From positions 1,674,001 through 1,738,000 of the forward strand of contig NZ_LS974202.1 of the NCBI RefSeq assembly GCF_900157305.1: 64,000 nucleotides of DNA, given 5' to 3'. Origin of the DNA: Mesotoga infera. Lineage in GTDB: Bacteria > Thermotogota > Thermotogae > Petrotogales > Kosmotogaceae. The position numbers and the translations under genes are program-made. The notes under the pieces are model-generated. The model ran no database searches and was not told the DNA's origin. It worked only from the letters and a program-made list of their open reading frames with translations. This document shows, one piece after another, positions 1 to 64,000 of the stretch (within the stretch, counting starts at the first letter, position 1; every line of letters starts with the position of its first letter).

Positions 1-2133
1 CAGCAGTTCGAGCCCAATCCTCATTCGCTGCAGGTCAACCTCGATAATCTTCACTTTCACTATCTGGCCGACACTGAGTACCTCGAGAGGATCTCTGACC
101 CTGTTACCCATCCTGCTTTTGTGGATGAGACCGTCCTGCTTCACGCCTATATCGACGAAGGCTCCAAAATCGACCACGTTTCTCACCGTTCCCTCTAGCT
201 CCATTCCAGAGGCGAGGTCTTCCATGGTCAGTACGTCGGTTCTCAGCAGAGGTTGAGGAAGCTCTTCCCTGGGGTCAAGCCCGGGCTTTTTGAGCATGCC
301 GATGACCTCTCTGACCGTTATCGGATTGAAGTTCTTTTCTTTTGAAAACTCTTCGACATCTATCCTCGCTAGTCTTTCCGGCAATTCGAGGCGCTTCTCG
401 AAAAGCTTTTCTGAAGAGACACCTATCTTGTCCAGTAGTTCTCTGGCGATCGCGTAACTTTCGGGGTGGACGGCTGTTCCGTCTAGAGGCTCATCACCGT
501 TTATGATCCGGCAAAAACCGGCCGCCTGTTCGAAGGCTTTAGGACCGAGACCGGTAACTTTCATTAGATCCTTCCTGTTTCTGAAGGGGCCGTTTTCGGA
601 TCTGTATTTAACTATACTCGCAGCGATCTTCGGGCCAAGACCGGAGATGTATTTCAGAAGATGCTCCGAGGCCGTGTTGAGATTGACACCTACCATATTC
701 ACAATCGACTCCACTTCTCTATCCAGGGCTTTCTTTAGTTCCGACTGGTTCACATCGTGCTGGTACATACCGACCCCTATCGCCTCTGGTGGTATCTTCA
801 CATATTCGGCAAGCGGGTCCTGCACTCGCCTGGCGATGGATATCGCACCGCGGGTGGTTACGTCCTGATCGGGGAATTCTTCGATGGCTACTTTCGAGGC
901 CGAATAAACGGAGGCACCCGATTCTGTGGTAATCATATATTTTATGGCCAGTCGATGTTCTTTTATGAGTCTGCTCACAAATTGTTCCGTCTCTCTTGAA
1001 CCCGTCCCGTTTCCGATTGATATGAGCTCCACCCCGAGAAGATTGGTCGCCTGGACGACCTTCATCGCCGAGCCAGCGTAATCGTTCTGTGGCGGAGTCG
1101 GGAAGATCACATCGTGGTAGAGCAGTGCCCCATCCCTTCCTATAACTGCCAGCTTACAACCTGTGCGGTAACCGGGGTCAATTCCCATAACGACTTTTTC
1201 TCCCAGAGGAGGTTGAAGAAAGAGGTCTCTGAGGTTTCTGGCGAAGACGTGTATGGCCCTGGTTTCGGCTTCTTCGCGTATTTGTGTTCTTACTTCTCTC
1301 TCTATCGAAGGAAAGAGGAGCCGTGAGAAGGAATCGATGGCCGCCTCTTCCAGCTCGCTATAATAAGTCAAAGAGTCGGTCCATCCCGCCAATCTTTTCA
1401 GAGAAGGCAGTATATCGAAAGGAAGCTCGAGGTGCACTTTGAGAATCTCTTCACGCTCGCCTCTGAATAGTGCCAGAACCCTGTGCGCTGCCAGGCGATT
1501 TATCGGCTGAGAGAAGTCATAGTAATCCCTGTACACGGCTCGTTCGTCTTCTGAATCGGTCTTCTCGCTCTTAATAATACCTTTGGTTTTCAGCTCGTTC
1601 CTGACTCGCTCCCTTATCATGATATCCTGTGCGAACTCTTCGGCCAGGATATCGCGAGCACCTTCCAGAGCCCCTTCGACCGTTGACACTTCTAGTTCGG
1701 CGTTTACGAAACCGATTATGAAGTCGTCATCTCTCTTCCTGGCAGTTTTAAGGAAGTCGGCCAGTGGCTGGAGTTGCTTTTCTCTGGCCTTGTCGGCCCT
1801 GGTTTTCTTCCTGGACTTGTAAGGCAGATAGAGATCTTCGACAACCTGGAGAGTGCCGGCCTCAACTATTCTGGTTTTGAGTTCGTCTGTGAGCTTTCCC
1901 TTCTCCTCTATCAGACGAAGAACCTCTTCCTTTCTGGCCTGAAGCTTTTTCATATACTCCAGTGTGTCAGCTATGTCTCTTAACTGTATCTCGTTGAGTT
2001 CGCCCGTCTTTTCCTTTCTGTATCTGGCTATGAAAGGGATGGTCTTCCCGTCTTCAAGAAGTTCGATAGCATTCTCTACTTTCCAGGCGGGAAGACCGAG
2101 CGATCGTGCTATATCCAGAACCATTTCACTCAT
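1..2133 (-). CDS. tex: Tex family transcription accessory / S1 RNA-binding protein (partial, C-terminus off window)
   Basis: The minus-strand frame reads 711 codons from ATG at 2133 with no stop before the window edge. The translation has the Tex order: an N-terminal helical region (EKTGELNEIQLRDIADT), a YqgF/RNase H-like core (MGIDPGYRTGCKLAVIGRDG), a helix-hairpin-helix region (ISGLGPKIAASIVKYR) and a C-terminal S1 domain (VRNVVDFGAFVDIGVKQDGL). Tex proteins are cytoplasmic nucleic-acid-binding factors of about 720-780 residues, linked to transcription and RNA metabolism, so only a few residues should be missing. The start overlaps the stop of the upstream pyruvate-kinase-like gene by 8 bases (ATGAGTGA), which suggests translational coupling and one mRNA. 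The identification is firm. The exact cellular role of Tex is not well defined even in studied species. Confidence 0.95.
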   Translation of the reverse strand, partial: MSEMVLDIARSLGLPAWKVENAIELLEDGKTIPFIARYRKEKTGELNEIQLRDIADTLEYMKKLQARKEEVLRLIEEKGKLTDELKTRIVEAGTLQVVEDLYLPYKSRKKTRADKAREKQLQPLADFLKTARKRDDDFIIGFVNAELEVSTVEGALEGARDILAEEFAQDIMIRERVRNELKTKGIIKSEKTDSEDERAVYRDYYDFSQPINRLAAHRVLALFRGEREEILKVHLELPFDILPSLKRLAGWTDSLTYYSELEEAAIDSFSRLLFPSIEREVRTQIREEAETRAIHVFARNLRDLFLQPPLGEKVVMGIDPGYRTGCKLAVIGRDGALLYHDVIFPTPPQNDYAGSAMKVVQATNLLGVELISIGNGTGSRETEQFVSRLIKEHRLAIKYMITTESGASVYSASKVAIEEFPDQDVTTRGAISIARRVQDPLAEYVKIPPEAIGVGMYQHDVNQSELKKALDREVESIVNMVGVNLNTASEHLLKYISGLGPKIAASIVKYRSENGPFRNRKDLMKVTGLGPKAFEQAAGFCRIINGDEPLDGTAVHPESYAIARELLDKIGVSSEKLFEKRLELPERLARIDVEEFSKEKNFNPITVREVIGMLKKPGLDPREELPQPLLRTDVLTMEDLASGMELEGTVRNVVDFGAFVDIGVKQDGLIHKSRMGNRVRDPLEVLSVGQIVKVKIIEVDLQRMRIGLELL

Positions 2134-3070
2134 CGGAAGTAACCTCCAGAACTGTCTTTATTGTCTCGATCGGGAAGGAGCCATAAGCGGTCTCATTGGA
2201 GAGAACAACTCCGGCATAACCATTCTCCTTAATATCTACGAGGTGGCAGATCTCGCTCCGCGTGGCGCAGGGGTGATCCACCATGTGTTCGAGCACCTCG
2301 CCAGCCATCAGGACCGGTCTGTTGAGCCTTTCGATATTTCTGGTGAAGAACCTGTAGAAGTCAACCAACCCCCTAGTACCGAGCTGGGCTCCGAGATCAC
2401 CCCTGCAGAACCAGATTTCGTCGCTGGCCTTTGCGATATCCTCTATCCTGTCGAAAGGGAGCTCGCGCTCTATCTTTGAAGCGACCGGTCTTTGAGACAG
2501 CTCTTTGAGTTCAGTAACCTCGCAGGACGAAGAGACGAAGGACAACGCGTACCTTATAAAGCCGTACTTTTTGCTGAGCGCTACTATCTCTGCATCCCTT
2601 GACGAAAGCTCTATCTGGTTGACTGGATGAGGAGAAATATTCATTCCCTTGGCAGCCCTGATTGTACCGCCTCTCAGAACCAGCGCTCTCGCGTATTCGG
2701 ACTCTGCTTTCAGCACCTCCAGCTCGATTTTGCCGTCTTCTATCGAGACTCTCATCCCCGCAGAAAGATACGACAGAGCTCGAGGGTCTATAGAAATTGT
2801 TTTTAGTTCCAAACCCGAGCTTCCTAAAATCACCTGTTCGCCCGTCTTGATCTCGAATTCCAGCTGATTACGCGAAAGTCTGAACTTCGCTCCCTGAAGG
2901 TCTAAATAAAGAGGAAGCGAACAGTTGCGGTTGTAGTACTCAAGAAAGGATTCGAGTTCACCCAGATCGCAATGGGAAGAGTTGAACCTTACTGCACTGG
3001 CCTGCATCATTTCGACGGATTTTAGGAGCTTCCTGTCCTTCACGGTAGCCACGATAGAGAACTTGGTCAT
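2126..3070 (-). CDS. Divergent pyruvate kinase-like protein, barrel only
   Basis: The 314-residue product follows the pyruvate kinase barrel. It has an N-terminal ATVKDRKLL stretch, a small beta domain in the middle, RGDLGAQLG (matching the RGDLG loop of pyruvate kinase), LMAGEVLEHMVDHPCATRSE (matching the TQMLESM..PTRAE substrate region) and VVLSNETAYGSFPIE (matching the LSGETA..YP segment). Pyruvate kinases are usually about 470 residues, and the C-terminal regulatory domain is absent here. The N-terminal substrate residues are also poorly conserved. It may be a reduced kinase, a regulator or an enzyme of altered specificity. ATG at 3070 was chosen because GAGGTGAT lies just upstream, and because a longer frame would begin above an extended -10 promoter at 3090-3098. 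It overlaps tex by 8 bases, as in an operon. Confidence 0.75.
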   Translation of the reverse strand: MTKFSIVATVKDRKLLKSVEMMQASAVRFNSSHCDLGELESFLEYYNRNCSLPLYLDLQGAKFRLSRNQLEFEIKTGEQVILGSSGLELKTISIDPRALSYLSAGMRVSIEDGKIELEVLKAESEYARALVLRGGTIRAAKGMNISPHPVNQIELSSRDAEIVALSKKYGFIRYALSFVSSSCEVTELKELSQRPVASKIERELPFDRIEDIAKASDEIWFCRGDLGAQLGTRGLVDFYRFFTRNIERLNRPVLMAGEVLEHMVDHPCATRSEICHLVDIKENGYAGVVLSNETAYGSFPIETIKTVLEVTSDE

Positions 3071-3089
3071 ATCGATCACCTCTAGCAAG

Positions 3090-3098
3090 ATTATAACA
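3090..3098 (-). promoter_or_regulatory. Extended -10 promoter for the pyk-like/tex pair
   Basis: On the minus strand the sequence reads TGTTATAAT, a perfect extended -10 (TGnTATAAT), about 20 bases before the chosen ATG at 3070. Transcription would begin around 3083, leaving a very short leader. No convincing -35 box is seen, as is usual for extended -10 promoters. Confidence 0.5.
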
Positions 3099-3433
3099 GT
3101 CAACCGAGAGAAAGAATGTCTGTCATCTTGAATGATCCCTCCAGCGATTCGTTCGGGAGATAATGACTGAACACAAGGCGAGGTTCTTCATCATTATGGC
3201 CCTGTGAAGACCGGGTTTGCTTGTGTTGTATTTCATAATGTGGCACAAATTTATCTGGGCGGTTGGATAATTATGGCGACAAAAGAATGATTTCAACGGC
3301 GAGATCTCGTAAGACACCACTTCGGGAACCTTCATAATTCACTCAACAGAGGAGAAGGTCCCTAAACAGCATCAAAGCAATTAGTGGTCCTTCCTTTTGA
3401 AAAACCCTGATGGTTAGAAAGTTTAATCCGTAA
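3099..3433. other. Intergenic stretch without a supported gene
   Basis: This stretch separates the pyk-like gene from the PiT permease. Only a 70-codon minus-strand frame (3123-3335) occurs. It has no ribosome site, no recognisable domain and no codon bias like its neighbours. No tRNA or clear terminator was seen. Confidence 0.5.
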
Positions 3434-4369
3434 TTAGAAGATCTTGATAACAAGATCAAGTAAAAGACATAGGAAAAAGGAGAAGAGTCCGGCAACGAGC
3501 GGAGTTTGCACCCACCCCAAAACTATTTTCTTCAGAACCTTCAGATTAATGTCTTTCGTGCCTCCAGCGAATCCCGCTCCAACAACTGCCCCGACTATCG
3601 CCTGAGAGGTAGAGGCCGGTATACCGAGCAGTGTGAACATCCACACAATCGACGACATGGAAAGCACGGCTATCACTGCGGCGAAGTGATCGAGAGTGAT
3701 TATCTGTTTTCCCACCGTGTACATTACGCGCTTGCCGAAAGTGATCACGCCAAGGCCTATGCTTATGCCTCCCATCAGCACGGCGACTTTGACCGGCATT
3801 ATCCCCGCAAATGGACCGATGACGTTCGCCACATCGTTTGCCCCGAGTGCGAATGAACCGTAAGCTCCTATGGCGATGGCACCTATTTTCAAAGCAAAAT
3901 TCTGTGTCGGTTTGGTCTTTATCCTTGCAAAGACAATAGATATTATTCGGTACAGAAAGAAACTGCCCACGGCGGCGCCAACAGGAGTGGCCACCCAGCA
4001 AACCACTATTTTCAGAAATATAGACCAGTCGGCCGTTCCCTGGAACATTCCGACACCGAATATAGCTCCCATCATGGCCTGTGAAGAGGAAACGGGAATA
4101 CCCAGAAGAGTCATGATGGTCATCGTCAAGGCTGCTGCAATAGTCCCAGTGACAGCTGTAAAGACGGTTTGCGAACTGAGGCTGGAAATAGTCTCAAGAA
4201 CTCTAGAGCCGGCGAAGACCGCGCCTATGAGTATAAATATCACGGATGAGGCGACCGCAACTTTGAACTTGACAAGGTCAGAAGCCACGGCCGTACCGTA
4301 AACGTTTGCCGCATCGTTCGCCCCCAGTGCCCATCCGAAAAATACCGCCGAAACTACTGCAAGAAACAT
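3434..4369 (-). CDS. pit: PiT family inorganic phosphate permease
   Basis: The 311-residue, strongly hydrophobic protein has two copies of the PiT signature: GANDAANVYG near residue 16 and GANDVANVIG near residue 175. These lie in two homologous halves, each followed by a GIP(V/A)S(S/T)SQA motif. That duplicated layout is typical of PHO4/PiT carriers, which bring phosphate across the inner membrane with H+ or Na+. Bacterial members range from about 310 to 500 residues, so this is a compact form without the large cytoplasmic loop. ATG at 4369 follows TTGGAGGC. It stands alone, with no phoU-like gene beside it, although PiT genes often have one. The transported ion (phosphate versus sulfate) is inferred from the family. 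Confidence 0.93.
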   Translation of the reverse strand: MFLAVVSAVFFGWALGANDAANVYGTAVASDLVKFKVAVASSVIFILIGAVFAGSRVLETISSLSSQTVFTAVTGTIAAALTMTIMTLLGIPVSSSQAMMGAIFGVGMFQGTADWSIFLKIVVCWVATPVGAAVGSFFLYRIISIVFARIKTKPTQNFALKIGAIAIGAYGSFALGANDVANVIGPFAGIMPVKVAVLMGGISIGLGVITFGKRVMYTVGKQIITLDHFAAVIAVLSMSSIVWMFTLLGIPASTSQAIVGAVVGAGFAGGTKDINLKVLKKIVLGWVQTPLVAGLFSFFLCLLLDLVIKIF

Positions 4370-4684
4370 ATCAAGCCTCCAAGTAAGGGAAAAATACGAT
4401 CTTCGAACAATCCTATAATTAAGATATTAGGTGATCTTTATGCGAATGTTTTCCCAGTTCGTATTGGAGATATGTTTTTGATATGCAGGCTAAACTCACG
4501 AATCGAGGATAAAACCAGTCGATATTTAGTTCCAAGAATTTTCTCTGGAAAATAGAAAGAGTTCCCGTGAAGATTGACTTTCCATGAGACCTGCGCGTGA
4601 TTCTTTGGCAACTTAGTAAATAGTCTTAAATCCAGAACGTTTTTTTCCGTTGTGGACGTACAATGAACGTTGGGGGTGAAAGCT
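4370..4684. other. Divergent intergenic region
   Basis: This AT-rich region lies between the PiT gene (minus) and the secreted barrel gene (plus). A TATAAT occurs at 4414-4419 on the plus strand, but no good -35 lies at the right distance. The long minus-strand frame starting at 4914 is a shadow of the plus-strand gene and extends into this gap without any recognisable protein features. Confidence 0.4.
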
Positions 4685-5188
4685 ATGAAGAATGCCGTTC
4701 TTGTACTTTGTTTTTTGCTTGTCACTTCACTTTCGTTTGGAAGCCTTTCTCTCGGATTAATCAGTGTTGCCGCGCAAACCGAATCTTTTTCGAATACTCC
4801 TCTTTCCGGATTTGTTGGAATAGACGTTCTTGGTATTGACTTACGGTATGATTTTGATCCTTTGTCTTTTGGAATAGCAACTCCGTTTCTTGTGTTTACT
4901 CTTTCGGAAGACACCGGAGTAAAGCCTTCATTTATAATTCCCGGAATTGCCTGGTACGGTTATGTTGGACTGAAACTCGATCTTGATACTTTTTATGTTA
5001 GAGGAGATATCGGCCACACGTTCGCTTTTGGAGAGCAGTCACAGTTGGGTTTTTCACCTCTCAGACTGGGAGTTGGGATGAATTTTAGTCCCGGTTATTA
5101 CATAGAGCTCAACGTAGATCCTATTCTGCAAAAATTCAAAGAGACTGTCGGTAAGATATTCGATTTTGAGATAGGCTATAGATTCTAA
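4685..5188 (+). CDS. Small exported protein, possible outer-membrane (toga) beta-barrel
   Basis: The 167-residue product starts with MKNAVLVLCFLLVTSLSFGS, a clear signal peptide. It continues with alternating polar and hydrophobic strands (YVGLKLDLDTFYVRGDI, GVGMNFSPGYYIELNV) and ends in YRF. A terminal aromatic residue after a beta-strand is the classic outer-membrane barrel ending, so a small barrel in the outer sheath is plausible. ATG at 4685 was chosen because GGGGGTGA lies 5 bases upstream and the signal peptide starts there. It is followed 23 bases later by a lipoprotein gene on the same strand, so the two may be co-transcribed. No family was recognised, and the barrel assignment is inference from the pattern. 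Confidence 0.7.
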   Translation: MKNAVLVLCFLLVTSLSFGSLSLGLISVAAQTESFSNTPLSGFVGIDVLGIDLRYDFDPLSFGIATPFLVFTLSEDTGVKPSFIIPGIAWYGYVGLKLDLDTFYVRGDIGHTFAFGEQSQLGFSPLRLGVGMNFSPGYYIELNVDPILQKFKETVGKIFDFEIGYRF

Positions 5189-5211
5189 GAGAACAGAAGG
5201 GGTGTTTGAAG

Positions 5212-5712
5212 ATGAAGAAATCTCTTGCTACCGCCATTGTGATAACCGTGATTGCAATCTCTTGCATTTCGAGAAATCCAACTGTTGAGGCGTACAGAAA
5301 TAGTTTCTGCTCAGTTACTTATCTGGATATAGAGAGCTTCAGTGTGAATCTGACAACGGATAAGATCAATATCTCGAGAAATGAAAAACGAATGCTCAAT
5401 GATGGCGACATTCTTATCTACCTTACAGATGAAGACAGGCTTGGAAAGATGCTAATACTTGAGCTAGACAAGAATAGAAGCGGCATACTCTTGTTTGATT
5501 TTGTCACATACGACAGGAACGGTAAAATCCTCATTGAGAAGAAAGAAATCAAGCTTCAGGCTTCTTATATCTTTGATTTCGACAAAGGAATAATTCCTGA
5601 AAAAATCGAGGGTGTCGAGCTGTGGTGGCACAATATGGATGATATGGAAATGTATCTCGTTCCCTGGACTCCCACAAAACTCGGGAAATATTCATTGGCG
5701 AAAATGAACTGA
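5212..5712 (+). CDS. Putative lipoprotein of unknown function
   Basis: The 166-residue product begins MKKSLATAIVITVIAISCIS: a hydrophobic signal followed by a Cys in a lipobox-like AISC context, so it is probably lipid-anchored. The mature part is rich in charged residues and beta-strand-like segments and has no recognised domain. ATG at 5212 was preferred to the TTG six bases earlier because AGAAGGGGTG then sits at a normal distance. It lies just downstream of the small barrel gene and probably shares its transcript. The function is unknown. Confidence 0.65.
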   Translation: MKKSLATAIVITVIAISCISRNPTVEAYRNSFCSVTYLDIESFSVNLTTDKINISRNEKRMLNDGDILIYLTDEDRLGKMLILELDKNRSGILLFDFVTYDRNGKILIEKKEIKLQASYIFDFDKGIIPEKIEGVELWWHNMDDMEMYLVPWTPTKLGKYSLAKMN

Positions 5713-5937
5713 GATCCAGGGCAATTTTAAGAAGAAAAATATTTGATGGATTAGAAGAATCTTTCTAGAAATTGAGTTGAAAAAGGTGTCTGGATATAAG
5801 CTTAATGATGGCATCTGAAAAAACTCGCCATGCAGGTTGATAATAAGTCCTGGCTCTCACAAGTAAAAAATCTACCTGGATCACTACCTCAACTCATGCA
5901 ATATCATGATCCTTTTTGCAATTAAAAAAAGCAACCT
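5713..5937. other. Intergenic sequence before the interrupted gene
   Basis: This AT-rich stretch has no open frame of note. It may hold a lost 5' part of the gene interrupted by the IS element, because that frame meets an in-frame TAA at 5923 and shows no ribosome site at its first start codon. Confidence 0.35.
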
Positions 5938-6107
5938 TTGTATAACCGTTTCGATTCACCTGTAAATTACTATTTCTGTACTCAATGCGTTTTTAAATAT
6001 CTGCCAGATATATCTATCGATTTTCAATGGATTAAATCGGTGGGAAAAATAATCGTGAATACCGATATAGATATTAATTACAGGGGAGTTCCGGAGCATT
6101 ATTATCC

Positions 6108-6115
6108 ATTAAGCG
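6108..6115 (+). repeat. Left target-site duplication ATTAAGCG
   Basis: This octamer directly flanks the left end of the insertion element and is repeated exactly at 7098-7105 after the right end, as expected from staggered cutting during transposition. Confidence 0.85.
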
Positions 6116-6116
6116 G

Positions 6117-6131
6117 ACCGTATCCAATAAA
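6117..6131 (+). repeat. Left terminal inverted repeat of the IS element
   Basis: ACCGTATCCAATAAA is the exact reverse complement of 7082-7096. Confidence 0.85.
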
Positions 6132-6231
6132 TAGGCGAGGAAAGAAATAAGGCAAAAGAAAAGGGACTCAACTCCATATAGAATGTTTTTTGTGTATGAA
6201 AAACAAAACGAAAGGAGAGAGTCCCGAAGAA

Positions 6232-7077
6232 ATGATAACACCAAAGGACATAAGAAAAGTGAAGGAAGCGGTGAGAGAGATAATACCTGCGCACAGGCAG
6301 GTGAAAGGAAGACCGAGAGAGTACTCGGACAGAACGATAGTGTTGTTGTATGTGATTTTTATACTTTTCCGTTGTAGCTCAATCGTTGAGATGTACAAAA
6401 TGATCGAAGGAAAGAAGAGGGTGTTGAAAGTGATAGGTGAGCTTCCATCAAGGCAGACATTATCATATAGACTGAGAAGGCTGGATATTGAAGCTATAAG
6501 CAGGAGAATCATAGAAAGCATAAAAGGCGGAACATACATAATCGACTCGACACCGATAAAGGACATCACAAATCAGGGGATAAAAAAGTGTAAGAATCTG
6601 AAGTTCGGCAAAAACAGGGACGGATTCTTTTGGGGAAAGAAGGTACATTTCATAATCACTCAAGAAGGGATACCCGTCAAATTCAAGCTGACCCAGGCCA
6701 ATGAAGACGATGCTAGAGTTGGAAAGGAGATGCTGGACAATCTCAACGGTCTGATTATAGCCGATAGGGGTTACTTCAAATGGAGCTTCTTGTCCCAATT
6801 CACCAAAGAAGGCGATCTAAGGGCCATAGTGAGACCGAAATCGAGAAAGAAGGACTCGAGCTTCAAGGAGAAGCACTCACAGACATATTCAAAGCGATGG
6901 AAGATTGAGAGGCTGTTCCAGAAAATGAAAGAGGTGTTCAGAGTGGAGATTCCCAGAAAAGGTGGCAGAGATGATCTCTTGTCCAGAGTAACGGCACTAT
7001 TTCTAACGGTTGTTACTCTTGCCTTCTCCAAGTTCGTGCTCAACTATCCTATTCTGGATTACCTCAATTGTTGCTGA
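6232..7077 (+). CDS. IS982-like DDE transposase
   Basis: The 281-residue product has the DDE layout of IS4/IS982-type transposases. The first Asp is in YIIDSTPI, the second in LIIADRGYF, and the Glu is in KRWKIERLFQKMK, a variant of the Y-R-E signature. A GKKVHFIIT segment after the first Asp matches the GxKxH region of this fold. ATG at 6232 was chosen because AAAGGAGAG lies upstream; in-frame TTG/ATG codons exist at 6190 and 6196. The protein is basic and has no internal stop, so it should be active. It lies inside the inverted repeats and is read in the same direction as the gene it interrupts. Confidence 0.85.
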   Translation: MITPKDIRKVKEAVREIIPAHRQVKGRPREYSDRTIVLLYVIFILFRCSSIVEMYKMIEGKKRVLKVIGELPSRQTLSYRLRRLDIEAISRRIIESIKGGTYIIDSTPIKDITNQGIKKCKNLKFGKNRDGFFWGKKVHFIITQEGIPVKFKLTQANEDDARVGKEMLDNLNGLIIADRGYFKWSFLSQFTKEGDLRAIVRPKSRKKDSSFKEKHSQTYSKRWKIERLFQKMKEVFRVEIPRKGGRDDLLSRVTALFLTVVTLAFSKFVLNYPILDYLNCC

Positions 7078-7081
7078 TTTG

Positions 7082-7096
7082 TTTATTGGATACGGT
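7082..7096 (-). repeat. Right terminal inverted repeat of the IS element
   Basis: TTTATTGGATACGGT is the exact reverse complement of the left repeat at 6117-6131. Confidence 0.85.
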
Positions 7097-7097
7097 G

Positions 7098-7105
7098 ATT
7101 AAGCG
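7098..7105 (+). repeat. Right target-site duplication ATTAAGCG
   Basis: This is identical to 6108-6115. It begins the resumed reading frame of the interrupted gene. Confidence 0.85.
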
Positions 7106-7636
7106 TAACTTTAAAGGAGTTCTACTGGTCTAACGGCACACCAACGAACAACAGGCATTTGAAAGTGGACAACAAAGGGCTCGCCGGGCATACCGGTCTC
7201 GATGTTAACCTCAATAACATCACAGTTGCCTTTACCTTCCCGTCAGTACCCAACGGACTTATTCTCTACTACGGCGAATACGGCGGAAATATCAACGTCG
7301 AGGTTAACGGAGATCTGAAGAACGTTCAGAACTTTGCCGACATAAACGGTGCCGTTATTGGCGGAGTCAATATCTCAATTACAAACGCCGTAGGCCAGAA
7401 AGGCGTTCTGAACCTTCTGGGAGCGATTAACTCATTTTCGATCGGTGGCCAAGAGCTGTGGATCGACCACGTCTGTCCTAGAAAATGAAGGGATCACTTT
7501 TCACAAGAACTAGAGGAGCAACCCACTTTATTAGATATTGAGTTGAGCTTTCGCTGCCCGATAGATACAAATGGCCGGCTTTGCCAAGCGATACCGGTAA
7601 AATGTGTTCATACTTGAGACGAGTTCACCGAAAACC

Positions 7637-8815
7637 TCATCCCCAGAAGGATTTAATGAATATTCTTACTACATCGGCTCCACCTATGAAAGTCCCGATA
7701 GTGCTTCCAACGTTCGCAAGAACCACTACCAACAGTATACGTGTGACTCTATTTCTCCAGAAACCTTTGAAGGAGTTCACATCCTCGCTAAGGTTTTCAA
7801 AGTCCGAGACATGGGGCTTTCTTATCATGGCTTCCACGAGACCGGCGAACCAGCCGGCGGCGAGCAACGGATTCAAAGAACTTATCGGAGCGACTACAAA
7901 GGCCGTGAGTATCGAAAGTGGGTGCCCGAATGCGGCCAGTGTTCCCAGAGCCGAGAGAGAGCCGTTCCAAAGTATCCAGCTCAGTATTTGGTCGAGGCCG
8001 GCGTCGCGGTTAACGATAACCGTCGCTACTATCAGCGAAATTATTGCTATCGATATAGTCCAGCCGATTATCTTACCGGTCTTTTTTTTAGGTGGGATTT
8101 TGCTCAAAGCTGCTAGGTCCTGATCCTCCTTGATAGCCTCTTTAAGGCCCGGAACGTGACCAGCGCCAACCACTGCGACTATCTTCTTTCCCGGGGCATC
8201 CTTGATCTTCTGGGCGAGGTACTTGTCCCTTTCGTCTATCAGCGTTTCTTTAAGTTGTGGGAAGGATTTGGACAGCTCGCTCAGGGCTGATGTCAGCATG
8301 TCGCCCGATTTCATTTTGTCCAGTTCTTCCTCGGTTATCTTTTCGTCGCTGAAGATCGAGAGAACGAGACTGAAAAAGAGTTTGGCCTTCCCCCAGAAAC
8401 CCAGGTTTCCCCAGATTCTCGCGAAGGTCACCTGTATATCCCTGTCGGCCAGCACCAGCTGTGCGCCGGTCGCCCTGGCCGACTCTATCGCCTGGAGCAT
8501 CTCCTGTCCGGCCTGTATCCCGATCTGCTTGGCCATTCTCTTCTGGTAAGAGGAGAGAATAAGATTAGCCAGCAACAAAAAGGATTTCTTATCCTTTATC
8601 ACTTTGGCGATATCCGTCTTTTTCCAGCGATCCTGATCTTGCATCGACTGGTAACGCGAGTTGCAAAGTTCGATCGCAACGAAATCGGGTTTCTCTTCCT
8701 CTATAACCTGCTTCACTTCTTCGGCGCTGTTTTTAGATACGTGAGCGGTTCCAATCAGTATTATTTCTTTATCTTTGAGCTGTATTCTATGTACCGTCTC
8801 TGACAAATCAATCAC
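7637..8815 (-). CDS. TraB/PrgY-like membrane protein
   Basis: The 392-residue product has the TraB (pheromone shutdown) signature: ILIGTAHVS near residue 20, AIELCNSRY near 48 and VVGAGHVPGL near 220. These three motifs mark the EreA/ChaN/TraB/GumN superfamily, whose conserved Glu and His residues suggest a metal-dependent hydrolase. The C-terminal 170 residues carry several membrane segments, as in archaeal and bacterial PrgY-type homologues of about 390 residues. The plasmid PrgY protein of enterococci limits pheromone activity, but chromosomal homologues have no settled function. It starts with GTG at 8815 after GAAAGGG. It lies alone, divergent from the GNAT gene. Confidence 0.85.
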   Translation of the reverse strand: MIDLSETVHRIQLKDKEIILIGTAHVSKNSAEEVKQVIEEEKPDFVAIELCNSRYQSMQDQDRWKKTDIAKVIKDKKSFLLLANLILSSYQKRMAKQIGIQAGQEMLQAIESARATGAQLVLADRDIQVTFARIWGNLGFWGKAKLFFSLVLSIFSDEKITEEELDKMKSGDMLTSALSELSKSFPQLKETLIDERDKYLAQKIKDAPGKKIVAVVGAGHVPGLKEAIKEDQDLAALSKIPPKKKTGKIIGWTISIAIISLIVATVIVNRDAGLDQILSWILWNGSLSALGTLAAFGHPLSILTAFVVAPISSLNPLLAAGWFAGLVEAMIRKPHVSDFENLSEDVNSFKGFWRNRVTRILLVVVLANVGSTIGTFIGGADVVRIFIKSFWG

Positions 8816-8936
8816 CGGCCCTTTCTATATTCTTTCAAAGACTATTTAATCACAATATTGCATCCGGCTCTCAATTATGAGATTATCAATTGTGTGGTTT
8901 TTGATAATCGATAGCATGTTGAGTGAGGTGATCGCA

Positions 8937-9896
8937 TTGTCAGATCCCGTCGTTGCAAGAAAAGAAGATATCCCCGCTATGATAAAGCTTTCGAGCCAGG
9001 TCTTCAAAACGGATATGGGCGGTTGCTTTCCGCTGCTTTTCTCGCCGGAAAACGTGGAAAACATGACAGTCGTGAGAGAGGCCGGAAGGCCAGTGACAAT
9101 GGTAGGCATGCTTCCTAAAGAAATCTCTGTCTTCGGTCACAGGTTGAAGGCCGGTCTCATCGGCGCTGTATGCACGCACCCCGATTACAGGGGCAGAGAC
9201 TACGGGGCGAAGGCTTTGGCAATGTCCGAAAAAATGGCTATAGAGAAGGGCATATCGCTCTTTATAATCTCGGGTAAGCGTGGTCTATACAACAGGTTTG
9301 GAGCCGTTGAGCCGGATGGCTTTTACAAGCTGAAAGTCTTACCGGGAAAGGCTTCACGTGTTAAAGAGGCGAGCGAAGAAGATCTTTCGAAAATCGCCTG
9401 GCTCTACATGGGGAGGTCGGTACGTTATTTCAGGGATCTTTCGCAGTTCAGAAGAGTCTTCGCCACAGGCCGGGTGATGGTTAGAGCGGCTAAGACCTTC
9501 ATCAGCGATAAAGCTTACGTCACGGTGATAAAATTCCGCGGCAGCAATTACATCGTCGAACATGCCGGATGCGAGAGCGACGTTATCGAGGCGGCAAGGG
9601 GCTATCTCCAGTTAAGCGGAGAGAAGGAATGCGTTCTTGTGCTAGACGGTCTCTTCCTTAGCCAGGAGAGGGAAAAGACCGACTTCGAAGGAACGATGAA
9701 GGTCATATCCATTGAGAACTTTCTCGATCAGCTCGAAGGTTATTACAGGGAAGTAATGACGGACGGAGAGTTCGAAGCCTTCAGAGAGAAGGCCAGTAAA
9801 ATGACTCCGGCCGAATTCACCAGACTGGTGCTGCTTGAGAGCAATATAAAGGGCTCCCCTATTCCGCTGCCCGTCTATGGTTTCGATTATATCTAG
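8937..9896 (+). CDS. GNAT family N-acetyltransferase (Eis-like layout)
   Basis: The 319-residue product has an N-terminal GNAT domain. The strand-loop LIGAVCTHPDYRGRDYGAKA (about residues 79-98) is the acetyl-CoA pyrophosphate-binding motif A, with R/Q-x-x-G-x-G/A spacing. The segment ISGKRGLYNRFGAVEPDGF matches the strand after it. The C-terminal half has no clear catalytic motif and may be a second degenerate GNAT domain, as in Eis-type proteins. TTG at 8937 was chosen because GAGGTGAT sits right before it. The ATG codons upstream (8877, 8916) would add a poorly conserved leader. The substrate is unknown. The gene ends 4 bases inside the convergent EamA gene. Confidence 0.8.
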   Translation: MSDPVVARKEDIPAMIKLSSQVFKTDMGGCFPLLFSPENVENMTVVREAGRPVTMVGMLPKEISVFGHRLKAGLIGAVCTHPDYRGRDYGAKALAMSEKMAIEKGISLFIISGKRGLYNRFGAVEPDGFYKLKVLPGKASRVKEASEEDLSKIAWLYMGRSVRYFRDLSQFRRVFATGRVMVRAAKTFISDKAYVTVIKFRGSNYIVEHAGCESDVIEAARGYLQLSGEKECVLVLDGLFLSQEREKTDFEGTMKVISIENFLDQLEGYYREVMTDGEFEAFREKASKMTPAEFTRLVLLESNIKGSPIPLPVYGFDYI

Positions 9897-10831
9897 TTTT
9901 TTTCGACGGCCGGAGCTTTAGAAAACCTCCAGTTGACCACGATGATACCCAAAGCTACGAAAAGAAGTGAGAGTAAGGTATAGGAGTTTATCGCTTCACC
10001 GGGAACGAAAGCGGCCGACAGGAAGACTCCGGCAACGGGTATGACGAAACGGTACATGGTTATCTCACCAGCTTTGTGATAACTGAGCAGGGCGTACCAG
10101 AGAGAGAAGGCAACCGCCGAAAGCAACATGGAGTAGATCAAAAGAGCGACTCCTTTCGCTGTGAAGACCAGTGCACCGACCTTCAAGCCAGGCAAACCGA
10201 ATAGAAGCAACATAAGACCGCCGATCGACAGCTGCCAACCCGACACCAGAAAGGGAGATCTACTGGCGGAAAGCCACTTGGCGTAGATCGTTCCTATTGC
10301 TCCTATTGATGTGGCGATCATCATGAAACCGTCGCCTTTGAAAACGAAGCTCAGTGTGAAGCCTTCGTTGAAATTAGCCAGAAATACGCCCAGAAAGCCC
10401 AGAAACATTCCGAGAGTTTTTCTCCAGCTGAGACGGTCGTTATGGTATATATAGTGGGCGATGAGTATGACAAGAAAGTTTTCTCCGGCCATGATTATCG
10501 AGGACTTCATGCCGGTGGTGTAACTGAGACCGTTGTAAAAGAAGAAATACAACAGGAAGGTCTGCATCGTACCCAGAGCTATGAAGTGGATGTAATCCCC
10601 GGCCGTGAACTTCTGTCTTTCCTTTTTGCCGAAGGGGATCGAAAGAAGCAGCACCATCAGGCCCGCACCCAAAAAACGAAGACCGGCGAAGACCAGCTTC
10701 GCTGAAACGTCGTCGGGAGCGATGGCCATCTCTTCGTAACCGATCTTGAGAACCGGGAAGGCGCTTCCCCAGAGTATCGAACATATAATAGCCGTCACGG
10801 CTGACGCAAAATTACCCCTAAGTATCTCCAT
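9893..10831 (-). CDS. EamA/DMT superfamily transporter
   Basis: The 312-residue hydrophobic protein has about ten membrane segments in two EamA repeats. The first starts AIICSILWGSAFPVLKIGYE, the typical WGS.F...K motif, and the second follows the loop near residue 155. Drug/metabolite transporters of this family export amino acids, nucleotides or other small metabolites. The second repeat ends VPVAGVFLSAAFVPGE, matching the P(V/L).A.....GE signature. The start at 10831 lies near the window-plus pirin gene, and the stop overlaps the convergent GNAT gene by 4 bases. The substrate cannot be read from sequence. Confidence 0.85.
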   Translation of the reverse strand: MEILRGNFASAVTAIICSILWGSAFPVLKIGYEEMAIAPDDVSAKLVFAGLRFLGAGLMVLLLSIPFGKKERQKFTAGDYIHFIALGTMQTFLLYFFFYNGLSYTTGMKSSIIMAGENFLVILIAHYIYHNDRLSWRKTLGMFLGFLGVFLANFNEGFTLSFVFKGDGFMMIATSIGAIGTIYAKWLSASRSPFLVSGWQLSIGGLMLLLFGLPGLKVGALVFTAKGVALLIYSMLLSAVAFSLWYALLSYHKAGEITMYRFVIPVAGVFLSAAFVPGEAINSYTLLSLLFVALGIIVVNWRFSKAPAVEKN

Positions 10832-10989
10832 GAACTGAGTTTACACCATCACCATTAAGTCGTTGATGCGGAAAGCTGACGATACAGCTCTATGAAGTCA
10901 TTGTGGTAATTTGGGGGACGACCTCCTAGTTTTTTAGATACCCAGCGATGGTATCATTGTAATAGGATCTATGAGAGGAGAAGATTCCT

Positions 10990-11835
10990 ATGAAGCAACT
11001 GCGTACCGTACGCAAGATAGTTACTGGCAAGGACACGGTCGATGGAGCCGGGGTGAAACTGGTAAGGGTGATCGGTTATAAAGATACCGCAGAATTCGAC
11101 CCCTTTCTCATGCTGGATGCTTTCGACTCCACAAACCCGGACGATTACACGAAAGGCTTTCCCTGGCATCCACACCGTGGTATCGAGACGATTACATACC
11201 TCATAAGCGGGAATATAGAGCATAGAGACAGTCTTGGCAACAGTGGCAGCATTCTCAACGGCGATTGTCAGTGGATGACGGCCGGGTCGGGTATAATACA
11301 CCAGGAGATGCCCAAAGCGAGCGGAAGGCTCTTCGGTGTTCAGCTCTGGCTAAACCTGCCCGCCAGAGACAAGATGGTAGATCCTCAGTACGGCGATATA
11401 AAATGCGAGGACATTACTGTCGTAGATGAAGATGGGAGTAAAGTACACATCATCGCGGGTCGATACAAAGACTCGAAGGGAGCATTTGAAGGAAGGTATG
11501 TGAAAGCTACCTACCTGGATGTAGAAGTCACGGCAGGAAGAGACTGGTCTTTCGAAAGCCAAAGAGGTTCGACTCTGTTCATCTATATTCTTCAAGGCAC
11601 GGGACTCTTCGATCCAACAGGCACTGAATCTATAACCAGAAAACATGCCGTTTTATTCAACGAAGGCGATAGATTCTGGGTCAGAGCCGGCGATGAAGGG
11701 ATCAGGTTTTTGTTGCTTTCTGGCAAACCTCTCAAAGAGCCTATCGCGTGGGGAGGTCCCATAGTTATGAACACCCATCAGGAGCTTGATAAGGCCTTCA
11801 GAGAACTCAGCGAAAACACGTTTATAAAGAAGTGA
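10990..11835 (+). CDS. Pirin family protein
   Basis: The 281-residue product is a typical pirin. The N-terminal cupin carries the metal-binding set in HPHRGIETITYLISG and the later GDCQWMTAGSGIIHQEMP, with LFGVQLWLNLP after it. The C-terminal cupin ends IAWGGPIVMN. Pirins are iron-binding bicupins; some bacterial ones are quercetinases or redox sensors, but most have no known substrate. ATG at 10990 follows GAGAGGAG at a good distance. It is a single gene, convergent with the peptide ABC operon that ends 27 bases downstream on the other strand. Confidence 0.93.
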   Translation: MKQLRTVRKIVTGKDTVDGAGVKLVRVIGYKDTAEFDPFLMLDAFDSTNPDDYTKGFPWHPHRGIETITYLISGNIEHRDSLGNSGSILNGDCQWMTAGSGIIHQEMPKASGRLFGVQLWLNLPARDKMVDPQYGDIKCEDITVVDEDGSKVHIIAGRYKDSKGAFEGRYVKATYLDVEVTAGRDWSFESQRGSTLFIYILQGTGLFDPTGTESITRKHAVLFNEGDRFWVRAGDEGIRFLLLSGKPLKEPIAWGGPIVMNTHQELDKAFRELSENTFIKK

Positions 11836-11861
11836 ACCGTCAGGAAGGCGACGCGACAGTT

Positions 11862-12824
11862 TCATGGGTAGAGATGGCAGCAAATCGAATGCCCTCTCGA
11901 TATCTCGACGGTCTTGGGTCTGGTGTGAGTGCATATCTCCATTCTTTTAAAGCACCTGGGATGGAAGGGGCAGCCCTGTGGAGGATTGGTAGGGTCGGGC
12001 GCGTCACCCTGAAGGATTATCCGCTGGCCCGTGGTGCTCGCTCCCGGTATTGCCGAGAATAGCGATTGCGTGTATGGATGGCAGGGATTAGCGTACAGGT
12101 CTGTCGCTTCAGCCATTTCAACGATCTCCCCGAGGTACATTACGGCTATCCTATCGCAGAAGAAATGTACTACTCCGAGATCATGAGATATAAATAGATA
12201 AGTCAGCGAAAGCCTCTTTTGGAGGTTTTTCATAAGGTTGAGTATTTGTGCCTGTATTGAGACATCCAGCGCCGAAACGGGTTCATCCGCTATGATGAAT
12301 TCCGGATTGAGAATCAGGGCGCTCAATATGCCGATCCTCTGCTTCTGCCCACCCGACAGTTCGTGCGGGTAACGATCCAGGAAACTCTCGTCGAGATCCA
12401 CCAGCCCCAGGCTTTCCCGGATTGTCCTTTCGATCTCGGAGCGACTTCGCACGCCCTGTGAACGTAAAGGCTCGCTCAGAATCCACTTCACGGTCTTCTT
12501 TGGGTTGAGAGAGCCGGCGGTATCCTGAAAAATTATCTGGATCTTCCTCCTTAGATATTTCAATCTCTCGCCCTTGATGGTCGTTATATCCTCGCCTTCA
12601 AAAAACATCTTCCCTCCCGTCGGTTCGAGCAGCTTTATTATCGTATGGCCGGCCGTTGTCTTTCCGCAGCCCGATTCCCCTACCAGTCCGAAAGACTCTC
12701 CCCTAGCTATGGAGAAAGAGACACCATTTAGAGCCCTGACCCTTGCCGGACTCTCTAACAATTTCGTCCTTCGCAGCGGGTAATGTTTCACGAGGTCTCT
12801 GACTTCGAGAATTATGTCGCTCAT
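11862..12824 (-). CDS. Peptide ABC transporter ATP-binding protein (OppF/DppF type)
   Basis: The 320-residue ATPase has Walker A GESGCGKTTAGH (near residue 52), the Q-loop in IIFQDTAGSLNP, the ABC signature ELSGGQKQRIGI, Walker B LIIADEPVSALD-like FIIADEPVSALD, and the H-loop in FISHDLGVV. The C-terminal extension GCPFHPRCFKRMEIC is the Cys-rich domain of oligopeptide/dipeptide ATPases, which often holds an iron-sulfur cluster. Its ATG overlaps the stop of the preceding ATPase gene (ATGA). It is the last gene of a five-gene operon running from 17058 to 11862. The imported substrate (peptide, or a sugar oligomer as in some Thermotogota) is not determined by sequence. Confidence 0.93.
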   Translation of the reverse strand: MSDIILEVRDLVKHYPLRRTKLLESPARVRALNGVSFSIARGESFGLVGESGCGKTTAGHTIIKLLEPTGGKMFFEGEDITTIKGERLKYLRRKIQIIFQDTAGSLNPKKTVKWILSEPLRSQGVRSRSEIERTIRESLGLVDLDESFLDRYPHELSGGQKQRIGILSALILNPEFIIADEPVSALDVSIQAQILNLMKNLQKRLSLTYLFISHDLGVVHFFCDRIAVMYLGEIVEMAEATDLYANPCHPYTQSLFSAIPGASTTGQRIILQGDAPDPTNPPQGCPFHPRCFKRMEICTHTRPKTVEISRGHSICCHLYP

Positions 12825-13807
12825 CGCAGCTCACCGGCCAGGAAGCATCTCGATTCATGTTGATCTCCGAGAGCTTTGAATTGTGGCAACTCACGTTTAC
12901 ACCTTTCGAAGGCGTATTCACATCTGGGCTCGAAGGGACAACCGGTAAGCGCGTCGGTTATCGACGGTACTTTACCGGGGATGTCGTAAAGCTCCCTCCC
13001 TTTGGAATCGATTTTCGGAATTGCCTTCATGAGCCCTATCGTGTATGGATGCTCCGGTCCACAGAAGAGCTTTTCGGTCGGGGCGACCTCCACCAGATGC
13101 CCGGCGTACATCACGCAGACTGAAGTGCATATCTCTCTTATTATACCGAAGTTGTGGGAGATGAAGATGATGGAGGATCCCTTCTCTCTGTTTATATCTT
13201 TCAGCAGCTGGAGTATCTGTGCCTGGATCGTAACGTCGAGCGCCGTCGTCGGCTCATCTGCAATTATCAGGGACGGCCTGCAGGCTATCGCTATGGCGAT
13301 GGCTATCCTCTGGCGCATTCCGCCGGACAGTTCGTGCGGGTATTTATGGTATAGTCTCTCCGGGTCTGGTAATCCCACGTCTCTCATGATATCGACAACG
13401 CTTCGAAACCTCTCACCGCCGCTCATTTTGGTGTGCATTTTCAGGTTCTCGTCGATCTGTCTACCGACTTTCCATAGGGGATTTAGTGAGGTCAACGGTT
13501 CCTGGAAGATCATTGAGATCTCGCTTCCGCGCAGTTTTCTTATCTCTTCCTCATGCATCGCGACGATATTCCTGCCGGAAAAGTCGATCGTACCAGAGAG
13601 TTGGGCGTTACTTGGAAGGAGTCTCATGATGGCCAGGGCTGTCACGCTCTTGCCGCATCCCGATTCACCGACCAGGCCAACGATGGAGTTTCTACCGATG
13701 TCGAAGGAGATCCCCCTGACCGCCGGGAAGTCACCCTTAGCCGTGGTGAAGGAGATCTTTAGATCCCTCACCTGGAGAATAACCCCCTCTGAGATCGTTC
13801 GCTCCAC
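12821..13807 (-). CDS. Peptide ABC transporter ATP-binding protein (OppD/DppD type)
   Basis: The 328-residue ATPase carries Walker A GESGCGKSVTAL, the Q-loop MIFQEPLTSLNP, the signature ELSGGMRQRIAIA, Walker B LIIADEPTTALD and the H-loop FISHNFGII. It ends with the Cys-rich GCPFEPRCEYAFERC typical of the Opp/Dpp subfamily. GTG at 13807 was chosen because AGGTG lies 7 bases before it and it falls 8 bases after the permease stop. The longest frame (from 13915) would run deep into that permease gene. It pairs with the downstream ATPase to form the heterodimeric motor. Confidence 0.92.
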   Translation of the reverse strand: MERTISEGVILQVRDLKISFTTAKGDFPAVRGISFDIGRNSIVGLVGESGCGKSVTALAIMRLLPSNAQLSGTIDFSGRNIVAMHEEEIRKLRGSEISMIFQEPLTSLNPLWKVGRQIDENLKMHTKMSGGERFRSVVDIMRDVGLPDPERLYHKYPHELSGGMRQRIAIAIAIACRPSLIIADEPTTALDVTIQAQILQLLKDINREKGSSIIFISHNFGIIREICTSVCVMYAGHLVEVAPTEKLFCGPEHPYTIGLMKAIPKIDSKGRELYDIPGKVPSITDALTGCPFEPRCEYAFERCKRELPQFKALGDQHESRCFLAGELR

Positions 13808-13815
13808 GTTTGCAC

Positions 13816-14622
13816 CTACTGCTGCCTGTCCTGGAGATCGGCGATACCGTCGCCCAGGAAATTGAAGCCAAGAACTATCAGTGTTATGAAGACCCCCGGC
13901 GCTATGGTGTACCATGGACTGAGAGCTATGAAGGACTGCGACTCGTTGAGCATCCTGCCCCAGCTAGGATCGGGCGGCTGAATCCCAAGACCCAGATAAC
14001 TCAGGGCCGCCTCCGAAAGAACGGCGCTGGAAAAGCCCATCGAGGCCGCTACAATTATAGGAGACAGCACGTTCGGAAATATGTGGCTGAACATTATCCT
14101 TAAGTTCGAGACACCCTTGACCCGTGCGTTTTTAACGTATTCGAACTCTTTGTGCTGAATGAATCCACTCCTGGTTATCCTTGCGAAAGAGGGAATCGAC
14201 ATGATACCTATCGCTATGATCGTGTTTCTTATACCGACCCCGAAGATTGAGACGAACATCAGGGCGAAGAGAATTCCCGGAAAGGCCATCATCGCGTCCA
14301 TCAGCCTCATTATGAATTCATCAAGTATCCCGCCAAAATAACCGGCAATGGCGCCTATGATAACCCCGAATATACCTCCCACCGATACCGCGATCAGACC
14401 CACTAAGAAGGCCGTTTGTGAACCTTTCATGATCCTGCTGAGAACATCTCTCCCGAAGTTGTCGGTTCCCAGTGGGTGTTTGGCGGAGGGAGGGGCAAAC
14501 CTTTCGTTACGGTTCATCTCCGTTACCGGATACGGCGTGTAGAAAAGACTCACCAGCATCATTGCGAGCAACGAAGCGATTATGGATATTCCTATGTAAA
14601 GACTCACTCTCTTTCTCTTCAT
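13816..14622 (-). CDS. Peptide ABC transporter permease (OppC/DppC type)
   Basis: The 268-residue membrane protein has an N-terminal segment, then the HPLGTDNFGRDVLSRI motif that marks DppC-type permeases. Five more membrane segments follow, including the EAA loop ARVKGVSNLRIMFSHIFPN. The ending DGIADLQDRQ resembles DGLRDALDPR of the family. The EAA loop docks on the ATPases. It sits 10 bases after the partner permease and 8 bases before the first ATPase gene, so it belongs to the same transcript. Confidence 0.93.
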   Translation of the reverse strand: MKRKRVSLYIGISIIASLLAMMLVSLFYTPYPVTEMNRNERFAPPSAKHPLGTDNFGRDVLSRIMKGSQTAFLVGLIAVSVGGIFGVIIGAIAGYFGGILDEFIMRLMDAMMAFPGILFALMFVSIFGVGIRNTIIAIGIMSIPSFARITRSGFIQHKEFEYVKNARVKGVSNLRIMFSHIFPNVLSPIIVAASMGFSSAVLSEAALSYLGLGIQPPDPSWGRMLNESQSFIALSPWYTIAPGVFITLIVLGFNFLGDGIADLQDRQQ

Positions 14623-14632
14623 CGCTCCTCCG

Positions 14633-15574
14633 CTACCTGAGCTTGATTCTGGGATCGATCAGTGTATAAACGATATCTATCAGAAAATTCGTCACGACTA
14701 TCACCAGCGAAATGTACAGTACCATCCCCTGGACCAACGGGAGGTCGCGCACCGATATAGCGTTGATCAGGAGTCTCCCGACCCCGGGCAAAGTGAAGAC
14801 CTGTTCTATCACTATGCTGCCGCTGAGAATGTTGGCCGTGATCATTCCGAGAACGGTGATAACCGGAATCAGCGCGTTCTTCAAAACGTGTCTGAAAAGC
14901 ACGGCGTTCATCTTCAGACCTTTGGAGAAGGCGAGTCTGACATAGTCGTTTTTCATCTGCTCCATCACGGTGTTCCTGGTGTATCTTATCACGGCCGCAA
15001 TCAAAGGAAGGGCGATCGCCACGGCCGGAAGCAGAAGCGATTTGAAAGCCTCCACGGGATCGACGCTCCAGGGTGTGTAACCTCCCGGCGAGACCCACCT
15101 GAGAGTGAGGCCGAAAATATACATCAGGATTATGCCTGTCCAGAAGGAAGGCACGGCCATCCCTATCTGCGAGATGATGGAGATCAAAATACCGGGCAGT
15201 CTGTCGCCGTATCTGGCGCTCAAGATTCCCAGAGGCACGCCGATAATCACAATCAAAGCCATGGAGATCAACGCCAGCGAGAGTGTCACCGGCAATCTAT
15301 CTAGTATCAATTCCGAGACGGGCCTCGAGTATCTTATCGATTGACCCAGATCGCCCGTGAAGAGGCCTGTAATCCACCCAAAAAACCTTTTAGAAAGCGG
15401 CTCGTCCAGTCCCAGCTCCTCGGAAAGCGCTCTAATCTTGGCTTCATCGGCATCGACCCCCAGCCTTGCCAGTACGGGGTCTCCCGGGATGATCTCGAAA
15501 GTGACGAACGTTATCATCGAGACCAGGAAAACCGTCGCAAGCATCGCAAAGAGCTTTCTGAGGTAGATATACAC
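14633..15574 (-). CDS. Peptide ABC transporter permease (OppB/DppB type)
   Basis: The 313-residue permease begins with a single membrane segment and the conserved FEIIPGDPV motif, followed by the LGLDEPLSKRFFGW segment and GDLGQSIRYSRPV, all characteristic of the DppB/OppB family. The EAA loop is in AFSKGLKMNAVLFRHVLKNA. The ending YTLIDPRIKL is also typical (Y..lDPRi). It starts with GTG at 15574 after CCGGAG. It lies 14 bases after the binding-protein gene in the operon. Confidence 0.94.
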   Translation of the reverse strand: MYIYLRKLFAMLATVFLVSMITFVTFEIIPGDPVLARLGVDADEAKIRALSEELGLDEPLSKRFFGWITGLFTGDLGQSIRYSRPVSELILDRLPVTLSLALISMALIVIIGVPLGILSARYGDRLPGILISIISQIGMAVPSFWTGIILMYIFGLTLRWVSPGGYTPWSVDPVEAFKSLLLPAVAIALPLIAAVIRYTRNTVMEQMKNDYVRLAFSKGLKMNAVLFRHVLKNALIPVITVLGMITANILSGSIVIEQVFTLPGVGRLLINAISVRDLPLVQGMVLYISLVIVVTNFLIDIVYTLIDPRIKLR

Positions 15575-15588
15575 GGGTTTCTCCGGTT

Positions 15589-17058
15589 CTACTTGTAGTA
15601 TAGTGTGGACATATCCTGTACGTAAAGAGGATAGACGTTGTACCCGAAAAGGTTCGGTGCTAGTGCCACAATGAAGTTCGGGTCCATTATATATACGGCG
15701 ACGGCCTCCTCTGTGAGCAGCACCTGCGCCTGCTTGAAGAGCGCGGCCTTTTTGTCTATATCTGTCTGCTTTATGGCTGAGTTGACCAGCTCATCGTACC
15801 GGGGGTTGAAGTAGTTGTAGAAGTTCCTCGGATAGTCGCTCAGGTACCTCTTCAAGATATCGTACGCGCTGAGCTTCCCGGTGAGCCCCACTATCGTCAT
15901 TTCATAATCTCTTCCCGTGTAAACCCTGTCCAGCCATATGCTCCACTCTATTAACTCGATTTCGGCCGTGATTCCTACCTTTTTCAGTTGCTCGACGATC
16001 ACCTGAGCCGTATCGACATGGAACTGGTAGTTGGAGGGGACAGTTATCTTCGTCTTGAATCCTTCCGGGTAGCCGGCCTGAGCGAGAAGCGATTTGGCCG
16101 CGACGACATCGGTTTTGTAGTAATCTTCTAGCCCTTCCTGGTAGTATCTCTCCATTATCGGCGACATGTTGGAACCTAGCGCCGTACCGTAACCGTTGGC
16201 GACTATCTCTATGATCTCTTCCTTGTCTATGGCCAGGTTTATAGCCTTTCTCACCTTCAGATCATCAAAGGGCTCTCTTGCGAGGTTCATGGCCATAAGC
16301 TGCACCATGTTCTGTTCGGCACTTATTAGGTTGTATCTGTCCATCAGAATATCGGCCTGTATCGCATCCAGCCTGGGAAGCATCTGGACCTCCCCGGCCA
16401 TGAAGCTCATGAGCGCGGCCTGGTTGTCCGGTATTATCCTGAACTCGACCTCGTCCACAAGTGGAAGATCCGGATTCCAGTACTCGTTGAATTTTGCGAT
16501 TACCACCCGCTGTCCCGGCTGGTACGCGACAAACTTAAACGGGCCGGTCCCTATGGGGTTTCTTTCGTGATCAGGGTTGTCTGCGGGAATTATCGCGTTT
16601 ATGAACTTATCGAGGAAGTCTGTGTTCAGAGTGTTCAGAGTGATCTCAACGGTTCTATCACCTATGGCTTCGATTTTGGATACGAACTTCTCGAAATCCG
16701 AAGAAAGTCCCCTGACTTCACCGCTCCCCTTCAACCTATTCAAAGAGTATAGAACATCGTTCATGGTAACCTCTTTGCCATTGTGAAACTTGACTCCCTC
16801 TCTGAGTTTGAAAGTGTACACGAGGCCATCGGGAGAGATGGAGTAACTCTCGGCAATGGCCGGAATCACGTTCCCCTTAGAATCGGGTTTCAGGAGACCT
16901 TCAAAAACGTTGAACATCATCTCGTACGTTCCCGAAGCCGCTGCCCTGTGAGGATCGAGAAAGTCTGGGTCCTGCATGACGGCAACGACTATCCTCTCGG
17001 TCGAGAACACGCTTAAGGCGGCCAAAAAGATAATCAAAAGTGAAAGAATTCTTCTCAT
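15589..17058 (-). CDS. ABC transporter substrate-binding protein, family 5 (peptide type)
   Basis: The 489-residue exported protein starts with a short signal peptide (MRRILSLLIIFLAALSVFS). The family 5 signature follows: DPDFLDPHRAAASGTYEMMF, then the GLVYTFKLREGVKFHNG motif near residue 75. It captures peptides or related ligands outside the membrane and delivers them to the two permeases encoded next. There is no lipobox Cys, so it may stay soluble in the periplasm or be held by its uncleaved signal. ATG at 17058 follows AAAGGAGG. It is first in the operon, the usual position for the most abundant component. Confidence 0.93.
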   Translation of the reverse strand: MRRILSLLIIFLAALSVFSTERIVVAVMQDPDFLDPHRAAASGTYEMMFNVFEGLLKPDSKGNVIPAIAESYSISPDGLVYTFKLREGVKFHNGKEVTMNDVLYSLNRLKGSGEVRGLSSDFEKFVSKIEAIGDRTVEITLNTLNTDFLDKFINAIIPADNPDHERNPIGTGPFKFVAYQPGQRVVIAKFNEYWNPDLPLVDEVEFRIIPDNQAALMSFMAGEVQMLPRLDAIQADILMDRYNLISAEQNMVQLMAMNLAREPFDDLKVRKAINLAIDKEEIIEIVANGYGTALGSNMSPIMERYYQEGLEDYYKTDVVAAKSLLAQAGYPEGFKTKITVPSNYQFHVDTAQVIVEQLKKVGITAEIELIEWSIWLDRVYTGRDYEMTIVGLTGKLSAYDILKRYLSDYPRNFYNYFNPRYDELVNSAIKQTDIDKKAALFKQAQVLLTEEAVAVYIMDPNFIVALAPNLFGYNVYPLYVQDMSTLYYK

Positions 17059-17508
17059 ATACTATCCTCCTTTTGGAGTTAGTTCATCGTGTATCTCCCT
17101 TTCATACAGTTGCTGCCTATATATTACCGGATATTCTTTTTTCCAGTTATAAATACCTGTGTTTCACTCAACAACCTTCGTTCTTACAGACATTATCATA
17201 AACCGGGCAGATTGACCACAGAAAATCCCGCTGTTGCCATAAATGAACCCGCTCGCCACGGTATTTAGAATCGCTTCGTGATGCCAGCTTGTTATACGGC
17301 ATGACGGGAAGAAAGAAGGACTGTCATTCCGTAGTGCCTACGTCCTGTCATCCCGTAATGCTAACCCTCATGTCATCCCGTAGTGATCCTATACGGGATC
17401 TCATCTCTTCTCGTCCTATAGAAACGATAATTTATATCGGCTTAACATTTGACAAGAGATAAGGCTGTATAATAAATGTGAAAGAAATCACAATAGGAGG
17501 TATAAAAT
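17059..17508. other. Divergent intergenic region with short repeats and osmC promoter region
   Basis: This 450-bp gap separates the divergent peptide-transport operon and the OsmC gene. It holds three near-identical copies of a TGTCATCCCGTAGTG unit (17322-17387). Before osmC there is TTGACA at 17449-17454 and TATAAT at 17468-17473, but with only 13 bases between them, so the real promoter may use one of these boxes with a weaker partner. No gene was seen. Confidence 0.5.
17322..17387 (+). repeat. Three imperfect copies of TGTCATCCCGTAGTG
   Basis: Copies lie at about 17322-17338 (TGTCATTCCGTAGTG), 17346-17362 (TGTCATCCCGTAATG) and 17371-17387 (TGTCATCCCGTAGTG), spaced about 25 bases apart. 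A partial inverted relative (ATGACGGGA) lies at 17311-17319. The spacers are too short and the copies too imperfect for CRISPR. This looks like a degenerate intergenic repeat array. Confidence 0.6.
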
Positions 17509-17967
17509 ATGCCAGATGCCAATTTTAGAGTAAGAGCGATATCGGAAAGCCCCGCGAGGGTTTCAGTGAAAGCCAGGAGCTTTAACATGATAGTGGACGA
17601 ACCGCCAAACCTGGGTGGGGAGGACAGGGGAGCCAACCCTGTAGAGTACGTACTGGCCGCCCTGGCCGGCTGTCTCAACGTGGTAGGTCATATAGTGGCT
17701 GGAGAGATGGGCTTTTCTATAAAGAGACTCGAGATAGATGTCTCCGGTCCGCTGAATGCGGCCAGGCTTATGGGTAAATCCCAGGACGACAGAGCCGGAT
17801 TCAAAGAGATAAAGGCTACCATGAAAGTCGATAGCGACGCCGACGAAGAAACCCTGGAGAGATGGGTAAAAGTGGTCGAAGATCGCTGTCCTGTATCCGA
17901 CAACCTTTCGAACGAGACTCCACTCAGCGTAAAAGTCTCGACCATTAACGAAGCGGTGGCCAGATAG
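17509..17967 (+). CDS. OsmC family peroxiredoxin-like protein
   Basis: The 152-residue protein matches the OsmC/Ohr fold. The first redox Cys is in LAALAGCLNVV (about residue 55), followed by a long central helix, and the second is in VEDRCPVSDNL (about residue 128). The Cys pair reduces organic hydroperoxides in family members. The NPVEYVLAALAGC pattern is typical of the YhfA/OsmC subgroup. ATG at 17509 is preceded by AGGAGG. It is a single gene closed by a strong hairpin terminator shared with the convergent protease gene. In an anaerobe it probably protects against brief oxygen exposure, but this is inference. Confidence 0.92.
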   Translation: MPDANFRVRAISESPARVSVKARSFNMIVDEPPNLGGEDRGANPVEYVLAALAGCLNVVGHIVAGEMGFSIKRLEIDVSGPLNAARLMGKSQDDRAGFKEIKATMKVDSDADEETLERWVKVVEDRCPVSDNLSNETPLSVKVSTINEAVAR

Positions 17968-17975
17968 GTGAACAG

Positions 17976-18011
17976 AAAAAAAGAGACTCCCGATCGGGAG
18001 TCTCTTTTTAC
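17976..18011. terminator. Bidirectional rho-independent terminator
   Basis: GAGACTCCC-GATC-GGGAGTCTC forms a 9-bp perfect stem with an A-run before and a T-run after. It serves osmC on the plus strand and the convergent subtilase gene on the minus strand. Confidence 0.9.
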
Positions 18012-19612
18012 ATTACTGGTGAGAAATTAACCGGTCCGGCAAGCTCCTTGTCTCCGCTTGAATCGTAAAAGAGTAGGGCGGCGTTCTCGAAGGCCGGTTC
18101 CCATCCGCTATAGCCAGCGTAACCAACCAGATCGCCCTTGTCTATTACTCCGTTCGCATTGACATCTCGCCAGACCCTCAACTTGATGCTCTTGTCTTTC
18201 AAGCCGCCGATCTTGAAAGAGCCATCAGGCCTGACATCGCTCTGGGCTAACACCGCGCCCCCAATACTCAATGCCTGCGCCACGAAATGCCTCTTCTCCT
18301 CGACGATCGACAGGGCATCTGCGACCTGAATCAATCCATAACCGTAATACTCGTCCCATCCGGGGTCTCCCAGGTCCAGCGTGGTCTGCCTGATTATCTT
18401 TTTGATTATCTCTTCGCCGTTCAAATCCCTTCCTATATAGCCCTCTCCCATCAGGAGGGCGACCAGGCCGGTCACGTGCGGACAGGCCATTGAAGTTCCG
18501 GAAAGATATGTGTAACCGTTACCGCCCGCCAAAGTGTAGCCCGTACTGATAATCGTACCGGCCTGACCGCCGACTTTAGAATCCCCGCCCGGGGCGGCGA
18601 AATCTATGAAGTCTCCGTAGTTCGAATAACTGGCCCTTTCCATGGTCGGTCCGACCGCACTGACCGATATCACTTCATCGTAAGAGGCCGGGTAGTACGG
18701 ATAGGAAGTGTTGTAGTTACCGGCCGCCGCTATCATCATCACTTCGTTGGCGTAAGCGTACTCCACCGCCAGCCTCACGGCCTCGGTGTCCGGTCCGGCC
18801 AGGCTCATGTTGATCACCTTTGCCCCGTGATCCACGGCGTAGATTATTCCCTCGGCGATGATTGTATCTGTTGTATTGCCACCGTCGTCGAAGACTTTTA
18901 TGGGCATCACGATAGGATACCTTCCCCAGGTCATTCCGGCCACGCCGATGCCGTTGTTCGTAACGGCCGCGATCGTTCCGGTTACATGCGTACCGTGTGA
19001 TTGACGGCCGGGGTTAGGATTATCGGTCGGATCGTCGTCGTCGTTTATCAAATCGTACCCGTGAAGAAACACTCCCTGAAGGTCTGGATGATCCGGCCTT
19101 GTCCCGGAGTCGATAATTGCCACGACCACCGTCGGAGAACCTTTAGCGATGGTCCACGCCTCCTCCATCTGTACCATGGGATAACCCCACTGATCTGTGT
19201 AGAGAGGATCGTCCGGCACGTTAGTCTCCGATTGCAAGGTGTATAACATGTTTCTCTGCACGGACCTGACGCCCTCGATTGTGGCAAGGGCCTGCGGATC
19301 GGACGTTCTGACGGTCGAGATGACCACCGAACCGTCGCGCGAGGAGAATTCGCCCAGAACCTCCACTCCCGGGAGTATCGTCGAATCGTAGCCACTGTCG
19401 AAGATGACTACGTAATCGTCGGTGAAACCTCTCTCGATATCTTTAGCCGTTAGCTCCGGTACATATCCCTTTCTCTGAACCGCAAACCCTTCCTCGCCTG
19501 AATATGGCCTTACAACCCCGCTGAGCGAATAATGAATATCCACTTTGGGACAGCCAGTTAGAAAAATGATCACCAGTGAAACAACAGAAATGAAAGCGTA
19601 TCTTCGCATCAT
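18008..19612 (-). CDS. Subtilisin-like serine protease (S8), lipoprotein
   Basis: The 534-residue product has a lipoprotein signal (FLTGC, Cys21), then a propeptide of about 100 residues. The S8 catalytic domain follows: Asp168 in AIIDSGTRPDHPDL, His206 in SHGTHVTGTIA, Asn299 in AAAGN and Ser374 in SGTSMACPHV. After the catalytic domain a VWRDVNANGVIDKGDLVGYA segment resembles a dockerin-like or EF-hand calcium loop. It probably degrades external proteins from the cell surface and so feeds the peptide importer encoded nearby, though this link is inference. It is a single gene whose 3' end overlaps the terminator shared with osmC. Confidence 0.93.
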   Translation of the reverse strand: MMRRYAFISVVSLVIIFLTGCPKVDIHYSLSGVVRPYSGEEGFAVQRKGYVPELTAKDIERGFTDDYVVIFDSGYDSTILPGVEVLGEFSSRDGSVVISTVRTSDPQALATIEGVRSVQRNMLYTLQSETNVPDDPLYTDQWGYPMVQMEEAWTIAKGSPTVVVAIIDSGTRPDHPDLQGVFLHGYDLINDDDDPTDNPNPGRQSHGTHVTGTIAAVTNNGIGVAGMTWGRYPIVMPIKVFDDGGNTTDTIIAEGIIYAVDHGAKVINMSLAGPDTEAVRLAVEYAYANEVMMIAAAGNYNTSYPYYPASYDEVISVSAVGPTMERASYSNYGDFIDFAAPGGDSKVGGQAGTIISTGYTLAGGNGYTYLSGTSMACPHVTGLVALLMGEGYIGRDLNGEEIIKKIIRQTTLDLGDPGWDEYYGYGLIQVADALSIVEEKRHFVAQALSIGGAVLAQSDVRPDGSFKIGGLKDKSIKLRVWRDVNANGVIDKGDLVGYAGYSGWEPAFENAALLFYDSSGDKELAGPVNFSPVM

Positions 19613-19793
19613 GAACCTCCATAGATATCATAATGAAGATTCTATCATCTCAATTCCTTGAGTTTTCGTTGAAACTGAACAGCAGATAAGTGCTCTTTGA
19701 AAAAAACTCGTTCTCCGTTCATGAAAGTTACCCGGTAAAGTTGGCCTGGAATTATTCCTGCTAATCGCTCCTCAACTGGATTTAGATATTAAC

Positions 19794-19824
19794 AAAAAAG
19801 CCCCGGTTATTCCGAGGCTTTTCG
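19794..19824 (-). terminator. Terminator after the tRNA cluster
   Basis: On the minus strand GCCTCGG-AATAA-CCGGGGC forms a stable hairpin followed by a T-run. It lies 35 bases beyond the last tRNA of the cluster. Confidence 0.8.
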
Positions 19825-19858
19825 ATTTCGTTCCGTACCCTACAATTGCACAAATACA

Positions 19859-19935
19859 TGGTGGCGGCGGTCAGAATCGAACTGACGACTCTGCGGGTAT
19901 GAACCGCATGCTCTAGCCAGCTGAGCTACACCGCC
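19859..19935 (-). tRNA. tRNA-Met (CAU), elongator type
   Basis: This is a 77-nt cloverleaf with a 7-bp acceptor (GGCGGTG/CGCCGCC), anticodon loop TTCATAC on a TGCGG/CCGCA stem, T-loop TTCGATT and encoded CCA. The paired first base and non-GGG anticodon stem point to the elongator form. A lysidine-modified Ile tRNA also has a CAU gene sequence, but this D-arm and stem resemble elongator Met. Confidence 0.9.
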
Positions 19936-19942
19936 TGATAAA

Positions 19943-20019
19943 TGGTAGCGGGGACAGGATTTGAACCTGTGACCTTTGGGTTATGAGCCCAACGAGCTGC
20001 CAGACTGCTCCACCCCGCA
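19943..20019 (-). tRNA. tRNA-fMet (CAU), initiator
   Basis: This is a 77-nt tRNA with the initiator hallmarks: three G-C pairs in the anticodon stem (GGGCTCATAACCC) and no Watson-Crick pair at position 1-72. Here the ends are U1 and U72, whereas E. coli has C1 and A72. CCA is encoded. The D-arm GGAGCAGTCTGGCAGCTC matches initiators. Confidence 0.93.
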
Positions 20020-20068
20020 CCGTATGTCAAAATCACTTTTATGTGAATGACCTGCTTTTCTGCTTGCA

Positions 20069-20157
20069 TGGTGCCGGGGATGGGAATCGAACCCACACGG
20101 AGCCCTCGCCCCAACGGATTTTAAGTCCGTTGCGTCTGCCAGTTTCGCCACCCCGGC
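20069..20157 (-). tRNA. tRNA-Leu (UAA)
   Basis: This is an 89-nt class II tRNA with acceptor GCCGGGG/CCCCGGC, anticodon loop CTTAAAA on an ACGGA/TCCGT stem, a long variable arm and encoded CCA. It is the first of three tRNAs in the cluster (Leu, fMet, Met). Confidence 0.94.
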
Positions 20158-20202
20158 AACCGTAAACTATGATAACATCACCATTAGACCTTGTCAAGCA
20201 AT

Positions 20203-21534
20203 CTAGAGCTCCACAGTTTGAAGGTTTGCCGGTATCTCTATCTGGAATTCGTACTGGAGTTCTTCTGCGAGATTTTCGAGTGCGGCCTCATCACCGTGTA
20301 CGTAGATTAATTTCTCAGGTTCTAGTCTTCTTGGAAATTCCAGAAGTTCCTGATAATCGGCATGACCGGAGAAGTTGAATATATCTATGTTTTCGCACCT
20401 CATGTTTATAGTTTCCTCTCCAAGGGTTATCTGTTTCTTGCCATCCTTGTGAGCTTGAAGCACTCTGTATCCATCGGATTCAGGACTCTGGTAGCCCATG
20501 AAGAAGATACCGTCGCGCTCGCTCTGGAGCATTTCTCTGGCGAATATGTACGAAAGGGTCTCTTCCGCGAGCATCCCGGCCGAGAAGACGAAGACCGCCG
20601 GTTCGCTCGAAAAGAGGAGTCTTTCTATGTTCTTGGGCGCCACAGTGACCATTTTCAGGAAGTTTTGCATGAACCATTTCCTGTCTTTATCGCTGATTCT
20701 TTCGTAGTTGTTCATGTAAAGGTTGCTGATTGAGGCCACCATTCCGTTGGTGTAGATCGGAACGGTCGGGATCTTTCCCCTTTCCATGAGCCCCATGAGC
20801 ATGTAGATCGTTTCCTGGCCTCTGCCCAGCGCGAAGACGGGAAGAAGAACCCGACCTTTGTTTTCGAGTATCCTCTTAATTGATTTGCTCAGTCTCTCAA
20901 TTTCGCTGAAACGCGCGATTAGCTGGTTTTCCTTCGAACCATAAGTACCTTCCGATATGAGAGTATCGACCTTAAGCGGCGGTTGGGCCGGTGGTATAGT
21001 CAGTTGCTGTGAGAGAGAAAAGTCTCCCGAGTACAGTATCCTGTGTCCGTTGTATTCGAGGTAAATAGAAGCGGCTCCCATTACGTGACCGGCCGGGTAG
21101 AGTGCGACTTCTATGGTATCGTCAATAGTGTATCTCTGGAAATACTCCATGGCGAAGATACGCCGTTTGAGTTCGTTGACCTCCCCATGGTTGTAGAGAA
21201 CAGGCTGCTCACCATCTTCCTCGTTTTTCTTTTTCATCACTTCTACGGAGTTCTGAAGAATCCTCAGAGCCAGTCCCTTGTTCTCTTGGGCCATAAGGAC
21301 GGGAGCTTTGGGCCATATGGTAGAGATGTACGGCAATGAAGAAATATGATCGTAGTGAGAATGAGAGATTATTATCACATCTATATCGTCTATCATGTCG
21401 AGTTCGGGCAGTGAGTCGTAGCCTTCTTTTACAGGGTGTCTCCCCGCGTCGATAAGTATCTTCTTCCCGTTAAGGCTGAAGATGTAAGAGTTTGCCCCTA
21501 TCTCCCTGCCGCCACCTAGCGGTGTAAATGTCAT
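20203..21534 (-). CDS. Beta-CASP metallo-beta-lactamase-fold nuclease
   Basis: The 443-residue product begins with the MBL fold: GGGREIGANSY, then the zinc motif SHSHYDHISSLPY (residues 57-69), and PAGHVMGAASIYLEY with the next metal His. RILYSGDFSL carries the bridging Asp. The beta-CASP insertion with ALGRGQETIYML, and the late FSGHADYQELLEF motif (conserved His), follow. The ending YVHGDEAALENLAEEL is typical of RNA-acting members such as archaeal aCPSF/RNase J relatives. It most likely processes or degrades RNA. The family is firm; the substrate is not. The gene has its own start region, close to the tRNA cluster and in the same direction. Confidence 0.92.
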   Translation of the reverse strand: MTFTPLGGGREIGANSYIFSLNGKKILIDAGRHPVKEGYDSLPELDMIDDIDVIIISHSHYDHISSLPYISTIWPKAPVLMAQENKGLALRILQNSVEVMKKKNEEDGEQPVLYNHGEVNELKRRIFAMEYFQRYTIDDTIEVALYPAGHVMGAASIYLEYNGHRILYSGDFSLSQQLTIPPAQPPLKVDTLISEGTYGSKENQLIARFSEIERLSKSIKRILENKGRVLLPVFALGRGQETIYMLMGLMERGKIPTVPIYTNGMVASISNLYMNNYERISDKDRKWFMQNFLKMVTVAPKNIERLLFSSEPAVFVFSAGMLAEETLSYIFAREMLQSERDGIFFMGYQSPESDGYRVLQAHKDGKKQITLGEETINMRCENIDIFNFSGHADYQELLEFPRRLEPEKLIYVHGDEAALENLAEELQYEFQIEIPANLQTVEL

Positions 21535-21643
21535 TGCAAATTTCCTCCTTTTTTGGTCAAGTCAATTCTAACAAAGAAGAGGGGAATTAACTTGAAGGCA
21601 AGTTTGATAAAATAGCTTTGTTCCGAAAAAAGAAGGTGATTAT

Positions 21644-23014
21644 ATGGATCAGGATTGGACCGTTGTATTGGATTTGGCTTACCTTTCTATCTTACTGGGA
21701 GTTGCCTCCGTTCTCAAAAGAATTCTCACGCCTCTTAACAAGATTTTAATTCCAAATGCAGTTATCGCGGGCTTTCTGGGAATTCTCTTCGGGCCGGAGG
21801 TTCTGAAATTGATACCTTTTTCTTACGACCGTCTTGGAAACCTCGTTTATCACCTGATGGCTGTCGGTTTCATTGCCATCGCACTGAAAAAAACCAGGCG
21901 TTCGACGGCAAAGTCGTCCGTCAACACCGGCTTTTTGATAAGCATATCGTATGCCCTTCAGGGTTTCGTTGGATTCATAATCGGTATAGCACTGGTGGGG
22001 CTTTTCTTCAAAGATCTCTTCCCACCTTTCGGTCTGCTGCTGGCTCTCGGTTTTGCTCAGGGTCCCGGACAGGCTTATTCTCTCGGCAGTCAGTGGGAGG
22101 CTCTCGGTTTCACCGGCGGTGGTGCGGTTGGGTTGAGCGTGGCCACTCTCGGTTTTCTCTGGTCGGCCTTCGGTGGTATCGTGATGCTCAACACGATGGT
22201 TTACAGAAAGAAACAGATAGGCATCCAGATCGAAAGACCAACCGTGAGGAAAAGGATCGAGGCGACGATGAGGGACTTCGAGTTCTCCGATATCGACGGC
22301 TTTACGATCCAGATTCTGGCGGTTGGCATCGTCTATCTGGCCACGTACCTTTTCTTGAAGTGGTTCACCAGCCTGATAGGAGGGTTGGGTACTTTCGGAG
22401 AGACTTTCGCCCAGGTTTTGTGGGGTTTCCATTTTGTCATAGGGGTTCTATTTGCGATGGCCTTCAGGGCGATATACGAAAGATCCCGAAAGTCCGAAAA
22501 GTACGAAATCGAGTATATGAACGATTTTCTGCTTCAGAGAATCGGCGGTGGTGTATTCGATTTCATGGTTGCGGCTTCGATTGCTGGAATCTCTTTCTCG
22601 GTAATTCAACACTATATCTGGCCGATAATAATTCTCACCACCATCGGGGGGTTCTTCATCGCCGGCTATTCTATATGGTTCGGCAAGAGAATATACGAAA
22701 AAGCCCCTCTGGAACACATAGTGACCTTTTTTGGAATGCATACCGGAACCCTATCGACCGGTATGGCTCTTTTGAGAGAGGTCGATCCCACGTTCGAAAC
22801 GGGTACGGCAGAGGATATGGTCTTCGGGAGTGGACTGGCGCTTTTTCTCGGGATCCCGATGCTAGTACTTTTGAACATTCCGATACTCGGTTACAGAGAA
22901 GGCAAACCAATATACTATCTGTACTTCCTGCTGGGTCTGGCTGCGTATATATTGGCGCTGTACTTCTTCTGGTTCAGAAAAGCTAGAATAAGAAAACGGG
23001 AAAAAGTTAATTGA
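21644..23014 (+). CDS. gltS: GltS-type sodium/glutamate symporter
   Basis: The 456-residue membrane protein has about eleven segments in two inverted halves, with the ESS (glutamate:Na+) signature GFAQGPGQAYSLGSQWE in the first half and FGMHTGTLSTGMALLREVDP in the second. GltS proteins use the sodium gradient to import glutamate. This one is longer than the 400-residue E. coli protein because of a charged cytoplasmic loop near residues 185-215. The start at 21644 follows AGAAGGTGAT. It lies 32 bases before the secreted PHP-domain gene on the same strand, so the two may share a transcript. The glutamate specificity is by family only. Confidence 0.82.
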   Translation: MDQDWTVVLDLAYLSILLGVASVLKRILTPLNKILIPNAVIAGFLGILFGPEVLKLIPFSYDRLGNLVYHLMAVGFIAIALKKTRRSTAKSSVNTGFLISISYALQGFVGFIIGIALVGLFFKDLFPPFGLLLALGFAQGPGQAYSLGSQWEALGFTGGGAVGLSVATLGFLWSAFGGIVMLNTMVYRKKQIGIQIERPTVRKRIEATMRDFEFSDIDGFTIQILAVGIVYLATYLFLKWFTSLIGGLGTFGETFAQVLWGFHFVIGVLFAMAFRAIYERSRKSEKYEIEYMNDFLLQRIGGGVFDFMVAASIAGISFSVIQHYIWPIIILTTIGGFFIAGYSIWFGKRIYEKAPLEHIVTFFGMHTGTLSTGMALLREVDPTFETGTAEDMVFGSGLALFLGIPMLVLLNIPILGYREGKPIYYLYFLLGLAAYILALYFFWFRKARIRKREKVN

Positions 23015-23046
23015 CGTTTCAAAACATTGAATGAAAGGGTGATTCG

Positions 23047-24891
23047 ATGAGAAGGTTAGTAATTGTAGTTTTATTCGCACTTCTTGCGTACGCGGTCGTC
23101 GCGAACGATTTAAAGCCGTTTTACGGCAATCCGCATTCGCATACATCTTATTCCGACGGCACGGGTACGCCCGAAGAGGCCTACGAATTCGGCTCAAAAG
23201 TTCCCGGACTCGACTTTCTGGCAGTTACCGATCACGGTTATTACTTCGTTCAGACTCTTACCGACGGAAGGGACAAGCTAGCCGCCACGATTGAAGCGGC
23301 GCAGAAAGCTACTACGGGTTCTTTTCTAGCCTTCGCCGGTTTCGAATGGACGGCGACTGGAACGGGCCATATAAACGTTTACGGAACGCAAGACTGGACA
23401 GACAGGGTCCAATCGGACCTGTGGCAGCTGTACGACTGGATTATCGAAAGGAAGGCCGTTGGACAGTTCAATCACCCGATCACGATGTTTGGAGATAATT
23501 TCAAGCAGTTCCAGTACGTTCCTCAGGCCGATCTTTATGTGAACCTTATAGAGGTTGGAAACGGTAACTGGTGGCAAAACGAGACGATCTCGCAAGAGAT
23601 GTTCCAGGCTTACCAGCTGGCCTTAATGAAAGGATGGCATCTCGGTGCCACCCTCGGACAGGATAACCATAAGCCCAACTGGGGTGGAGCGAACGATTCA
23701 AGAGCCGTTGTTTACGCTACCGGTCTTACCGAAGAGGAGATACTCAAAGCCTTCAGTGAGCGTAGAGTGTACGCAAGCGAGGACAAAAACATTCTTCTCT
23801 CCTTCTCGACAGACGGCGGCTTTATGGGCGATATCCTTCACGATCTGGATGAGATCAACCTCAAAGTCTCGATAGAAGATGAAACTGGGGACGATCTGGA
23901 ATTCGTCGAGATCTACTCGCGAAGGGGTCTTCTCGCTCATTTCGACGTGAACGATTCGCTCTTCGAGATAGAACTCCGGCTGAATATAGAGACCGGTTAT
24001 GAATACTTCTTTGTGTACGCGAAGGCCAGGGACGGTGAAGAAGTGGTTTCCTCGCCCATCTGGGTTCAGAGAAACAATCCCGTTCACCTTTACAATCCGG
24101 CCGTTTTTCCCTCGAACGTCAAGCCGGGAGAGGAGGTGACGCTCTCCTTCCAGATCTCGAACACCTCTTCGCAGGAGGCCTCGACTACTCTAGAACTCCG
24201 CAACCTCCATGGCGTGATCATCGAGGAGAGCTATTCTCTGGCGGCCTACGAGTCTAGGGAGGTCACTCTCCCGCACACGGTCGGAAGCGGCGACGGAAGG
24301 ATAGATTTCTACCTTGATAGCATGCCTTATTCGAGCGTATCTCTCAAATTGAGAGAGGCGACATCGCTCAACGTTCTTTTTGACAGGAGCCACGTGAATT
24401 ACGCTGTGGACAGGCGGGAAAAGCTGTCGACGATGCTCCAAAAATTCGGCCACAAATACTCGACCGTCGAGAGGCTACTCAAGACAGGAGAACTCGACAA
24501 TATAAATGTTTTGATAATTCCGCTTCCGGGATCGGGTGGATCCTTCGAAAGACTCAAAATGCTCATGCCCGCTCAGGCTACTATCATCGCCGATTTCGTA
24601 AAGAAGGGCGGCACGTTAATAATAACCGGTACGGGTGAGACAATTGACCAGGATATCATAGACACTTACAACAAGCTTCTGGCAGATCTGGGCCTTCCCG
24701 TAGCCTTTGGAGGTCTTCAGTCCGGCGAGATCGTGTCGGTAGAAGGAATATCCTTTGATGGAATCTCCACGCTTGAAGGAGAAGCCGGAGAGTATCCAGC
24801 GGGCGAGGGAACGGTAATAATATACCCGGGAGATCCTTTGACGGACGATGTGATAGAGATGAACGAAAAGCTTGTATGGAGACTGTTCTAG
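23047..24891 (+). CDS. Secreted PHP-domain phosphoesterase-like protein (CehA/McbA type)
   Basis: The 614-residue protein has a short signal peptide (MRRLVIVVLFALLAYAVVAN), then a PHP domain. Metal ligands are visible in GNPHSHTSYSDGTG (His30, His32, Asp37), VTDHGYYF, FAGFEWT, QFNHP and TLGQDNHKPNW. This is the CehA/McbA-type layout of exported PHP hydrolases. A central Ig-like region (VKPGEEVTLSFQISNTSSQE) follows. The C-terminal 180 residues, with LNVLFDRSHVNY and KKGGTLIITGTGE, look like a GATase-1-like or GldG-type fold. It likely hydrolyses phosphate or carbamate esters outside the membrane; the substrate is unknown. RBS AAAGGGTGATTCG precedes the ATG. Confidence 0.82.
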   Translation: MRRLVIVVLFALLAYAVVANDLKPFYGNPHSHTSYSDGTGTPEEAYEFGSKVPGLDFLAVTDHGYYFVQTLTDGRDKLAATIEAAQKATTGSFLAFAGFEWTATGTGHINVYGTQDWTDRVQSDLWQLYDWIIERKAVGQFNHPITMFGDNFKQFQYVPQADLYVNLIEVGNGNWWQNETISQEMFQAYQLALMKGWHLGATLGQDNHKPNWGGANDSRAVVYATGLTEEEILKAFSERRVYASEDKNILLSFSTDGGFMGDILHDLDEINLKVSIEDETGDDLEFVEIYSRRGLLAHFDVNDSLFEIELRLNIETGYEYFFVYAKARDGEEVVSSPIWVQRNNPVHLYNPAVFPSNVKPGEEVTLSFQISNTSSQEASTTLELRNLHGVIIEESYSLAAYESREVTLPHTVGSGDGRIDFYLDSMPYSSVSLKLREATSLNVLFDRSHVNYAVDRREKLSTMLQKFGHKYSTVERLLKTGELDNINVLIIPLPGSGGSFERLKMLMPAQATIIADFVKKGGTLIITGTGETIDQDIIDTYNKLLADLGLPVAFGGLQSGEIVSVEGISFDGISTLEGEAGEYPAGEGTVIIYPGDPLTDDVIEMNEKLVWRLF

Positions 24892-24995
24892 CAAACACCG
24901 GCTTTTTGATAGAGCGTCAAGAGCAGTCCTTGGAAAGAGAGAGAAGAGGAGAGAGGGCGAGACGTGAGAATTTTCGTCTCCTTCAGCAGTTCGAT

Positions 24996-25640
24996 CTAGC
25001 GTATCTCCGCTCCCCTGACTCCCTCTATTCTCGTTAGATCGATCATCACCTGTTTGGCCTTAATCACGTCGCCTTTGCTTATTTCGACGAGTATGCTTAT
25101 GTTATTCTCATCCTCTTCGACATCGATCGATTCAACGGTGATGGCGTTGTCTTTGAACCAGTTAGTGATATTGCCAAGCAGGTCTTTGTCTTCTCTTGCG
25201 GTTATTATTATTCTCGGGAGGTTTCTACCTCCGAGTAGAAGCTCGATTTTCTTCAGGAATAAGACGATCATAAGGGCGAAAACCGTCACGACCGAAGAGA
25301 GAAGATACTCTCCCGCACCGAAACCCATTCCGACTGCGGCAGTTACCCAGAGTGTGGCTGCAGTGGTCAATCCCTTCACCGAGAAGCCCTTTTTCAATAT
25401 CGTTCCGGCGCCCAGAAAACCTATTCCCGAAACGATCTGCGCCGCCACTCTCCCAGGGTCGCCATGGTCATCAGTTATAAATACCGTGGTCGATAGCACT
25501 GTTATGAAGGCCGCCCCTACACAGATAAGGGCATGAGTCCTCAGTCCGGCCGGTTTGTGAATTCTCTCTCTGGTGACTCCGATCAGCGCTCCGGCTAGCA
25601 GCGCGCTGAAGAGCCTCAGTGTCATGTCTAGATAGAACAA
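24996..25640 (-). CDS. MgtC/SapB family membrane protein with ACT-like tail
   Basis: The 214-residue product has the MgtC membrane domain: LRLFSALLAGALIGVTRE, LRTHALICVGAA, RVAAQIVSGIGFLGAG and VKGLTTAATLWVTAAVGM, all conserved family motifs. The C-terminal 80 residues (IIITAREDKDLLGNITNW to the end) resemble the ACT-like domain of MgtC. MgtC proteins affect magnesium homeostasis and, in pathogens, ATP synthase activity. In free-living bacteria the role is unclear. TTG at 25640 was chosen because AAGGGAGG lies 7 bases upstream; a longer frame from 25676 has no ribosome site. It is divergent from the MATE gene. Confidence 0.88.
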   Translation of the reverse strand: MFYLDMTLRLFSALLAGALIGVTRERIHKPAGLRTHALICVGAAFITVLSTTVFITDDHGDPGRVAAQIVSGIGFLGAGTILKKGFSVKGLTTAATLWVTAAVGMGFGAGEYLLSSVVTVFALMIVLFLKKIELLLGGRNLPRIIITAREDKDLLGNITNWFKDNAITVESIDVEEDENNISILVEISKGDVIKAKQVMIDLTRIEGVRGAEIR

Positions 25641-25770
25641 GTTCTTCCCTCCCTTTGAAGCTAGATTATACCTCATTTCAACGTGTGTGTGCCATCTTTA
25701 TACACTCTCAAGTTGTCTTCTGAAAAGATAGACTGTATAATTCTACGGCGTCTAGATTTAGGAGGAACTC

Positions 25771-27102
25771 ATGAAAGAATTCACACGGCGGATACTTTCT
25801 ATCGCGGTCCCGATAACCCTACAAAACCTTATATCCACAGGTCTCAACCTGGTTGATAACCTTATGATCGGACAGCTTGGCACAACGGCGATAGCGGCCG
25901 TTGGACTGGTTAACCAGGTAGTCTTTATTTTGAACCTCTTCACTTTCGGGGCATCCAGCGGCGCCGGGATCTTCGTTTCCCAGTACTGGGGCAAGCGCGA
26001 CGAAAAAAGTATAGAGAAAACGCTGGGACATATAATATACATCACCATGGGTGCGGCTACGGTCTTCTTTGTGCTCCTCTTCGCTTTTCCCGAGGGGATT
26101 TTGAAGATCTTCACCTCAGATGTCGAAGTAATAAGGCTCGGCGCGGAATATGCCCGTCCCGTGGCCTTCTCTACTTTTCTTACATCTTTCTCCTTCATTA
26201 TGGCGATGGCCCTGAGGACGGTCGAAAAGGCTAGGATACCGCTGTACATAAGTCTGGTGGCCCTTTCTATAAACACCGTGGGCAACTACATACTGATCTT
26301 CGGCTTCGGTTCTATCCCAGCCATGGGTGTTTTCGGAGCTTCCATCGCTACACTGGTAGCCAGAATTGCCGAGTTTTTTATCTTTTTGTTTATCGCCCTG
26401 AGAAGACTCACACCTATAAGGTTTACCCTGTACGCCTTCAGGTTCGACGGCCCCTTTTTCAGGCGGTTAATGAAGTACGCGACACCTGTGATCTTCAACG
26501 AGTTTCTCTGGAGCCTTGGAGTCACGGTCTATTCACTGGTAATGGCCAGGATGGGAACTGAGTTCATCGCCGCCAGGAACATTTCCAGTACGATAGAGAA
26601 CTTCGGGTTCGTTATCTTTGGAGGACTGGCATCGGCCACGGTAGTGATGGTGGGCACAGAGCTGGGGAGAAACAATTTCACGCAGGCCAAATTCAATGCG
26701 CGAAAGTTGATTCAGCTTACCGTGATCACGGCTATCGTAACGGGGCTGATGATAATCTTCCTTTCTCGTTTCATAGTACAACTCTATAACATCGATCAGG
26801 CTCTCAAAGATATCGTGTTGACAGTTGTAGTCATAGTGGGACTTGCCCAACCTATAAAGATGTTCAATGCCGTCAATATCGTGGGAATATTGCGGAGCGG
26901 CGGAGATACGAAGGCGGCCATGCTAATGGAGATTTTCTCTCTCTGGGGAGTCGGAATCCCTCTAGTCGCAATCACCGGGCTGATTCTGAAGTGGTCTCTT
27001 CCGGCAGTCTATATTGTAATGATGATCGAGGAGCTGGTGAAAGCGATACTGGGCATCTGGAGAGCAAAAACCGGGAAGTGGTTACGGAACGTGGTCGATT
27101 GA
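25771..27102 (+). CDS. MATE family efflux transporter
   Basis: The 443-residue protein has twelve membrane segments in two halves. The family entry motif is IAVPITLQNLISTGLNLVDN...QLGTTAIAAVGL, and the second half repeats it (YATPVIFNEFLWSLGVTVY...MGTEFIAA). MATE pumps export cationic drugs or metabolites using Na+ or H+. The ATG at 25771 follows AGGAGGAA. It is a single gene between the divergent mgtC and convergent pepV genes, closed by a GC-rich hairpin at 27125-27150. The substrate is unknown. Confidence 0.92.
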   Translation: MKEFTRRILSIAVPITLQNLISTGLNLVDNLMIGQLGTTAIAAVGLVNQVVFILNLFTFGASSGAGIFVSQYWGKRDEKSIEKTLGHIIYITMGAATVFFVLLFAFPEGILKIFTSDVEVIRLGAEYARPVAFSTFLTSFSFIMAMALRTVEKARIPLYISLVALSINTVGNYILIFGFGSIPAMGVFGASIATLVARIAEFFIFLFIALRRLTPIRFTLYAFRFDGPFFRRLMKYATPVIFNEFLWSLGVTVYSLVMARMGTEFIAARNISSTIENFGFVIFGGLASATVVMVGTELGRNNFTQAKFNARKLIQLTVITAIVTGLMIIFLSRFIVQLYNIDQALKDIVLTVVVIVGLAQPIKMFNAVNIVGILRSGGDTKAAMLMEIFSLWGVGIPLVAITGLILKWSLPAVYIVMMIEELVKAILGIWRAKTGKWLRNVVD

Positions 27103-27123
27103 AGCCGCAGGTTATTTAAATAA

Positions 27124-27150
27124 AGCGGGCACACCGGCCGGTGTGCCCGT
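27124..27150. terminator. Hairpin between MATE and pepV genes
   Basis: GGGCACACC-GGCC-style palindrome (GGGCACACCGGCCGGTGTGCCC) forms a perfect, very stable stem between two convergent genes. The following T-run is weak. Confidence 0.7.
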
Positions 27151-27174
27151 CATTCGTTGATTTACTCTCTTACT

Positions 27175-28560
27175 TCAAGATTGCAGAAACCTGAGAAATA
27201 GCTGAGCGTAAATTCTCGCGACCATCAGTATATCATCTATGGAAACTCTCTCGTTAGGTTGGTGAGCCCTCTCGATGCCCCCCGGAAACAGAGCACCGAA
27301 GGCCACCGCATTCGGCACCGCCCTTGCATAAGTTCCGCCGCCGATGGCTATAGGTTTTTCGTCATGGCCGGTCATCTCTCTGTACACCTGCCTACACATT
27401 TTGACCAGATCGGAGTCAGGCGAAACGTACAGAGGATTCTTGTTGTTGTGCATCTCAACCCTGCACCCTTTGAAGGCTTCTTCGATCTGAGTCCTTACCA
27501 TTGCTTCGTTGAAGAAGACCGGATAGCGTATGTTAATGACCAGCTTTATCTCGCCACCGACGAGCTTCATAGTTCCAAGGTTGAGTGTCAATTCGCCCGA
27601 CATTGAGTCCCTTCCGGCTATTCCCAGAGATTCGCCGAAGAATTCGTAGCCGATCTTCGATCTCACCAGATGCAGGAAATTGCACAGCTCTCGATCGGAG
27701 AAAGGTAGATCGGCCAGAAGATCAACCATAGCGGCTAGTGCACTGTGACCTTTGTAAGGGGTCGAGCCATGGGCCGAGGCACCCGTGAATAAGGCTTCCA
27801 CCTTTCCGTCGGATTCCCTGATCTCGATTCTTACCTCGTTCGAAGGCTTGAAGTTCTTTATTTTGTTGAAAATATCGGGTGCGACGCCCTTCAAAACTAC
27901 CCTTGCGGTCGATGCTACCATGTTTGCCGCCTCTCCGGCCTGGAGCGATTCCATCACCAGCCCCGCTCCGCCGTTGTCAGTGAGGGAGGATATCGTGTAA
28001 TTGACGATTCCCTTTTCGGCGAAGATAACGGGAAATTCGGCGTCGGGAGTGACCGACATATCAGGTATTTCTTCGTGCTTAACGTAATACTTCATGCACT
28101 CCCAGCCCGACTCTTCGTTGGTTCCAAAGATAAGCCTGATTCTCTTTGAAGGATTCGGACAGTACTCTTTGATGGCCTTGAGAGCATAGAGAGCCGCTAT
28201 CATTGGACCCTTATCGTCCTGAGTACCTCTCCCCCATATCTCTCCGTCCTTGACTAGGCCGCTATATGGAGGCACTTCCCAGCCTTCGCCTTCCGGAACG
28301 ACATCCAGATGTCCCAGAACTCCGAAAGTCTTTCCCGAACCGAAATCGACTATCCCGACGTAACCTTCGGCATTTCTGGCCTGAAAGCCCAGTTTCTTGG
28401 CCAGTTTCACGGTATGTTCGAGTGATTTTTTAATACCCTCGCCGAAAGGTCCTTCCTCCACCGGGTTCTCCCTAACCGATTTGATTTTGATGGATTCGGA
28501 AATTGAATTCACCATTTCATCTTTCAATGAAATTACCAGATCGTCTAGCTTCTTATCCAT
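27175..28560 (-). CDS. pepV: PepV-like M20 dipeptidase
   Basis: The 461-residue product is a M20 metallopeptidase of the PepV type. The first zinc His and catalytic Asp are in GVLGHLDVVPEGEGW (about residues 78-92), the bridging Asp in GRGTQDDKGPM, the catalytic Glu pair in FGTNEESGWECM, a further Asp in TPDAEFP, and the last His in GGIERAHQPNERV. The lid domain includes GASAHGSTPYKGHSA. PepV cleaves a broad range of dipeptides in the cytoplasm, which would complete the use of peptides imported by the Opp/Dpp system. It is 3 bases downstream of the manC gene and clearly co-transcribed with it, although the two functions are unrelated. Confidence 0.93.
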   Translation of the reverse strand: MDKKLDDLVISLKDEMVNSISESIKIKSVRENPVEEGPFGEGIKKSLEHTVKLAKKLGFQARNAEGYVGIVDFGSGKTFGVLGHLDVVPEGEGWEVPPYSGLVKDGEIWGRGTQDDKGPMIAALYALKAIKEYCPNPSKRIRLIFGTNEESGWECMKYYVKHEEIPDMSVTPDAEFPVIFAEKGIVNYTISSLTDNGGAGLVMESLQAGEAANMVASTARVVLKGVAPDIFNKIKNFKPSNEVRIEIRESDGKVEALFTGASAHGSTPYKGHSALAAMVDLLADLPFSDRELCNFLHLVRSKIGYEFFGESLGIAGRDSMSGELTLNLGTMKLVGGEIKLVINIRYPVFFNEAMVRTQIEEAFKGCRVEMHNNKNPLYVSPDSDLVKMCRQVYREMTGHDEKPIAIGGGTYARAVPNAVAFGALFPGGIERAHQPNERVSIDDILMVARIYAQLFLRFLQS

Positions 28561-28563
28561 TAC

Positions 28564-29580
28564 TCATCCCCCTTGCTGTTTTATGATCTCTTTTATGGTC
28601 TGCGACTCGCCCCTTCTACATACCAGCGTACCTTCGGTCGATATAACAACTATGTAGCCTTCGATGCTCGAGATACCAACTCTGGTCTGCGTGTAGTTAA
28701 CCAGAAGACAGTTTTTCACATCGTACATCGAGAACTTCCCGATTATGGCGTTTCCATTCCCATCTTTGTGGAGAAGTTCGTACACCGCGTCCCAGGAACC
28801 TATATCGTTCCAGTAGAAGTTCGCGGGAACGGTGGCTACATTCGAGGATTTCTCCATCAGGCCGTAATCTATCGATATGCGCGGGACCTTTTCGTAGATC
28901 TCTTCGATTCTCGATGGGTTTTTTTTCAACTCCAGCATCGCTTCATACAGCTCGGGCAGGTGTTTCGAAAGCTCACTGTCGAAGACTTTTTTCTTCCAGA
29001 CGAACATACCGGAATTCCAGTAGAACTTACCCGACTGAAAGTATTGCTGGGCCGTCTCGTAGTCCGGTTTTTCATGGAACTTCCTGACGGCGAAAACCTC
29101 TTCGCGCTCATTCAGACAGTCTCCCCTCTCTATATAGCCGTAACCTGTGTTGGGTGATGTGGGGGTAATTCCGATAGTTACCAGTGCTTCGTGTTTACCG
29201 GCGTATTCTATGGCCGTCTTCATGGTCCGCAGGAAGGTTTCTTCATCTCTGATTATGTGGTCCGACGGGACTATTACCATTATATCGTCGTCCTCGAACC
29301 TGGTACTTCCGAGGGCGATCGCAGGCGCCGTGTTTCTTCCGGCCGGTTCGAATATAACGTTATCCCCCTTGAAGAGAGGGGTGTAGTACTGAATCAATGG
29401 AAACTGCTCTCTGGTAGTGATTATAAGCAGTTCGTCCGTTAGTTTTTCCATTCTTTCGATGGTCTCTTCGATCATGGTTTTGGCAGATCCGAAATGGTGG
29501 AACTGTTTCGGTCTCTTCTCGCTGCTCACTGGCCAAAGTCGCTCGCCGATACCTCCCGCCATGATGAGGGTCTTAACCAT
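28564..29580 (-). CDS. manC: Mannose-1-phosphate guanylyltransferase
   Basis: The 338-residue enzyme starts with the nucleotidyltransferase signature MAGGIGERLWPVSSEKRPKQF. It contains VPSDHIIRDEETF (the metal-binding region), YGYIERGD, and the sugar-binding FHEKPDYETAQQYF...FYWNSGMFVWKK stretch. It makes GDP-mannose from mannose-1-phosphate and GTP for glycan or compatible-solute synthesis. It matches the short ManC type, without the C-terminal isomerase domain. The gene precedes pepV by 3 bases. An extended -10 (TGGTATGCT, 29616-29624) lies upstream. An actual sugar specificity for glucose or other hexoses is less likely but cannot be excluded. Confidence 0.9.
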   Translation of the reverse strand: MVKTLIMAGGIGERLWPVSSEKRPKQFHHFGSAKTMIEETIERMEKLTDELLIITTREQFPLIQYYTPLFKGDNVIFEPAGRNTAPAIALGSTRFEDDDIMVIVPSDHIIRDEETFLRTMKTAIEYAGKHEALVTIGITPTSPNTGYGYIERGDCLNEREEVFAVRKFHEKPDYETAQQYFQSGKFYWNSGMFVWKKKVFDSELSKHLPELYEAMLELKKNPSRIEEIYEKVPRISIDYGLMEKSSNVATVPANFYWNDIGSWDAVYELLHKDGNGNAIIGKFSMYDVKNCLLVNYTQTRVGISSIEGYIVVISTEGTLVCRRGESQTIKEIIKQQGG

Positions 29581-29615
29581 AAATTCTCCCCCTTTTTTCT
29601 CGATGTGCTGTTAAT

Positions 29616-29624
29616 AGCATACCA
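29616..29624 (-). promoter_or_regulatory. Candidate extended -10 for the manC-pepV pair
   Basis: The minus strand reads TGGTATGCT, which fits TGnTATnnT, 36 bases before the manC start. No -35 match is obvious. Confidence 0.35.
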
Positions 29625-29644
29625 GAAAATGGCCATTTTCCGCG

Positions 29645-29673
29645 GAGACAACGGAGAGTTATAGTGATATATA
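29645..29673 (+). promoter_or_regulatory. Candidate promoter of the lysine fermentation operon
   Basis: GAGACA at 29645-29650 and TATATA at 29668-29673 are separated by 17 bases, and a TG extends the -10 (TGATATATA). This would give a leader of about 120 bases before kal. No riboswitch fold or operator palindrome was recognised in the leader. Confidence 0.35.
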
Positions 29674-29799
29674 ACGCATGATGATAAAGAAAGAAAGACA
29701 TTGAAGACAATATTGAGTCCCATATGCCTCTAACCGGTGTTGGTCAACTTTGCCAGGTCAGGCTCGAAAAGGCAAAATTGTATAAAGGGGGTATGCAAA

Positions 29800-30192
29800 G
29801 TGAACAAAGTGATTCTCAGGATCAGAATGAGCCTTCACGACGCTCACTACGGAGGCAATCTTGTCGATGGGGCTAAACTCCTGCAGCTGTTCGGTGATGT
29901 TGCGACCGAGCTGCTAATAAGAAGCGATGGCGATGAAGGACTGTTCAGGGCCTACGACAGTGTCGAATTCTTGTCTCCCGTCTATGCTGGCGATTATATA
30001 GAGGTTGCTGGCGAGATAGTTTCCAGAGGCAGAACATCGCGAAAGATGGTTTTTACGGCCACAAAGGTTATACAGGCCAGACCGGACATAAGCGATTCGG
30101 CCGCCGAGGTTCTGGACGAGCCAGTAGTCGTTTGCAGGGCCAGCGGTACATGCGTGGTTCCACTGGACAAACAGAGGAAAAAAGATGAGTAA
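29800..30192 (+). CDS. kal: 3-aminobutyryl-CoA ammonia lyase
   Basis: The 130-residue hot-dog-fold protein has the small size of Kal, which removes ammonia from L-3-aminobutyryl-CoA to give crotonyl-CoA in lysine fermentation. The segment [20 protein letters not shown], followed by [11 protein letters not shown] and [15 protein letters not shown], matches the hot-dog pattern of the family. GTG at 29800 was chosen because GGGGG lies 8 bases before it, and it gives the expected length of about 130 residues; the longer frame from 29737 adds an unlikely basic leader. The assignment is strengthened by position: first gene of a complete kal-kce-kdd-kam operon, overlapping kce by 8 bases. Confidence 0.9.
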
Positions 30193-31000
30193 GCTCATAA
30201 TAACGGCAGCCCTGACGGGGGCCGAGGTGACAAGAGTGCAACAACCGGCCCTGCCGATAACACCCGGGGAGATTGCGCAGGCGGCTTACGACTGTTACAA
30301 CGCCGGCGCGAGCGTAGTTCACGTTCATGCGCGCGAAATAGACGGAAAACCTACCCAGAGAAAAGAGGTGTACGCCGAGATCCGGGAGAGGATAGCCGAA
30401 AAGTGCAACATCATTTTCCAGCCCTCCACCGGCGGCGCGGTATGGCACACAGTTCAGGAGAGGGGAGGCCCTCTGGAGCTCGATCCCGAAATGGCGACAC
30501 TCTCGACAGGGACCTGCAACTTCGGAAACGATGTTTTCTTCAACTCTCAGGAGATCATAGAGCATTTCGCACTGGAGATGCTCTCACGTAAAATAAAGCC
30601 AGAGATAGAGATTTTCGAACGCGGAATGATAGAGAACGCCCTGAGACTTGTGAAGAAAGGGCTTCTTGTACCGCCCGTTCATTTCGATTTCGTCCTCGGC
30701 GTTCCCGGTGCTTGCCCCGGTAACATAGAAGATCTGTTATATATGGTAAGATCTATTCCTCAAGACAGCACCTGGACGGTGGCAGGTATCGGACGTTATG
30801 AGCTTCCGTTGGCGGTTCATGCCATACCGATGGGAGGCCATGTAAGGGTGGGTTTTGAAGACAATATATACTACCGAAAAGGCGAGCTGGCGATTTCAAA
30901 CGCCCAGCTGGTAGAACGCATCACCAGAGTCGCGAGGGAGTTAGGAAGAGAGATCGCCTCTCCTGATGAGGCCAGAGCCATACTGGGAATAAGGAAATAA
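30185..31000 (+). CDS. kce: 3-keto-5-aminohexanoate cleavage enzyme
   Basis: The 271-residue product belongs to the BKACE (DUF849) family. The zinc ligands are in SVVHVHARE (about residues 40-48) and [14 protein letters not shown] holds the last His and Glu. QPSTGG and [15 protein letters not shown] line the substrate site. Kce uses acetyl-CoA to cleave 3-keto-5-aminohexanoate into acetoacetate and 3-aminobutyryl-CoA, the central step of the lysine pathway. BKACE enzymes have varied substrates, so specificity rests on context, which is very strong here. The start ATG overlaps kal, and the stop is 14 bases before kdd. Confidence 0.94.
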
Positions 31001-31014
31001 GGCGGGAGGTAAGC

Positions 31015-32046
31015 ATGAAAGGTTGTCCGTTCGGGAGTCATAGAGTAATCGAGCCGAAGGGGAGTCTTCCTCAGGCGGCGCAACGTATTGATAACACACC
31101 CCGCATAAGCGATAATGAGATACTTATAGATGTGCAGACACTCAACGTCGATTCGGCTAGCTTCACGCAGATAAAGGGTGTTTGCGGAGACAGCGAAGAA
31201 GCCGTCGCCGCTATGATAACCGATATCGTCAGGAGCAGGGGAAAGCTCCAGAACCCGGTCACGGGTTCTGGCGGCATGTTGATCGGAAGAGTTGCGGAGA
31301 TAGGGAGCCTCCTGAAGGGTAGGGGCCTCGAAACTGGCGACAGAATAGCAACCCTGGTTTCACTGTCTTTAACGCCCCTCATGATAGAGAGGATAGAGAA
31401 GATCCACATGGATAAAGACCAGGTAGATATCCGAGGTAAGGCCATACTTTTTGAGAGTGGCATTTACGCCAGGCTGCCCGAAGATATGCCCGATAGACTG
31501 GCCCTTGCCATTCTGGATGTTGCCGGTGCGCCTGCCCAGGTAGATAGACTAGTGAAGCCGGGAATGAACGTGGCGATTATCGGTGCCGGTGGAAAATCCG
31601 GCCTGCTCTGCTGTTACCAGGCCAAGAAGAAAGTTGGGGCAGGAGGAAGGGTTATTGCGGTAGAATATTCGCCCGAAAATGCCGACAGGCTTTCGAGAAT
31701 GGGGCTGGCCGATCATACGATAGTTGCCGACGCCACCAGGCCGCTCGAGGTGTACGGAAAAGTGAAGGAGGTCACCGGAGAAGCTCTCTGCGACGTCGTG
31801 ATAAACAACGTCAATGTTCAGGTGACCGAGATGAGTTCGATTCTAATCACACGCGATGGGGGGATCGTTTACTTCTTCAGTATGGCGACTTCTTTCGCCA
31901 GAGCCGCACTCGGGGCCGAAGGTGTCGGCAAAGATATAACCATGATTGTCGGTAACGGTTACACCAGAGGCCATGCTTCCCTTGCGCTTAACATTTTGAG
32001 AGAGTCTGCGGTCATCAGAGAGTTATTCGAGAGATTATACGTTTGA
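31015..32046 (+). CDS. kdd: 3,5-diaminohexanoate dehydrogenase
   Basis: The 343-residue enzyme oxidises L-erythro-3,5-diaminohexanoate to 3-keto-5-aminohexanoate with NAD(P)+. The N-terminal half has the characteristic [18 protein letters not shown] segment. The Rossmann part is visible as [19 protein letters not shown], with [10 protein letters not shown] after the second strand. The length matches known Kdd proteins (about 345). RBS GGGAGG precedes the ATG at 31015. It lies between kce and kamA, as in the lysine clusters of Clostridium and Fusobacterium. Confidence 0.94.
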
Positions 32047-32056
32047 GGTGAGACAT

Positions 32057-33325
32057 ATGAGAGATTATAGAGATATCCCGCTCTGGAAAGATGTCACATC
32101 CGAGCAGTGGAACGACTGGCGCTGGCAAGTGGCAAACAGAGTGAAAAGTGTTGAGGCGCTCCGGCAGGTAATAGAGATAACCGAGGAGGAAGCGCTAGGC
32201 ATCTCCGAGTGTCTGAGAACGCTTAGAATGTCCATCACTCCTTACTACGCGACTCTCATGGACCAGAGAAACGAGAGATGTCCGATAAGGAGACAGGCCG
32301 TTCCGACAGACAGGGAGTTGAATATAGACAGGTGGGATATGGTAGATCCGCTCCACGAAGATGAGGACTCGCCCGTTCCCGGTCTGACTCACCGCTATCC
32401 AGATAGGGTACTTTTTCTCATCACCGATCAGTGCTCAATGTACTGCAGGCACTGCACCAGGAGAAGGTTCGCCGGTCAGCTAGACAGGCCCAGAACCAAG
32501 AAGGAGATAGACGCGGCAGTGGATTACATTAAAGAAACTCCCGAAGTGAGAGACGTTCTCCTCTCCGGTGGCGATGCATTGCTTGTGGGAGACGACTTCC
32601 TGGAGTATATACTGAGCGAGCTCCGCAGAATTTCGCACGTAGAGATAATAAGGTTGGGCACCAGGACCCCGGTGGTCCTACCCCAGAGAATAACGCCCGA
32701 ACTGGTCACCATGCTGAGAAAGTATCATCCCGTATGGATCAACACACACTTTAACCACCCACTGGAGATAACGCCGGACTCGAAAAAGGCCTGCGAGATG
32801 CTCTCAGACGGCGGCATTCCACTGGGCAATCAATCGGTTCTCCTAAGGGGAATAAACGATTCGCCTTACATAATGATGGAGCTGGTCCACAGGCTGGTGG
32901 AAATAAGGGTCAGGCCATACTACATATACCAATGTGATCTCTCGCAGGGGATCGGACATTTCAGAACTTCTATCAGGAAAGGTATTGGCATAATGGAAGC
33001 CCTGATCGGAAATACATCCGGCTTCTGCGTTCCGACTTTCGTCGTTGATGCTCCCGGTGGCGGCGGTAAGATCAGGGTCATGCCGCAGTACAACATCTCC
33101 GAATCCGACAGGGTTGTAGTATTGAGAAATTACGAAGGTGTTATAACCACTTATCATGAACCGGAGGATACCGCCAGCGATGTCGATGACAGTCTTTATA
33201 AAGAGAGATACACCTTTACGGGAGTTTCCGATCTTCTTTACGGAAACGGCCTCAGTTTCGAGCCCACGGTTTTGCAGAGACGCGAAAGAATCAAACGCTG
33301 GAAGGAAAAGAGAGTGTTGAAATGA
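32057..33325 (+). CDS. kamA: L-lysine 2,3-aminomutase
   Basis: The 422-residue radical-SAM enzyme converts L-lysine to L-beta-lysine. The iron-sulfur motif is CSMYCRHC (Cys126, Cys130, Cys133), and SAM-binding GGDALL follows. The PLP lysine lies in [15 protein letters not shown] near the C-terminal end. Conserved lysine-aminomutase stretches such as [12 protein letters not shown] and [16 protein letters not shown] are present. ATG at 32057 is preferred over GTG at 32048 because GAGGTGA is then well placed. It overlaps the maoC gene by ATGA. Glutamate 2,3-aminomutases look alike, but the surrounding kam genes settle the case. Confidence 0.96.
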
Positions 33326-33732
33326 GATACGAAGAGTTCAAGGTGGGTCAAAAGTACACTGTCAAGAAGATAATAACGACGGAAATGGTTGATGCCTTTG
33401 CCGCCATAACGGGTGATAAAAACCCGGTCCACGTGGACGAGGAATTCGCGAAAACGACACGTTTCGGGAGTCGAATCGCTCACGGCATGCTGTCGGTGGG
33501 GATAATTTCCGCCATACTGGGCAACGACTTTCCCGGACCAGGTTCTATATACATGAAGCAGGATGTGAAGTTTTTCAAGCCGATTTATCTCGAGGAGGAG
33601 GTAGAGATCGATATAGAGCTGCTGGAGAAGATCGAAGAGAAAAAAAGACTTCTGGTGAGGACCACTGTAAAGAAATCATCCGGAGAGATCGCCGTTGACG
33701 GGGAGGCGCTTCTCCTCTTCATGCAAGAGTGA
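33322..33732 (+). CDS. MaoC-like (R)-specific enoyl-CoA hydratase
   Basis: The 136-residue hot-dog protein has the MaoC/PhaJ hydratase motif. The catalytic Asp and His are in [17 protein letters not shown], followed by [15 protein letters not shown]. Such enzymes add water to trans-2-enoyl-CoAs to give (R)-3-hydroxyacyl-CoAs. Here the substrate could be crotonyl-CoA made by Kal in the same operon; this is inference. It starts in the kamA stop (ATGA) and is followed 4 bases later by kamB, so it is tightly embedded in the lysine operon. An alternative is a CoA-ester side reaction or repair role. Confidence 0.88.
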
Positions 33733-33736
33733 AAAA

Positions 33737-34729
33737 GTGTCGCATCTGATCGAACTTGCAAGCCTTCATCCGGTTGTCTCGATCGTCGGGATGGAGAAGA
33801 ACACTGGCAAAACGGTCGTTCTTAACCATCTTATAAATGGGCTGTCCAATGAATCGGACATTACCGCAATAACCTCGGTTGGTCTGGAGGGGGAGAGGTA
33901 CGACCAGGTATATCTCACAGAAAAACCCGAGGTCACTCTTCGCAGGGGCAACCTTTTTGCAACGTCTGAAAAGGATTTCCGGTCTCGCCAATTTCCGGCT
34001 GTCGTTCTGGATGTAAGGGATTTCCGCTCCCCTCTAGGGCGCACCGTTTTTGCAAAGGCGCTGTCTGACGGGGAAGTCATAGTCTCCGGCCCTTCGATAG
34101 TAGATTACCTGTCACAGACAGTGAAGTTGCTCAGAGAGTTCGGCGCGCGGAGGGTCTTTGTTGACAGTTCTACATCCAGACTGAGTCCCGGCTCGCCGGC
34201 GGTGGCTGACGCCATAATTCTGGCTACGGGTGCGGCCCTTTCGGTCAGTCCTGTAGAGTTGGTGAGGAGAACTATCCATAAGGTGAAGATCATCACTCTA
34301 CCCAGCGTGGAAAAGAAAACTGGAAATAGAATGGAAGTTCTCGGTAATGGTGTCTGGATAGTGGATGGATCTGACACGAAGCTCCTCGCGGCTTCGAGTT
34401 TTTCTTTGGAGCCAGGCCTCGATCTTTCAGGGAGGACCGTTTATGTGAACGGTTCGTTGACTTCCATGACTCTCAGAAAACTGACGGTGCCGGGTGTGAG
34501 GTTGGTAGTCAGGGACTTTTCGAGGATCTTCGTTGACGAAGAATCGTTGAGATCTTTTGAGAAGGTCGGTGGCAGCATTAACGTGATTCGCAGGGTGCGA
34601 CTTCTGGCCGTTACTATCAATCCCGTATCGCCTTCGGGTTACTCCCTCAGATCCGGTCAACTGAAAGAAATGCTGGAGAAGTTGCTGCCGGTACCGGTCT
34701 TCAATATTCTGGAGGAGGAAAACAGATGA
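33737..34729 (+). CDS. kamB: Lysine 5,6-aminomutase reactivase subunit KamB
   Basis: The 330-residue product has a P-loop-like motif GMEKNTGKT at residues 18-26 and a VVLDVRDFRSP strand that could be the Walker B region. The rest resembles no common domain, but this protein always lies before the MutS-like KamC in lysine operons. KamB and KamC are regarded as the chaperone pair that reactivates the B12-dependent lysine 5,6-aminomutase after cofactor loss. GTG at 33737 was chosen with AAGAGTGA upstream; an ATG-like start at 33695 would lie inside maoC. It overlaps kamC by ATGA. Confidence 0.85.
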   Translation: MSHLIELASLHPVVSIVGMEKNTGKTVVLNHLINGLSNESDITAITSVGLEGERYDQVYLTEKPEVTLRRGNLFATSEKDFRSRQFPAVVLDVRDFRSPLGRTVFAKALSDGEVIVSGPSIVDYLSQTVKLLREFGARRVFVDSSTSRLSPGSPAVADAIILATGAALSVSPVELVRRTIHKVKIITLPSVEKKTGNRMEVLGNGVWIVDGSDTKLLAASSFSLEPGLDLSGRTVYVNGSLTSMTLRKLTVPGVRLVVRDFSRIFVDEESLRSFEKVGGSINVIRRVRLLAVTINPVSPSGYSLRSGQLKEMLEKLLPVPVFNILEEENR

Positions 34730-36111
34730 ATCTTTCGGCCGGCTGCGGGTTTGAGTACATAAAGGGACTGGTCGAGACATTTACCCCTATGGGTAGAAAG
34801 AGGCTTTACGGTATCTCTTTCCTGACGGAGCGAAGCCGGATAGAGGAAGAGTACGACCGTCAAGAGGACATGAAGGAGATAGCGGCCAATCCCGATAAGG
34901 TCGTTTCGATAATTTCTAGATTCAGAGATATCTCGGCTACTCTGGAAAACCTGACGGCCGGAGCGGTGCTTGACGAGGTGGAACTCTTCGAAATAAAGAG
35001 CTTCGCGATCTGGAACGAGAAACTCAGAGAACGTCTTGGCAACTGTCCTAGATGGATGAGACTTCCCGACCTTTCGGCCGTGATCGGTCTTCTCGATCCA
35101 GAAAAGACAGGGCTGGAGAGTTTCTACATCTCCGATCTCTTCGACGAGTCGCTGCCGGAACTGAGGAGAAAAATCGCGCAGTGTCAGAGAAGTGACGATC
35201 CGCGCGACAGGGAGAGAGCGGCCGGCTTGCTGGAGATGAACGCTCAGGTAGAATCTAAGGTTAGAGCCAGACTCTCGAAAGAGCTGCAAGTGTTTTCGGA
35301 TAATCTATCGCTCTCTCTGAACAGGGTGGGCGATATCGATCTAACACTGGCCAAAGCGATCTTGAATGCGAGGCTGAAACTGGTGAGACCTTCGATAGTG
35401 GAGGATGCCTTCGCTTTCGAAGGGCTTTTCAACCCCGAAGTGGCACGCATTCTTTCGGAAAAAAATAAAGTCTTCCAGAGCTATTCGCTCTCTCTGAGAA
35501 AATCGACTCTCGTGATCGGAGGTAACATGACGGGGAAGTCTGTCTTTTTAAGAACTCTGGCGCTTGTCCAGACGATGTTTCAGCATGGTTTCTTCGTTCC
35601 GGCGGAGAAGGCTTCGCTGACCCCGTACGACAGGATAGTCTATTACAGCGGCGATCACCAGTCTTTTGAAAACGGTCTCTCTTCCTTTGCCGGAGAGGTG
35701 GAATTCTTGAAGGAAGCGGTAGGTATCGTCTCCCGTGGAGAAAGGGGTCTCTTTCTCTTCGACGAAATCGGAAAGAACACCAACCCGCTGGAAGGACCTG
35801 CCTTTCTGTTGGCGGCGATGGAGTACCTCAGTCGCGGGAGCGGTTGCAGGGCCGTCTTCTCTTCGCACTACGAAGAAGCGCTCGAAAACAGAGATGCCCA
35901 GCTGCTCATGGTCAGGGGTTTGGATCACAGGAAACTCTCTAGTCGAAAACGGCGGGAGATTTCTTTCTATATAGATCACACGGTACAGGAGATAGATGAA
36001 TTTTCCGGCTTTCCGAGGGAGGGGACAGTCATAGCCCGACTGCTCGGGATGGACGATGATTTTTTAAAGCTGGTAGAAAAGCACCTTGATGGAGGAAAAA
36101 ATGAAAAGTAA
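34726..36111 (+). CDS. kamC: Lysine 5,6-aminomutase reactivase ATPase KamC (MutS-like)
   Basis: The 461-residue protein has a MutS-like C-terminal ATPase. Walker A is GGNMTGKS (265-272), the Walker B region is GLFLFDEIGKNT (341-352), and FSSHYEE holds the conserved His. The N-terminal half is helical like the MutS core/lever, but the DNA mismatch-recognition domain is absent. It therefore acts as a protein-remodelling ATPase instead of a repair factor. Its place between kamB and kamD, with overlaps on both sides (4 and 11 bases), supports the reactivase role. Confidence 0.88.
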   Translation: MNLSAGCGFEYIKGLVETFTPMGRKRLYGISFLTERSRIEEEYDRQEDMKEIAANPDKVVSIISRFRDISATLENLTAGAVLDEVELFEIKSFAIWNEKLRERLGNCPRWMRLPDLSAVIGLLDPEKTGLESFYISDLFDESLPELRRKIAQCQRSDDPRDRERAAGLLEMNAQVESKVRARLSKELQVFSDNLSLSLNRVGDIDLTLAKAILNARLKLVRPSIVEDAFAFEGLFNPEVARILSEKNKVFQSYSLSLRKSTLVIGGNMTGKSVFLRTLALVQTMFQHGFFVPAEKASLTPYDRIVYYSGDHQSFENGLSSFAGEVEFLKEAVGIVSRGERGLFLFDEIGKNTNPLEGPAFLLAAMEYLSRGSGCRAVFSSHYEEALENRDAQLLMVRGLDHRKLSSRKRREISFYIDHTVQEIDEFSGFPREGTVIARLLGMDDDFLKLVEKHLDGGKNEK

Positions 36112-37660
36112 ACTCGATCTCGATTTTCGAAAGGTTGAACGGGCAAGAAAACTTGCGGTGAACATCGCGGATGGTGTACAGAATTTCGTGGCCGGGAGAA
36201 CAACCGTGAGCGTAGAGCGGGCTGTTTGCCGACTGATGGGTATCGACGGAGTGGATTCTTATGGGGTACCGTTGCCGAACATCGTCGTTGAGCACCTGGC
36301 ATCCAGGAACCTTCTTCAGGAAGGCGCTTCGTACTGCATCGCGAACGCCATGATGAAGACAGGACTATCTCCGCAGAGAATTGCCGAAGAAATATCGGCC
36401 GGTAGGCTCGACCTGTTGAGCATGAATTACAGTGGGGAAGAAGAGGTATATGGATTTCTGGAACCCTTTGCTCAAAGAGCTATAGAGAAGATACGCGACA
36501 GAAGGTTCGAAAGAGAGGCTCTCATCGAAAGGTTAGGCGAAGGGCCGCGGCCTTATCTGTACGTGATCGTGGCAACCGGAAACATCTACGAGGACGTCGT
36601 TCAGGCACGAGCTGCGGTCAGCCAGGGAGCAGATATAGTGGCAGTCATAAGATCGACAGGACAGAGTTTGCTGGATTACGTCCCTTACGGTCCAACGACA
36701 GAAGGCTTCGGGGGAACTTACGCCACCCAGGAAAACTTCAGGATCATGAGGACTGCCCTCGACGAAATGGGCGAAAAGGTAGGTAAATATATACGTCTAT
36801 GCAACTACTGTTCGGGTCTGTGCATGCCGGAGATCGCCGCGATGGGGGCGATGGAGCGTCTCGACGTGATGCTCAACGACGCCCTTTACGGGATACTTTT
36901 CAGGGATATAAACATGCAACGAACATTGATCGATCAATTCTTCTCCAGAGTCATAAATGGGTTTGCGGGTGTGATAATAAACACCGGAGAAGACAACTAT
37001 CTGACCACCGCAGACGCCTACCAGGAAGCCCACACGGTTCTGGCGTCCCAATTCATAAACGAGAGACTGGCCTTGATCGCCGGTATTCCCGAAGAGCAAA
37101 TGGGGCTCGGTCACGCCTTCGAGATGGACCCCGATATTGAGAATGGCTTCCTGTACGAGCTGGCCCAAGCCCAGATGAGCAGGGAGATCTTTCCAAAAGC
37201 CCCGCTGAAGTATATGCCTCCCACCAAATTCATGACCGGCAACATCTTCAAAGGTTATGTTCAGGACGCCCTGTTCAATGTCGTTTCAATCTGGACCAAC
37301 CAGGGGATACAGCTTTTGGGAATGCTGACCGAGGCGATACACACGCCCTTCATGGGAGACAGATATCTGGCCATAGAGAACGCGAAGTACATATTCAACA
37401 ACATGCGTGCGTTGGGAGATGAAGTGGTTTTCAAGAAGGACGGGATAATCCACGCCAGGGCTAACCAGGTGCTAGATCAGGCAATAGAACTCCTCACTGA
37501 AATAGAGGAAGACGGTCTTTTCCGGGCGCTCGAGAGGGGAGTTTTTGCCGGAGTCAGACGCCCTGTCGAAGGAGGTAAGGGACTGTCGGGCGTGGTTTTG
37601 AAAGGGGAGCGTTACAGAAATCCATTTCTTGAGAAAATGCTTGGGGGGTCTTACATATGA
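36101..37660 (+). CDS. kamD: Lysine 5,6-aminomutase alpha subunit
   Basis: The 519-residue product is the large subunit of the adenosylcobalamin- and PLP-dependent mutase that moves the terminal amino group of beta-lysine to give 3,5-diaminohexanoate. Conserved segments include YVIVATGNIYEDVVQA, DIVAVIRSTGQSLLDYVPYG and LCNYCSGLCMPEIAAMGA. The length matches known KamD (about 515). ATG at 36101 was chosen because GGAGGA lies 7 bases before it; the ATG at 36086 has no such site. It overlaps the kamC end by 11 bases and the kamE start by 4. Confidence 0.95.
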   Translation: MKSKLDLDFRKVERARKLAVNIADGVQNFVAGRTTVSVERAVCRLMGIDGVDSYGVPLPNIVVEHLASRNLLQEGASYCIANAMMKTGLSPQRIAEEISAGRLDLLSMNYSGEEEVYGFLEPFAQRAIEKIRDRRFEREALIERLGEGPRPYLYVIVATGNIYEDVVQARAAVSQGADIVAVIRSTGQSLLDYVPYGPTTEGFGGTYATQENFRIMRTALDEMGEKVGKYIRLCNYCSGLCMPEIAAMGAMERLDVMLNDALYGILFRDINMQRTLIDQFFSRVINGFAGVIINTGEDNYLTTADAYQEAHTVLASQFINERLALIAGIPEEQMGLGHAFEMDPDIENGFLYELAQAQMSREIFPKAPLKYMPPTKFMTGNIFKGYVQDALFNVVSIWTNQGIQLLGMLTEAIHTPFMGDRYLAIENAKYIFNNMRALGDEVVFKKDGIIHARANQVLDQAIELLTEIEEDGLFRALERGVFAGVRRPVEGGKGLSGVVLKGERYRNPFLEKMLGGSYI

Positions 37661-38442
37661 GTGGTTACTCTTTGGAAAGCAAAAAGCCGGATAGAGCGCT
37701 GGACTTGACCAGGATCAGGCCTTATGGTGACACCATGAACGATGGAAAGGTTCAACTGAGCTTCACGCTTCCTGTGCCGAACGGACCGGAGGCCGTCGAG
37801 GCGGCCAAGATTCTTATGAGAAAGATGGGTTTCAAAGAGCCACAGATAGTCTTCTCCAGGGAAATATCGGAAAGCTTCACCTTCTTCGTGGCTTACGGCG
37901 TGTCGATACACGAGATCGATTACTCCTCTATAAAAGTTCCGAAACTCTCCCTCGAGAAAATGTCGATGGAGGAGATCGACAGATTCATAGATGAGAGGAT
38001 AAGAAGAAAAGTGGTGGTGGTCGGCGCCAGCACTGGAACCGACGCCCATACGGTTGGGATAGACGCGATAATGAACATGAAGGGGTTTGCTGGTCATTAC
38101 GGGCTGGAGAGGTACCGCAACTTCACGACCTACAACATGGGAAGCCAGGTACCGAACGAAGAGCTGGTGGCGAGGGCTATTGAGGTCGGTGCCGACGCCA
38201 TACTAGTCTCCCAAACCGTTACTGCGAAGAACGTTCATTTGAAGAACATGGCCGATCTCGTCGAACTTCTAGAGGCCGAGAATCTTCGCAAAAAGATTAT
38301 TCTCATAGCGGGTGGGGCCAGGATCACGCACGAACTTGCTAAAGAGCTCGGTTACGACGCCGGGTTCGGACCGGGCTCGTTCGCCGAGGATGTCGCGTCT
38401 TTCATAGTGCAAAAGCTTGAGACCATGATTGGAAATCTATGA
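37657..38442 (+). CDS. kamE: Lysine 5,6-aminomutase beta subunit, B12- and PLP-binding
   Basis: The 261-residue product has the cobalamin motif DAHTVGIDAI with the lower-axial His at 131. Lys142 lies 11 residues later (IMNMKG), exactly the spacing of the His133/Lys144 pair known in the clostridial enzyme, where the lysine forms the PLP imine. The SQTVTAKNVHLKN and IAGGARI segments complete the B12 Rossmann-like domain (DxHxxG...SxT...GG). It closes the operon, starting in the kamD stop (ATGA). The pairing with KamD is certain from sequence and context. Confidence 0.96.
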   Translation: MSGYSLESKKPDRALDLTRIRPYGDTMNDGKVQLSFTLPVPNGPEAVEAAKILMRKMGFKEPQIVFSREISESFTFFVAYGVSIHEIDYSSIKVPKLSLEKMSMEEIDRFIDERIRRKVVVVGASTGTDAHTVGIDAIMNMKGFAGHYGLERYRNFTTYNMGSQVPNEELVARAIEVGADAILVSQTVTAKNVHLKNMADLVELLEAENLRKKIILIAGGARITHELAKELGYDAGFGPGSFAEDVASFIVQKLETMIGNL

Positions 38443-38481
38443 TAGAATTTCTTATCGCTTACTTTCTGGGGGTAGATCCTT

Positions 38482-39384
38482 ATGAAGACTCTGGTTGTCG
38501 TTAATCCCAACGCCAGTCACGGCGAATCTGGTAAGGATTTTGAAACGACAGTAAAGGGAATGATAAGGGAGAGACTGGGTAATTTCGACTTGCATGTCAC
38601 TACCGGTCAGGGAGATGCGATGTCTTTCGTGTCCGATCACGGAGATTACGAGAGAATAATTAGTGTCGGGGGCGACGGTACGCTGAATGAGGTCGTAAAT
38701 GGAATCATGAACAGCCAGTCGGGTGCCATGCTTGGCATGATAGCTGTAGGTTCGGGCAACGACTTCGCCAGAAGCATCGGTTTGACCCGTAACTACGGCA
38801 AGATGGTCGATATCGCCTGTGGAAACAAAACCCGATACGTCGATCTCTTCGAAGTGAGGTATAGAACCTTCTCTGGCGAAAAGGCTGCGAGATTCGCCGT
38901 GAACGTCGTGGGAGCCGGTTTCGATGCGGCAGTTACCAATCGGATGAATCGCTCGAGGTTCAAAACCAGCGGTAAAATGGCATATCTTTTATCATTCTTG
39001 ATCGAATTTTTGACCACCAGGACTTACAAACTCAACTACACCATAGACGGTGGCGAGTTCTCCGACAGGTACTACTTTTTGACCATGGGAAACGGGAATT
39101 ACTTCGGCGGGGGTATGAGGATAGCGCCGAACGCCGTCGTCGACGACGGGCTCATAGACATAGTTGGAGTCACCAATATGGCCAAGATCAGGTTGCTGTA
39201 CCACTTCCCCAAGATTTACAAGGGCGAGCATTTGAAGATAGATACTGTCTGCCATCATGTATCGGAGAGAATTTCCGTGAGCAGCGATAGGGATGTTATC
39301 ATACAGATGGACGGAGAAGTCGTCGGGGAGCTCCCGATGGAAATCTCCGTCCACAAAAAAGCTCTCTGTATTCTTTCAGCGTAA
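38482..39384 (+). CDS. Diacylglycerol/lipid kinase family protein
   Basis: The 300-residue product has the DAGK catalytic pattern: VVNPNASHGESGKDFE at the start, the nucleotide motif SVGGDGTLNEVVNGIM near residue 57, and GSGNDFARSIG near 88. The C-terminal half (FGGGMRIAPNAVVDDGLIDIV) is typical of the YegS/BmrU/DgkB group. It likely phosphorylates diacylglycerol or a related lipid. RBS GGGGGTAGAT precedes ATG at 38482. It lies 39 bases after kamE but seems unrelated to the lysine pathway, and it converges with the next gene by 9 bases. Confidence 0.9.
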   Translation: MKTLVVVNPNASHGESGKDFETTVKGMIRERLGNFDLHVTTGQGDAMSFVSDHGDYERIISVGGDGTLNEVVNGIMNSQSGAMLGMIAVGSGNDFARSIGLTRNYGKMVDIACGNKTRYVDLFEVRYRTFSGEKAARFAVNVVGAGFDAAVTNRMNRSRFKTSGKMAYLLSFLIEFLTTRTYKLNYTIDGGEFSDRYYFLTMGNGNYFGGGMRIAPNAVVDDGLIDIVGVTNMAKIRLLYHFPKIYKGEHLKIDTVCHHVSERISVSSDRDVIIQMDGEVVGELPMEISVHKKALCILSA

Positions 39385-40251
39385 TACTTTCAGATTTATG
39401 ATGGCGCTCTCGAAGGAGAGGTTAGTGTTGTATTCGTTTCCGGCGCTTTCGTAGATGTACTCCTCTCCCGAACCGGTATTGTTGAGATCGGACTTCACAT
39501 TTTTTATGGCTGCCGTCGCTCTCAAGAAGGCCCGTACATTTTTTGGTATAAAGATATCCCCGTTCGAAATCGCGGTTTTAACTTCGATTCTGGAGTTCGA
39601 GACGGCAGGGACTTTGAAATCGGCTTTCAGTACGGCACAATTGACATCCAGTTCCTCGACTTTCAAACCGGCGATGTCGAAACTCCCGTTGACGGCCGCG
39701 GTGTTCAGCTTGATTATGTATTTGTAGGCAGGGTTGAGTTTCAAAACCATAGTGCTCGAGGTTAGCCAAGATAGACTCGAATCGGTCTTAAGGGTCCATT
39801 TCTTCAAAGTCGAACTACCGCTTTCCTCGATCTTCAGATTTGCTCCCCTGATTGTGTGATCCACATGGGCTACGGTGGAAAGCGGAGCCGCCGTTTCCAT
39901 CGCTTCGATCCTTATGTTCACCATGGGTAGATCGATCTGTATCTCCACAACCGTGAGTTCTTCGGTTGTTTTCAGTAGCGTCGTTTCCGATACGGTTCTG
40001 CTTCCGGAAAGGAAGGCCGAAGGCCAGAAGAAAATGAAGAGTATGAAGCAGACCGTTAGAAATGCGTTCAAGTACCTCAGCCACTTGAGTCCCTTCACCC
40101 CTGACAGTATGCTCAACCCTATGAAAACAAGGATTATAGGCCAGTAGTTAATAAGGTTGACGAAGGCATTCAGAAGAGTATCGCCAGTGAAGATACCGAA
40201 AATCAGCAGTATCCCAACGAGTACAAATATCAACCCCATCGCGAGTTTCAT
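39376..40251 (-). CDS. LiaF-like membrane protein with C-terminal adhesin-like beta domain
   Basis: The 291-residue product begins MKLAMGLIFVLVGILLIFGI and has about three N-terminal membrane segments. The C-terminal half has repeated short strands such as LNTAAVNGSFDIAGLKVEE and VKTAISNGDIFIPKNVRA, the repetitive beta-helix-like pattern of LiaF/DUF4097-type envelope proteins. ATG at 40251 was chosen because GGGGATGA lies before it; the longer frame starts inside the upstream gene. It follows the PspC gene by 4 bases, a pairing typical of envelope stress modules (PspC with LiaI/LiaF). The function in stress sensing is inferred. Confidence 0.75.
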   Translation of the reverse strand: MKLAMGLIFVLVGILLIFGIFTGDTLLNAFVNLINYWPIILVFIGLSILSGVKGLKWLRYLNAFLTVCFILFIFFWPSAFLSGSRTVSETTLLKTTEELTVVEIQIDLPMVNIRIEAMETAAPLSTVAHVDHTIRGANLKIEESGSSTLKKWTLKTDSSLSWLTSSTMVLKLNPAYKYIIKLNTAAVNGSFDIAGLKVEELDVNCAVLKADFKVPAVSNSRIEVKTAISNGDIFIPKNVRAFLRATAAIKNVKSDLNNTGSGEEYIYESAGNEYNTNLSFESAIINLKVLR

Positions 40252-40255
40252 GCTA

Positions 40256-40699
40256 TCATCCCCTGTTGATGGATTTATAGATGACGAATCCTCCACCGGC
40301 CACTAGAACGGCTCCTATGACGAACTTCCAGAAAACACCACTGAAGATGTTCCAGGGTGTGAATGTGCCGAGCAAGAGAGCGATACCAAATATTATTAGC
40401 ACAATGGCTATTATTATCTTGCTCTTGTCGTCGGATATCTCCATTCTTGGTTTGTCTTCTATTGGTTTGCCTTCCTCGTCCATTATGACAACGTTGTTTT
40501 CACTGTTCAAAGGTTCACGCGGGATTATGAACATACCGATGATGTAGATTATCAGCCCGGCTCCGCCGGCGAAAATCAGGGCTACGAATATCAGGCGAAC
40601 TATTACCGGATCGATCTCCAGATAACTTGCTACGCCGCCGGCAACGCCGTCGATCACTTTGTCTCTTCGAGATTTGTAAAGCCTCTTCCTTGTATCCAA
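40256..40699 (-). CDS. PspC domain membrane protein
   Basis: The 147-residue product has the PspC motif LYKSRRDKVIDGVAGGVASY followed by DPVIVRLIFVALIFAGGAG, then a second hydrophobic pair ending in VFWKFVIGAVLVAGG. PspC proteins are membrane partners in phage-shock-type envelope stress response. TTG at 40699 was chosen because AGGAGG lies 8 bases before it, while the GTG at 40708 almost touches that site. It precedes the LiaF-like gene by 4 bases. Confidence 0.85.
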   Translation of the reverse strand: MDTRKRLYKSRRDKVIDGVAGGVASYLEIDPVIVRLIFVALIFAGGAGLIIYIIGMFIIPREPLNSENNVVIMDEEGKPIEDKPRMEISDDKSKIIIAIVLIIFGIALLLGTFTPWNIFSGVFWKFVIGAVLVAGGGFVIYKSINRG

Positions 40700-40851
40700 G
40701 AGAAACACCTCCTGTCAGGATTTATCATAAAATCCTCATTGAAAATGGACATTAGCATTATAATATGCGTACTGTTAAATTTATACTTGTTCATAGATTT
40801 TTGAACTTTTTCAGCGAAACATCCCGGTGATTTGAGTTTTTGGGGGTTGAG

Positions 40852-42780
40852 ATGCAATTAATCTTCATTGTTCCCGCAATAACAATATTGGTATTTATAG
40901 GGTTTCTGCCGATCTTCACGGCCTTTTCCGACGCTATGACAATAAATGGAATACCGAGCTTTTTGAACTTCCAGTACATATTTCAGGATCAAGATTTCAT
41001 GTACAGCCTGAAGATTTCACTAGTTTGGGCCCTTTTAAACACCCTGCTCTCGCTCTCGCTGGGTTTTTTGATAGCCCATCACCTTAACAGGGCTAGAAGA
41101 TGGCGATTGATATACCTGGCGCTTCTGGTTCCGTGGGGACTTCCGGTCTATATAGGTGTACCGATATGGAGGGCCATCGTGCACGGAGGAGGCGGCACTT
41201 CGATACTAAACCTGATTGGCATCGATATAAATCTTCTCACCGACCCTATAGCGTCGTTTCTAGCCGCCCTCTTTGTCAGTGTTTGGTTCAGCCTGCCGCT
41301 GACCGTCTTCGTTCTCTGGGATTCGATGGCCACTGTTCAAAACAGTCTTATAGATGTCGCGAAGATCGACGGCGGAAGCCTGTCAACCGTGCTTTTCAGT
41401 ATTTATCTCCCCATGATGAAGCCGGCCCTGATAACCATGTTTACGATCAACTTCATAAAGTTCTTGAAGGAGTTCACGGTGGTTTTTCTCATGACCGACG
41501 GAGGCCCTCCACTTCTGTCAGGCTTCACAAAGAGGAGCATAATTGGTGCCACTACAACACTGGATATATTTATTTACGGCATTTTCACCGGTCGAAGTTC
41601 AACGGGCATCGCCTCGGCTTACTCGGTTTTGACGCTTCTGATGGTAGCCTTTGTGATGATTCTCTGGTTTCTGTCCAGCAGGGTCGAGCTGAACGCTCAC
41701 CTTCTAATCATACTTGTGGTTGCCTCGCAGACAACGCTCGGCGGTTATGTAGGTCTCTTCTTCGGAGGTCTGTACCTCCTGTCTATATGGAAGAAGGGAT
41801 TGTTCAAATATATAGTAATCGGCGATATCGCAGCCTGCCTTTTGCTCAGTTTGTTCAACGGATTCCTCCGAGGCTTCAACGCGGCCACGATAATCTCTCT
41901 GATAGTCTTTCTGATACTCAGAAGGGAGAAGGGTAGTACAACCGTTGTAAAAAGGGGCGAAAGGGTTCTGAAACTTCTCACCAGGATCGTTCTGGCGGGC
42001 GTACTGATCGCCTCCGTCCTTCCCCTTTTCGTTCTGTTCTGGATAAGCCTATCAGGACTTTCGACAACTTACATGGACACATTTCTCCCCAGATATTTCA
42101 CTCTGGATAATTTCGTGAGGGTGGTAGGAGAGGAAGGAATAATCACAACTCTTCTAAACACCCTTTTCGTTTCTCTCGTTACTGGACTGGCCGTGCCTTT
42201 ACTCACATTTCAGTTTGCCCTCACCTTGAGGAAGCTCAGAAACTCGCTCTCGGACATCGTAGTTGTCATATTGAACATCGTGGGCGTGATAGGTGGTATG
42301 CACACACTGGTTCCATTGTACTCCATATTCAGATCACTGGGAATGATAGACAGCTATTTTCCGGTGATACTGGTTTATATCTCCCACGCTATACCATTTT
42401 CGGTTTTCACCATAAGAACCTACCTAGAATCCGTGCCAGAGAGTCTGGAGGATCAGGCGAGGATCGACGGAGTTGGAACGGTCTCCTTTGGTTTCAGGAT
42501 ACTCCTGCCCCTATCCAGACCGGTGCTGACGACCTCGTTCATAGTGGCCTTCATCGGCGCTTGGAACGGTTTCCTGGCACCGCTTCTATTCCTACTGAGC
42601 GATAGTAAATACACGATGGGAGTCAAGCTCTACACGTATGTCGGCAGTCTCGGTTCTGGTAATCCTCAGTGGAACATATTCGGTGCGGCTTCCATAATAA
42701 ACTTGCTAGTTATGGGTGTTGTATTCTATACTTTTAAAGGATATCTTGGTAAGACTCCGTTATCGGAAAATTATGAATAA
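40852..42780 (+). CDS. Fused sugar-type ABC permease (MalF- and MalG-like halves in one chain)
   Basis: The 642-residue protein contains two complete binding-protein-dependent permeases. The first (about 1-280) has an EAA loop DVAKIDGGSLSTVLFSIYLP near 168-190, and the second (about 370-642) has DQARIDGVGTVSFGFRILLP near 534-553. Between them lies an extra stretch with about three hydrophobic segments (residues 285-360). Normally these are separate proteins. ATG at 40852 follows GGGGGTTGAG. The binding-protein gene is downstream, but no ATPase gene is in the operon, so a shared ATPase such as a MsmK/UgpC-type one elsewhere is expected. The sugar is unknown. Confidence 0.88.
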   Translation: MQLIFIVPAITILVFIGFLPIFTAFSDAMTINGIPSFLNFQYIFQDQDFMYSLKISLVWALLNTLLSLSLGFLIAHHLNRARRWRLIYLALLVPWGLPVYIGVPIWRAIVHGGGGTSILNLIGIDINLLTDPIASFLAALFVSVWFSLPLTVFVLWDSMATVQNSLIDVAKIDGGSLSTVLFSIYLPMMKPALITMFTINFIKFLKEFTVVFLMTDGGPPLLSGFTKRSIIGATTTLDIFIYGIFTGRSSTGIASAYSVLTLLMVAFVMILWFLSSRVELNAHLLIILVVASQTTLGGYVGLFFGGLYLLSIWKKGLFKYIVIGDIAACLLLSLFNGFLRGFNAATIISLIVFLILRREKGSTTVVKRGERVLKLLTRIVLAGVLIASVLPLFVLFWISLSGLSTTYMDTFLPRYFTLDNFVRVVGEEGIITTLLNTLFVSLVTGLAVPLLTFQFALTLRKLRNSLSDIVVVILNIVGVIGGMHTLVPLYSIFRSLGMIDSYFPVILVYISHAIPFSVFTIRTYLESVPESLEDQARIDGVGTVSFGFRILLPLSRPVLTTSFIVAFIGAWNGFLAPLLFLLSDSKYTMGVKLYTYVGSLGSGNPQWNIFGAASIINLLVMGVVFYTFKGYLGKTPLSENYE

Positions 42781-42889
42781 TCCTCCGAGCATTTCCTCCT
42801 GAAAGGATTTTGCTGCCTCCCTTGGAGAAATGCCGATAGGGTGTGACTGGAAACGGTCATGCCTCCCGTGCTTGGAAAGGAGGTATATT

Positions 42890-44284
42890 TTGAAACTTCG
42901 CGAACTGACGGTCCTGTTGTGGCTTTTGATTACTCTGTCCTGCCTGTCTTTCGAAGTGTTGCTGAACGACGAGTTGATCAGGAGCTGGGACGGCTCGCTC
43001 CTACAGTACTGCTATGACCTTCCCGAAGGAAAAGCAATACCGCTTTTTGAGATTCTCCCGCCGGTTGTCGAAAGAGAGAGGTTTCTTGTGGAAACCGAAA
43101 GGGGTCAGTTTTCGGACGTACCGACAGACTCGCTTCTCGTGTGGAAGGGCGGCGACTGGTTTCTCCATCTGGAAGGAGAAAGTCTAAAGATACTTTCCGT
43201 GATCGTTTATGGCGAACCCATCGATAACGATTACCTGCAGGTTTGGCTTGATTGGGAGGGCATAAAAGCCCTCAAAGAGTCTATCGAGAGATTCTCCTCT
43301 ATCAACGGTCTGAGAATCGAAACCCGGGAAGTCCCGAAGGCTTCAAGTAAACTCATCTCACTTGTCAGGGCTCGTGGCGAAGTTCCAGATGTGATCATGG
43401 TTCAGTCGAGCGATATTCCGGGACTGGTATATGAGGAGGTCATTCAATCTCTCGATTATATTCCCACACATGGTCTATCTGGTCTATCTTCGTTCAACTA
43501 TGAAGGGAGATTGTGGGCCATCCCCTTCTATTTCGATTGTCAGCTGGTGTTCTACAACCGTGAACTCGTGGGGGAAATCGATCCCGAATGGACGCTCCAA
43601 GATCTCGAGAATATTTCAAAAAATCCCGCGAGCGGTGGAGCCGGCTGGAATATTTATTCGGCCTACTGGTTTATCCCTTTCCAGCTAGGATTTGGCAAAA
43701 AAGATCTGATCGAGGAAGGGAGAGTTACGGTTCTAGATAGCTCCACGCAAGAGGCGCTCGACTATCTGGTCGAGAAGGTCAATGATGGCACCTTCAGAGC
43801 TCTCGAGCGAGACCCGATGATAAGTCTCTTCGCTTCGGGAAAGGTCGGGATAATACTATCTGGTTCCTACATGATAGAGCAGTTCGAGAAAATAGGTATA
43901 GATTTCGGGCTGGCTCCCTATCCCGAACCTTTGAGGCCCGTTCTGGACTACAAGGGTCTTGCGATAACCTCAAAGACTCGCAACCCCATCCTGGCCAGAA
44001 GACTGATAGAGTTTCTCACATCGAAGTACGTGCAGGCGAGCTTCTGCAAGGCTTCCTACAAGATCCCCTCGAGAAAGGAAGCGCTTGATTGGTTGGAGCT
44101 GAACTTTGCTATATCCAGCAGCCTTGAGAGAGGCTACCCGCTGCCGGCCGATACTCTGTACGAACTCTACAAAGACACTATGTGGAAACTGATAAGGCTG
44201 GCCATATCCGACAGACTGGGAGTGAGAGAAGTGCTGGAACAGGGGCAGAAAACCATAGACGAAAATTCAAGGGGTGTTCAATGA
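42890..44284 (+). CDS. Sugar-type extracellular solute-binding protein with extra N-terminal domain
   Basis: The 464-residue product has an N-terminal signal (LLWLLITLSCLSFE) and then about 90 residues that are not part of the usual fold. The family 1 binding-protein core follows (ALKESIERFSSINGLRIETRE, DVIMVQSSDIPGL, WAIPFYFDCQLVFYNREL, GKVGIILSGSYMIEQFEK). The TTG start at 42890 was chosen because AAAGGAGG lies 8 bases upstream. It works with the fused permease encoded just before. The N-terminal region has a short FEVLLNDE start and an IPLFEILP segment, and it resembles the small gene that follows. The ligand is unknown. Confidence 0.85.
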   Translation: MKLRELTVLLWLLITLSCLSFEVLLNDELIRSWDGSLLQYCYDLPEGKAIPLFEILPPVVERERFLVETERGQFSDVPTDSLLVWKGGDWFLHLEGESLKILSVIVYGEPIDNDYLQVWLDWEGIKALKESIERFSSINGLRIETREVPKASSKLISLVRARGEVPDVIMVQSSDIPGLVYEEVIQSLDYIPTHGLSGLSSFNYEGRLWAIPFYFDCQLVFYNRELVGEIDPEWTLQDLENISKNPASGGAGWNIYSAYWFIPFQLGFGKKDLIEEGRVTVLDSSTQEALDYLVEKVNDGTFRALERDPMISLFASGKVGIILSGSYMIEQFEKIGIDFGLAPYPEPLRPVLDYKGLAITSKTRNPILARRLIEFLTSKYVQASFCKASYKIPSRKEALDWLELNFAISSSLERGYPLPADTLYELYKDTMWKLIRLAISDRLGVREVLEQGQKTIDENSRGVQ

Positions 44285-44702
44285 AAAGTCTGCTCACGAT
44301 AATATTCGTGTTGCTGACTGCGATCACTTCGATAGCCGGTATTACCGTTGCCTACAACGATTCGACCTTCGTCTTCGATAGCGGCAATTTTCCCTCGCTG
44401 AGAGCTGTGATCCTTTTCGAAGGAATACAACCCCGTTCGCGTACAGAAATGACCGTGATTAAACCGAATACGAAGCGATTTCTCTGATCTCCGTCAAAGG
44501 ATGTGTCGGTGGTATTAGAGAAGAGAACCTGCTGAAAGTAGAGGTCGATGACGTATATTCGAAAGTCTCCCCCTTCGGCGCCATCTATGGTAAAAAGGTT
44601 CTGGGCAATCCATGGAGATTTGGGAATGCCTGCAATAGGAAGCCATTGATCGGCGAAGATGGTAAAGTTCATCTAGGATCGGCATGGAATGAACACAAAT
44701 AG
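44281..44702 (+). pseudogene. Frameshifted small secreted protein of the fused-permease operon
   Basis: ATG at 44281 overlaps the binding-protein stop (ATGA) and opens a signal peptide (MKSLLTIIFVLLTAITSIAG). The frame stops at 44487. A second frame, offset by one base, continues from about 44463 as TEYEAISLISVKGCVGG and runs to TAG ending at 44702. One missing A in TTAAACC near 44461 would join the two into about 140 residues. The start (ITVAYNDSTF...VILFEGI) resembles the extra N-terminal domain of the preceding binding protein. It could be a true pseudogene or a base error in the assembly. Confidence 0.6.
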
Positions 44703-44755
44703 TGGAAAACTCAAAATTGTTGGCTCCAAAGTATATTAGAAGGCGAAATTTTAAG

Positions 44756-44798
44756 AGATTAAGAGCGATGATTCGATAATCGCTCTTAATCTTTTTTA
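44756..44798 (+). terminator. Terminator of the fused-permease operon
   Basis: AGATTAAGAGCGAT and ATCGCTCTTAATCT form a 14-bp perfect stem around a 9-base loop, followed by a T-run. It separates this operon from the ribose-type operon. Confidence 0.88.
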
Positions 44799-44859
44799 GA
44801 CGTCTATAGAATGGACTAATTGGATTTCACAGAGAGTGGCGAGAAGTAGTATTCTCTTG

Positions 44860-44883
44860 TTAAACGATTAACTAAACGTTTAA
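44860..44883 (+). promoter_or_regulatory. LacI-type operators before lacI
   Basis: Two adjacent palindromes occur: TTAAACGATTAA (44860-44871) and TAAACGTTTA (44873-44882). The central CG and AT-rich arms are typical of LacI/GalR sites. The same core recurs before btpA, so the regulator probably represses itself and the ribose operon. Confidence 0.65.
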
Positions 44884-44904
44884 CCATGAAACGGGTGAGT
44901 ATTT

Positions 44905-45939
44905 TTGTCTAACATGAAAGATGTCGCAAAACTTGCCGGCGTCTCTATAGCGACGGTTTCCAACGTACTTTCCGGCAAAAAATATGTGAGTCCCAAATTA
45001 CGCGAGAAAGTGCTGGAGTCAATAGATAATCTTCAATACAGGCCAAGTAAGATCGCCAGGAGTCTCAAAATAAAGAAATCTTTCCTGGTGGGTCTCATGG
45101 TTCCAGACATAACAAATCCGTATTTTGCGGAAATAGCCAGGGGCGTGGAAAACGTAGCCCTAGAACACGATTATCAGATGTTCCTCTGTAACAGCGATGG
45201 AGAAAAGGCTAGAGAAGAAGAGACACTCAATTCCTTTCACAGTCATGGGGTAGATGGAGTGATAAATGTCGCTCCAAGAATGGAAGAGACTGTTCTTGCC
45301 GAGCTTTCCAACGGTATGCCCATGGTGATACTCGACCGGCACCTGTCTATTGAGAATCCACTCATAGATATCATCTATACCAACAACTTCAAGGGTTCGG
45401 CACAACTGGCAAGGCATTTTTTAGAGAACGGCCACCGCAGGTTCGCCTGCATCGCCGGTCCCAAAGAAGTGCCGACGGCCGTCAGGAGATTGCAAGGGTT
45501 TTGCAACGAACTTGAGAAGTTCGGTATAGGAAAAGAAGAGATAGCCATTTATTACGCCTCTTTCAAATATGAAGACGGCTACAATACCATGAGATTGATT
45601 ATAGAGCAAAAGCCCCGTCCCACAGCCGTTTTCGCCGGTAACGACATGATGGCCTGGGGTGCCATAGAAGCGGCGAAAGAAAGAGGGTTGAGGGTCCCTG
45701 AAGATATCGCGGTGGCCGGTTTCGATAACGTGCTTTACTCGTCGCTGGTTGTTCCCGCGATGACTACCGTAAACCAGCTGAAATTCGAAGCCGGGCAAAC
45801 TGCTATGAGACTTTTACTGGAGAAGATACAGAAAAAATCCAGACGGGAGAGCGTATTTACGAGAAAGATAGAACTAGATTCAAATCTAATAGTGAGGGAA
45901 TCGACCCTTAGCAGAAGAATACCGGAGGTGAACCAATGA
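44905..45939 (+). CDS. LacI family transcriptional regulator
   Basis: The 344-residue regulator has the LacI helix-turn-helix at its start (MKDVAKLAGVSIATVSNVLS) and hinge helix (KIARSLKIKK). A periplasmic-binding-protein-like sensor follows (FLVGLMVPDITNPYFAEIARGVE, AGNDMMAWGAIEAAKE, VAGFDNVLYSS). The sensor resembles those of RbsR-type repressors, so ribose or a related pentose is the likely ligand. TTG at 44905 was chosen because GGTGAG sits 7 bases before it; an ATG at 44914 is possible. Palindromic sites at 44860-44883 just upstream suggest self-control. It overlaps rbsD by ATGA. Confidence 0.93.
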   Translation: MSNMKDVAKLAGVSIATVSNVLSGKKYVSPKLREKVLESIDNLQYRPSKIARSLKIKKSFLVGLMVPDITNPYFAEIARGVENVALEHDYQMFLCNSDGEKAREEETLNSFHSHGVDGVINVAPRMEETVLAELSNGMPMVILDRHLSIENPLIDIIYTNNFKGSAQLARHFLENGHRRFACIAGPKEVPTAVRRLQGFCNELEKFGIGKEEIAIYYASFKYEDGYNTMRLIIEQKPRPTAVFAGNDMMAWGAIEAAKERGLRVPEDIAVAGFDNVLYSSLVVPAMTTVNQLKFEAGQTAMRLLLEKIQKKSRRESVFTRKIELDSNLIVRESTLSRRIPEVNQ

Positions 45940-46379
45940 AAACGAAAGGAATACTGCACAACGATCTTTCCAGAGAAGTTGCGAGGCTCGGTCATGGAGA
46001 CATGCTGGTAATAACCGACAGGGGCTTCCCCTTCCCCAGACATGAAAACACCGTTTGCATCGATGTATCGGTGGGCAGGAATTTACCCCGCTTCGTAGAT
46101 GTCGTGAAGGTGGTTCTGGAGGAGCTGGAGATCGAAAAGGTGATAATCGCGAACGAAACAAAGACTGTGAGCCCCCATATCTACGCCGAGCTCAAAGAAG
46201 TGATTTCGAAGGTGAAAAACAAGGGAAACGATATCGTTGAAGAAAATATCCCCCATCCGGAATTCAAGGATCTGGTGCTGAACGGGGCACTTCAAGGCAA
46301 GGAAGTTAAAGTCTTCGTCAAAACGGGTGAGTTCACACCTTACGCCAACATTATACTGGTTTCCGGAGTGGATTTCTGA
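45936..46379 (+). CDS. rbsD: D-ribose pyranase (RbsD/FucU family)
   Basis: The 147-residue product has the RbsD pattern: MKTKGILHNDLSREVARLGHGDMLVITDRGFPFP, with the conserved His20-type residue in LGHGD and Asp in ITDRGFP. The ending GEFTPYANIILVSGV also matches, with the Tyr-x-Asn motif. It interconverts ribopyranose and ribofuranose, so that the kinase gets its substrate. Known RbsD is about 139 residues. It starts in the lacI stop and lies ahead of the transport genes. The related FucU specificity is less likely given the ribokinase and Rbs-type ABC genes. Confidence 0.92.
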   Translation: MKTKGILHNDLSREVARLGHGDMLVITDRGFPFPRHENTVCIDVSVGRNLPRFVDVVKVVLEELEIEKVIIANETKTVSPHIYAELKEVISKVKNKGNDIVEENIPHPEFKDLVLNGALQGKEVKVFVKTGEFTPYANIILVSGVDF

Positions 46380-46398
46380 CCTTTCCAGTATCAGACAA

Positions 46399-46437
46399 TT
46401 GAACGTTTTGATTATCGCGGTTGTAGTTAAACGTTTA
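46399..46437 (+). promoter_or_regulatory. Promoter and LacI operator before btpA
   Basis: TTGAAC (46399-46404) and TGTAGT (46422-46427) are 17 bases apart. The palindrome TAAACGTTTA (46428-46437) follows directly, matching the operator core before lacI. Repressor binding there would block polymerase, so the transport genes would be derepressed by the sugar. Confidence 0.55.
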
Positions 46438-46484
46438 TCTGACATGTCCGTTGATTTATGTATTAGGCCGGGAGGTGGAATAGT

Positions 46485-47333
46485 ATGAGCGACAGGAAGG
46501 GAGTACTGACCGAAATCTTCAAAGTAAATAAACCAATTATTGGAATGGTCCATCTCAGACCCTTGCCAGGTTCTCCCGGCTACGATCCGTCGATCATGGG
46601 AATGAAGGAGATAACCAGAATCGCTCTCGAGGAGGCGCGGATACTTGAGGACAACGGCGTTGACGGAGTGCAGGTCGAAAACATATGGGACTTTCCTTAC
46701 CTGAAGGGAGAAAGGATCGGTCCGGAAACTGCCTCGGCCCTTGGGGTTGTTGCCGCCAGAGTTGGGGAGGCTGTCGGGATTCCCGTCGGGGTGGACTGCC
46801 ATCTCAATGGGGGTAGGATAGCTCTTGCGGCGGCCATCGCTTCGGGTGCCAGATGGATAAGAGTCTTCGAATGGGTGAACGCTTACATCTCGCATGCCGG
46901 GCTCACCGAAGGAATAGGTGGGGAGTTGGCCAGGTACAGGCACTCGCTCAGGGCCGACGACATCAAATTCATGTGCGACGTCAACGTAAAGCACGGAAGC
47001 CATTTCATCGTATCCGACAGGACAATCGAAGAACAGGCGCAAGATGCAGAGTCGGAGGGAGCGGAGATTCTTATCGTCACGGGATTTGAAACCGGAAAGG
47101 CTCCAACTCCTGAAAAGGTGAAGAGGTTCTCGGAAAGTGTGAAAGTACCGGTGATAATTGGCAGCGGGCTGACGGAGGATAATGCCTCAGAACTCCTATC
47201 TTTCGCCGACGGTGCGATAGTAGGAAGTTTTTTTAAAGAGGAAAACAACTGGAAGAATCCCGTGGATGGTAAGAGAGTCGGGAGTTTCATGAAAAAGATT
47301 CGTTCTCTGAGAAGGGAGCTTTCGGATGATTGA
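46485..47333 (+). CDS. BtpA/SgcQ family TIM-barrel protein
   Basis: The 282-residue product matches the BtpA family: MVHLRPLPGSPGYD near residue 22, DNGVDGVQVENIWDFPY, PVGVDCHLNG, IRVFEWVNAYISHAG, VTGFETGKAPTPEKV and ADGAIVGSFFKEENN. The fold is a phosphate-binding TIM barrel, shared with SgcQ. BtpA was named for photosystem I assembly in cyanobacteria, but in other bacteria these genes travel with sugar transport and kinase genes. A role in a sugar-phosphate or nucleoside step is therefore likely here. RBS GGGAGGTGG precedes ATG. It overlaps rbsK by 8 bases. Confidence 0.88.
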   Translation: MSDRKGVLTEIFKVNKPIIGMVHLRPLPGSPGYDPSIMGMKEITRIALEEARILEDNGVDGVQVENIWDFPYLKGERIGPETASALGVVAARVGEAVGIPVGVDCHLNGGRIALAAAIASGARWIRVFEWVNAYISHAGLTEGIGGELARYRHSLRADDIKFMCDVNVKHGSHFIVSDRTIEEQAQDAESEGAEILIVTGFETGKAPTPEKVKRFSESVKVPVIIGSGLTEDNASELLSFADGAIVGSFFKEENNWKNPVDGKRVGSFMKKIRSLRRELSDD

Positions 47334-48270
47334 CTTCAAATTCAATGGCGAGATACTCTGCATAGGCAGTATAAACATGGATCTGGTGATGGTGATGGAC
47401 CATCTTCCCGAACCGGGCGAGACTGTGGTGACGGACAACTTCAACACCTATCCCGGAGGAAAGGGTGGAAACCAGGCAGTTACGGCCGCTGTGCAGGGTG
47501 CGAAGGTAACGATGTTTTCAAAACTGGGAGGCGACGGTTTCAGCAAGGAGTTGCTGGAGAAGATGGCTTCCAGGGGCGTCGATACATCCAGGATACTTAT
47601 GGACAGAGAAAAAACAGCCGGTATCGCAATTATACGTGTGGATAGCAAAGGCCAGAACTCGATATCCTTCACTCCCGGGAGTAATGCCTTTCTGATGCCT
47701 GGGGATATACTCGAAAACTCGGACCTCTTCGTGCCCGGCAGGATCCTGCTCCTGACAATGGAGATAAATCTTGAGAGCATATACCATGCCATAAGACTGG
47801 CGGGCCAGCATGGTATGTTCGTGATCGTCGATCCGGCACCGGCGCCTTCCAGACCTTTCCCTGCCGATATTCCGCCCCTCGTGGATGTAATCAAGCCGAA
47901 CGAGTCCGAGGCCAGAACAATAACCGGAGTCGAGATAAAAAACAAGGCCGATGCAAAAGTCGCGATAGAGAGATTGAAGAAGATGGGTTTCAAACTGCCG
48001 GTGATAACATTAGGAGATAAAGGCTTGGTAGCCTGCATCGAAGACAGAATCGTGGAGTTTCCACCCTTGAGTGTGGAATGTATCGACACGACGGCGGCAG
48101 GCGACGTGTTTTCAGGGACTCTTGCTGCCTCGCTCGCACAGGGCTGTTCGATCGAGAGGTCGCTTGAGCTTGCCAACTGTGCCGGAGCATTGAGCACTAC
48201 GATTGCGGGAGCCCAGACTTCGATACCGTCCCCTGAGAGAGTAAGGCAATTCATGGATAAGCGGATGTGA
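47326..48270 (+). CDS. rbsK: Ribokinase (PfkB family)
   Basis: The 314-residue kinase starts with ILCIGSINMDLVMVMDHLPEPGETV. It carries the PfkB signature 1 (TYPGGKGGNQAVTAAVQGA), typical of ribokinases, and signature 2 (DTTAAGDVFSGTLAASLAQG, with the anion-hole GAGD variant AAGD). It phosphorylates ribose to ribose 5-phosphate after RbsD and the ABC importer. The length matches known ribokinases (about 310). It overlaps btpA by 8 bases and rbsA by 4. Confidence 0.93.
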   Translation: MIDFKFNGEILCIGSINMDLVMVMDHLPEPGETVVTDNFNTYPGGKGGNQAVTAAVQGAKVTMFSKLGGDGFSKELLEKMASRGVDTSRILMDREKTAGIAIIRVDSKGQNSISFTPGSNAFLMPGDILENSDLFVPGRILLLTMEINLESIYHAIRLAGQHGMFVIVDPAPAPSRPFPADIPPLVDVIKPNESEARTITGVEIKNKADAKVAIERLKKMGFKLPVITLGDKGLVACIEDRIVEFPPLSVECIDTTAAGDVFSGTLAASLAQGCSIERSLELANCAGALSTTIAGAQTSIPSPERVRQFMDKRM

Positions 48271-49769
48271 TAAGGGTGGCTGGAACAGTACTTAAGCTTG
48301 AAGAGATAAATAAATCCTTTGGAGGAATCCATGCACTCAAGAACGTTCAGTTCGAACTCTTCGAGGGCGAAGTTCATGCCCTACTGGGCGAGAACGGTGC
48401 GGGAAAATCGACGCTCATAAAAATCCTGACCGGCGTCCATAGGATGGATTCTGGAAAGATCCTGATTCACGGAAAGAACATCGTGATAGAAGATCCGGTC
48501 GATGCACGCCAGAAAGGAATCGGAGCTATCTACCAGGAACTCAGCCTAATCGACAGTTTAACTGTGGCCGAGAATATCTTTCTGGGGCACGAACCGGTCG
48601 GTAATTTCTTCGGCAACCTCAAGAAGAAGGAACTTACCAGAAGGGCTCTGGAGTATCTCAACACCTTCGGCATAGAAATAGCTCCGGAAACGCCGGTATC
48701 GGACCTCGGACTGGGACAGAAGAGGATCGTGGAAATAGTGAAGGCACTCTCGATAAACGCCAACATACTTCTTCTGGACGAGCCGACAACAGGTATGAGC
48801 AAAGCCGAGATCGATACTCTTTTCTCCATAATGGACGACCTGAAGAGGAAGAAAGTCACCATGATCTATATCTCTCACTATCTGGATGAAGTCTTCAGGG
48901 TCTGCGACAGGGCAACCGTTTTGAGGGACGGTGAAAACGCCGGCGTCTTCAAAATCGGGGAGGTAGATCTCAAAACCCTGATCAGGGCCATGCTGGGCAG
49001 AACCTTGAAAGAGGAGTTCCCCAGACGAAACGGCTTTCCCGGCCGGGAGACAGTGCTTGAAGCCAGTGAGTTCCAGAGCGAAGGCATGGCCGCACCGGTT
49101 TCTTTCAAGCTTCATAGAGGCGAAATACTTGGAATCACCGGGATCATAGGTTCGGGCAAGAGCGAGCTGGCATTAGGTCTGTTCGGAGTCGATCGAAAGG
49201 TGGCGGGCGAGATAAAGGTGAAGGAGGAAAAGACGGCGATAGCATCGCCTAGCGACGCTAAAAAGCGTGGTATCTCATTTGTGCCGGAAGACAGAAAGGT
49301 TCAGGGTCTATTCTTGAGGCTACCCGTCGAGCACAATATCACTATCGCCAATCTGGCGCTCTCCATGAAGCGGGGAGTCATTTCCTACAAAAGGCGCTAC
49401 GAGATCGCCAGAGAAACGGCCGAAAAGCTTAAAGTTACACCTTTGGATGTAAAAATGCCTGTGCAGAACCTTTCCGGTGGAAATCAGCAAAAGGTGGTTA
49501 TTGGGAAGTGGCTTTGTGGAGCGACCGATATCTTCATACTCGATGAGCCGACCCGTGGAATAGATATCGGTGCGAAGACGGAAATATATTCTCTGATAAA
49601 CTCCCTGGCCGACAACGGCGCAGGAATACTGATAATGTCCTCGGAGTTCAGAGAGATGAGCGGAGTATGCGACAGGGTGCTGATAATGCGTAAAGGAAGC
49701 GTGGTTTCAGAACTTGCCGGTGAGGAACTTACAACGGAGAAAATACTTACAGTAGCGCTTGGAGGTTGA
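48267..49769 (+). CDS. rbsA: Ribose-type ABC transporter ATPase (two ATPase domains)
   Basis: The 500-residue product is a double ATPase of the RbsA/XylG/MglA type. The first Walker A is GENGAGKSTLIK (about 38-49). It has the Q-loop IYQELSLID, a degenerate first signature DLGLGQKRIVEI and Walker B LLLDEPTTGM. The second half has GSGKSELALG, a proper LSGGNQQKVVIGKWL signature and LDEPTRGIDIGAK. It powers import through RbsC. The start is GTG at 48267 or, with a slightly better ribosome spacing, GTG at 48276. Confidence 0.95.
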   Translation: MIRVAGTVLKLEEINKSFGGIHALKNVQFELFEGEVHALLGENGAGKSTLIKILTGVHRMDSGKILIHGKNIVIEDPVDARQKGIGAIYQELSLIDSLTVAENIFLGHEPVGNFFGNLKKKELTRRALEYLNTFGIEIAPETPVSDLGLGQKRIVEIVKALSINANILLLDEPTTGMSKAEIDTLFSIMDDLKRKKVTMIYISHYLDEVFRVCDRATVLRDGENAGVFKIGEVDLKTLIRAMLGRTLKEEFPRRNGFPGRETVLEASEFQSEGMAAPVSFKLHRGEILGITGIIGSGKSELALGLFGVDRKVAGEIKVKEEKTAIASPSDAKKRGISFVPEDRKVQGLFLRLPVEHNITIANLALSMKRGVISYKRRYEIARETAEKLKVTPLDVKMPVQNLSGGNQQKVVIGKWLCGATDIFILDEPTRGIDIGAKTEIYSLINSLADNGAGILIMSSEFREMSGVCDRVLIMRKGSVVSELAGEELTTEKILTVALGG

Positions 49770-50744
49770 ATGCGTATGGATAAGAAAATTGAAATCGGGG
49801 AGAGAAAGAATGTGAACTGGGCGAAGATCAAGAAACTCCTGAAAGGCGAGCTGGGATTGATACTTATACTCGTAGCCTTGATGGCAGTCTTCTCTTTCCT
49901 GTCTCCCTATTTCTTTACCTCGAAGAATCTACTGAATATCACCCGGCAGGTTTCGATAACGCTAATAGTCGCTATAGGCATGACCTTCGTGATCCTCACC
50001 GGAGAGATAGATCTCTCGGTAGGTTCGGCAGCGGCGCTTGTCGGAGTTACAACGGCAGTAGTTTTGAAAGCGTCAGGCAATCTGGGTCTGGCTATGACGG
50101 CCGGTCTCGTCATGGGGGCGGGAATTGGAATCGTTAACGGAATTCTAACAGTTTACGGCAGGGTCCAATCGTTCATCGTAACGCTCGCGATGCTGGGCGT
50201 GGCAAGAGGTACGGCCCTTGTCTGGACCGGCGGGAAACCGATCTCGAAGTTACCCGTAGATTTCGGAATCATGGGCGCTGGATACCTGGGAGTCGTTCCG
50301 GTATCATCCATCATTGCCGCCGGAATCTTCATATTGGCGTTTTTCGTTCTGAACAGAACTAAGCACGGTGTCTATATGAAATCGATAGGAGCAAACCGCG
50401 AAGCGGCTAGGCTGTCGGCCATCCCTGTCAAGCGTTACAGAGTTCTCGCCTTTGTTATATCTGGCGTGATGAGCGCTTTGGGAGGTATATTGATCACTTC
50501 CAGACTCCTCTCGGCTCAGCCCACCGCTGGCGAGGGTCTTGAACTTAACGTAATCGCTGCTGTTATTCTGGGTGGCGCTTCCCTGTCCGGGGGTATAGGA
50601 ACGGTTCTCGGTACGCTTCTGGGTACTATGGTGATCGGTGTAATTGATAACGGAATGAATCTAGTTGGCGTATCGTCGTTCTTTCAGCAGATCGTAAAAG
50701 GTGTAATTATCCTTGTTGCAGTACTGGCAAAACGCAGTGACTGA
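49770..50744 (+). CDS. rbsC: Ribose-type ABC transporter permease
   Basis: The 324-residue permease has about ten membrane segments and the RbsC/AraH pattern: AIGMTFVILTGEIDLSVGS near residue 70, YMKSIGANREAARLSAI (the coupling loop) and GGASLSGGIGTVLGTLLG near the end. It starts directly after the rbsA stop; ATG at 49770 or 49776 both fit the GGAGG site. It is 27 bases from the binding-protein gene. Confidence 0.95.
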   Translation: MRMDKKIEIGERKNVNWAKIKKLLKGELGLILILVALMAVFSFLSPYFFTSKNLLNITRQVSITLIVAIGMTFVILTGEIDLSVGSAAALVGVTTAVVLKASGNLGLAMTAGLVMGAGIGIVNGILTVYGRVQSFIVTLAMLGVARGTALVWTGGKPISKLPVDFGIMGAGYLGVVPVSSIIAAGIFILAFFVLNRTKHGVYMKSIGANREAARLSAIPVKRYRVLAFVISGVMSALGGILITSRLLSAQPTAGEGLELNVIAAVILGGASLSGGIGTVLGTLLGTMVIGVIDNGMNLVGVSSFFQQIVKGVIILVAVLAKRSD

Positions 50745-50771
50745 TCACTAGAAAAGAAAAGGAGGGGTAAC

Positions 50772-51662
50772 ATGAAGAAGGTAATTCTTTTAGTTCTGAT
50801 GGTGGGATTGTTGGCACTAACAGGCATGGCGGTAAAGACTATCGGCTTTGCCGTCTCTACCCTGGCAAATCCTTTCTTCGTAACCATGAAGGAGGGCGGG
50901 GAAGCGAAGGCCGCCGAACTCGGACTGGGCTTCGTAGTTCTGGATGCGCAGGACTCTCCGGAGAAGCAGTTCTCTCAGGTCCAGGATCTGATAATTAGAA
51001 AAGTTGATGTCCTCATAATCAACCCCGTTGATTCCGATGCAATAGTTCCGGCCGTTCTCGAGGCCAATGCGGCAGGCATACCCGTTATTACTGTCACCAG
51101 ACCGTCCAACGGTGGAGTTGTCGCACAGCACTTGGATATCGACAACAAAGAGGCTGGAATGCTGGCCGCAGTTGCAATGGCTAACGCTCTTAACGGGAAG
51201 GGAAGGGTCGCCATTCTCGAGGGAATTCCCGGCGCACCGTCGGCTGCCGATAGGCAGCAGGGATTTTTAAATGAACTCAAGAAATACCCGGATATCCAGG
51301 TTGTAGCATCCCTTACAGCGAATTACTCGAGAGAACAGGGTGCGACTGTCGCAGAGGATATCCTTCAGGGTAACCCCGTACTCAACGGCATTTACGGCCA
51401 CAACGACGAAATGGCTCTCGGTGCGGTGAGAGCTGCAATAGCGGCCGGCAGACTTTCTGAGTTGAAGATCGTGGGAATCGATGCCACCGACGATGCTCTG
51501 GCTGCAATCAAAGCCGGAGAAATGGTCGCCACAGTTCAGCAGCAGCCCGCATTACAGATGGCTATGGCCGTCGTGGCGGCACAGAGGATAATCAACGGAG
51601 CGACCGTCGAGCCTAAGGTCATAATTCCACTCAAGCTTATCACCATCGAAGAACTAAAATAA
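50772..51662 (+). CDS. rbsB: Ribose-type substrate-binding protein
   Basis: The 296-residue product has a signal peptide (MKKVILLVLMVGLLALTGMA) and the RbsB core: IGFAVSTLANPFFVTMKEG, DVLIINPVDSDAIVPAVLEA, ILEGIPGAPSAADRQQGFLN and YGHNDEMALGAVRAA, all typical of pentose-binding proteins. RBS AGGAGGGG precedes the ATG. It is the last gene of the operon and ends at a strong terminator. Ribose is the likely ligand because of the rbsD and rbsK neighbours, but other pentoses or autoinducer-2 cannot be ruled out. Confidence 0.94.
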   Translation: MKKVILLVLMVGLLALTGMAVKTIGFAVSTLANPFFVTMKEGGEAKAAELGLGFVVLDAQDSPEKQFSQVQDLIIRKVDVLIINPVDSDAIVPAVLEANAAGIPVITVTRPSNGGVVAQHLDIDNKEAGMLAAVAMANALNGKGRVAILEGIPGAPSAADRQQGFLNELKKYPDIQVVASLTANYSREQGATVAEDILQGNPVLNGIYGHNDEMALGAVRAAIAAGRLSELKIVGIDATDDALAAIKAGEMVATVQQQPALQMAMAVVAAQRIINGATVEPKVIIPLKLITIEELK

Positions 51663-51676
51663 TTCAGGGTTAACCT

Positions 51677-51708
51677 AAACGGGCGTCTTTAAGGGCGCCC
51701 GTTTTTTG
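51677..51708 (+). terminator. Terminator of the ribose-type operon
   Basis: AAACGGGCG and CGCCCGTTT form the stem, with a short loop, followed by a run of six T. It lies 15 bases after the rbsB stop. Confidence 0.9.
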
Positions 51709-51724
51709 TGTGGTGTATCAGGTT

Positions 51725-51922
51725 TTATTGTCTTTGCGCCGTCCAGTTATGGGGTCCCGAAACGTAAGTGCCGTTGTCGTAAGCGATGGCCGTTCCGTGC
51801 ATAGAATTTCTGCTGAACTTGCCGGTGAAATGAACGGTCCTTTCTCCCGAGGTGCTCGTGAAAATGAACGTTATATTGTCCGAAGAAATAGTTCCGGCCA
51901 CCGACCCTATGCTTCCAAACTT
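51725..51922 (-). pseudogene. Remnant of a small lipoprotein-type secreted gene
   Basis: The minus strand encodes FGSIGSVAGTISSDNITFIF, followed by a short strand, HFTGKFSRNSMHGTAI and a C-terminal NWTAQRQ before a stop. This looks like the repetitive beta fold found in small secreted proteins (ISGD..F.FT...G.SM.GT...W.A.R). A CDLTPVIIPPPVP stretch just upstream could be the start of a mature lipoprotein, but no hydrophobic signal or ribosome site precedes it. The 5' end therefore seems lost. The similarity is weak and judged by eye. Confidence 0.4.
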
Positions 51923-52164
51923 AAGTATGGGAACTGGAGGTGGTATTATGACAGGGGTAAGATCACACACAAAGAGATGGGAATGGCACGCCATTTTTTG
52001 CCAAGAGGCATAAGAAACGGGGAGAATCATGAAGTTTTCTAGGTCTATTTTAATCGCGAAGCTGAAATGGCATAGAAAATGAGATAGTATTATACTGAAA
52101 ATCAGCGAGGTTCAAAAATCAGAAGTAGAACACTAACTTAAGATAGGAAAAAGGGGGAAGTTCT

Positions 52165-53262
52165 GTGCAGCAGTTATTTTCAAACTTTGCGATACCCATA
52201 GGCAATCTGGTCATGTTCGCCATCGGGGGAATCCTGATCTACCTGGCCATAAAAAAAGATTACGAGCCTATGCTTCTCCTTCCGATCGGATTCGGTGCCA
52301 TCCTCACTAATATTCCCGGTTCTTCAGCCATAGGAGAGCACGGAGTGCTGACGATTCTCTACGAGGCGGGAATCGCGAACGAACTCTTCCCCGCGCTGAT
52401 ATTCATCGGCATCGGCGCCATGATTGACTTCACCCCGCTTCTCCAGAAACCGATCATGTTCTTCTACGGAGCGGCGGCCCAGCTGGGCATTTTCCTGACG
52501 ATAATAGTGGCCGCGATCCTTGGATTCGATATAAGAGAGGCCATCTCGATAGGCATAATCGGAACGGCCGACGGCCCGACATCAATCTATGTAGCCAGCA
52601 GACTGGCACCACACATGCTTGGTCCCATTTCGGTAGCCGCTTATTCGTATATGGCGCTCGTGCCTGTGGTACAGAGGCCGATAATCAGATTAATGACCAC
52701 GAAAGATGAGAGAAGGATCAGGATGGACAACAGGGCCGAGAAAGTGCCGAAATATGTGAAAATACTTTTCCCCATTTTCGTCACGATTCTAGCCGGTATA
52801 GTTGCCCCGGTGAGCGTTGCGCTGATTGGAATGCTTATGTTCGGAAATTTGATCCGCGAGTGCGGAGTCCTAAACAAACTGAGCAACGCGGCTCAAAACG
52901 AGCTTTCCAACCTAATAACTCTCTTTCTGGGTATAACGATAGGTTCCACGATGACCTCACAGGCCTTTCTTAACACGAGGACGCTCCTTATTCTCGCAAT
53001 GGGACTGGTTGCATTCATTCTCGATACAATGGGCGGAATAGCCTTTGCCAAGATATTCAACCTCTTCCGTAAGCAAAAGATCAACCCCATGATTGGGGCG
53101 GCCGGAATCTCGGCCTTTCCCATGTCGGCACGCGTTGTTCATAAGCTCGGCCTGGAAGAAGATCCTAACAACTTCCTCATTATGTACGCCACCGGAGCTA
53201 ACGTTGCAGGGCAGATAGGTTCAGTTCTCGCTGGAAGCATCGTTCTGGCTCTCTTCATCTGA
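52165..53262 (+). CDS. Sodium-pumping decarboxylase beta subunit (OadB/MmdB/GcdB type)
   Basis: The 365-residue membrane protein matches the beta subunit of sodium-translocating decarboxylases. Conserved regions are LLLPIGFGAILTNIPGS, IFIGIGAMIDFTPLL (with the functional Asp), GTADGPTSIYVASRLAP and GAAGISAFPMSARVVHKLG, where the Asn/Ser residues bind Na+. It couples decarboxylation of a biotin-bound carboxyl group to Na+ export. GTG at 52165 follows AAGGGGGAAG. No alpha (carboxyltransferase) or biotin-carrier gene lies in the window, only a short gamma-like gene behind it. The decarboxylated acid is therefore unknown. Confidence 0.9.
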   Translation: MQQLFSNFAIPIGNLVMFAIGGILIYLAIKKDYEPMLLLPIGFGAILTNIPGSSAIGEHGVLTILYEAGIANELFPALIFIGIGAMIDFTPLLQKPIMFFYGAAAQLGIFLTIIVAAILGFDIREAISIGIIGTADGPTSIYVASRLAPHMLGPISVAAYSYMALVPVVQRPIIRLMTTKDERRIRMDNRAEKVPKYVKILFPIFVTILAGIVAPVSVALIGMLMFGNLIRECGVLNKLSNAAQNELSNLITLFLGITIGSTMTSQAFLNTRTLLILAMGLVAFILDTMGGIAFAKIFNLFRKQKINPMIGAAGISAFPMSARVVHKLGLEEDPNNFLIMYATGANVAGQIGSVLAGSIVLALFI

Positions 53263-53286
53263 GTGCAGTCGGAAGGAGGGATTGGC

Positions 53287-53421
53287 ATGAGTGAAGCGGT
53301 ATCCAAGAGTCTTGCGATATTCGTCGAGGGGTATCCGACGACTTTTCTCATCACTGTCGCGTTTTTCATAATGATAAAATTGCTTGTCTGGACTTCTTCA
53401 AGGAAAAAGAAAACCGACTAA
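53287..53421 (+). CDS. Short OadG-like gamma subunit
   Basis: This 44-residue protein starts at ATG 53287 after the strong site AAGGAGGG. It has one membrane helix (TTFLITVAFFIMIKLLVW) and a basic tail (SSRKKKTD). The OadG gamma subunits of sodium decarboxylases are short single-helix proteins, usually 80-90 residues, that anchor the complex. This one is half that size, but its position 24 bases after the beta gene supports the role. It may be a minimal gamma chain or an unrelated small membrane protein. Confidence 0.65.
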   Translation: MSEAVSKSLAIFVEGYPTTFLITVAFFIMIKLLVWTSSRKKKTD

Positions 53422-53556
53422 TAGGGCAGAAGCCTACCTGGAAACAGGGGCTTTCCCGGGCCAGAATTGTTGCCGTTGATCTATCTGTCACACAATGTTT
53501 CGTGAAGCGAACGAACATCTCCCGTCCGGTTTGTACATAATTCATCAATAAGCTGT

Positions 53557-53580
53557 GTCCGCATACGGACGGTTTTCTTT
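53557..53580 (+). terminator. Terminator after the OadB/OadG-like pair
   Basis: GTCCG-CATA-CGGAC forms a short stem, followed by GGTTTTCTTT. The stem is small, so this is a modest candidate. Confidence 0.5.
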
Positions 53581-53596
53581 GCCGGGGTGATAGATT

Positions 53597-54493
53597 GTGG
53601 GAAAGATCCTGAGCGAAAACGGTAAGGCCTTGTTCGCGTATGTGCTCGTCTGTTTCTTCTGGGGTTCGACGTATCTGGCGATAAAGATCGGCGTTCAGGA
53701 TATGCCCCCGATGTTCTTCGCCAGCGTCAGGTTTATCGTTGCCGGCGGTCTTATGCTCCTCTTCTCAAAGATCAGAAGTTTGACCTTCCCCTCGAGTTTC
53801 AAAGAAGTCGCACTACTTTCGACAGTCGGCCTCTTCATGCTTCTGGGCGGCAACGGCCTGGTAGTCTTCGCAGAACAGTGGGTCGATTCGGGTGTGGCCT
53901 CGTTGATGATCGCCACCGTTCCGATATTCGTAGCGATTCTCGAACACTTCTTCATAAAGGGGACGAAACTTACCCTAAAAAGCGTTTTCGGTCTCCTGCT
54001 GGGCTTTCTCGGAGTTTATTTCCTGTTGCATCCATCTGGAGACTCGAGTTCAATAAACCTCGAAGGTGTTGCGGTGCTTCTTGCTGCAAGCTTCCTCTGG
54101 TCGTCAGGAACGGTGCTTTCCAAGAAAGTCAGGGGCAACGGCTCGATCGTGGTCAAAATTGGAATACAGATGTTTGCAGGTGGAATCGGACTGACAATAA
54201 CCTCCCTGATCTCCGGAGAGTTGTCTAGGGTGAGATTCACCACAAACTCTTTGTATGCTATCGTGTATCTCATAGTCTTCGGCTCTTTGATAGGCTACAG
54301 CAGTTATATTTACCTGCTTCAAAAGTGGCCCGCGACAAGGGCCGGTACCTACGCCTATGTCAATCCCATAGTCGCGGTAACCCTCGGAGCGCTTTTACTC
54401 GGAGAGCGCGTGACTTTTCTGATGATGATCTCCATGGCGGCCATACTGGTGGGAGTCATCATCGTACAGAGATCGAAAATCAGAGTCGATTAA
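53597..54493 (+). CDS. EamA/DMT superfamily transporter
   Basis: The 298-residue protein has ten membrane segments in two EamA repeats. The first begins YVLVCFFWGSTYLAIKIGV, and the second begins GVAVLLAASFLWSSGTVLSKK. The motif AYVNPIVAVTLGALLLGERV near the end is typical of RhtA/YdcZ-like exporters. It starts with GTG at 53597 after GGGGTGAT. It is a separate gene, not closely related to the EamA gene at 9893. The substrate is unknown. Confidence 0.88.
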   Translation: MGKILSENGKALFAYVLVCFFWGSTYLAIKIGVQDMPPMFFASVRFIVAGGLMLLFSKIRSLTFPSSFKEVALLSTVGLFMLLGGNGLVVFAEQWVDSGVASLMIATVPIFVAILEHFFIKGTKLTLKSVFGLLLGFLGVYFLLHPSGDSSSINLEGVAVLLAASFLWSSGTVLSKKVRGNGSIVVKIGIQMFAGGIGLTITSLISGELSRVRFTTNSLYAIVYLIVFGSLIGYSSYIYLLQKWPATRAGTYAYVNPIVAVTLGALLLGERVTFLMMISMAAILVGVIIVQRSKIRVD

Positions 54494-54912
54494 GTAGACG
54501 GCGACAGCTATTTAACGTACGGGACTTCGGGAAGTGCGCGGATAACCGTGTTATCGACAGATACGGGCAGTACAGAAGAATATATTGATCGGACTGTGCC
54601 CGGTGATAACTTTGACATTGAACATTCCGACATTCATTTAAGAGAGTTGCGGAAAGAGAGAATGCTTTCCGACGCGCCTTTTTTGATCTGGAGATAACGC
54701 TGAAGAAAAGACTCGCCGGCGGTCCGTTTTACTTCGATTAATCTGTTCTCATACCTCTTATCTATCCATGTCCCGCACGCGCATGCGATCATTGCGAACG
54801 GTTACTGTATAATTGAATTGTGATTCTTCTATTTGCACCGGAACAAGATATATCAAAATCCGATCGTGGCGTGTTGTAGATTTCTTCGCCACGCAGTTTT
54901 CCGGGGTGTCGT
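54494..54912. other. Intergenic stretch without a recognisable gene
   Basis: This 419-bp gap holds no good open frame. A TATAAT at 54808-54813 could be part of the promoter of the downstream membrane protein, but no -35 was found at the proper distance. Confidence 0.4.
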
Positions 54913-55860
54913 ATGAGGTTTGCAGGATTCGCCATATTGTTCTTTGTGACCTTCCTGCTTTTTGTAATTACTCTTCTTTCTTCTTTTGGTTATGAGCCTA
55001 TAATGGTGCCTCTCCTCGTTCTTGTGATTACGGGATTTGTGATCGAAAGTGTGAGAGTATTGTTTTCGGGAAAGACCACTCCCACTGATCGCTCGCATTT
55101 TCTGAAGACTATGGTCGCGGTTATGGTAGGAGCCATAGGTGCCTACATCATGAACTGTTTTCTCTCTATCAGTGCGATTATGTCAGCAAGTCTAGTGGGG
55201 CTGATCGCAGTTGCGGTCACGAAGAAGTTCGCCGTTGAGGTTTATTGCGGTGCTTTTGTAGGTATGGTTTCGCCTCAGGTTCTGCATGATTTCACCCACA
55301 CGATATTCGCCGGGCTTATCGCCGGTCTGGTTTTCTATCTAGCTAGAGATATTTTCAACGGTTACGGAGGAAAACTCGGAACGATAGCCTGCAGCAGCTG
55401 GATCATAATGACGGCCATTTCAAGCGTTAAGTTGCTGGATACTCAGGTGGAGATCCGCCACTCCGGATTGAGTATTATGCTTTACAGTCTGGGATCGGCT
55501 CTGTTGACGTATATGCTCAGTGTTCGTCTTAAAAATGGTCCCGTGCTGGCCTCCGGCGTTGTGAGTCTTGCAGGGGCAGTGATTCTTCCGGCCGTTCACG
55601 GCGTGAGCGCCGGTTTGTTGACCGGAGTGGTGATGGCTGCATCCTTTGCAGGAATGTCTTCTAAGGAGAAGATGAGGAACGAACTGGAGATCTTGCTGAG
55701 CGGAGCTCTGCTGGGAATAATCTTTATATATAGCGCGAACCATTTCAACGGAGCGGGAGGAAGGCTGGGAACGCTGGCTTTCGGAAGCGTCGTCAGTGCC
55801 AGAGGAATTATCTTTCTAATACAAAAGGCCACCCGAAGGTGGCCTCTGCTGGGCAATTAG
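54913..55860 (+). CDS. Membrane protein of unknown function with an internal duplication
   Basis: The 315-residue hydrophobic protein has about nine membrane segments. The motif FNGYGGKLGTIACSS (148-162) recurs as FNGAGGRLGTLAFGS (278-292). Each copy is preceded by a pair of Gly-rich helices with SG/CG-A.VG and a hydrophobic Ala/Gly helix, so the protein has two homologous halves like many transporters. A hairpin (AGGCCACC-CGAA-GGTGGCCT) overlaps the last codons and may terminate the transcript. No family was recognised. ATG at 54913 follows GGGGTGTCG. Confidence 0.75.
   Translation: MRFAGFAILFFVTFLLFVITLLSSFGYEPIMVPLLVLVITGFVIESVRVLFSGKTTPTDRSHFLKTMVAVMVGAIGAYIMNCFLSISAIMSASLVGLIAVAVTKKFAVEVYCGAFVGMVSPQVLHDFTHTIFAGLIAGLVFYLARDIFNGYGGKLGTIACSSWIIMTAISSVKLLDTQVEIRHSGLSIMLYSLGSALLTYMLSVRLKNGPVLASGVVSLAGAVILPAVHGVSAGLLTGVVMAASFAGMSSKEKMRNELEILLSGALLGIIFIYSANHFNGAGGRLGTLAFGSVVSARGIIFLIQKATRRWPLLGN
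55825..55845 (+). terminator. Hairpin inside the 3' end of the duplicated membrane protein gene
   Basis: AGGCCACC-CGAA-GGTGGCCT is a perfect 8-bp stem lying in the last coding codons, with an A-run before it and a poor T-run after it. It could stop transcription from either side of this convergent pair. Confidence 0.5.
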
Positions 55861-55869
55861 AGCTTAAGC

Positions 55870-57147
55870 TTATCTGGGTATCAGCACTGCATCAATCACG
55901 TGTATGACGCCATTCCTGGTCAGGATATCTCTGCTGATTATATTAACGTTATTTATGGTCAGCGTACCGTCCAGGTTTATCTTTACGGGTTTGCCATTGA
56001 GCGTAAAGAGCGATTGCGCTATCTTAAGCTCTGAGAATAGATATTCGCCACCTATTACGTGGTAGGTGAGGATCGACTTCAGCTTTTCGGTGTCTTTCAG
56101 GAGTCCGTCTATGGTTTCCTGACCAAGTTTGGCAAAGGCTTCGTCGGTCGGGGCAAAGACTGTCAAGAGGCCTCCATCAGAAAGCGCCTCTCCGAGACCG
56201 GCAGTTTTCAAAGCTGTGAGAAGGGTTTTGAACTGTCCGGCCTGTTCTGCGGCCTCAACGATCGAAGGCAGACCGCTCCTCCATTCGCGTGGTATCATCA
56301 CGTGGTCTATCACATGGATCACACCATTTCCAGTGTCGATATCGCCTATCGTGATAATTGTGTTGTCAATGCCAAATCCGGCTTCGTTGATTTTTACGTT
56401 TAACAGCTCTCCGTGAAGCGAGCGCAATCCATTTTCATTGATCAAGTCAGCCATCATGTACTCACCCTGCACGACATGGTAGAGAAGCACTGCCTTGAGC
56501 CATTGCGGTTCGTTGAAGAGAGCTTCTCTGGTCTCGGCAGGAACTCTGGCGAAGGCGATATCGCTCGGAGCGAAGAGGGTGTACGGACCGCCGCTCTTGA
56601 GCGTGTCCACCAGGCTGGACTTTTCGAGGGCGAGAACCAGCGTTTCGAGGATACCGGAATCTCTAGCCACCTGTACCAGGTTGGCCTCTTCTCTGGGGAT
56701 CATAACGGTATCGATAATATGTATCACACCGTTGGAGGCTTTTATATCCTTAACCGTAACTGCGGCTCCATCGATTTTCAAGCCACCGCGCGTATCTATC
56801 GCCAAAGACTGTCCGTGCAATGTTTGAATGGCCGGATAAAGCACTAGGCTCTCAGAAGAGTATTCGCCGGATACCACATGATAGAGAAGAACAGATCTTA
56901 ATTTCGAGACATTATCCAGAAGGTCTTTGATCGTACCTGCGGGAAGCTTTTCGAAGGCTTCGTCGGTCGGGGCAAAGACAGTGAAGGGGCCACTTCCTTT
57001 CAAAACGTCTGTCAGGCCTGCCGTCTCTATGGCCGCGACCAGCGTCTTGAAATTACCGGACTCGACGGCTATATCTACTATATTCTTCTGGGAAAAAGCT
57101 ACCAGGCTTACGAGGGCAAAGAGAATCAAGATCATTGTTTTCTTCAT
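55870..57147 (-). CDS. Secreted protein with three fasciclin (FAS1) domains
   Basis: The 425-residue protein has a signal peptide (MKKTMILILFALVSLVAFS), then three FAS1 domains of about 130 residues each. They start near IVDIAVESGNFKTLVAAIE, LVQVARDSGILETLVLALE and IVEAAEQAGQFKTLLTALK. Each carries a GPFTVFAPTDEAF-type H1 motif and a YHVV..GEY...L H2-like motif, ending NGVIHVID. FAS1 domains mediate cell adhesion or polymer binding on the surface. ATG at 57147 was chosen because GAGGAGG then sits 8 bases away. The three copies clearly arose by duplication. The ligand is unknown. Confidence 0.92.
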   Translation of the reverse strand: MKKTMILILFALVSLVAFSQKNIVDIAVESGNFKTLVAAIETAGLTDVLKGSGPFTVFAPTDEAFEKLPAGTIKDLLDNVSKLRSVLLYHVVSGEYSSESLVLYPAIQTLHGQSLAIDTRGGLKIDGAAVTVKDIKASNGVIHIIDTVMIPREEANLVQVARDSGILETLVLALEKSSLVDTLKSGGPYTLFAPSDIAFARVPAETREALFNEPQWLKAVLLYHVVQGEYMMADLINENGLRSLHGELLNVKINEAGFGIDNTIITIGDIDTGNGVIHVIDHVMIPREWRSGLPSIVEAAEQAGQFKTLLTALKTAGLGEALSDGGLLTVFAPTDEAFAKLGQETIDGLLKDTEKLKSILTYHVIGGEYLFSELKIAQSLFTLNGKPVKINLDGTLTINNVNIISRDILTRNGVIHVIDAVLIPR

Positions 57148-57267
57148 CTTGCACACCTCCTCATGGTTTCTGTTCAGTGATATTCTACAACGATTGTACC
57201 GGTTTATTTGAGATGCGAAAAGTCTGGTGCCGATTCATATGACTCTTCCATAGAGCAGGACTCAATG

Positions 57268-57305
57268 AAAGAGGCGAGCCTCCGCTGGCCCGCCTCTCTT
57301 TTGAG
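57268..57305 (-). terminator. Terminator after the lysine-rich small gene
   Basis: On the minus strand GAGGCGGGCC and GGCTCGCCTC form a near-perfect stem with a short loop, followed by a weak T-run (TTTC). Confidence 0.65.
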
Positions 57306-57319
57306 TGTGACTGTATCTG

Positions 57320-57388
57320 TTACTTCTTTGGGGTTTCTTTTTTTGGCTCTTTCTTTACTTCTTTCTTTACATCTTTCTTGCCCGGCAT
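57320..57388 (-). CDS. Tiny lysine-rich protein of 22 residues
   Basis: ATG at 57388 starts a 22-residue frame made almost entirely of Lys, Glu and Pro, beginning MPGKKDVKKEV and ending ETPKK. AGAGGTGG lies 6 bases before the ATG, a TATAAT sits on the minus strand at 57441-57446, and a hairpin terminator follows the stop. These marks make a real, independently transcribed gene likely. The net charge is strongly positive, so binding to nucleic acid, ribosomes or membranes is possible, but no family was recognised. It is too short for ordinary gene calling. Confidence 0.6.
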   Translation of the reverse strand: MPGKKDVKKEVKKEPKKETPKK

Positions 57389-57800
57389 CCTGGCCACCTC
57401 TTTTTGTCGCGGCTCATGTCCGCTCCATGAGAATTCTAGCATTATAATCGAACATGCAAATCCTGCGGTATCATCTTTCAAGGCAATCTCAGGAAACTAC
57501 GAGCGATTAATGAATAATAGAGTCGAAAATGATATATTTATTCTCTATAAATCCCGCGTGCTAGTTAAGTTTTTCGATTATAACTTTTCTAAATTTCCCT
57601 TTTATTCTATAAGCTTTATTTGGAAAGGGATAAAGGTTCCAATTAACCATGAAATTTTACCTGAGAAATTTATTTAAACAAGAAAATATAGAATAGTTAG
57701 CTGTCTATCGAAGTATCAGACATCGCCTTTGATTGTGGCTTTGCTTTTCTGCCTTTCGTAACCTGTTCATAAGTGAAAATGACGGGTTACATCCATAACA

Positions 57801-57826
57801 AAAACCGGCCGTTCGGCCGGTCTGTA
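57801..57826 (-). terminator. Terminator of leuS
   Basis: On the minus strand ACCGGCC-GAAC-GGCCGGT forms a perfect stem followed by TTTTTG. It lies 16 bases after the leuS stop. Confidence 0.9.
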
Positions 57827-57842
57827 TTCGTAATCACTATTT

Positions 57843-60218
57843 TCAGACGATTATATTTATTATTTTGTCCTGCACATATATGATCTTTCTGATGGTCTTT
57901 CCTTCAAGCATGGAAGCGAGTTTTTCATCCTTCATGATAGCTTCCATGACCTTTTCCTGGCTGGAGTTCTGCTCGAGCGTCACCTTTCCCCTCATCTTTC
58001 CGGATATCTGTACGGGCAGTTCAACGTTTGCCATCGAAGCGTATTTTTCGTAACCCGAGGGGAAACCGTCCTCCAGAATTGTTCTCTTCTTTCCTCCCTT
58101 AATGCTGTAGATCTCTTCACAGAGGAAAGGAGCGAATGGTGAAAGGAGTTTTGCCATATCTATCACGAGTTGTCTCTCGATTACATTCTCTTTTGAAGCC
58201 TCGTTGACGAACTCCATTATAGCTGCGATCGCCGTGTTAGGCTTTATGTTAGTTATCGAATATTCGACCTTTTCGATGGTCTCGGCCATCTTAATTTTCA
58301 GGTTCAACGAGCTCTTCCCTTCGCCCATATTTGCAATTTCCCAGACGCGATTGAGGAATCTCTTAATCGCGTCCATTCCGCTGTCCCTGAAATCTCCGCC
58401 CTCGAGGAAGGTCCCCATGAACATAAGGTAGGTTCTGAGGGCATCGACCCCGTGGCTGTCGAAATACTGATTGGGGTTGACGATATTGCCTTTCGACTTC
58501 GACATCTTCTCTCCGTCTTTTATAATAAGCCCGTGACCCCTGAACGACGTGAAAGGCTCTTCGAATGAAAGATATCCCATATCATGAAGGGCCATTGCAA
58601 TGAATCTAGAATACATTAGGTGGAGTGTTGCGTGCTCATTCCCGCCGATGTACATATTCACCGGACACCATTTTTCGACGAGTTCTCTTTCGAAGGCGGC
58701 TTCGTCGTTTTTAGGTGAGAGATATCTCAGATAGTACCAGGCCGAATCGAGAAAGTTGTCGGAGACATCGGTCTCGCGCCTGGCCGGGCCTCCACAAATT
58801 GGGCAGGTAGTGTTGACGAACTCTGGGCTTTTTGCAAGGGGCGATTTTCCGCTGCCATCTGGTATGTAGTCGTCGGTTTTTGGAAGCATCACAGGCAGAT
58901 CTTCCTCTGGAACGGGAACTGTCCCGCACCTGTCGCAGTAAATCATGGGGATCGGTGGACCCCAGTAGCGCTGCCTGGATATGCACCAGTCGTGGAGGTG
59001 GTAGTTGACCGAACCCTTGATCGAGGTGTCGATGGTATCTATCCGGTCTATGAAATCGGTACTTTTCATGCCTGTATATTTGTCGCTATTCACCATGATC
59101 CCTTTTTCGGTGTAGGGCAGTTCCGAAGGGTCGCACTCTATTACCTGTCTTATCTCGAGGCCATACTTCCTGGCAAAAGCAAAGTCTCTCTCGTCATGTG
59201 CCGGAACGGCCATGACTGCACCCGTGCCGTATTCGGCCAGAACGTAATCGCCGATCCATATGGGCAGCTCCTCCCCAGTGAGCGGATGGATCGCGTAAGA
59301 GCCGGTGAAGATTCCGTTCTTCGGGCGAGATATAGAGGTTCTGGTCGCCATATCCATGTTTTTGACGTTGTTTCTGAACTCTTCGAAGGCCTCTTCCGTG
59401 ACGGGAGTTATTAGTTTATCCACCAGCGGATACTCCGGTGCGACGACTATATAGGTGACACCGTAGATCGTATCGGGCCTGGTGGTGAAGACTTCGATCT
59501 TCTCATCCATTCCTGAAATATCGAAAGTTATCGAGGCACCGGCCGACTTTCCGATCCAGGCTCTCTGGAGGTTTTTGGTCGTATCGGTCCAGTCTAACCA
59601 GTCGAGGTTGGAGAGCAGCTTCTCCGCGTACTCGGTGATCTTAAAGAACCACTGACTCATCTCGCGTTTGTCCACCTCGCTGCTGCACCGCTCGCAATGG
59701 CCGTCTATAACTTGTTCGTCGGCCAGAACCGTCTTGCAAGAGGGGCACCAGTTCACACTGGAATCGCGCTTCTCGGCCAGTCCGCGCTTATAAAGCTGTA
59801 TAAAGATCCATTGGGTCCATTTATAGTACTCGGGCGAGGAGGTTATCGCCTCGCTGTCCCAGTCGTATATATTTCCGAGTTTCTTCAATTGTTCCTCGCG
59901 GAAATACTCAATGCTTTTCGGTGTCAGTTCAGCAGGGTGTTTGCCCACTTTCAGGGCATAGTTCTCGCTGTGTATGCCGAAGGCATCGAAACCGATCGGC
60001 TCGAAAACGTCGTAACCCTTGAGCTTCATGAATCTTCCATATACGTCCGACCCGATGAAGGAGAACATGTTCCCTATATGCAGCCCGGCGGCGGAGGGAT
60101 AGGGAAACATCATGAGATTGTAGAAAGGCCTTTCAGCTTTATCCAGGTCTATATTAAATGGTTTCTCCCTGGCATAATAATCCTGCCACTTCTTCTCGAG
60201 TGCTCTGAAATCGTACAT
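57843..60218 (-). CDS. leuS: Leucyl-tRNA synthetase
   Basis: The 791-residue class I synthetase carries MMFPYPSAAGLHIGN (HIGH variant HIGN, about residues 36-50), the editing domain with TTRPDTIYG and AVPAHDERD, and the KMSKSKGN motif near 585. A CPSCKTVLADEQV zinc-like motif and CPICGGP follow the usual LeuRS pattern. The tail after the anticodon-binding domain is short, which accounts for the slightly low length (usual about 810-860). It charges tRNA-Leu; one such tRNA is in this window. No T-box was seen upstream. An extended -10 precedes it. Confidence 0.97.
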   Translation of the reverse strand: MYDFRALEKKWQDYYAREKPFNIDLDKAERPFYNLMMFPYPSAAGLHIGNMFSFIGSDVYGRFMKLKGYDVFEPIGFDAFGIHSENYALKVGKHPAELTPKSIEYFREEQLKKLGNIYDWDSEAITSSPEYYKWTQWIFIQLYKRGLAEKRDSSVNWCPSCKTVLADEQVIDGHCERCSSEVDKREMSQWFFKITEYAEKLLSNLDWLDWTDTTKNLQRAWIGKSAGASITFDISGMDEKIEVFTTRPDTIYGVTYIVVAPEYPLVDKLITPVTEEAFEEFRNNVKNMDMATRTSISRPKNGIFTGSYAIHPLTGEELPIWIGDYVLAEYGTGAVMAVPAHDERDFAFARKYGLEIRQVIECDPSELPYTEKGIMVNSDKYTGMKSTDFIDRIDTIDTSIKGSVNYHLHDWCISRQRYWGPPIPMIYCDRCGTVPVPEEDLPVMLPKTDDYIPDGSGKSPLAKSPEFVNTTCPICGGPARRETDVSDNFLDSAWYYLRYLSPKNDEAAFERELVEKWCPVNMYIGGNEHATLHLMYSRFIAMALHDMGYLSFEEPFTSFRGHGLIIKDGEKMSKSKGNIVNPNQYFDSHGVDALRTYLMFMGTFLEGGDFRDSGMDAIKRFLNRVWEIANMGEGKSSLNLKIKMAETIEKVEYSITNIKPNTAIAAIMEFVNEASKENVIERQLVIDMAKLLSPFAPFLCEEIYSIKGGKKRTILEDGFPSGYEKYASMANVELPVQISGKMRGKVTLEQNSSQEKVMEAIMKDEKLASMLEGKTIRKIIYVQDKIINIIV

Positions 60219-60268
60219 ATGCTACCTCCCCGAATGAATATAAAGCTTTAGAAAAGCAACTTAGATGG

Positions 60269-60277
60269 ATTATAACA
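60269..60277 (-). promoter_or_regulatory. Extended -10 promoter of leuS
   Basis: The minus strand reads TGTTATAAT, a perfect TGnTATAAT, about 51 bases before the leuS start. A -35 match was not found. Confidence 0.5.
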
Positions 60278-60545
60278 CGCGTATGTGAAGGAAGATTTCC
60301 ATCAGTGGATAAAGAGATATCTCAACTTGCGCGCTGGAGCGAAAACTAGGGATGAAAGACAGCTTCTCTGTACTTTCGATCGTTAAGCTTGCACAAAATA
60401 TCGTCGTTTATATCAATTGGAGTCGATAAGAAGGTTCACGATAAAGTACCGGTTCTTGGCAAGGGGTTGCTGAACGAAAACGAGATCGTTTACATTTCAA
60501 TCGTTTCACGACCGGGCAGGACAACTGAAGGGGGGCGTGAATGAA
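60278..60545. other. Intergenic region before the broken subtilase
   Basis: This stretch has no coding frame or RNA gene that could be supported. Together with the leuS leader it makes 327 bases without a gene. Confidence 0.4.
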
Positions 60546-61102
60546 ATGAAAAGAATAAAGTTGTTTATTGTCGTCGCTTCACTGGTTTCAATATTCACCT
60601 CTTGTGTTAAAGTTCCTTAGGGGGATTCCATAATCGTAGATGTCGAGACCGTCTGGAGAGAATTTCGGAGCGCACCTCATCTCGAAGGCCGGCTCATTCT
60701 GGGGTATTACGATTACAATGTGGTCGAAGAGACCTGCGGGTTGCACGGGGCAGAGGTCACGGTCGATATAAAGGCGTTGAAGGCTGTCGGCCTGCGCTTC
60801 GATTCCACTTTCGAGGATGTTCTGGAGCAAATTAAAGGTCTCTTCGATTCGAAACCGGAACTATTGAGAGCGGTGAGATATATAGAACCCAGCTACAGAT
60901 GGAACTCATAGCGCCTTCGCTGGATGAAGTGGTCGGCGTGGAGGCAGTCCCGACCACTCCGGATGAGATCCCGGATTTCGAGCGGTTCCTCTGGGGAATC
61001 AGGAAGATATGCGCTTCACAGGCCTGGGATACCGGATACGATGGGACAGGTATAATCGTCGCCATACTTAATACTTGCATCTACACTCCAGCCACAGGGT
61101 AG
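60546..61102 (+). pseudogene. Broken subtilisin-like (S8) protease
   Basis: ATG at 60546 opens a lipoprotein signal (KRIKLFIVVASLVSIFTSC), but a TAG stops it at 60618-60620. The same frame then encodes a propeptide-like region ending RYIEPSYR. A frameshift near 60893 continues in another frame as MELIAPSLDEVVGVEA, then LWGIRKICASQAWDTGYDGT and GIIVAILNT, which match the start of an S8 catalytic domain around the first Asp. The expected DTG reads NTC here, and the rest of the catalytic domain is missing. It has one stop, one frameshift and a truncation, so it is non-functional. It is related to the intact subtilase at 18008. Confidence 0.8.
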
Positions 61103-61335
61103 TCCATCCTCCTGCACCAGAAGCGCGCTCTCGAAAGAAGCGACGGTGCTTCATCGATGAAACCTCTTACGACGACAGCTTTCCTGTTCGAGGGGATGAC
61201 CTCGTCGAAACTGGTCTTGTTTTCGATGAACTTAGGAGCCACTATGGTCACTTCTATCGAACTGCGGTTCTCTCCGTCAGCCGGCAAAATCTCTCTCGGC
61301 TCCGGATAGACCAGAGGTTTATCTTCATCTCCGAC
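61081..61335 (-). pseudogene. Chimeric remnant of a papain-protease/FN3-protein gene pair
   Basis: The upstream part (minus strand, about 61165-61335) encodes VTIVAPKFIENKTSFDEVIP and VVVRGFIDEAP, which resemble VIAIVAPN and VLVRGFVNEPA of the FN3-like protein at 62841. Directly after it, in another frame, comes TVASFESALLVQEDGLP, nearly identical to TVASFESGLLVQKDGLA around the active-site region of the papain-like protease at 61380. The two pieces are joined by a deletion. This is the ruin of a second copy of the same gene pair. Confidence 0.65.
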
Positions 61336-61336
61336 A

Positions 61337-61363
61337 AAAAAGCGGACCCTGAGGTCCGCTTTT
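61337..61363. terminator. Bidirectional terminator
   Basis: AAAAGCGGACC-CTGA-GGTCCGCTTTT is a perfect palindrome with A and T runs on both sides, ending the papain-like protease gene on the minus strand. Confidence 0.9.
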
Positions 61364-61379
61364 GAAATACAGCTCTGTT

Positions 61380-62828
61380 TTAGTCGATTATGTTGTTCCA
61401 GATGAGTAAGAATCTGCTGATATCTTCGTGATCGACCCAGTAATCTTTGGGGATTGAGATATCGTAAACGATGCTTCCGGTGTACATATGTTCGACAAGG
61501 ATATCGAAATCCTTTTCGTCCACCACTCCGTCACCGTTGAAATCGACGTCTTCCATTGCGTAGGTTTCCTCAAATATTGGGACGTACATAGCGTTGTACT
61601 CGATCATCCACGGACTAATACCGAAACCGTTGTTGGCTGAGAACTCATAAAGCTGCTTGGAAACGGCCGGTACCACGTAATAACCGTTCCAGCCCCAGTC
61701 ACCCCAGCTGTTCTTGATTATCCAGAACTCGGTCGCTTCCCAGGTAAGGCCGGAGAAAGGATCATTCACGGTGATCGAAGTCGCTTCCGGATCGATAAGA
61801 TCGGGGAAGGCCGCCTTGAGTCCTGCCATGTCGAGCCAACCGACCAGCGTTACGGCGTGACCACCTGTGATAGTCGTGGAGGTGGGAATGTAAACGCCTT
61901 CAGTGTAGTAATCGAAGTCTGCCGGCACTCTGAAAGAGACTGCGAGCGACCCGAACTTGATCATCGCCTCTTTGATGGCACCGTTGTAAACTTCGTACGG
62001 GTAACCCAGCCAACTGAGTTCATCACCATAATAAACCTGCACGGTCTTGGTGCTCTTGATTATGTTCTCTTCCCAGTTGTTATTGACGGGGTTCCAAAGT
62101 ATCCAAGGGTTGAAATCAAACATGCTGTATGGGAAATCGCTTTCCAGAGGGAGCCCGTACCTTACACTGTTGTATGTCGAGAAGATCGCGTTTCCACCGG
62201 CATCGCTGCTGTCGTCCTGGATTATTACATCCGACTGCAAAGGATCATAGATCGATTCGATATAGATGTCCCAGTCTATGTTGTGGAAAGAGGCGAATTG
62301 CTCGGAGAGGTCGTAGGTATCGTGCTGCAACTTCCAGGGCTCGTAGATCTCTTCCCCAGCAAGACCGTCTTTCTGCACCAGCAGGCCACTCTCGAAAGAG
62401 GCAACCGTAGCGAAGGCCCAGCAAGTGCCGTGGAAGGCCTGGTTCGTGATAGGAGTGTGAACCTGTACAAAACTACCTTCGGGGATCTGCACATCTCCGT
62501 AAGGGAAATAGATGAACAGCGCCGAGATCAATTGGCTATACCGTGTCGTAGCCTGTTCTACGAAGAGAGATTTGGTGAGGTCCATCTTCATTCTTTCGGG
62601 GAGCTCAACCTCTCCGTGCCACTTCTCGATTATGCTGTCCAGATCGAGTATACCGTGAGCCGCGAACTCACTGAGCGCACCGGGTACACCGGCCCTCCAG
62701 GGAAGATTCAACCGCGCGATGCTTTCGTTGACTTCGGCCGCCCTGGACGCGGCTTCCTGAAGAAGCTCGTTTCCGAAAGTCGCAATAGAAACCAGAGTGA
62801 TTATTATTACCAGTAAGGTCTTCTTCAT
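61380..62828 (-). CDS. Secreted papain-like (C1) cysteine protease with dockerin-like calcium loop
   Basis: The 482-residue protein has a signal peptide (MKKTLLVIIITLVSIATFG). A C1 catalytic domain follows: Cys136 in HGTCWAFATV, His324 in GGHAVTLVGW and Asn373 in IIKNSWGDWGWNGYYVVP. After this domain a DVDFNGDGVVDEKDFDILV motif (about 427-445) is a canonical EF-hand/dockerin type I calcium loop. The enzyme likely digests external protein. The dockerin-like segment may bind calcium for stability, since cohesins were not seen here. It is 12 bases after the FN3-like gene on the same strand, so they are likely expressed together. Confidence 0.93.
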   Translation of the reverse strand: MKKTLLVIIITLVSIATFGNELLQEAASRAAEVNESIARLNLPWRAGVPGALSEFAAHGILDLDSIIEKWHGEVELPERMKMDLTKSLFVEQATTRYSQLISALFIYFPYGDVQIPEGSFVQVHTPITNQAFHGTCWAFATVASFESGLLVQKDGLAGEEIYEPWKLQHDTYDLSEQFASFHNIDWDIYIESIYDPLQSDVIIQDDSSDAGGNAIFSTYNSVRYGLPLESDFPYSMFDFNPWILWNPVNNNWEENIIKSTKTVQVYYGDELSWLGYPYEVYNGAIKEAMIKFGSLAVSFRVPADFDYYTEGVYIPTSTTITGGHAVTLVGWLDMAGLKAAFPDLIDPEATSITVNDPFSGLTWEATEFWIIKNSWGDWGWNGYYVVPAVSKQLYEFSANNGFGISPWMIEYNAMYVPIFEETYAMEDVDFNGDGVVDEKDFDILVEHMYTGSIVYDISIPKDYWVDHEDISRFLLIWNNIID

Positions 62829-62840
62829 TCAAATCACCCC

Positions 62841-64000
62841 TCACATTTCCGCCCCGACGATTTCGGGCAGATCGAGACCATATATGAAGTTATCTACCAC
62901 GATACCGTCGATAGTTCTGTTGACGCCGTCCCTTATGAAATAATCTGTACCGAGTCCCAGAGAGACTTCCTGTCCGTTCATCTCCGGCCCGAAGCCGAAC
63001 TCTACGAAGGCCACAACCTCACCAACTTCTTCTATTTCCGCCGGTTCATTCACGAAGCCTCTTACAAGAACTATTTCATCGCCGAAATCCACGAAGTTGC
63101 TGACGTTTTTCTTGTCGGGAATGAAATCGGGGAAGAAGACTTGAGTGACCGTTAAACCCTGCGAATAAAGGAGCGAATTCTGGAGGTACATAAGCTCGCC
63201 GTTGCGCGTGTTGTCTGGAGCGAAGTATTCCTTGATCTTGTCGATGTATTCCTTTACATTAGGCGCAACGATGGCGATGACCAGTGAGCCATCCTCTTCA
63301 TCGGTCGCCGGTCGCGCTGTGATCGGGGCTATGAAGATCTCGGGTTTGTCCTCTCCGGTGTAGCGATCCTCGAGCTTAAAGCTCACGTAGGTATACTTGT
63401 TGTTACCAAGCTCGTCGTATGCCCTGACATAAAGAAGATAGGTGTGCCCGAGTTCCAGCATATAGGGCATCATGAACGTTCCTTCCGTGAGATAGAGCGT
63501 AACCAGCTCGTCGTTGAGGAGGATGCCGGTGACTGTTGGATCCCAGTCCAGCCAGTCGGTGATCCAGGGATATCCCTCTTCGGTCGTCTCTCTGAGCCTT
63601 ATCTCAACTTTCACTGCCGGTTCGGAGAATTGCCAGCTGGCAAATAGATATCTACCAAATGGTCTGAAGTCGCCGTCACCAAGGCCTCCATTGTATCTGT
63701 CCGAGCCGAAGATAGTGATGGAAGGTCCGGTAGTATCGACCTTGAAGACGTACTTGTTGGGGAGACCGTTGAACTCTTTCGTCTTTACTTGGACGAAGTG
63801 AGTGCCATCGACCAGGTTTTTAAGATCGACTTTCAAGGCGTCGGTCTCCACGAATGCCGCCCCATCAACCGAGTAGAGATAGGTGTGAGTCAATTCGTCG
63901 ACAGGTTTCCAGGATACCGTTACATCCTTCGAGGCGTAGGCGGCCTGGGTGTTGTCGAAGATAACCGAAGGGCTACCAACGATGAATTCCAGCTCGTTCG
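62841..64000 (-). CDS. Ig/FN3-like secreted protein (partial, N-terminus off window)
   Basis: The frame is open from 64000 to TGA at 62841 (386 codons visible). It contains repeated beta-rich modules: SVIFDNTQAAYASKDVTVSW, HTYLYSVDGAAFVETD, VDGTHFVQVKTKEFNG, and a YLLYVRAYDELGNNKYTYV segment. These are the Ig/FN3-like modules seen in bacterial surface proteins (the SVDG...F......L.DG.H...V pattern). The C-terminal part has VLVRGFVNEPAEIEEVGEV. It precedes the papain-like protease gene by 12 bases. Its role may be substrate binding or adhesion at the cell surface. Confidence 0.8.
   Translation of the reverse strand, partial: NELEFIVGSPSVIFDNTQAAYASKDVTVSWKPVDELTHTYLYSVDGAAFVETDALKVDLKNLVDGTHFVQVKTKEFNGLPNKYVFKVDTTGPSITIFGSDRYNGGLGDGDFRPFGRYLFASWQFSEPAVKVEIRLRETTEEGYPWITDWLDWDPTVTGILLNDELVTLYLTEGTFMMPYMLELGHTYLLYVRAYDELGNNKYTYVSFKLEDRYTGEDKPEIFIAPITARPATDEEDGSLVIAIVAPNVKEYIDKIKEYFAPDNTRNGELMYLQNSLLYSQGLTVTQVFFPDFIPDKKNVSNFVDFGDEIVLVRGFVNEPAEIEEVGEVVAFVEFGFGPEMNGQEVSLGLGTDYFIRDGVNRTIDGIVVDNFIYGLDLPEIVGAEM

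Follow-up and report, generated by a model that had tools for sequence, protein, structure and literature searches.

The window analysed here, a 64,000-nucleotide stretch of the Mesotoga infera genome, contains an open reading frame that appears to join a MalF-like and a MalG-like ABC importer permease through an additional hydrophobic segment. The locus raises the questions of whether this fusion is real, what the joining segment is and whether the segment has a function of its own.

A single-chain permease of the MalF/MalG type

The open reading frame comprises 642 codons with no internal stops (Table 1). We placed its start at the ATG at 40852, which has GGGGG upstream; translation could also begin at a TTG at 40840. 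Pfam recognised BPD_transp_1 in two stretches of the protein, and NCBIfam matched the N-terminal half (approximately residues 15–282) to MalF, UgpA and GlcT and the C-terminal half (approximately residues 376–635) to GlcU, MalG and UgpE, all below the equivalog cut-offs. By sequence, the nearest solved proteins in the PDB were MalF and SugA for the first half and SugB, AlgM2 and MalG for the second. Each half carries one EAA loop, as judged from the sequence and alignment A1, and some members of clades B and C have degenerate loops. These matches bear out the initial annotation, which had proposed a MalF-like and MalG-like fusion with an EAA loop in each half: both permease domains lie in a single chain, not in two separate polypeptides.

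Table 1. Features of the fused permease and the genes downstream of it, in window coordinates.
Feature	Coordinates	Strand	Basis
Fused ABC importer permease, 642 aa	40852..42780	+	ORF reading, NCBIfam, Pfam, orthologues
MalF-like half, residues 1–276	40852..41679	+	NCBIfam MalF/UgpA/GlcT; PDB MalF/SugA over 37–278
EAA loop of the MalF-like half, ~residues 164–193 (NSLIDVAKIDGG...)	41341..41430	+	Sequence; D173 and G174 conserved in alignment A1
Membrane linker, residues 277–374, ~98 residues	41680..41973	+	Alignments, hydropathy, structure predictions; no Pfam match above cut-off
Predicted linker helix 1, residues 282–296	41695..41739	+	Both predictions
Predicted linker helix 2, residues 298–311, invariant Tyr308	41743..41784	+	Both predictions, conservation
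Predicted linker helix 3, residues 317–336, Asp/Glu325 in 23/25 linker-bearing proteins	41800..41859	+	Both predictions, conservation
Predicted linker helix 4, residues 344–357; conserved motif nGF..GFnPa just before	41881..41922	+	Predictions, alignment
MalG-like half, residues 375–642	41974..42777	+	NCBIfam GlcU/MalG/UgpE; PDB SugB/MalG
EAA loop of the MalG-like half, ~residues 530–559 (ESLEDQARIDGVG...)	42439..42528	+	Sequence inspection; alignment A1
Substrate-binding protein SBP_bac_8, MalE-like, N-terminal extension	42890..44284	+	Pfam, homologue comparison
PF00174-domain gene remnant, truncated and frameshifted	44281..44690	+	DNA alignment with two sister genomes; Pfam of the intact homologue

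An artificial joining of two adjacent permease genes by a sequencing or assembly error would produce the same picture, and malF and malG are usually adjacent in bacteria. However, the source genome assembled as a single contig of 2.97 Mb, and in-frame orthologues occur in several genomes: two from the same genus carry full-length fused proteins at 68% and 63% identity, and a third, at 89% identity, is interrupted only by an unread run of bases in its assembly. A paralogous fused permease also lies elsewhere in the M. infera genome (G000:C1:2911563–2913404) and is conserved through the family, and homologous linkers are found in other families. The orthologues and the single contig rule out the sequencing error that had been named as a possible cause, and we give an artificial join virtually no chance.

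Fused permeases as such are known, including FbpB, ThiP and PhnU-type proteins. The closest sequence relatives of both halves are MalFGK2/CUT1 importers (MalF/MalG, SugA/SugB and AlgM1/AlgM2), with which the window system shares two EAA loops and a MalE-like binding protein; a MalK-type ATPase is encoded in the genome. MalFGK2 has two separate permeases, whereas the window system has one chain with a predicted four-helix linker and no adjacent ATPase gene. In structural comparison, the whole model aligned end to end with a fused FbpB (9j4r, Thermus thermophilus FbpBC; 629 columns, TM 0.69 on the target), and no other match covered almost all of the model; MalG and SugB matched one half. This FbpB/SfuB-type ferric permease likewise has both pore halves in one polypeptide, but it belongs to a 491-residue class, shares 16% identity with the window permease in the structural alignment and, from its length in that match and general knowledge, presumably has no long membrane linker; FbpB/ThiP-type permeases are not known to carry an extra membrane domain between their halves. 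FbpB was absent from the PDB sequence matches to the window permease, the best of which were MalG, SugB and MalF, and we saw no sequence affinity to ferric or thiamine permeases of the FbpB/ThiP type. The PhnU2-type fused 2-aminoethylphosphonate permease (TIGR03262) matched one half at 31.6 bits against a cut-off of 593. What is unusual is the four-helix linker together with the affinity to MalF and MalG, not the fusion itself. The combination had been called rare; the protein is not an isolated case, since it belongs to a family that is conserved and has a second, paralogous member in this genome. The fusion had also been thought to fix the subunit ratio; a 1:1 ratio follows logically, but it explains little because MalF:MalG stoichiometry is already 1:1.

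The membrane linker and the family that carries it

The linker is longer than the 80 or so residues originally given for it, at about 98, and its own hydrophobic helices were recovered in two independent predictions, contrary to the helix-free linker that would have spoken against the initial annotation. A whole-chain AlphaFold2 model (19-row alignment, pLDDT 77, pTM 0.78) placed helices at residues 282–296, 298–310, 317–336 and 345–356, with pLDDT mostly 83–91 over this block. The linker folded alone on its own 20-row alignment (pLDDT 78, pTM 0.60) gave the same four helices, at 282–296, 298–311, 317–336 and 344–361, and the peaks of alignment-averaged hydropathy agree with them. The C-terminal end of MalF and the N-terminal start of MalG are both cytoplasmic in the established topology of the family, so the linker needs an even number of crossings. 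Four crossings, arranged as two hairpins, are most likely the best fit to the models, although helices 1 and 2 are only 13–15 residues long and may form a re-entrant hairpin instead of two full crossings. Consistent with cytoplasmic loops, Lys/Arg is fixed at position 315 and enriched at 357–359 in the linker alignment.

Across linker-bearing proteins, identity to the window linker ranges from 18 to 49%. Tyr308, Lys/Arg315 and Gly337 are nevertheless present in all 25 of these proteins, and Asp/Glu325, which is buried, in 23; Gly337 also aligns in relatives with a short linker, but the alignment is unreliable there. Comparison of the window sequence with its 89% relative gave a dN/dS of 0.16 for the linker helices (bootstrap 0.07–0.32; Fisher p 7e-7), 0.05 for residues 190–276 and 0.114 for the second half. 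Purifying selection thus maintains the linker helices.

Searches for a counterpart of the linker in known domains and structures gave only one meaningless weak match below the cut-off in Pfam and nothing below E 3.9 in a Foldseek search of the PDB. A linker profile had no matches in the sampled unfused MalF and MalG proteins or in either half of the fused proteins, and it lent no support to the idea that the linker is a remnant of the extra N-terminal helices of MalF.

A search for other proteins with this linker, suggested by the initial annotation, was productive. The profile matched 27 of 103 Thermotogota genomes, always within open reading frames of 463–695 residues that are fused permeases or contig-end fragments, and in these 103 genomes it found the linker in no other kind of protein. 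Divergent linker-bearing copies occur in two more families (L107–L110). Scanning 84,980 species genomes with a whole-protein alignment added fused permeases from spirochaetes, and the membrane linker is present in two of them, from Spirochaetales (L042) and Sphaerochaeta (L045). The survey count for Spirochaetota, 1 of 247, is a lower bound, with four candidates per genome scored under a strict cut-off. Four fused relatives, one from a Thermotogota genome (L033, genome G039) and three from spirochaetes (L044, L046 and Treponema L055), are 38–40% identical to the window permease over the whole chain and have the same partners, an extended binding protein and a PF00174 protein, but 27–70 hydrophilic residues replace the membrane linker. 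Remote matches in marine archaea, Chloroflexi and Halanaerobiales proved to be separate MalF and MalG reading frames. In a spirochaete metagenome-assembled genome, L048:4379–5437 is an apparent truncated copy of the fused permease whose second half has 52% identity.

We compared 29 fused proteins with nine unfused pairs in a tree of the two permease halves, excluding the linker. All 29 sampled fused proteins formed one clade with support of 100, in a tree that has several long branches and a small outgroup, and the short-linker proteins were nested inside it. A topology with all linker-bearing proteins as a separate clade was rejected (p 0.0009), whereas a single loss was not (p 0.10). One fusion with the linker, followed by one or two losses, is the simplest account of these sequences, and the linker looks ancestral. 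It belongs to a family, present in Thermotogota and in a small number of spirochaetes, that seems not to have been described before; the open-licence papers searched gave no account of a MalF/MalG-type fusion carrying a linker of this kind.

Partner genes and candidate substrates

The gene next to the permease encodes a binding protein that matches SBP_bac_8 at 79.7 bits (cut-off 27), for which we preferred a TTG start with AAGGAGG upstream over the ATG at 42830. Its N-terminal extension of approximately 85–100 residues is shared with spirochaete homologues and absent in clades B and C; it has no Pfam match, and a resemblance to the PF00174 protein's repeats is possible. In relatives, a third operon gene with PF00174 domains (sulfite-oxidase-type fold) lies intact beside the binding protein. 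A cluster of proteins that travel with the fused permease (c29; L022, L033, L042, L044–L046 and L055) is extracytoplasmic, with several sulfite-oxidase-type-like repeats; three of its members contain CVSCH, a CxxCH haem-type motif, as well as conserved stretches of the YAPHKQ kind.

No ATPase gene adjoins the fused permease at any copy. One candidate for a linked ATPase, cluster c7, proved to be a binding protein, and the RbsA-type ATPase found in clade B is accompanied by BMP-type permeases of its own. The M. infera genome encodes one OB_MalK ATPase against 38 SBP_bac_8 matches. This ATPase is a solitary gene (L093:6044–7180; G000:C1 about 2434000) beside metK and an rnf-like cluster, unlinked to the permease, and four other TOBE_2 ATPases in the genome each adjoin their own permease gene. 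The sole OB_MalK ATPase is probably common to most CUT1-type importers of the genome. In Anaerocellum bescii, one ATPase has been documented to serve many CUT1 importers, and the same is stated of the MalE system of T. maritima (PMC11212667).

The neighbourhoods of the fused permease differ by clade, and the substrates may vary with them, but a common theme runs through the neighbouring genes. Clade B copies lie near an adenine deaminase (above the cut-off) and a BMP-type nucleoside-like importer, and clade C copies near xanthine-dehydrogenase-like (XDH) subunits and an adenine deaminase (also above the cut-off). The window copy neighbours a ribose-type operon with a LacI regulator, RbsD, a pfkB kinase and RbsA-like genes, and two spirochaete copies have inosine-uridine nucleoside hydrolases nearby. 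These neighbourhoods tentatively suggest a purine, nucleoside or ribose-type compound as the substrate, an assignment that has a reasonable chance but may well be wrong. Import of a metal or oxyanion such as molybdate, and not of an organic nutrient, is a weaker rival. Molybdoenzyme-related neighbours recur (the XDH subunits, a MobA-like transferase, the PF00174 protein and a DUF364/DUF4213 protein), and a molybdate-permease profile gave a weak match, at 69 bits against a cut-off of 210. However, the binding protein is a MalE-like SBP_bac_8, the closest relatives of the permease are sugar permeases, and purine breakdown explains XDH and adenine deaminase more simply, which makes an oxyanion substrate improbable.

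Several other genes accompany the permease. The ribose-type operon includes a BtpA-family protein at 46485–47333 of the window. SIR2-like (SIR2_2) genes directly adjoin the fused permease in separate clades (L022:4036–6138, L024:6683–8296 and L027:9107–10720; identified by Pfam in L022 and L027 and by similarity in L024) and may represent defence genes at an insertion hotspot. At L030, L031 and L037, a DUF364/DUF4213 gene of approximately 250 codons (putative heavy-metal chelation) lies directly 3' of the clade C fused permease, and a similar-looking gene follows the permease at L110.

Proposed role of the linker

We consider it reasonably probable that the protein is the single-chain pore of a MalFGK2-type importer that uses the shared OB_MalK ATPase and the adjacent binding protein, with the linker as an assembly or stability module. 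The MalF-like and MalG-like halves would pair within one polypeptide as the translocation pore of a type I ABC importer. A dimer of the genome's only MalK-type ATPase would bind to their two EAA loops, and the binding protein from the next gene would deliver the substrate. The linker, which would leave the first half and enter the second on the cytoplasmic side, would most likely cross the membrane four times, with the nGF..GFnPa motif outside and the conserved basic residues inside. It would most likely be a membrane-embedded module packed against the pore, because it is kept by purifying selection yet replaced by a hydrophilic tether in some relatives. Within this picture, the computations show the fusion, the two permease domains, the four predicted helices and the conservation, ancestry and loss of the linker, and from these the sharing of the ATPase, the exact topology, the role of the linker and the substrate are inferred.

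The linker had been suggested to have its own function, a suggestion in keeping with the selection on its helices and the near-invariant polar residues; the four relatives with a hydrophilic stretch instead indicate that any such function is not required for every transporter of this kind. That some residues are invariant may point beyond a purely structural role. A functional domain, for example a regulatory or substrate-handling membrane module akin to additional helices in other importers, with Asp/Glu325, Tyr308 and Lys/Arg315 as a putative working site, would account for their retention in linkers of such low overall identity, since hydrophobicity would be all that a bare tether requires. 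Yet the same residues may do no more than keep the helices in contact, and a dedicated domain fits less well with the four losses, the missing Pfam and PDB counterparts and an evolution faster than that of either half; we regard it as unlikely, although worth keeping in view. Its fuller form, an undescribed four-helix domain whose own conserved putative site (Tyr308, Lys/Arg315, Asp/Glu325 and nGF..GFnPa) regulates or couples a one-chain importer, acquired in one event together with the fusion and dropped afterwards by some lineages, seems to us rather unlikely. At the other extreme, the linker could be a neutral remnant of the fusion event that persists only because its crossings, being even in number, do no harm. 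It is indeed more divergent than the halves (49% versus 70–73% identity to the 68% orthologue), it was lost in two lineages, and its tail (approximately residues 358–376) appears unconstrained, with a dN/dS of about 2 that rests on very few changes. However, the constraint on the helices and the persistence of homologous linkers across divergent families and two phyla make neutrality very improbable.

If the preferred reading of the linker as an assembly or stability module is correct, the family offers a naturally occurring one-chain MalFG whose membrane module is both conserved and removable, and its members with and without the linker form a natural test of the role of this module. The covalently fixed heterodimer would also be a handy tool for dissecting each half of a type I importer. 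For Thermotogota, it would represent a candidate family of importers for purines, nucleosides or ribose, whose members probably carry nothing more specific than a generic permease annotation.
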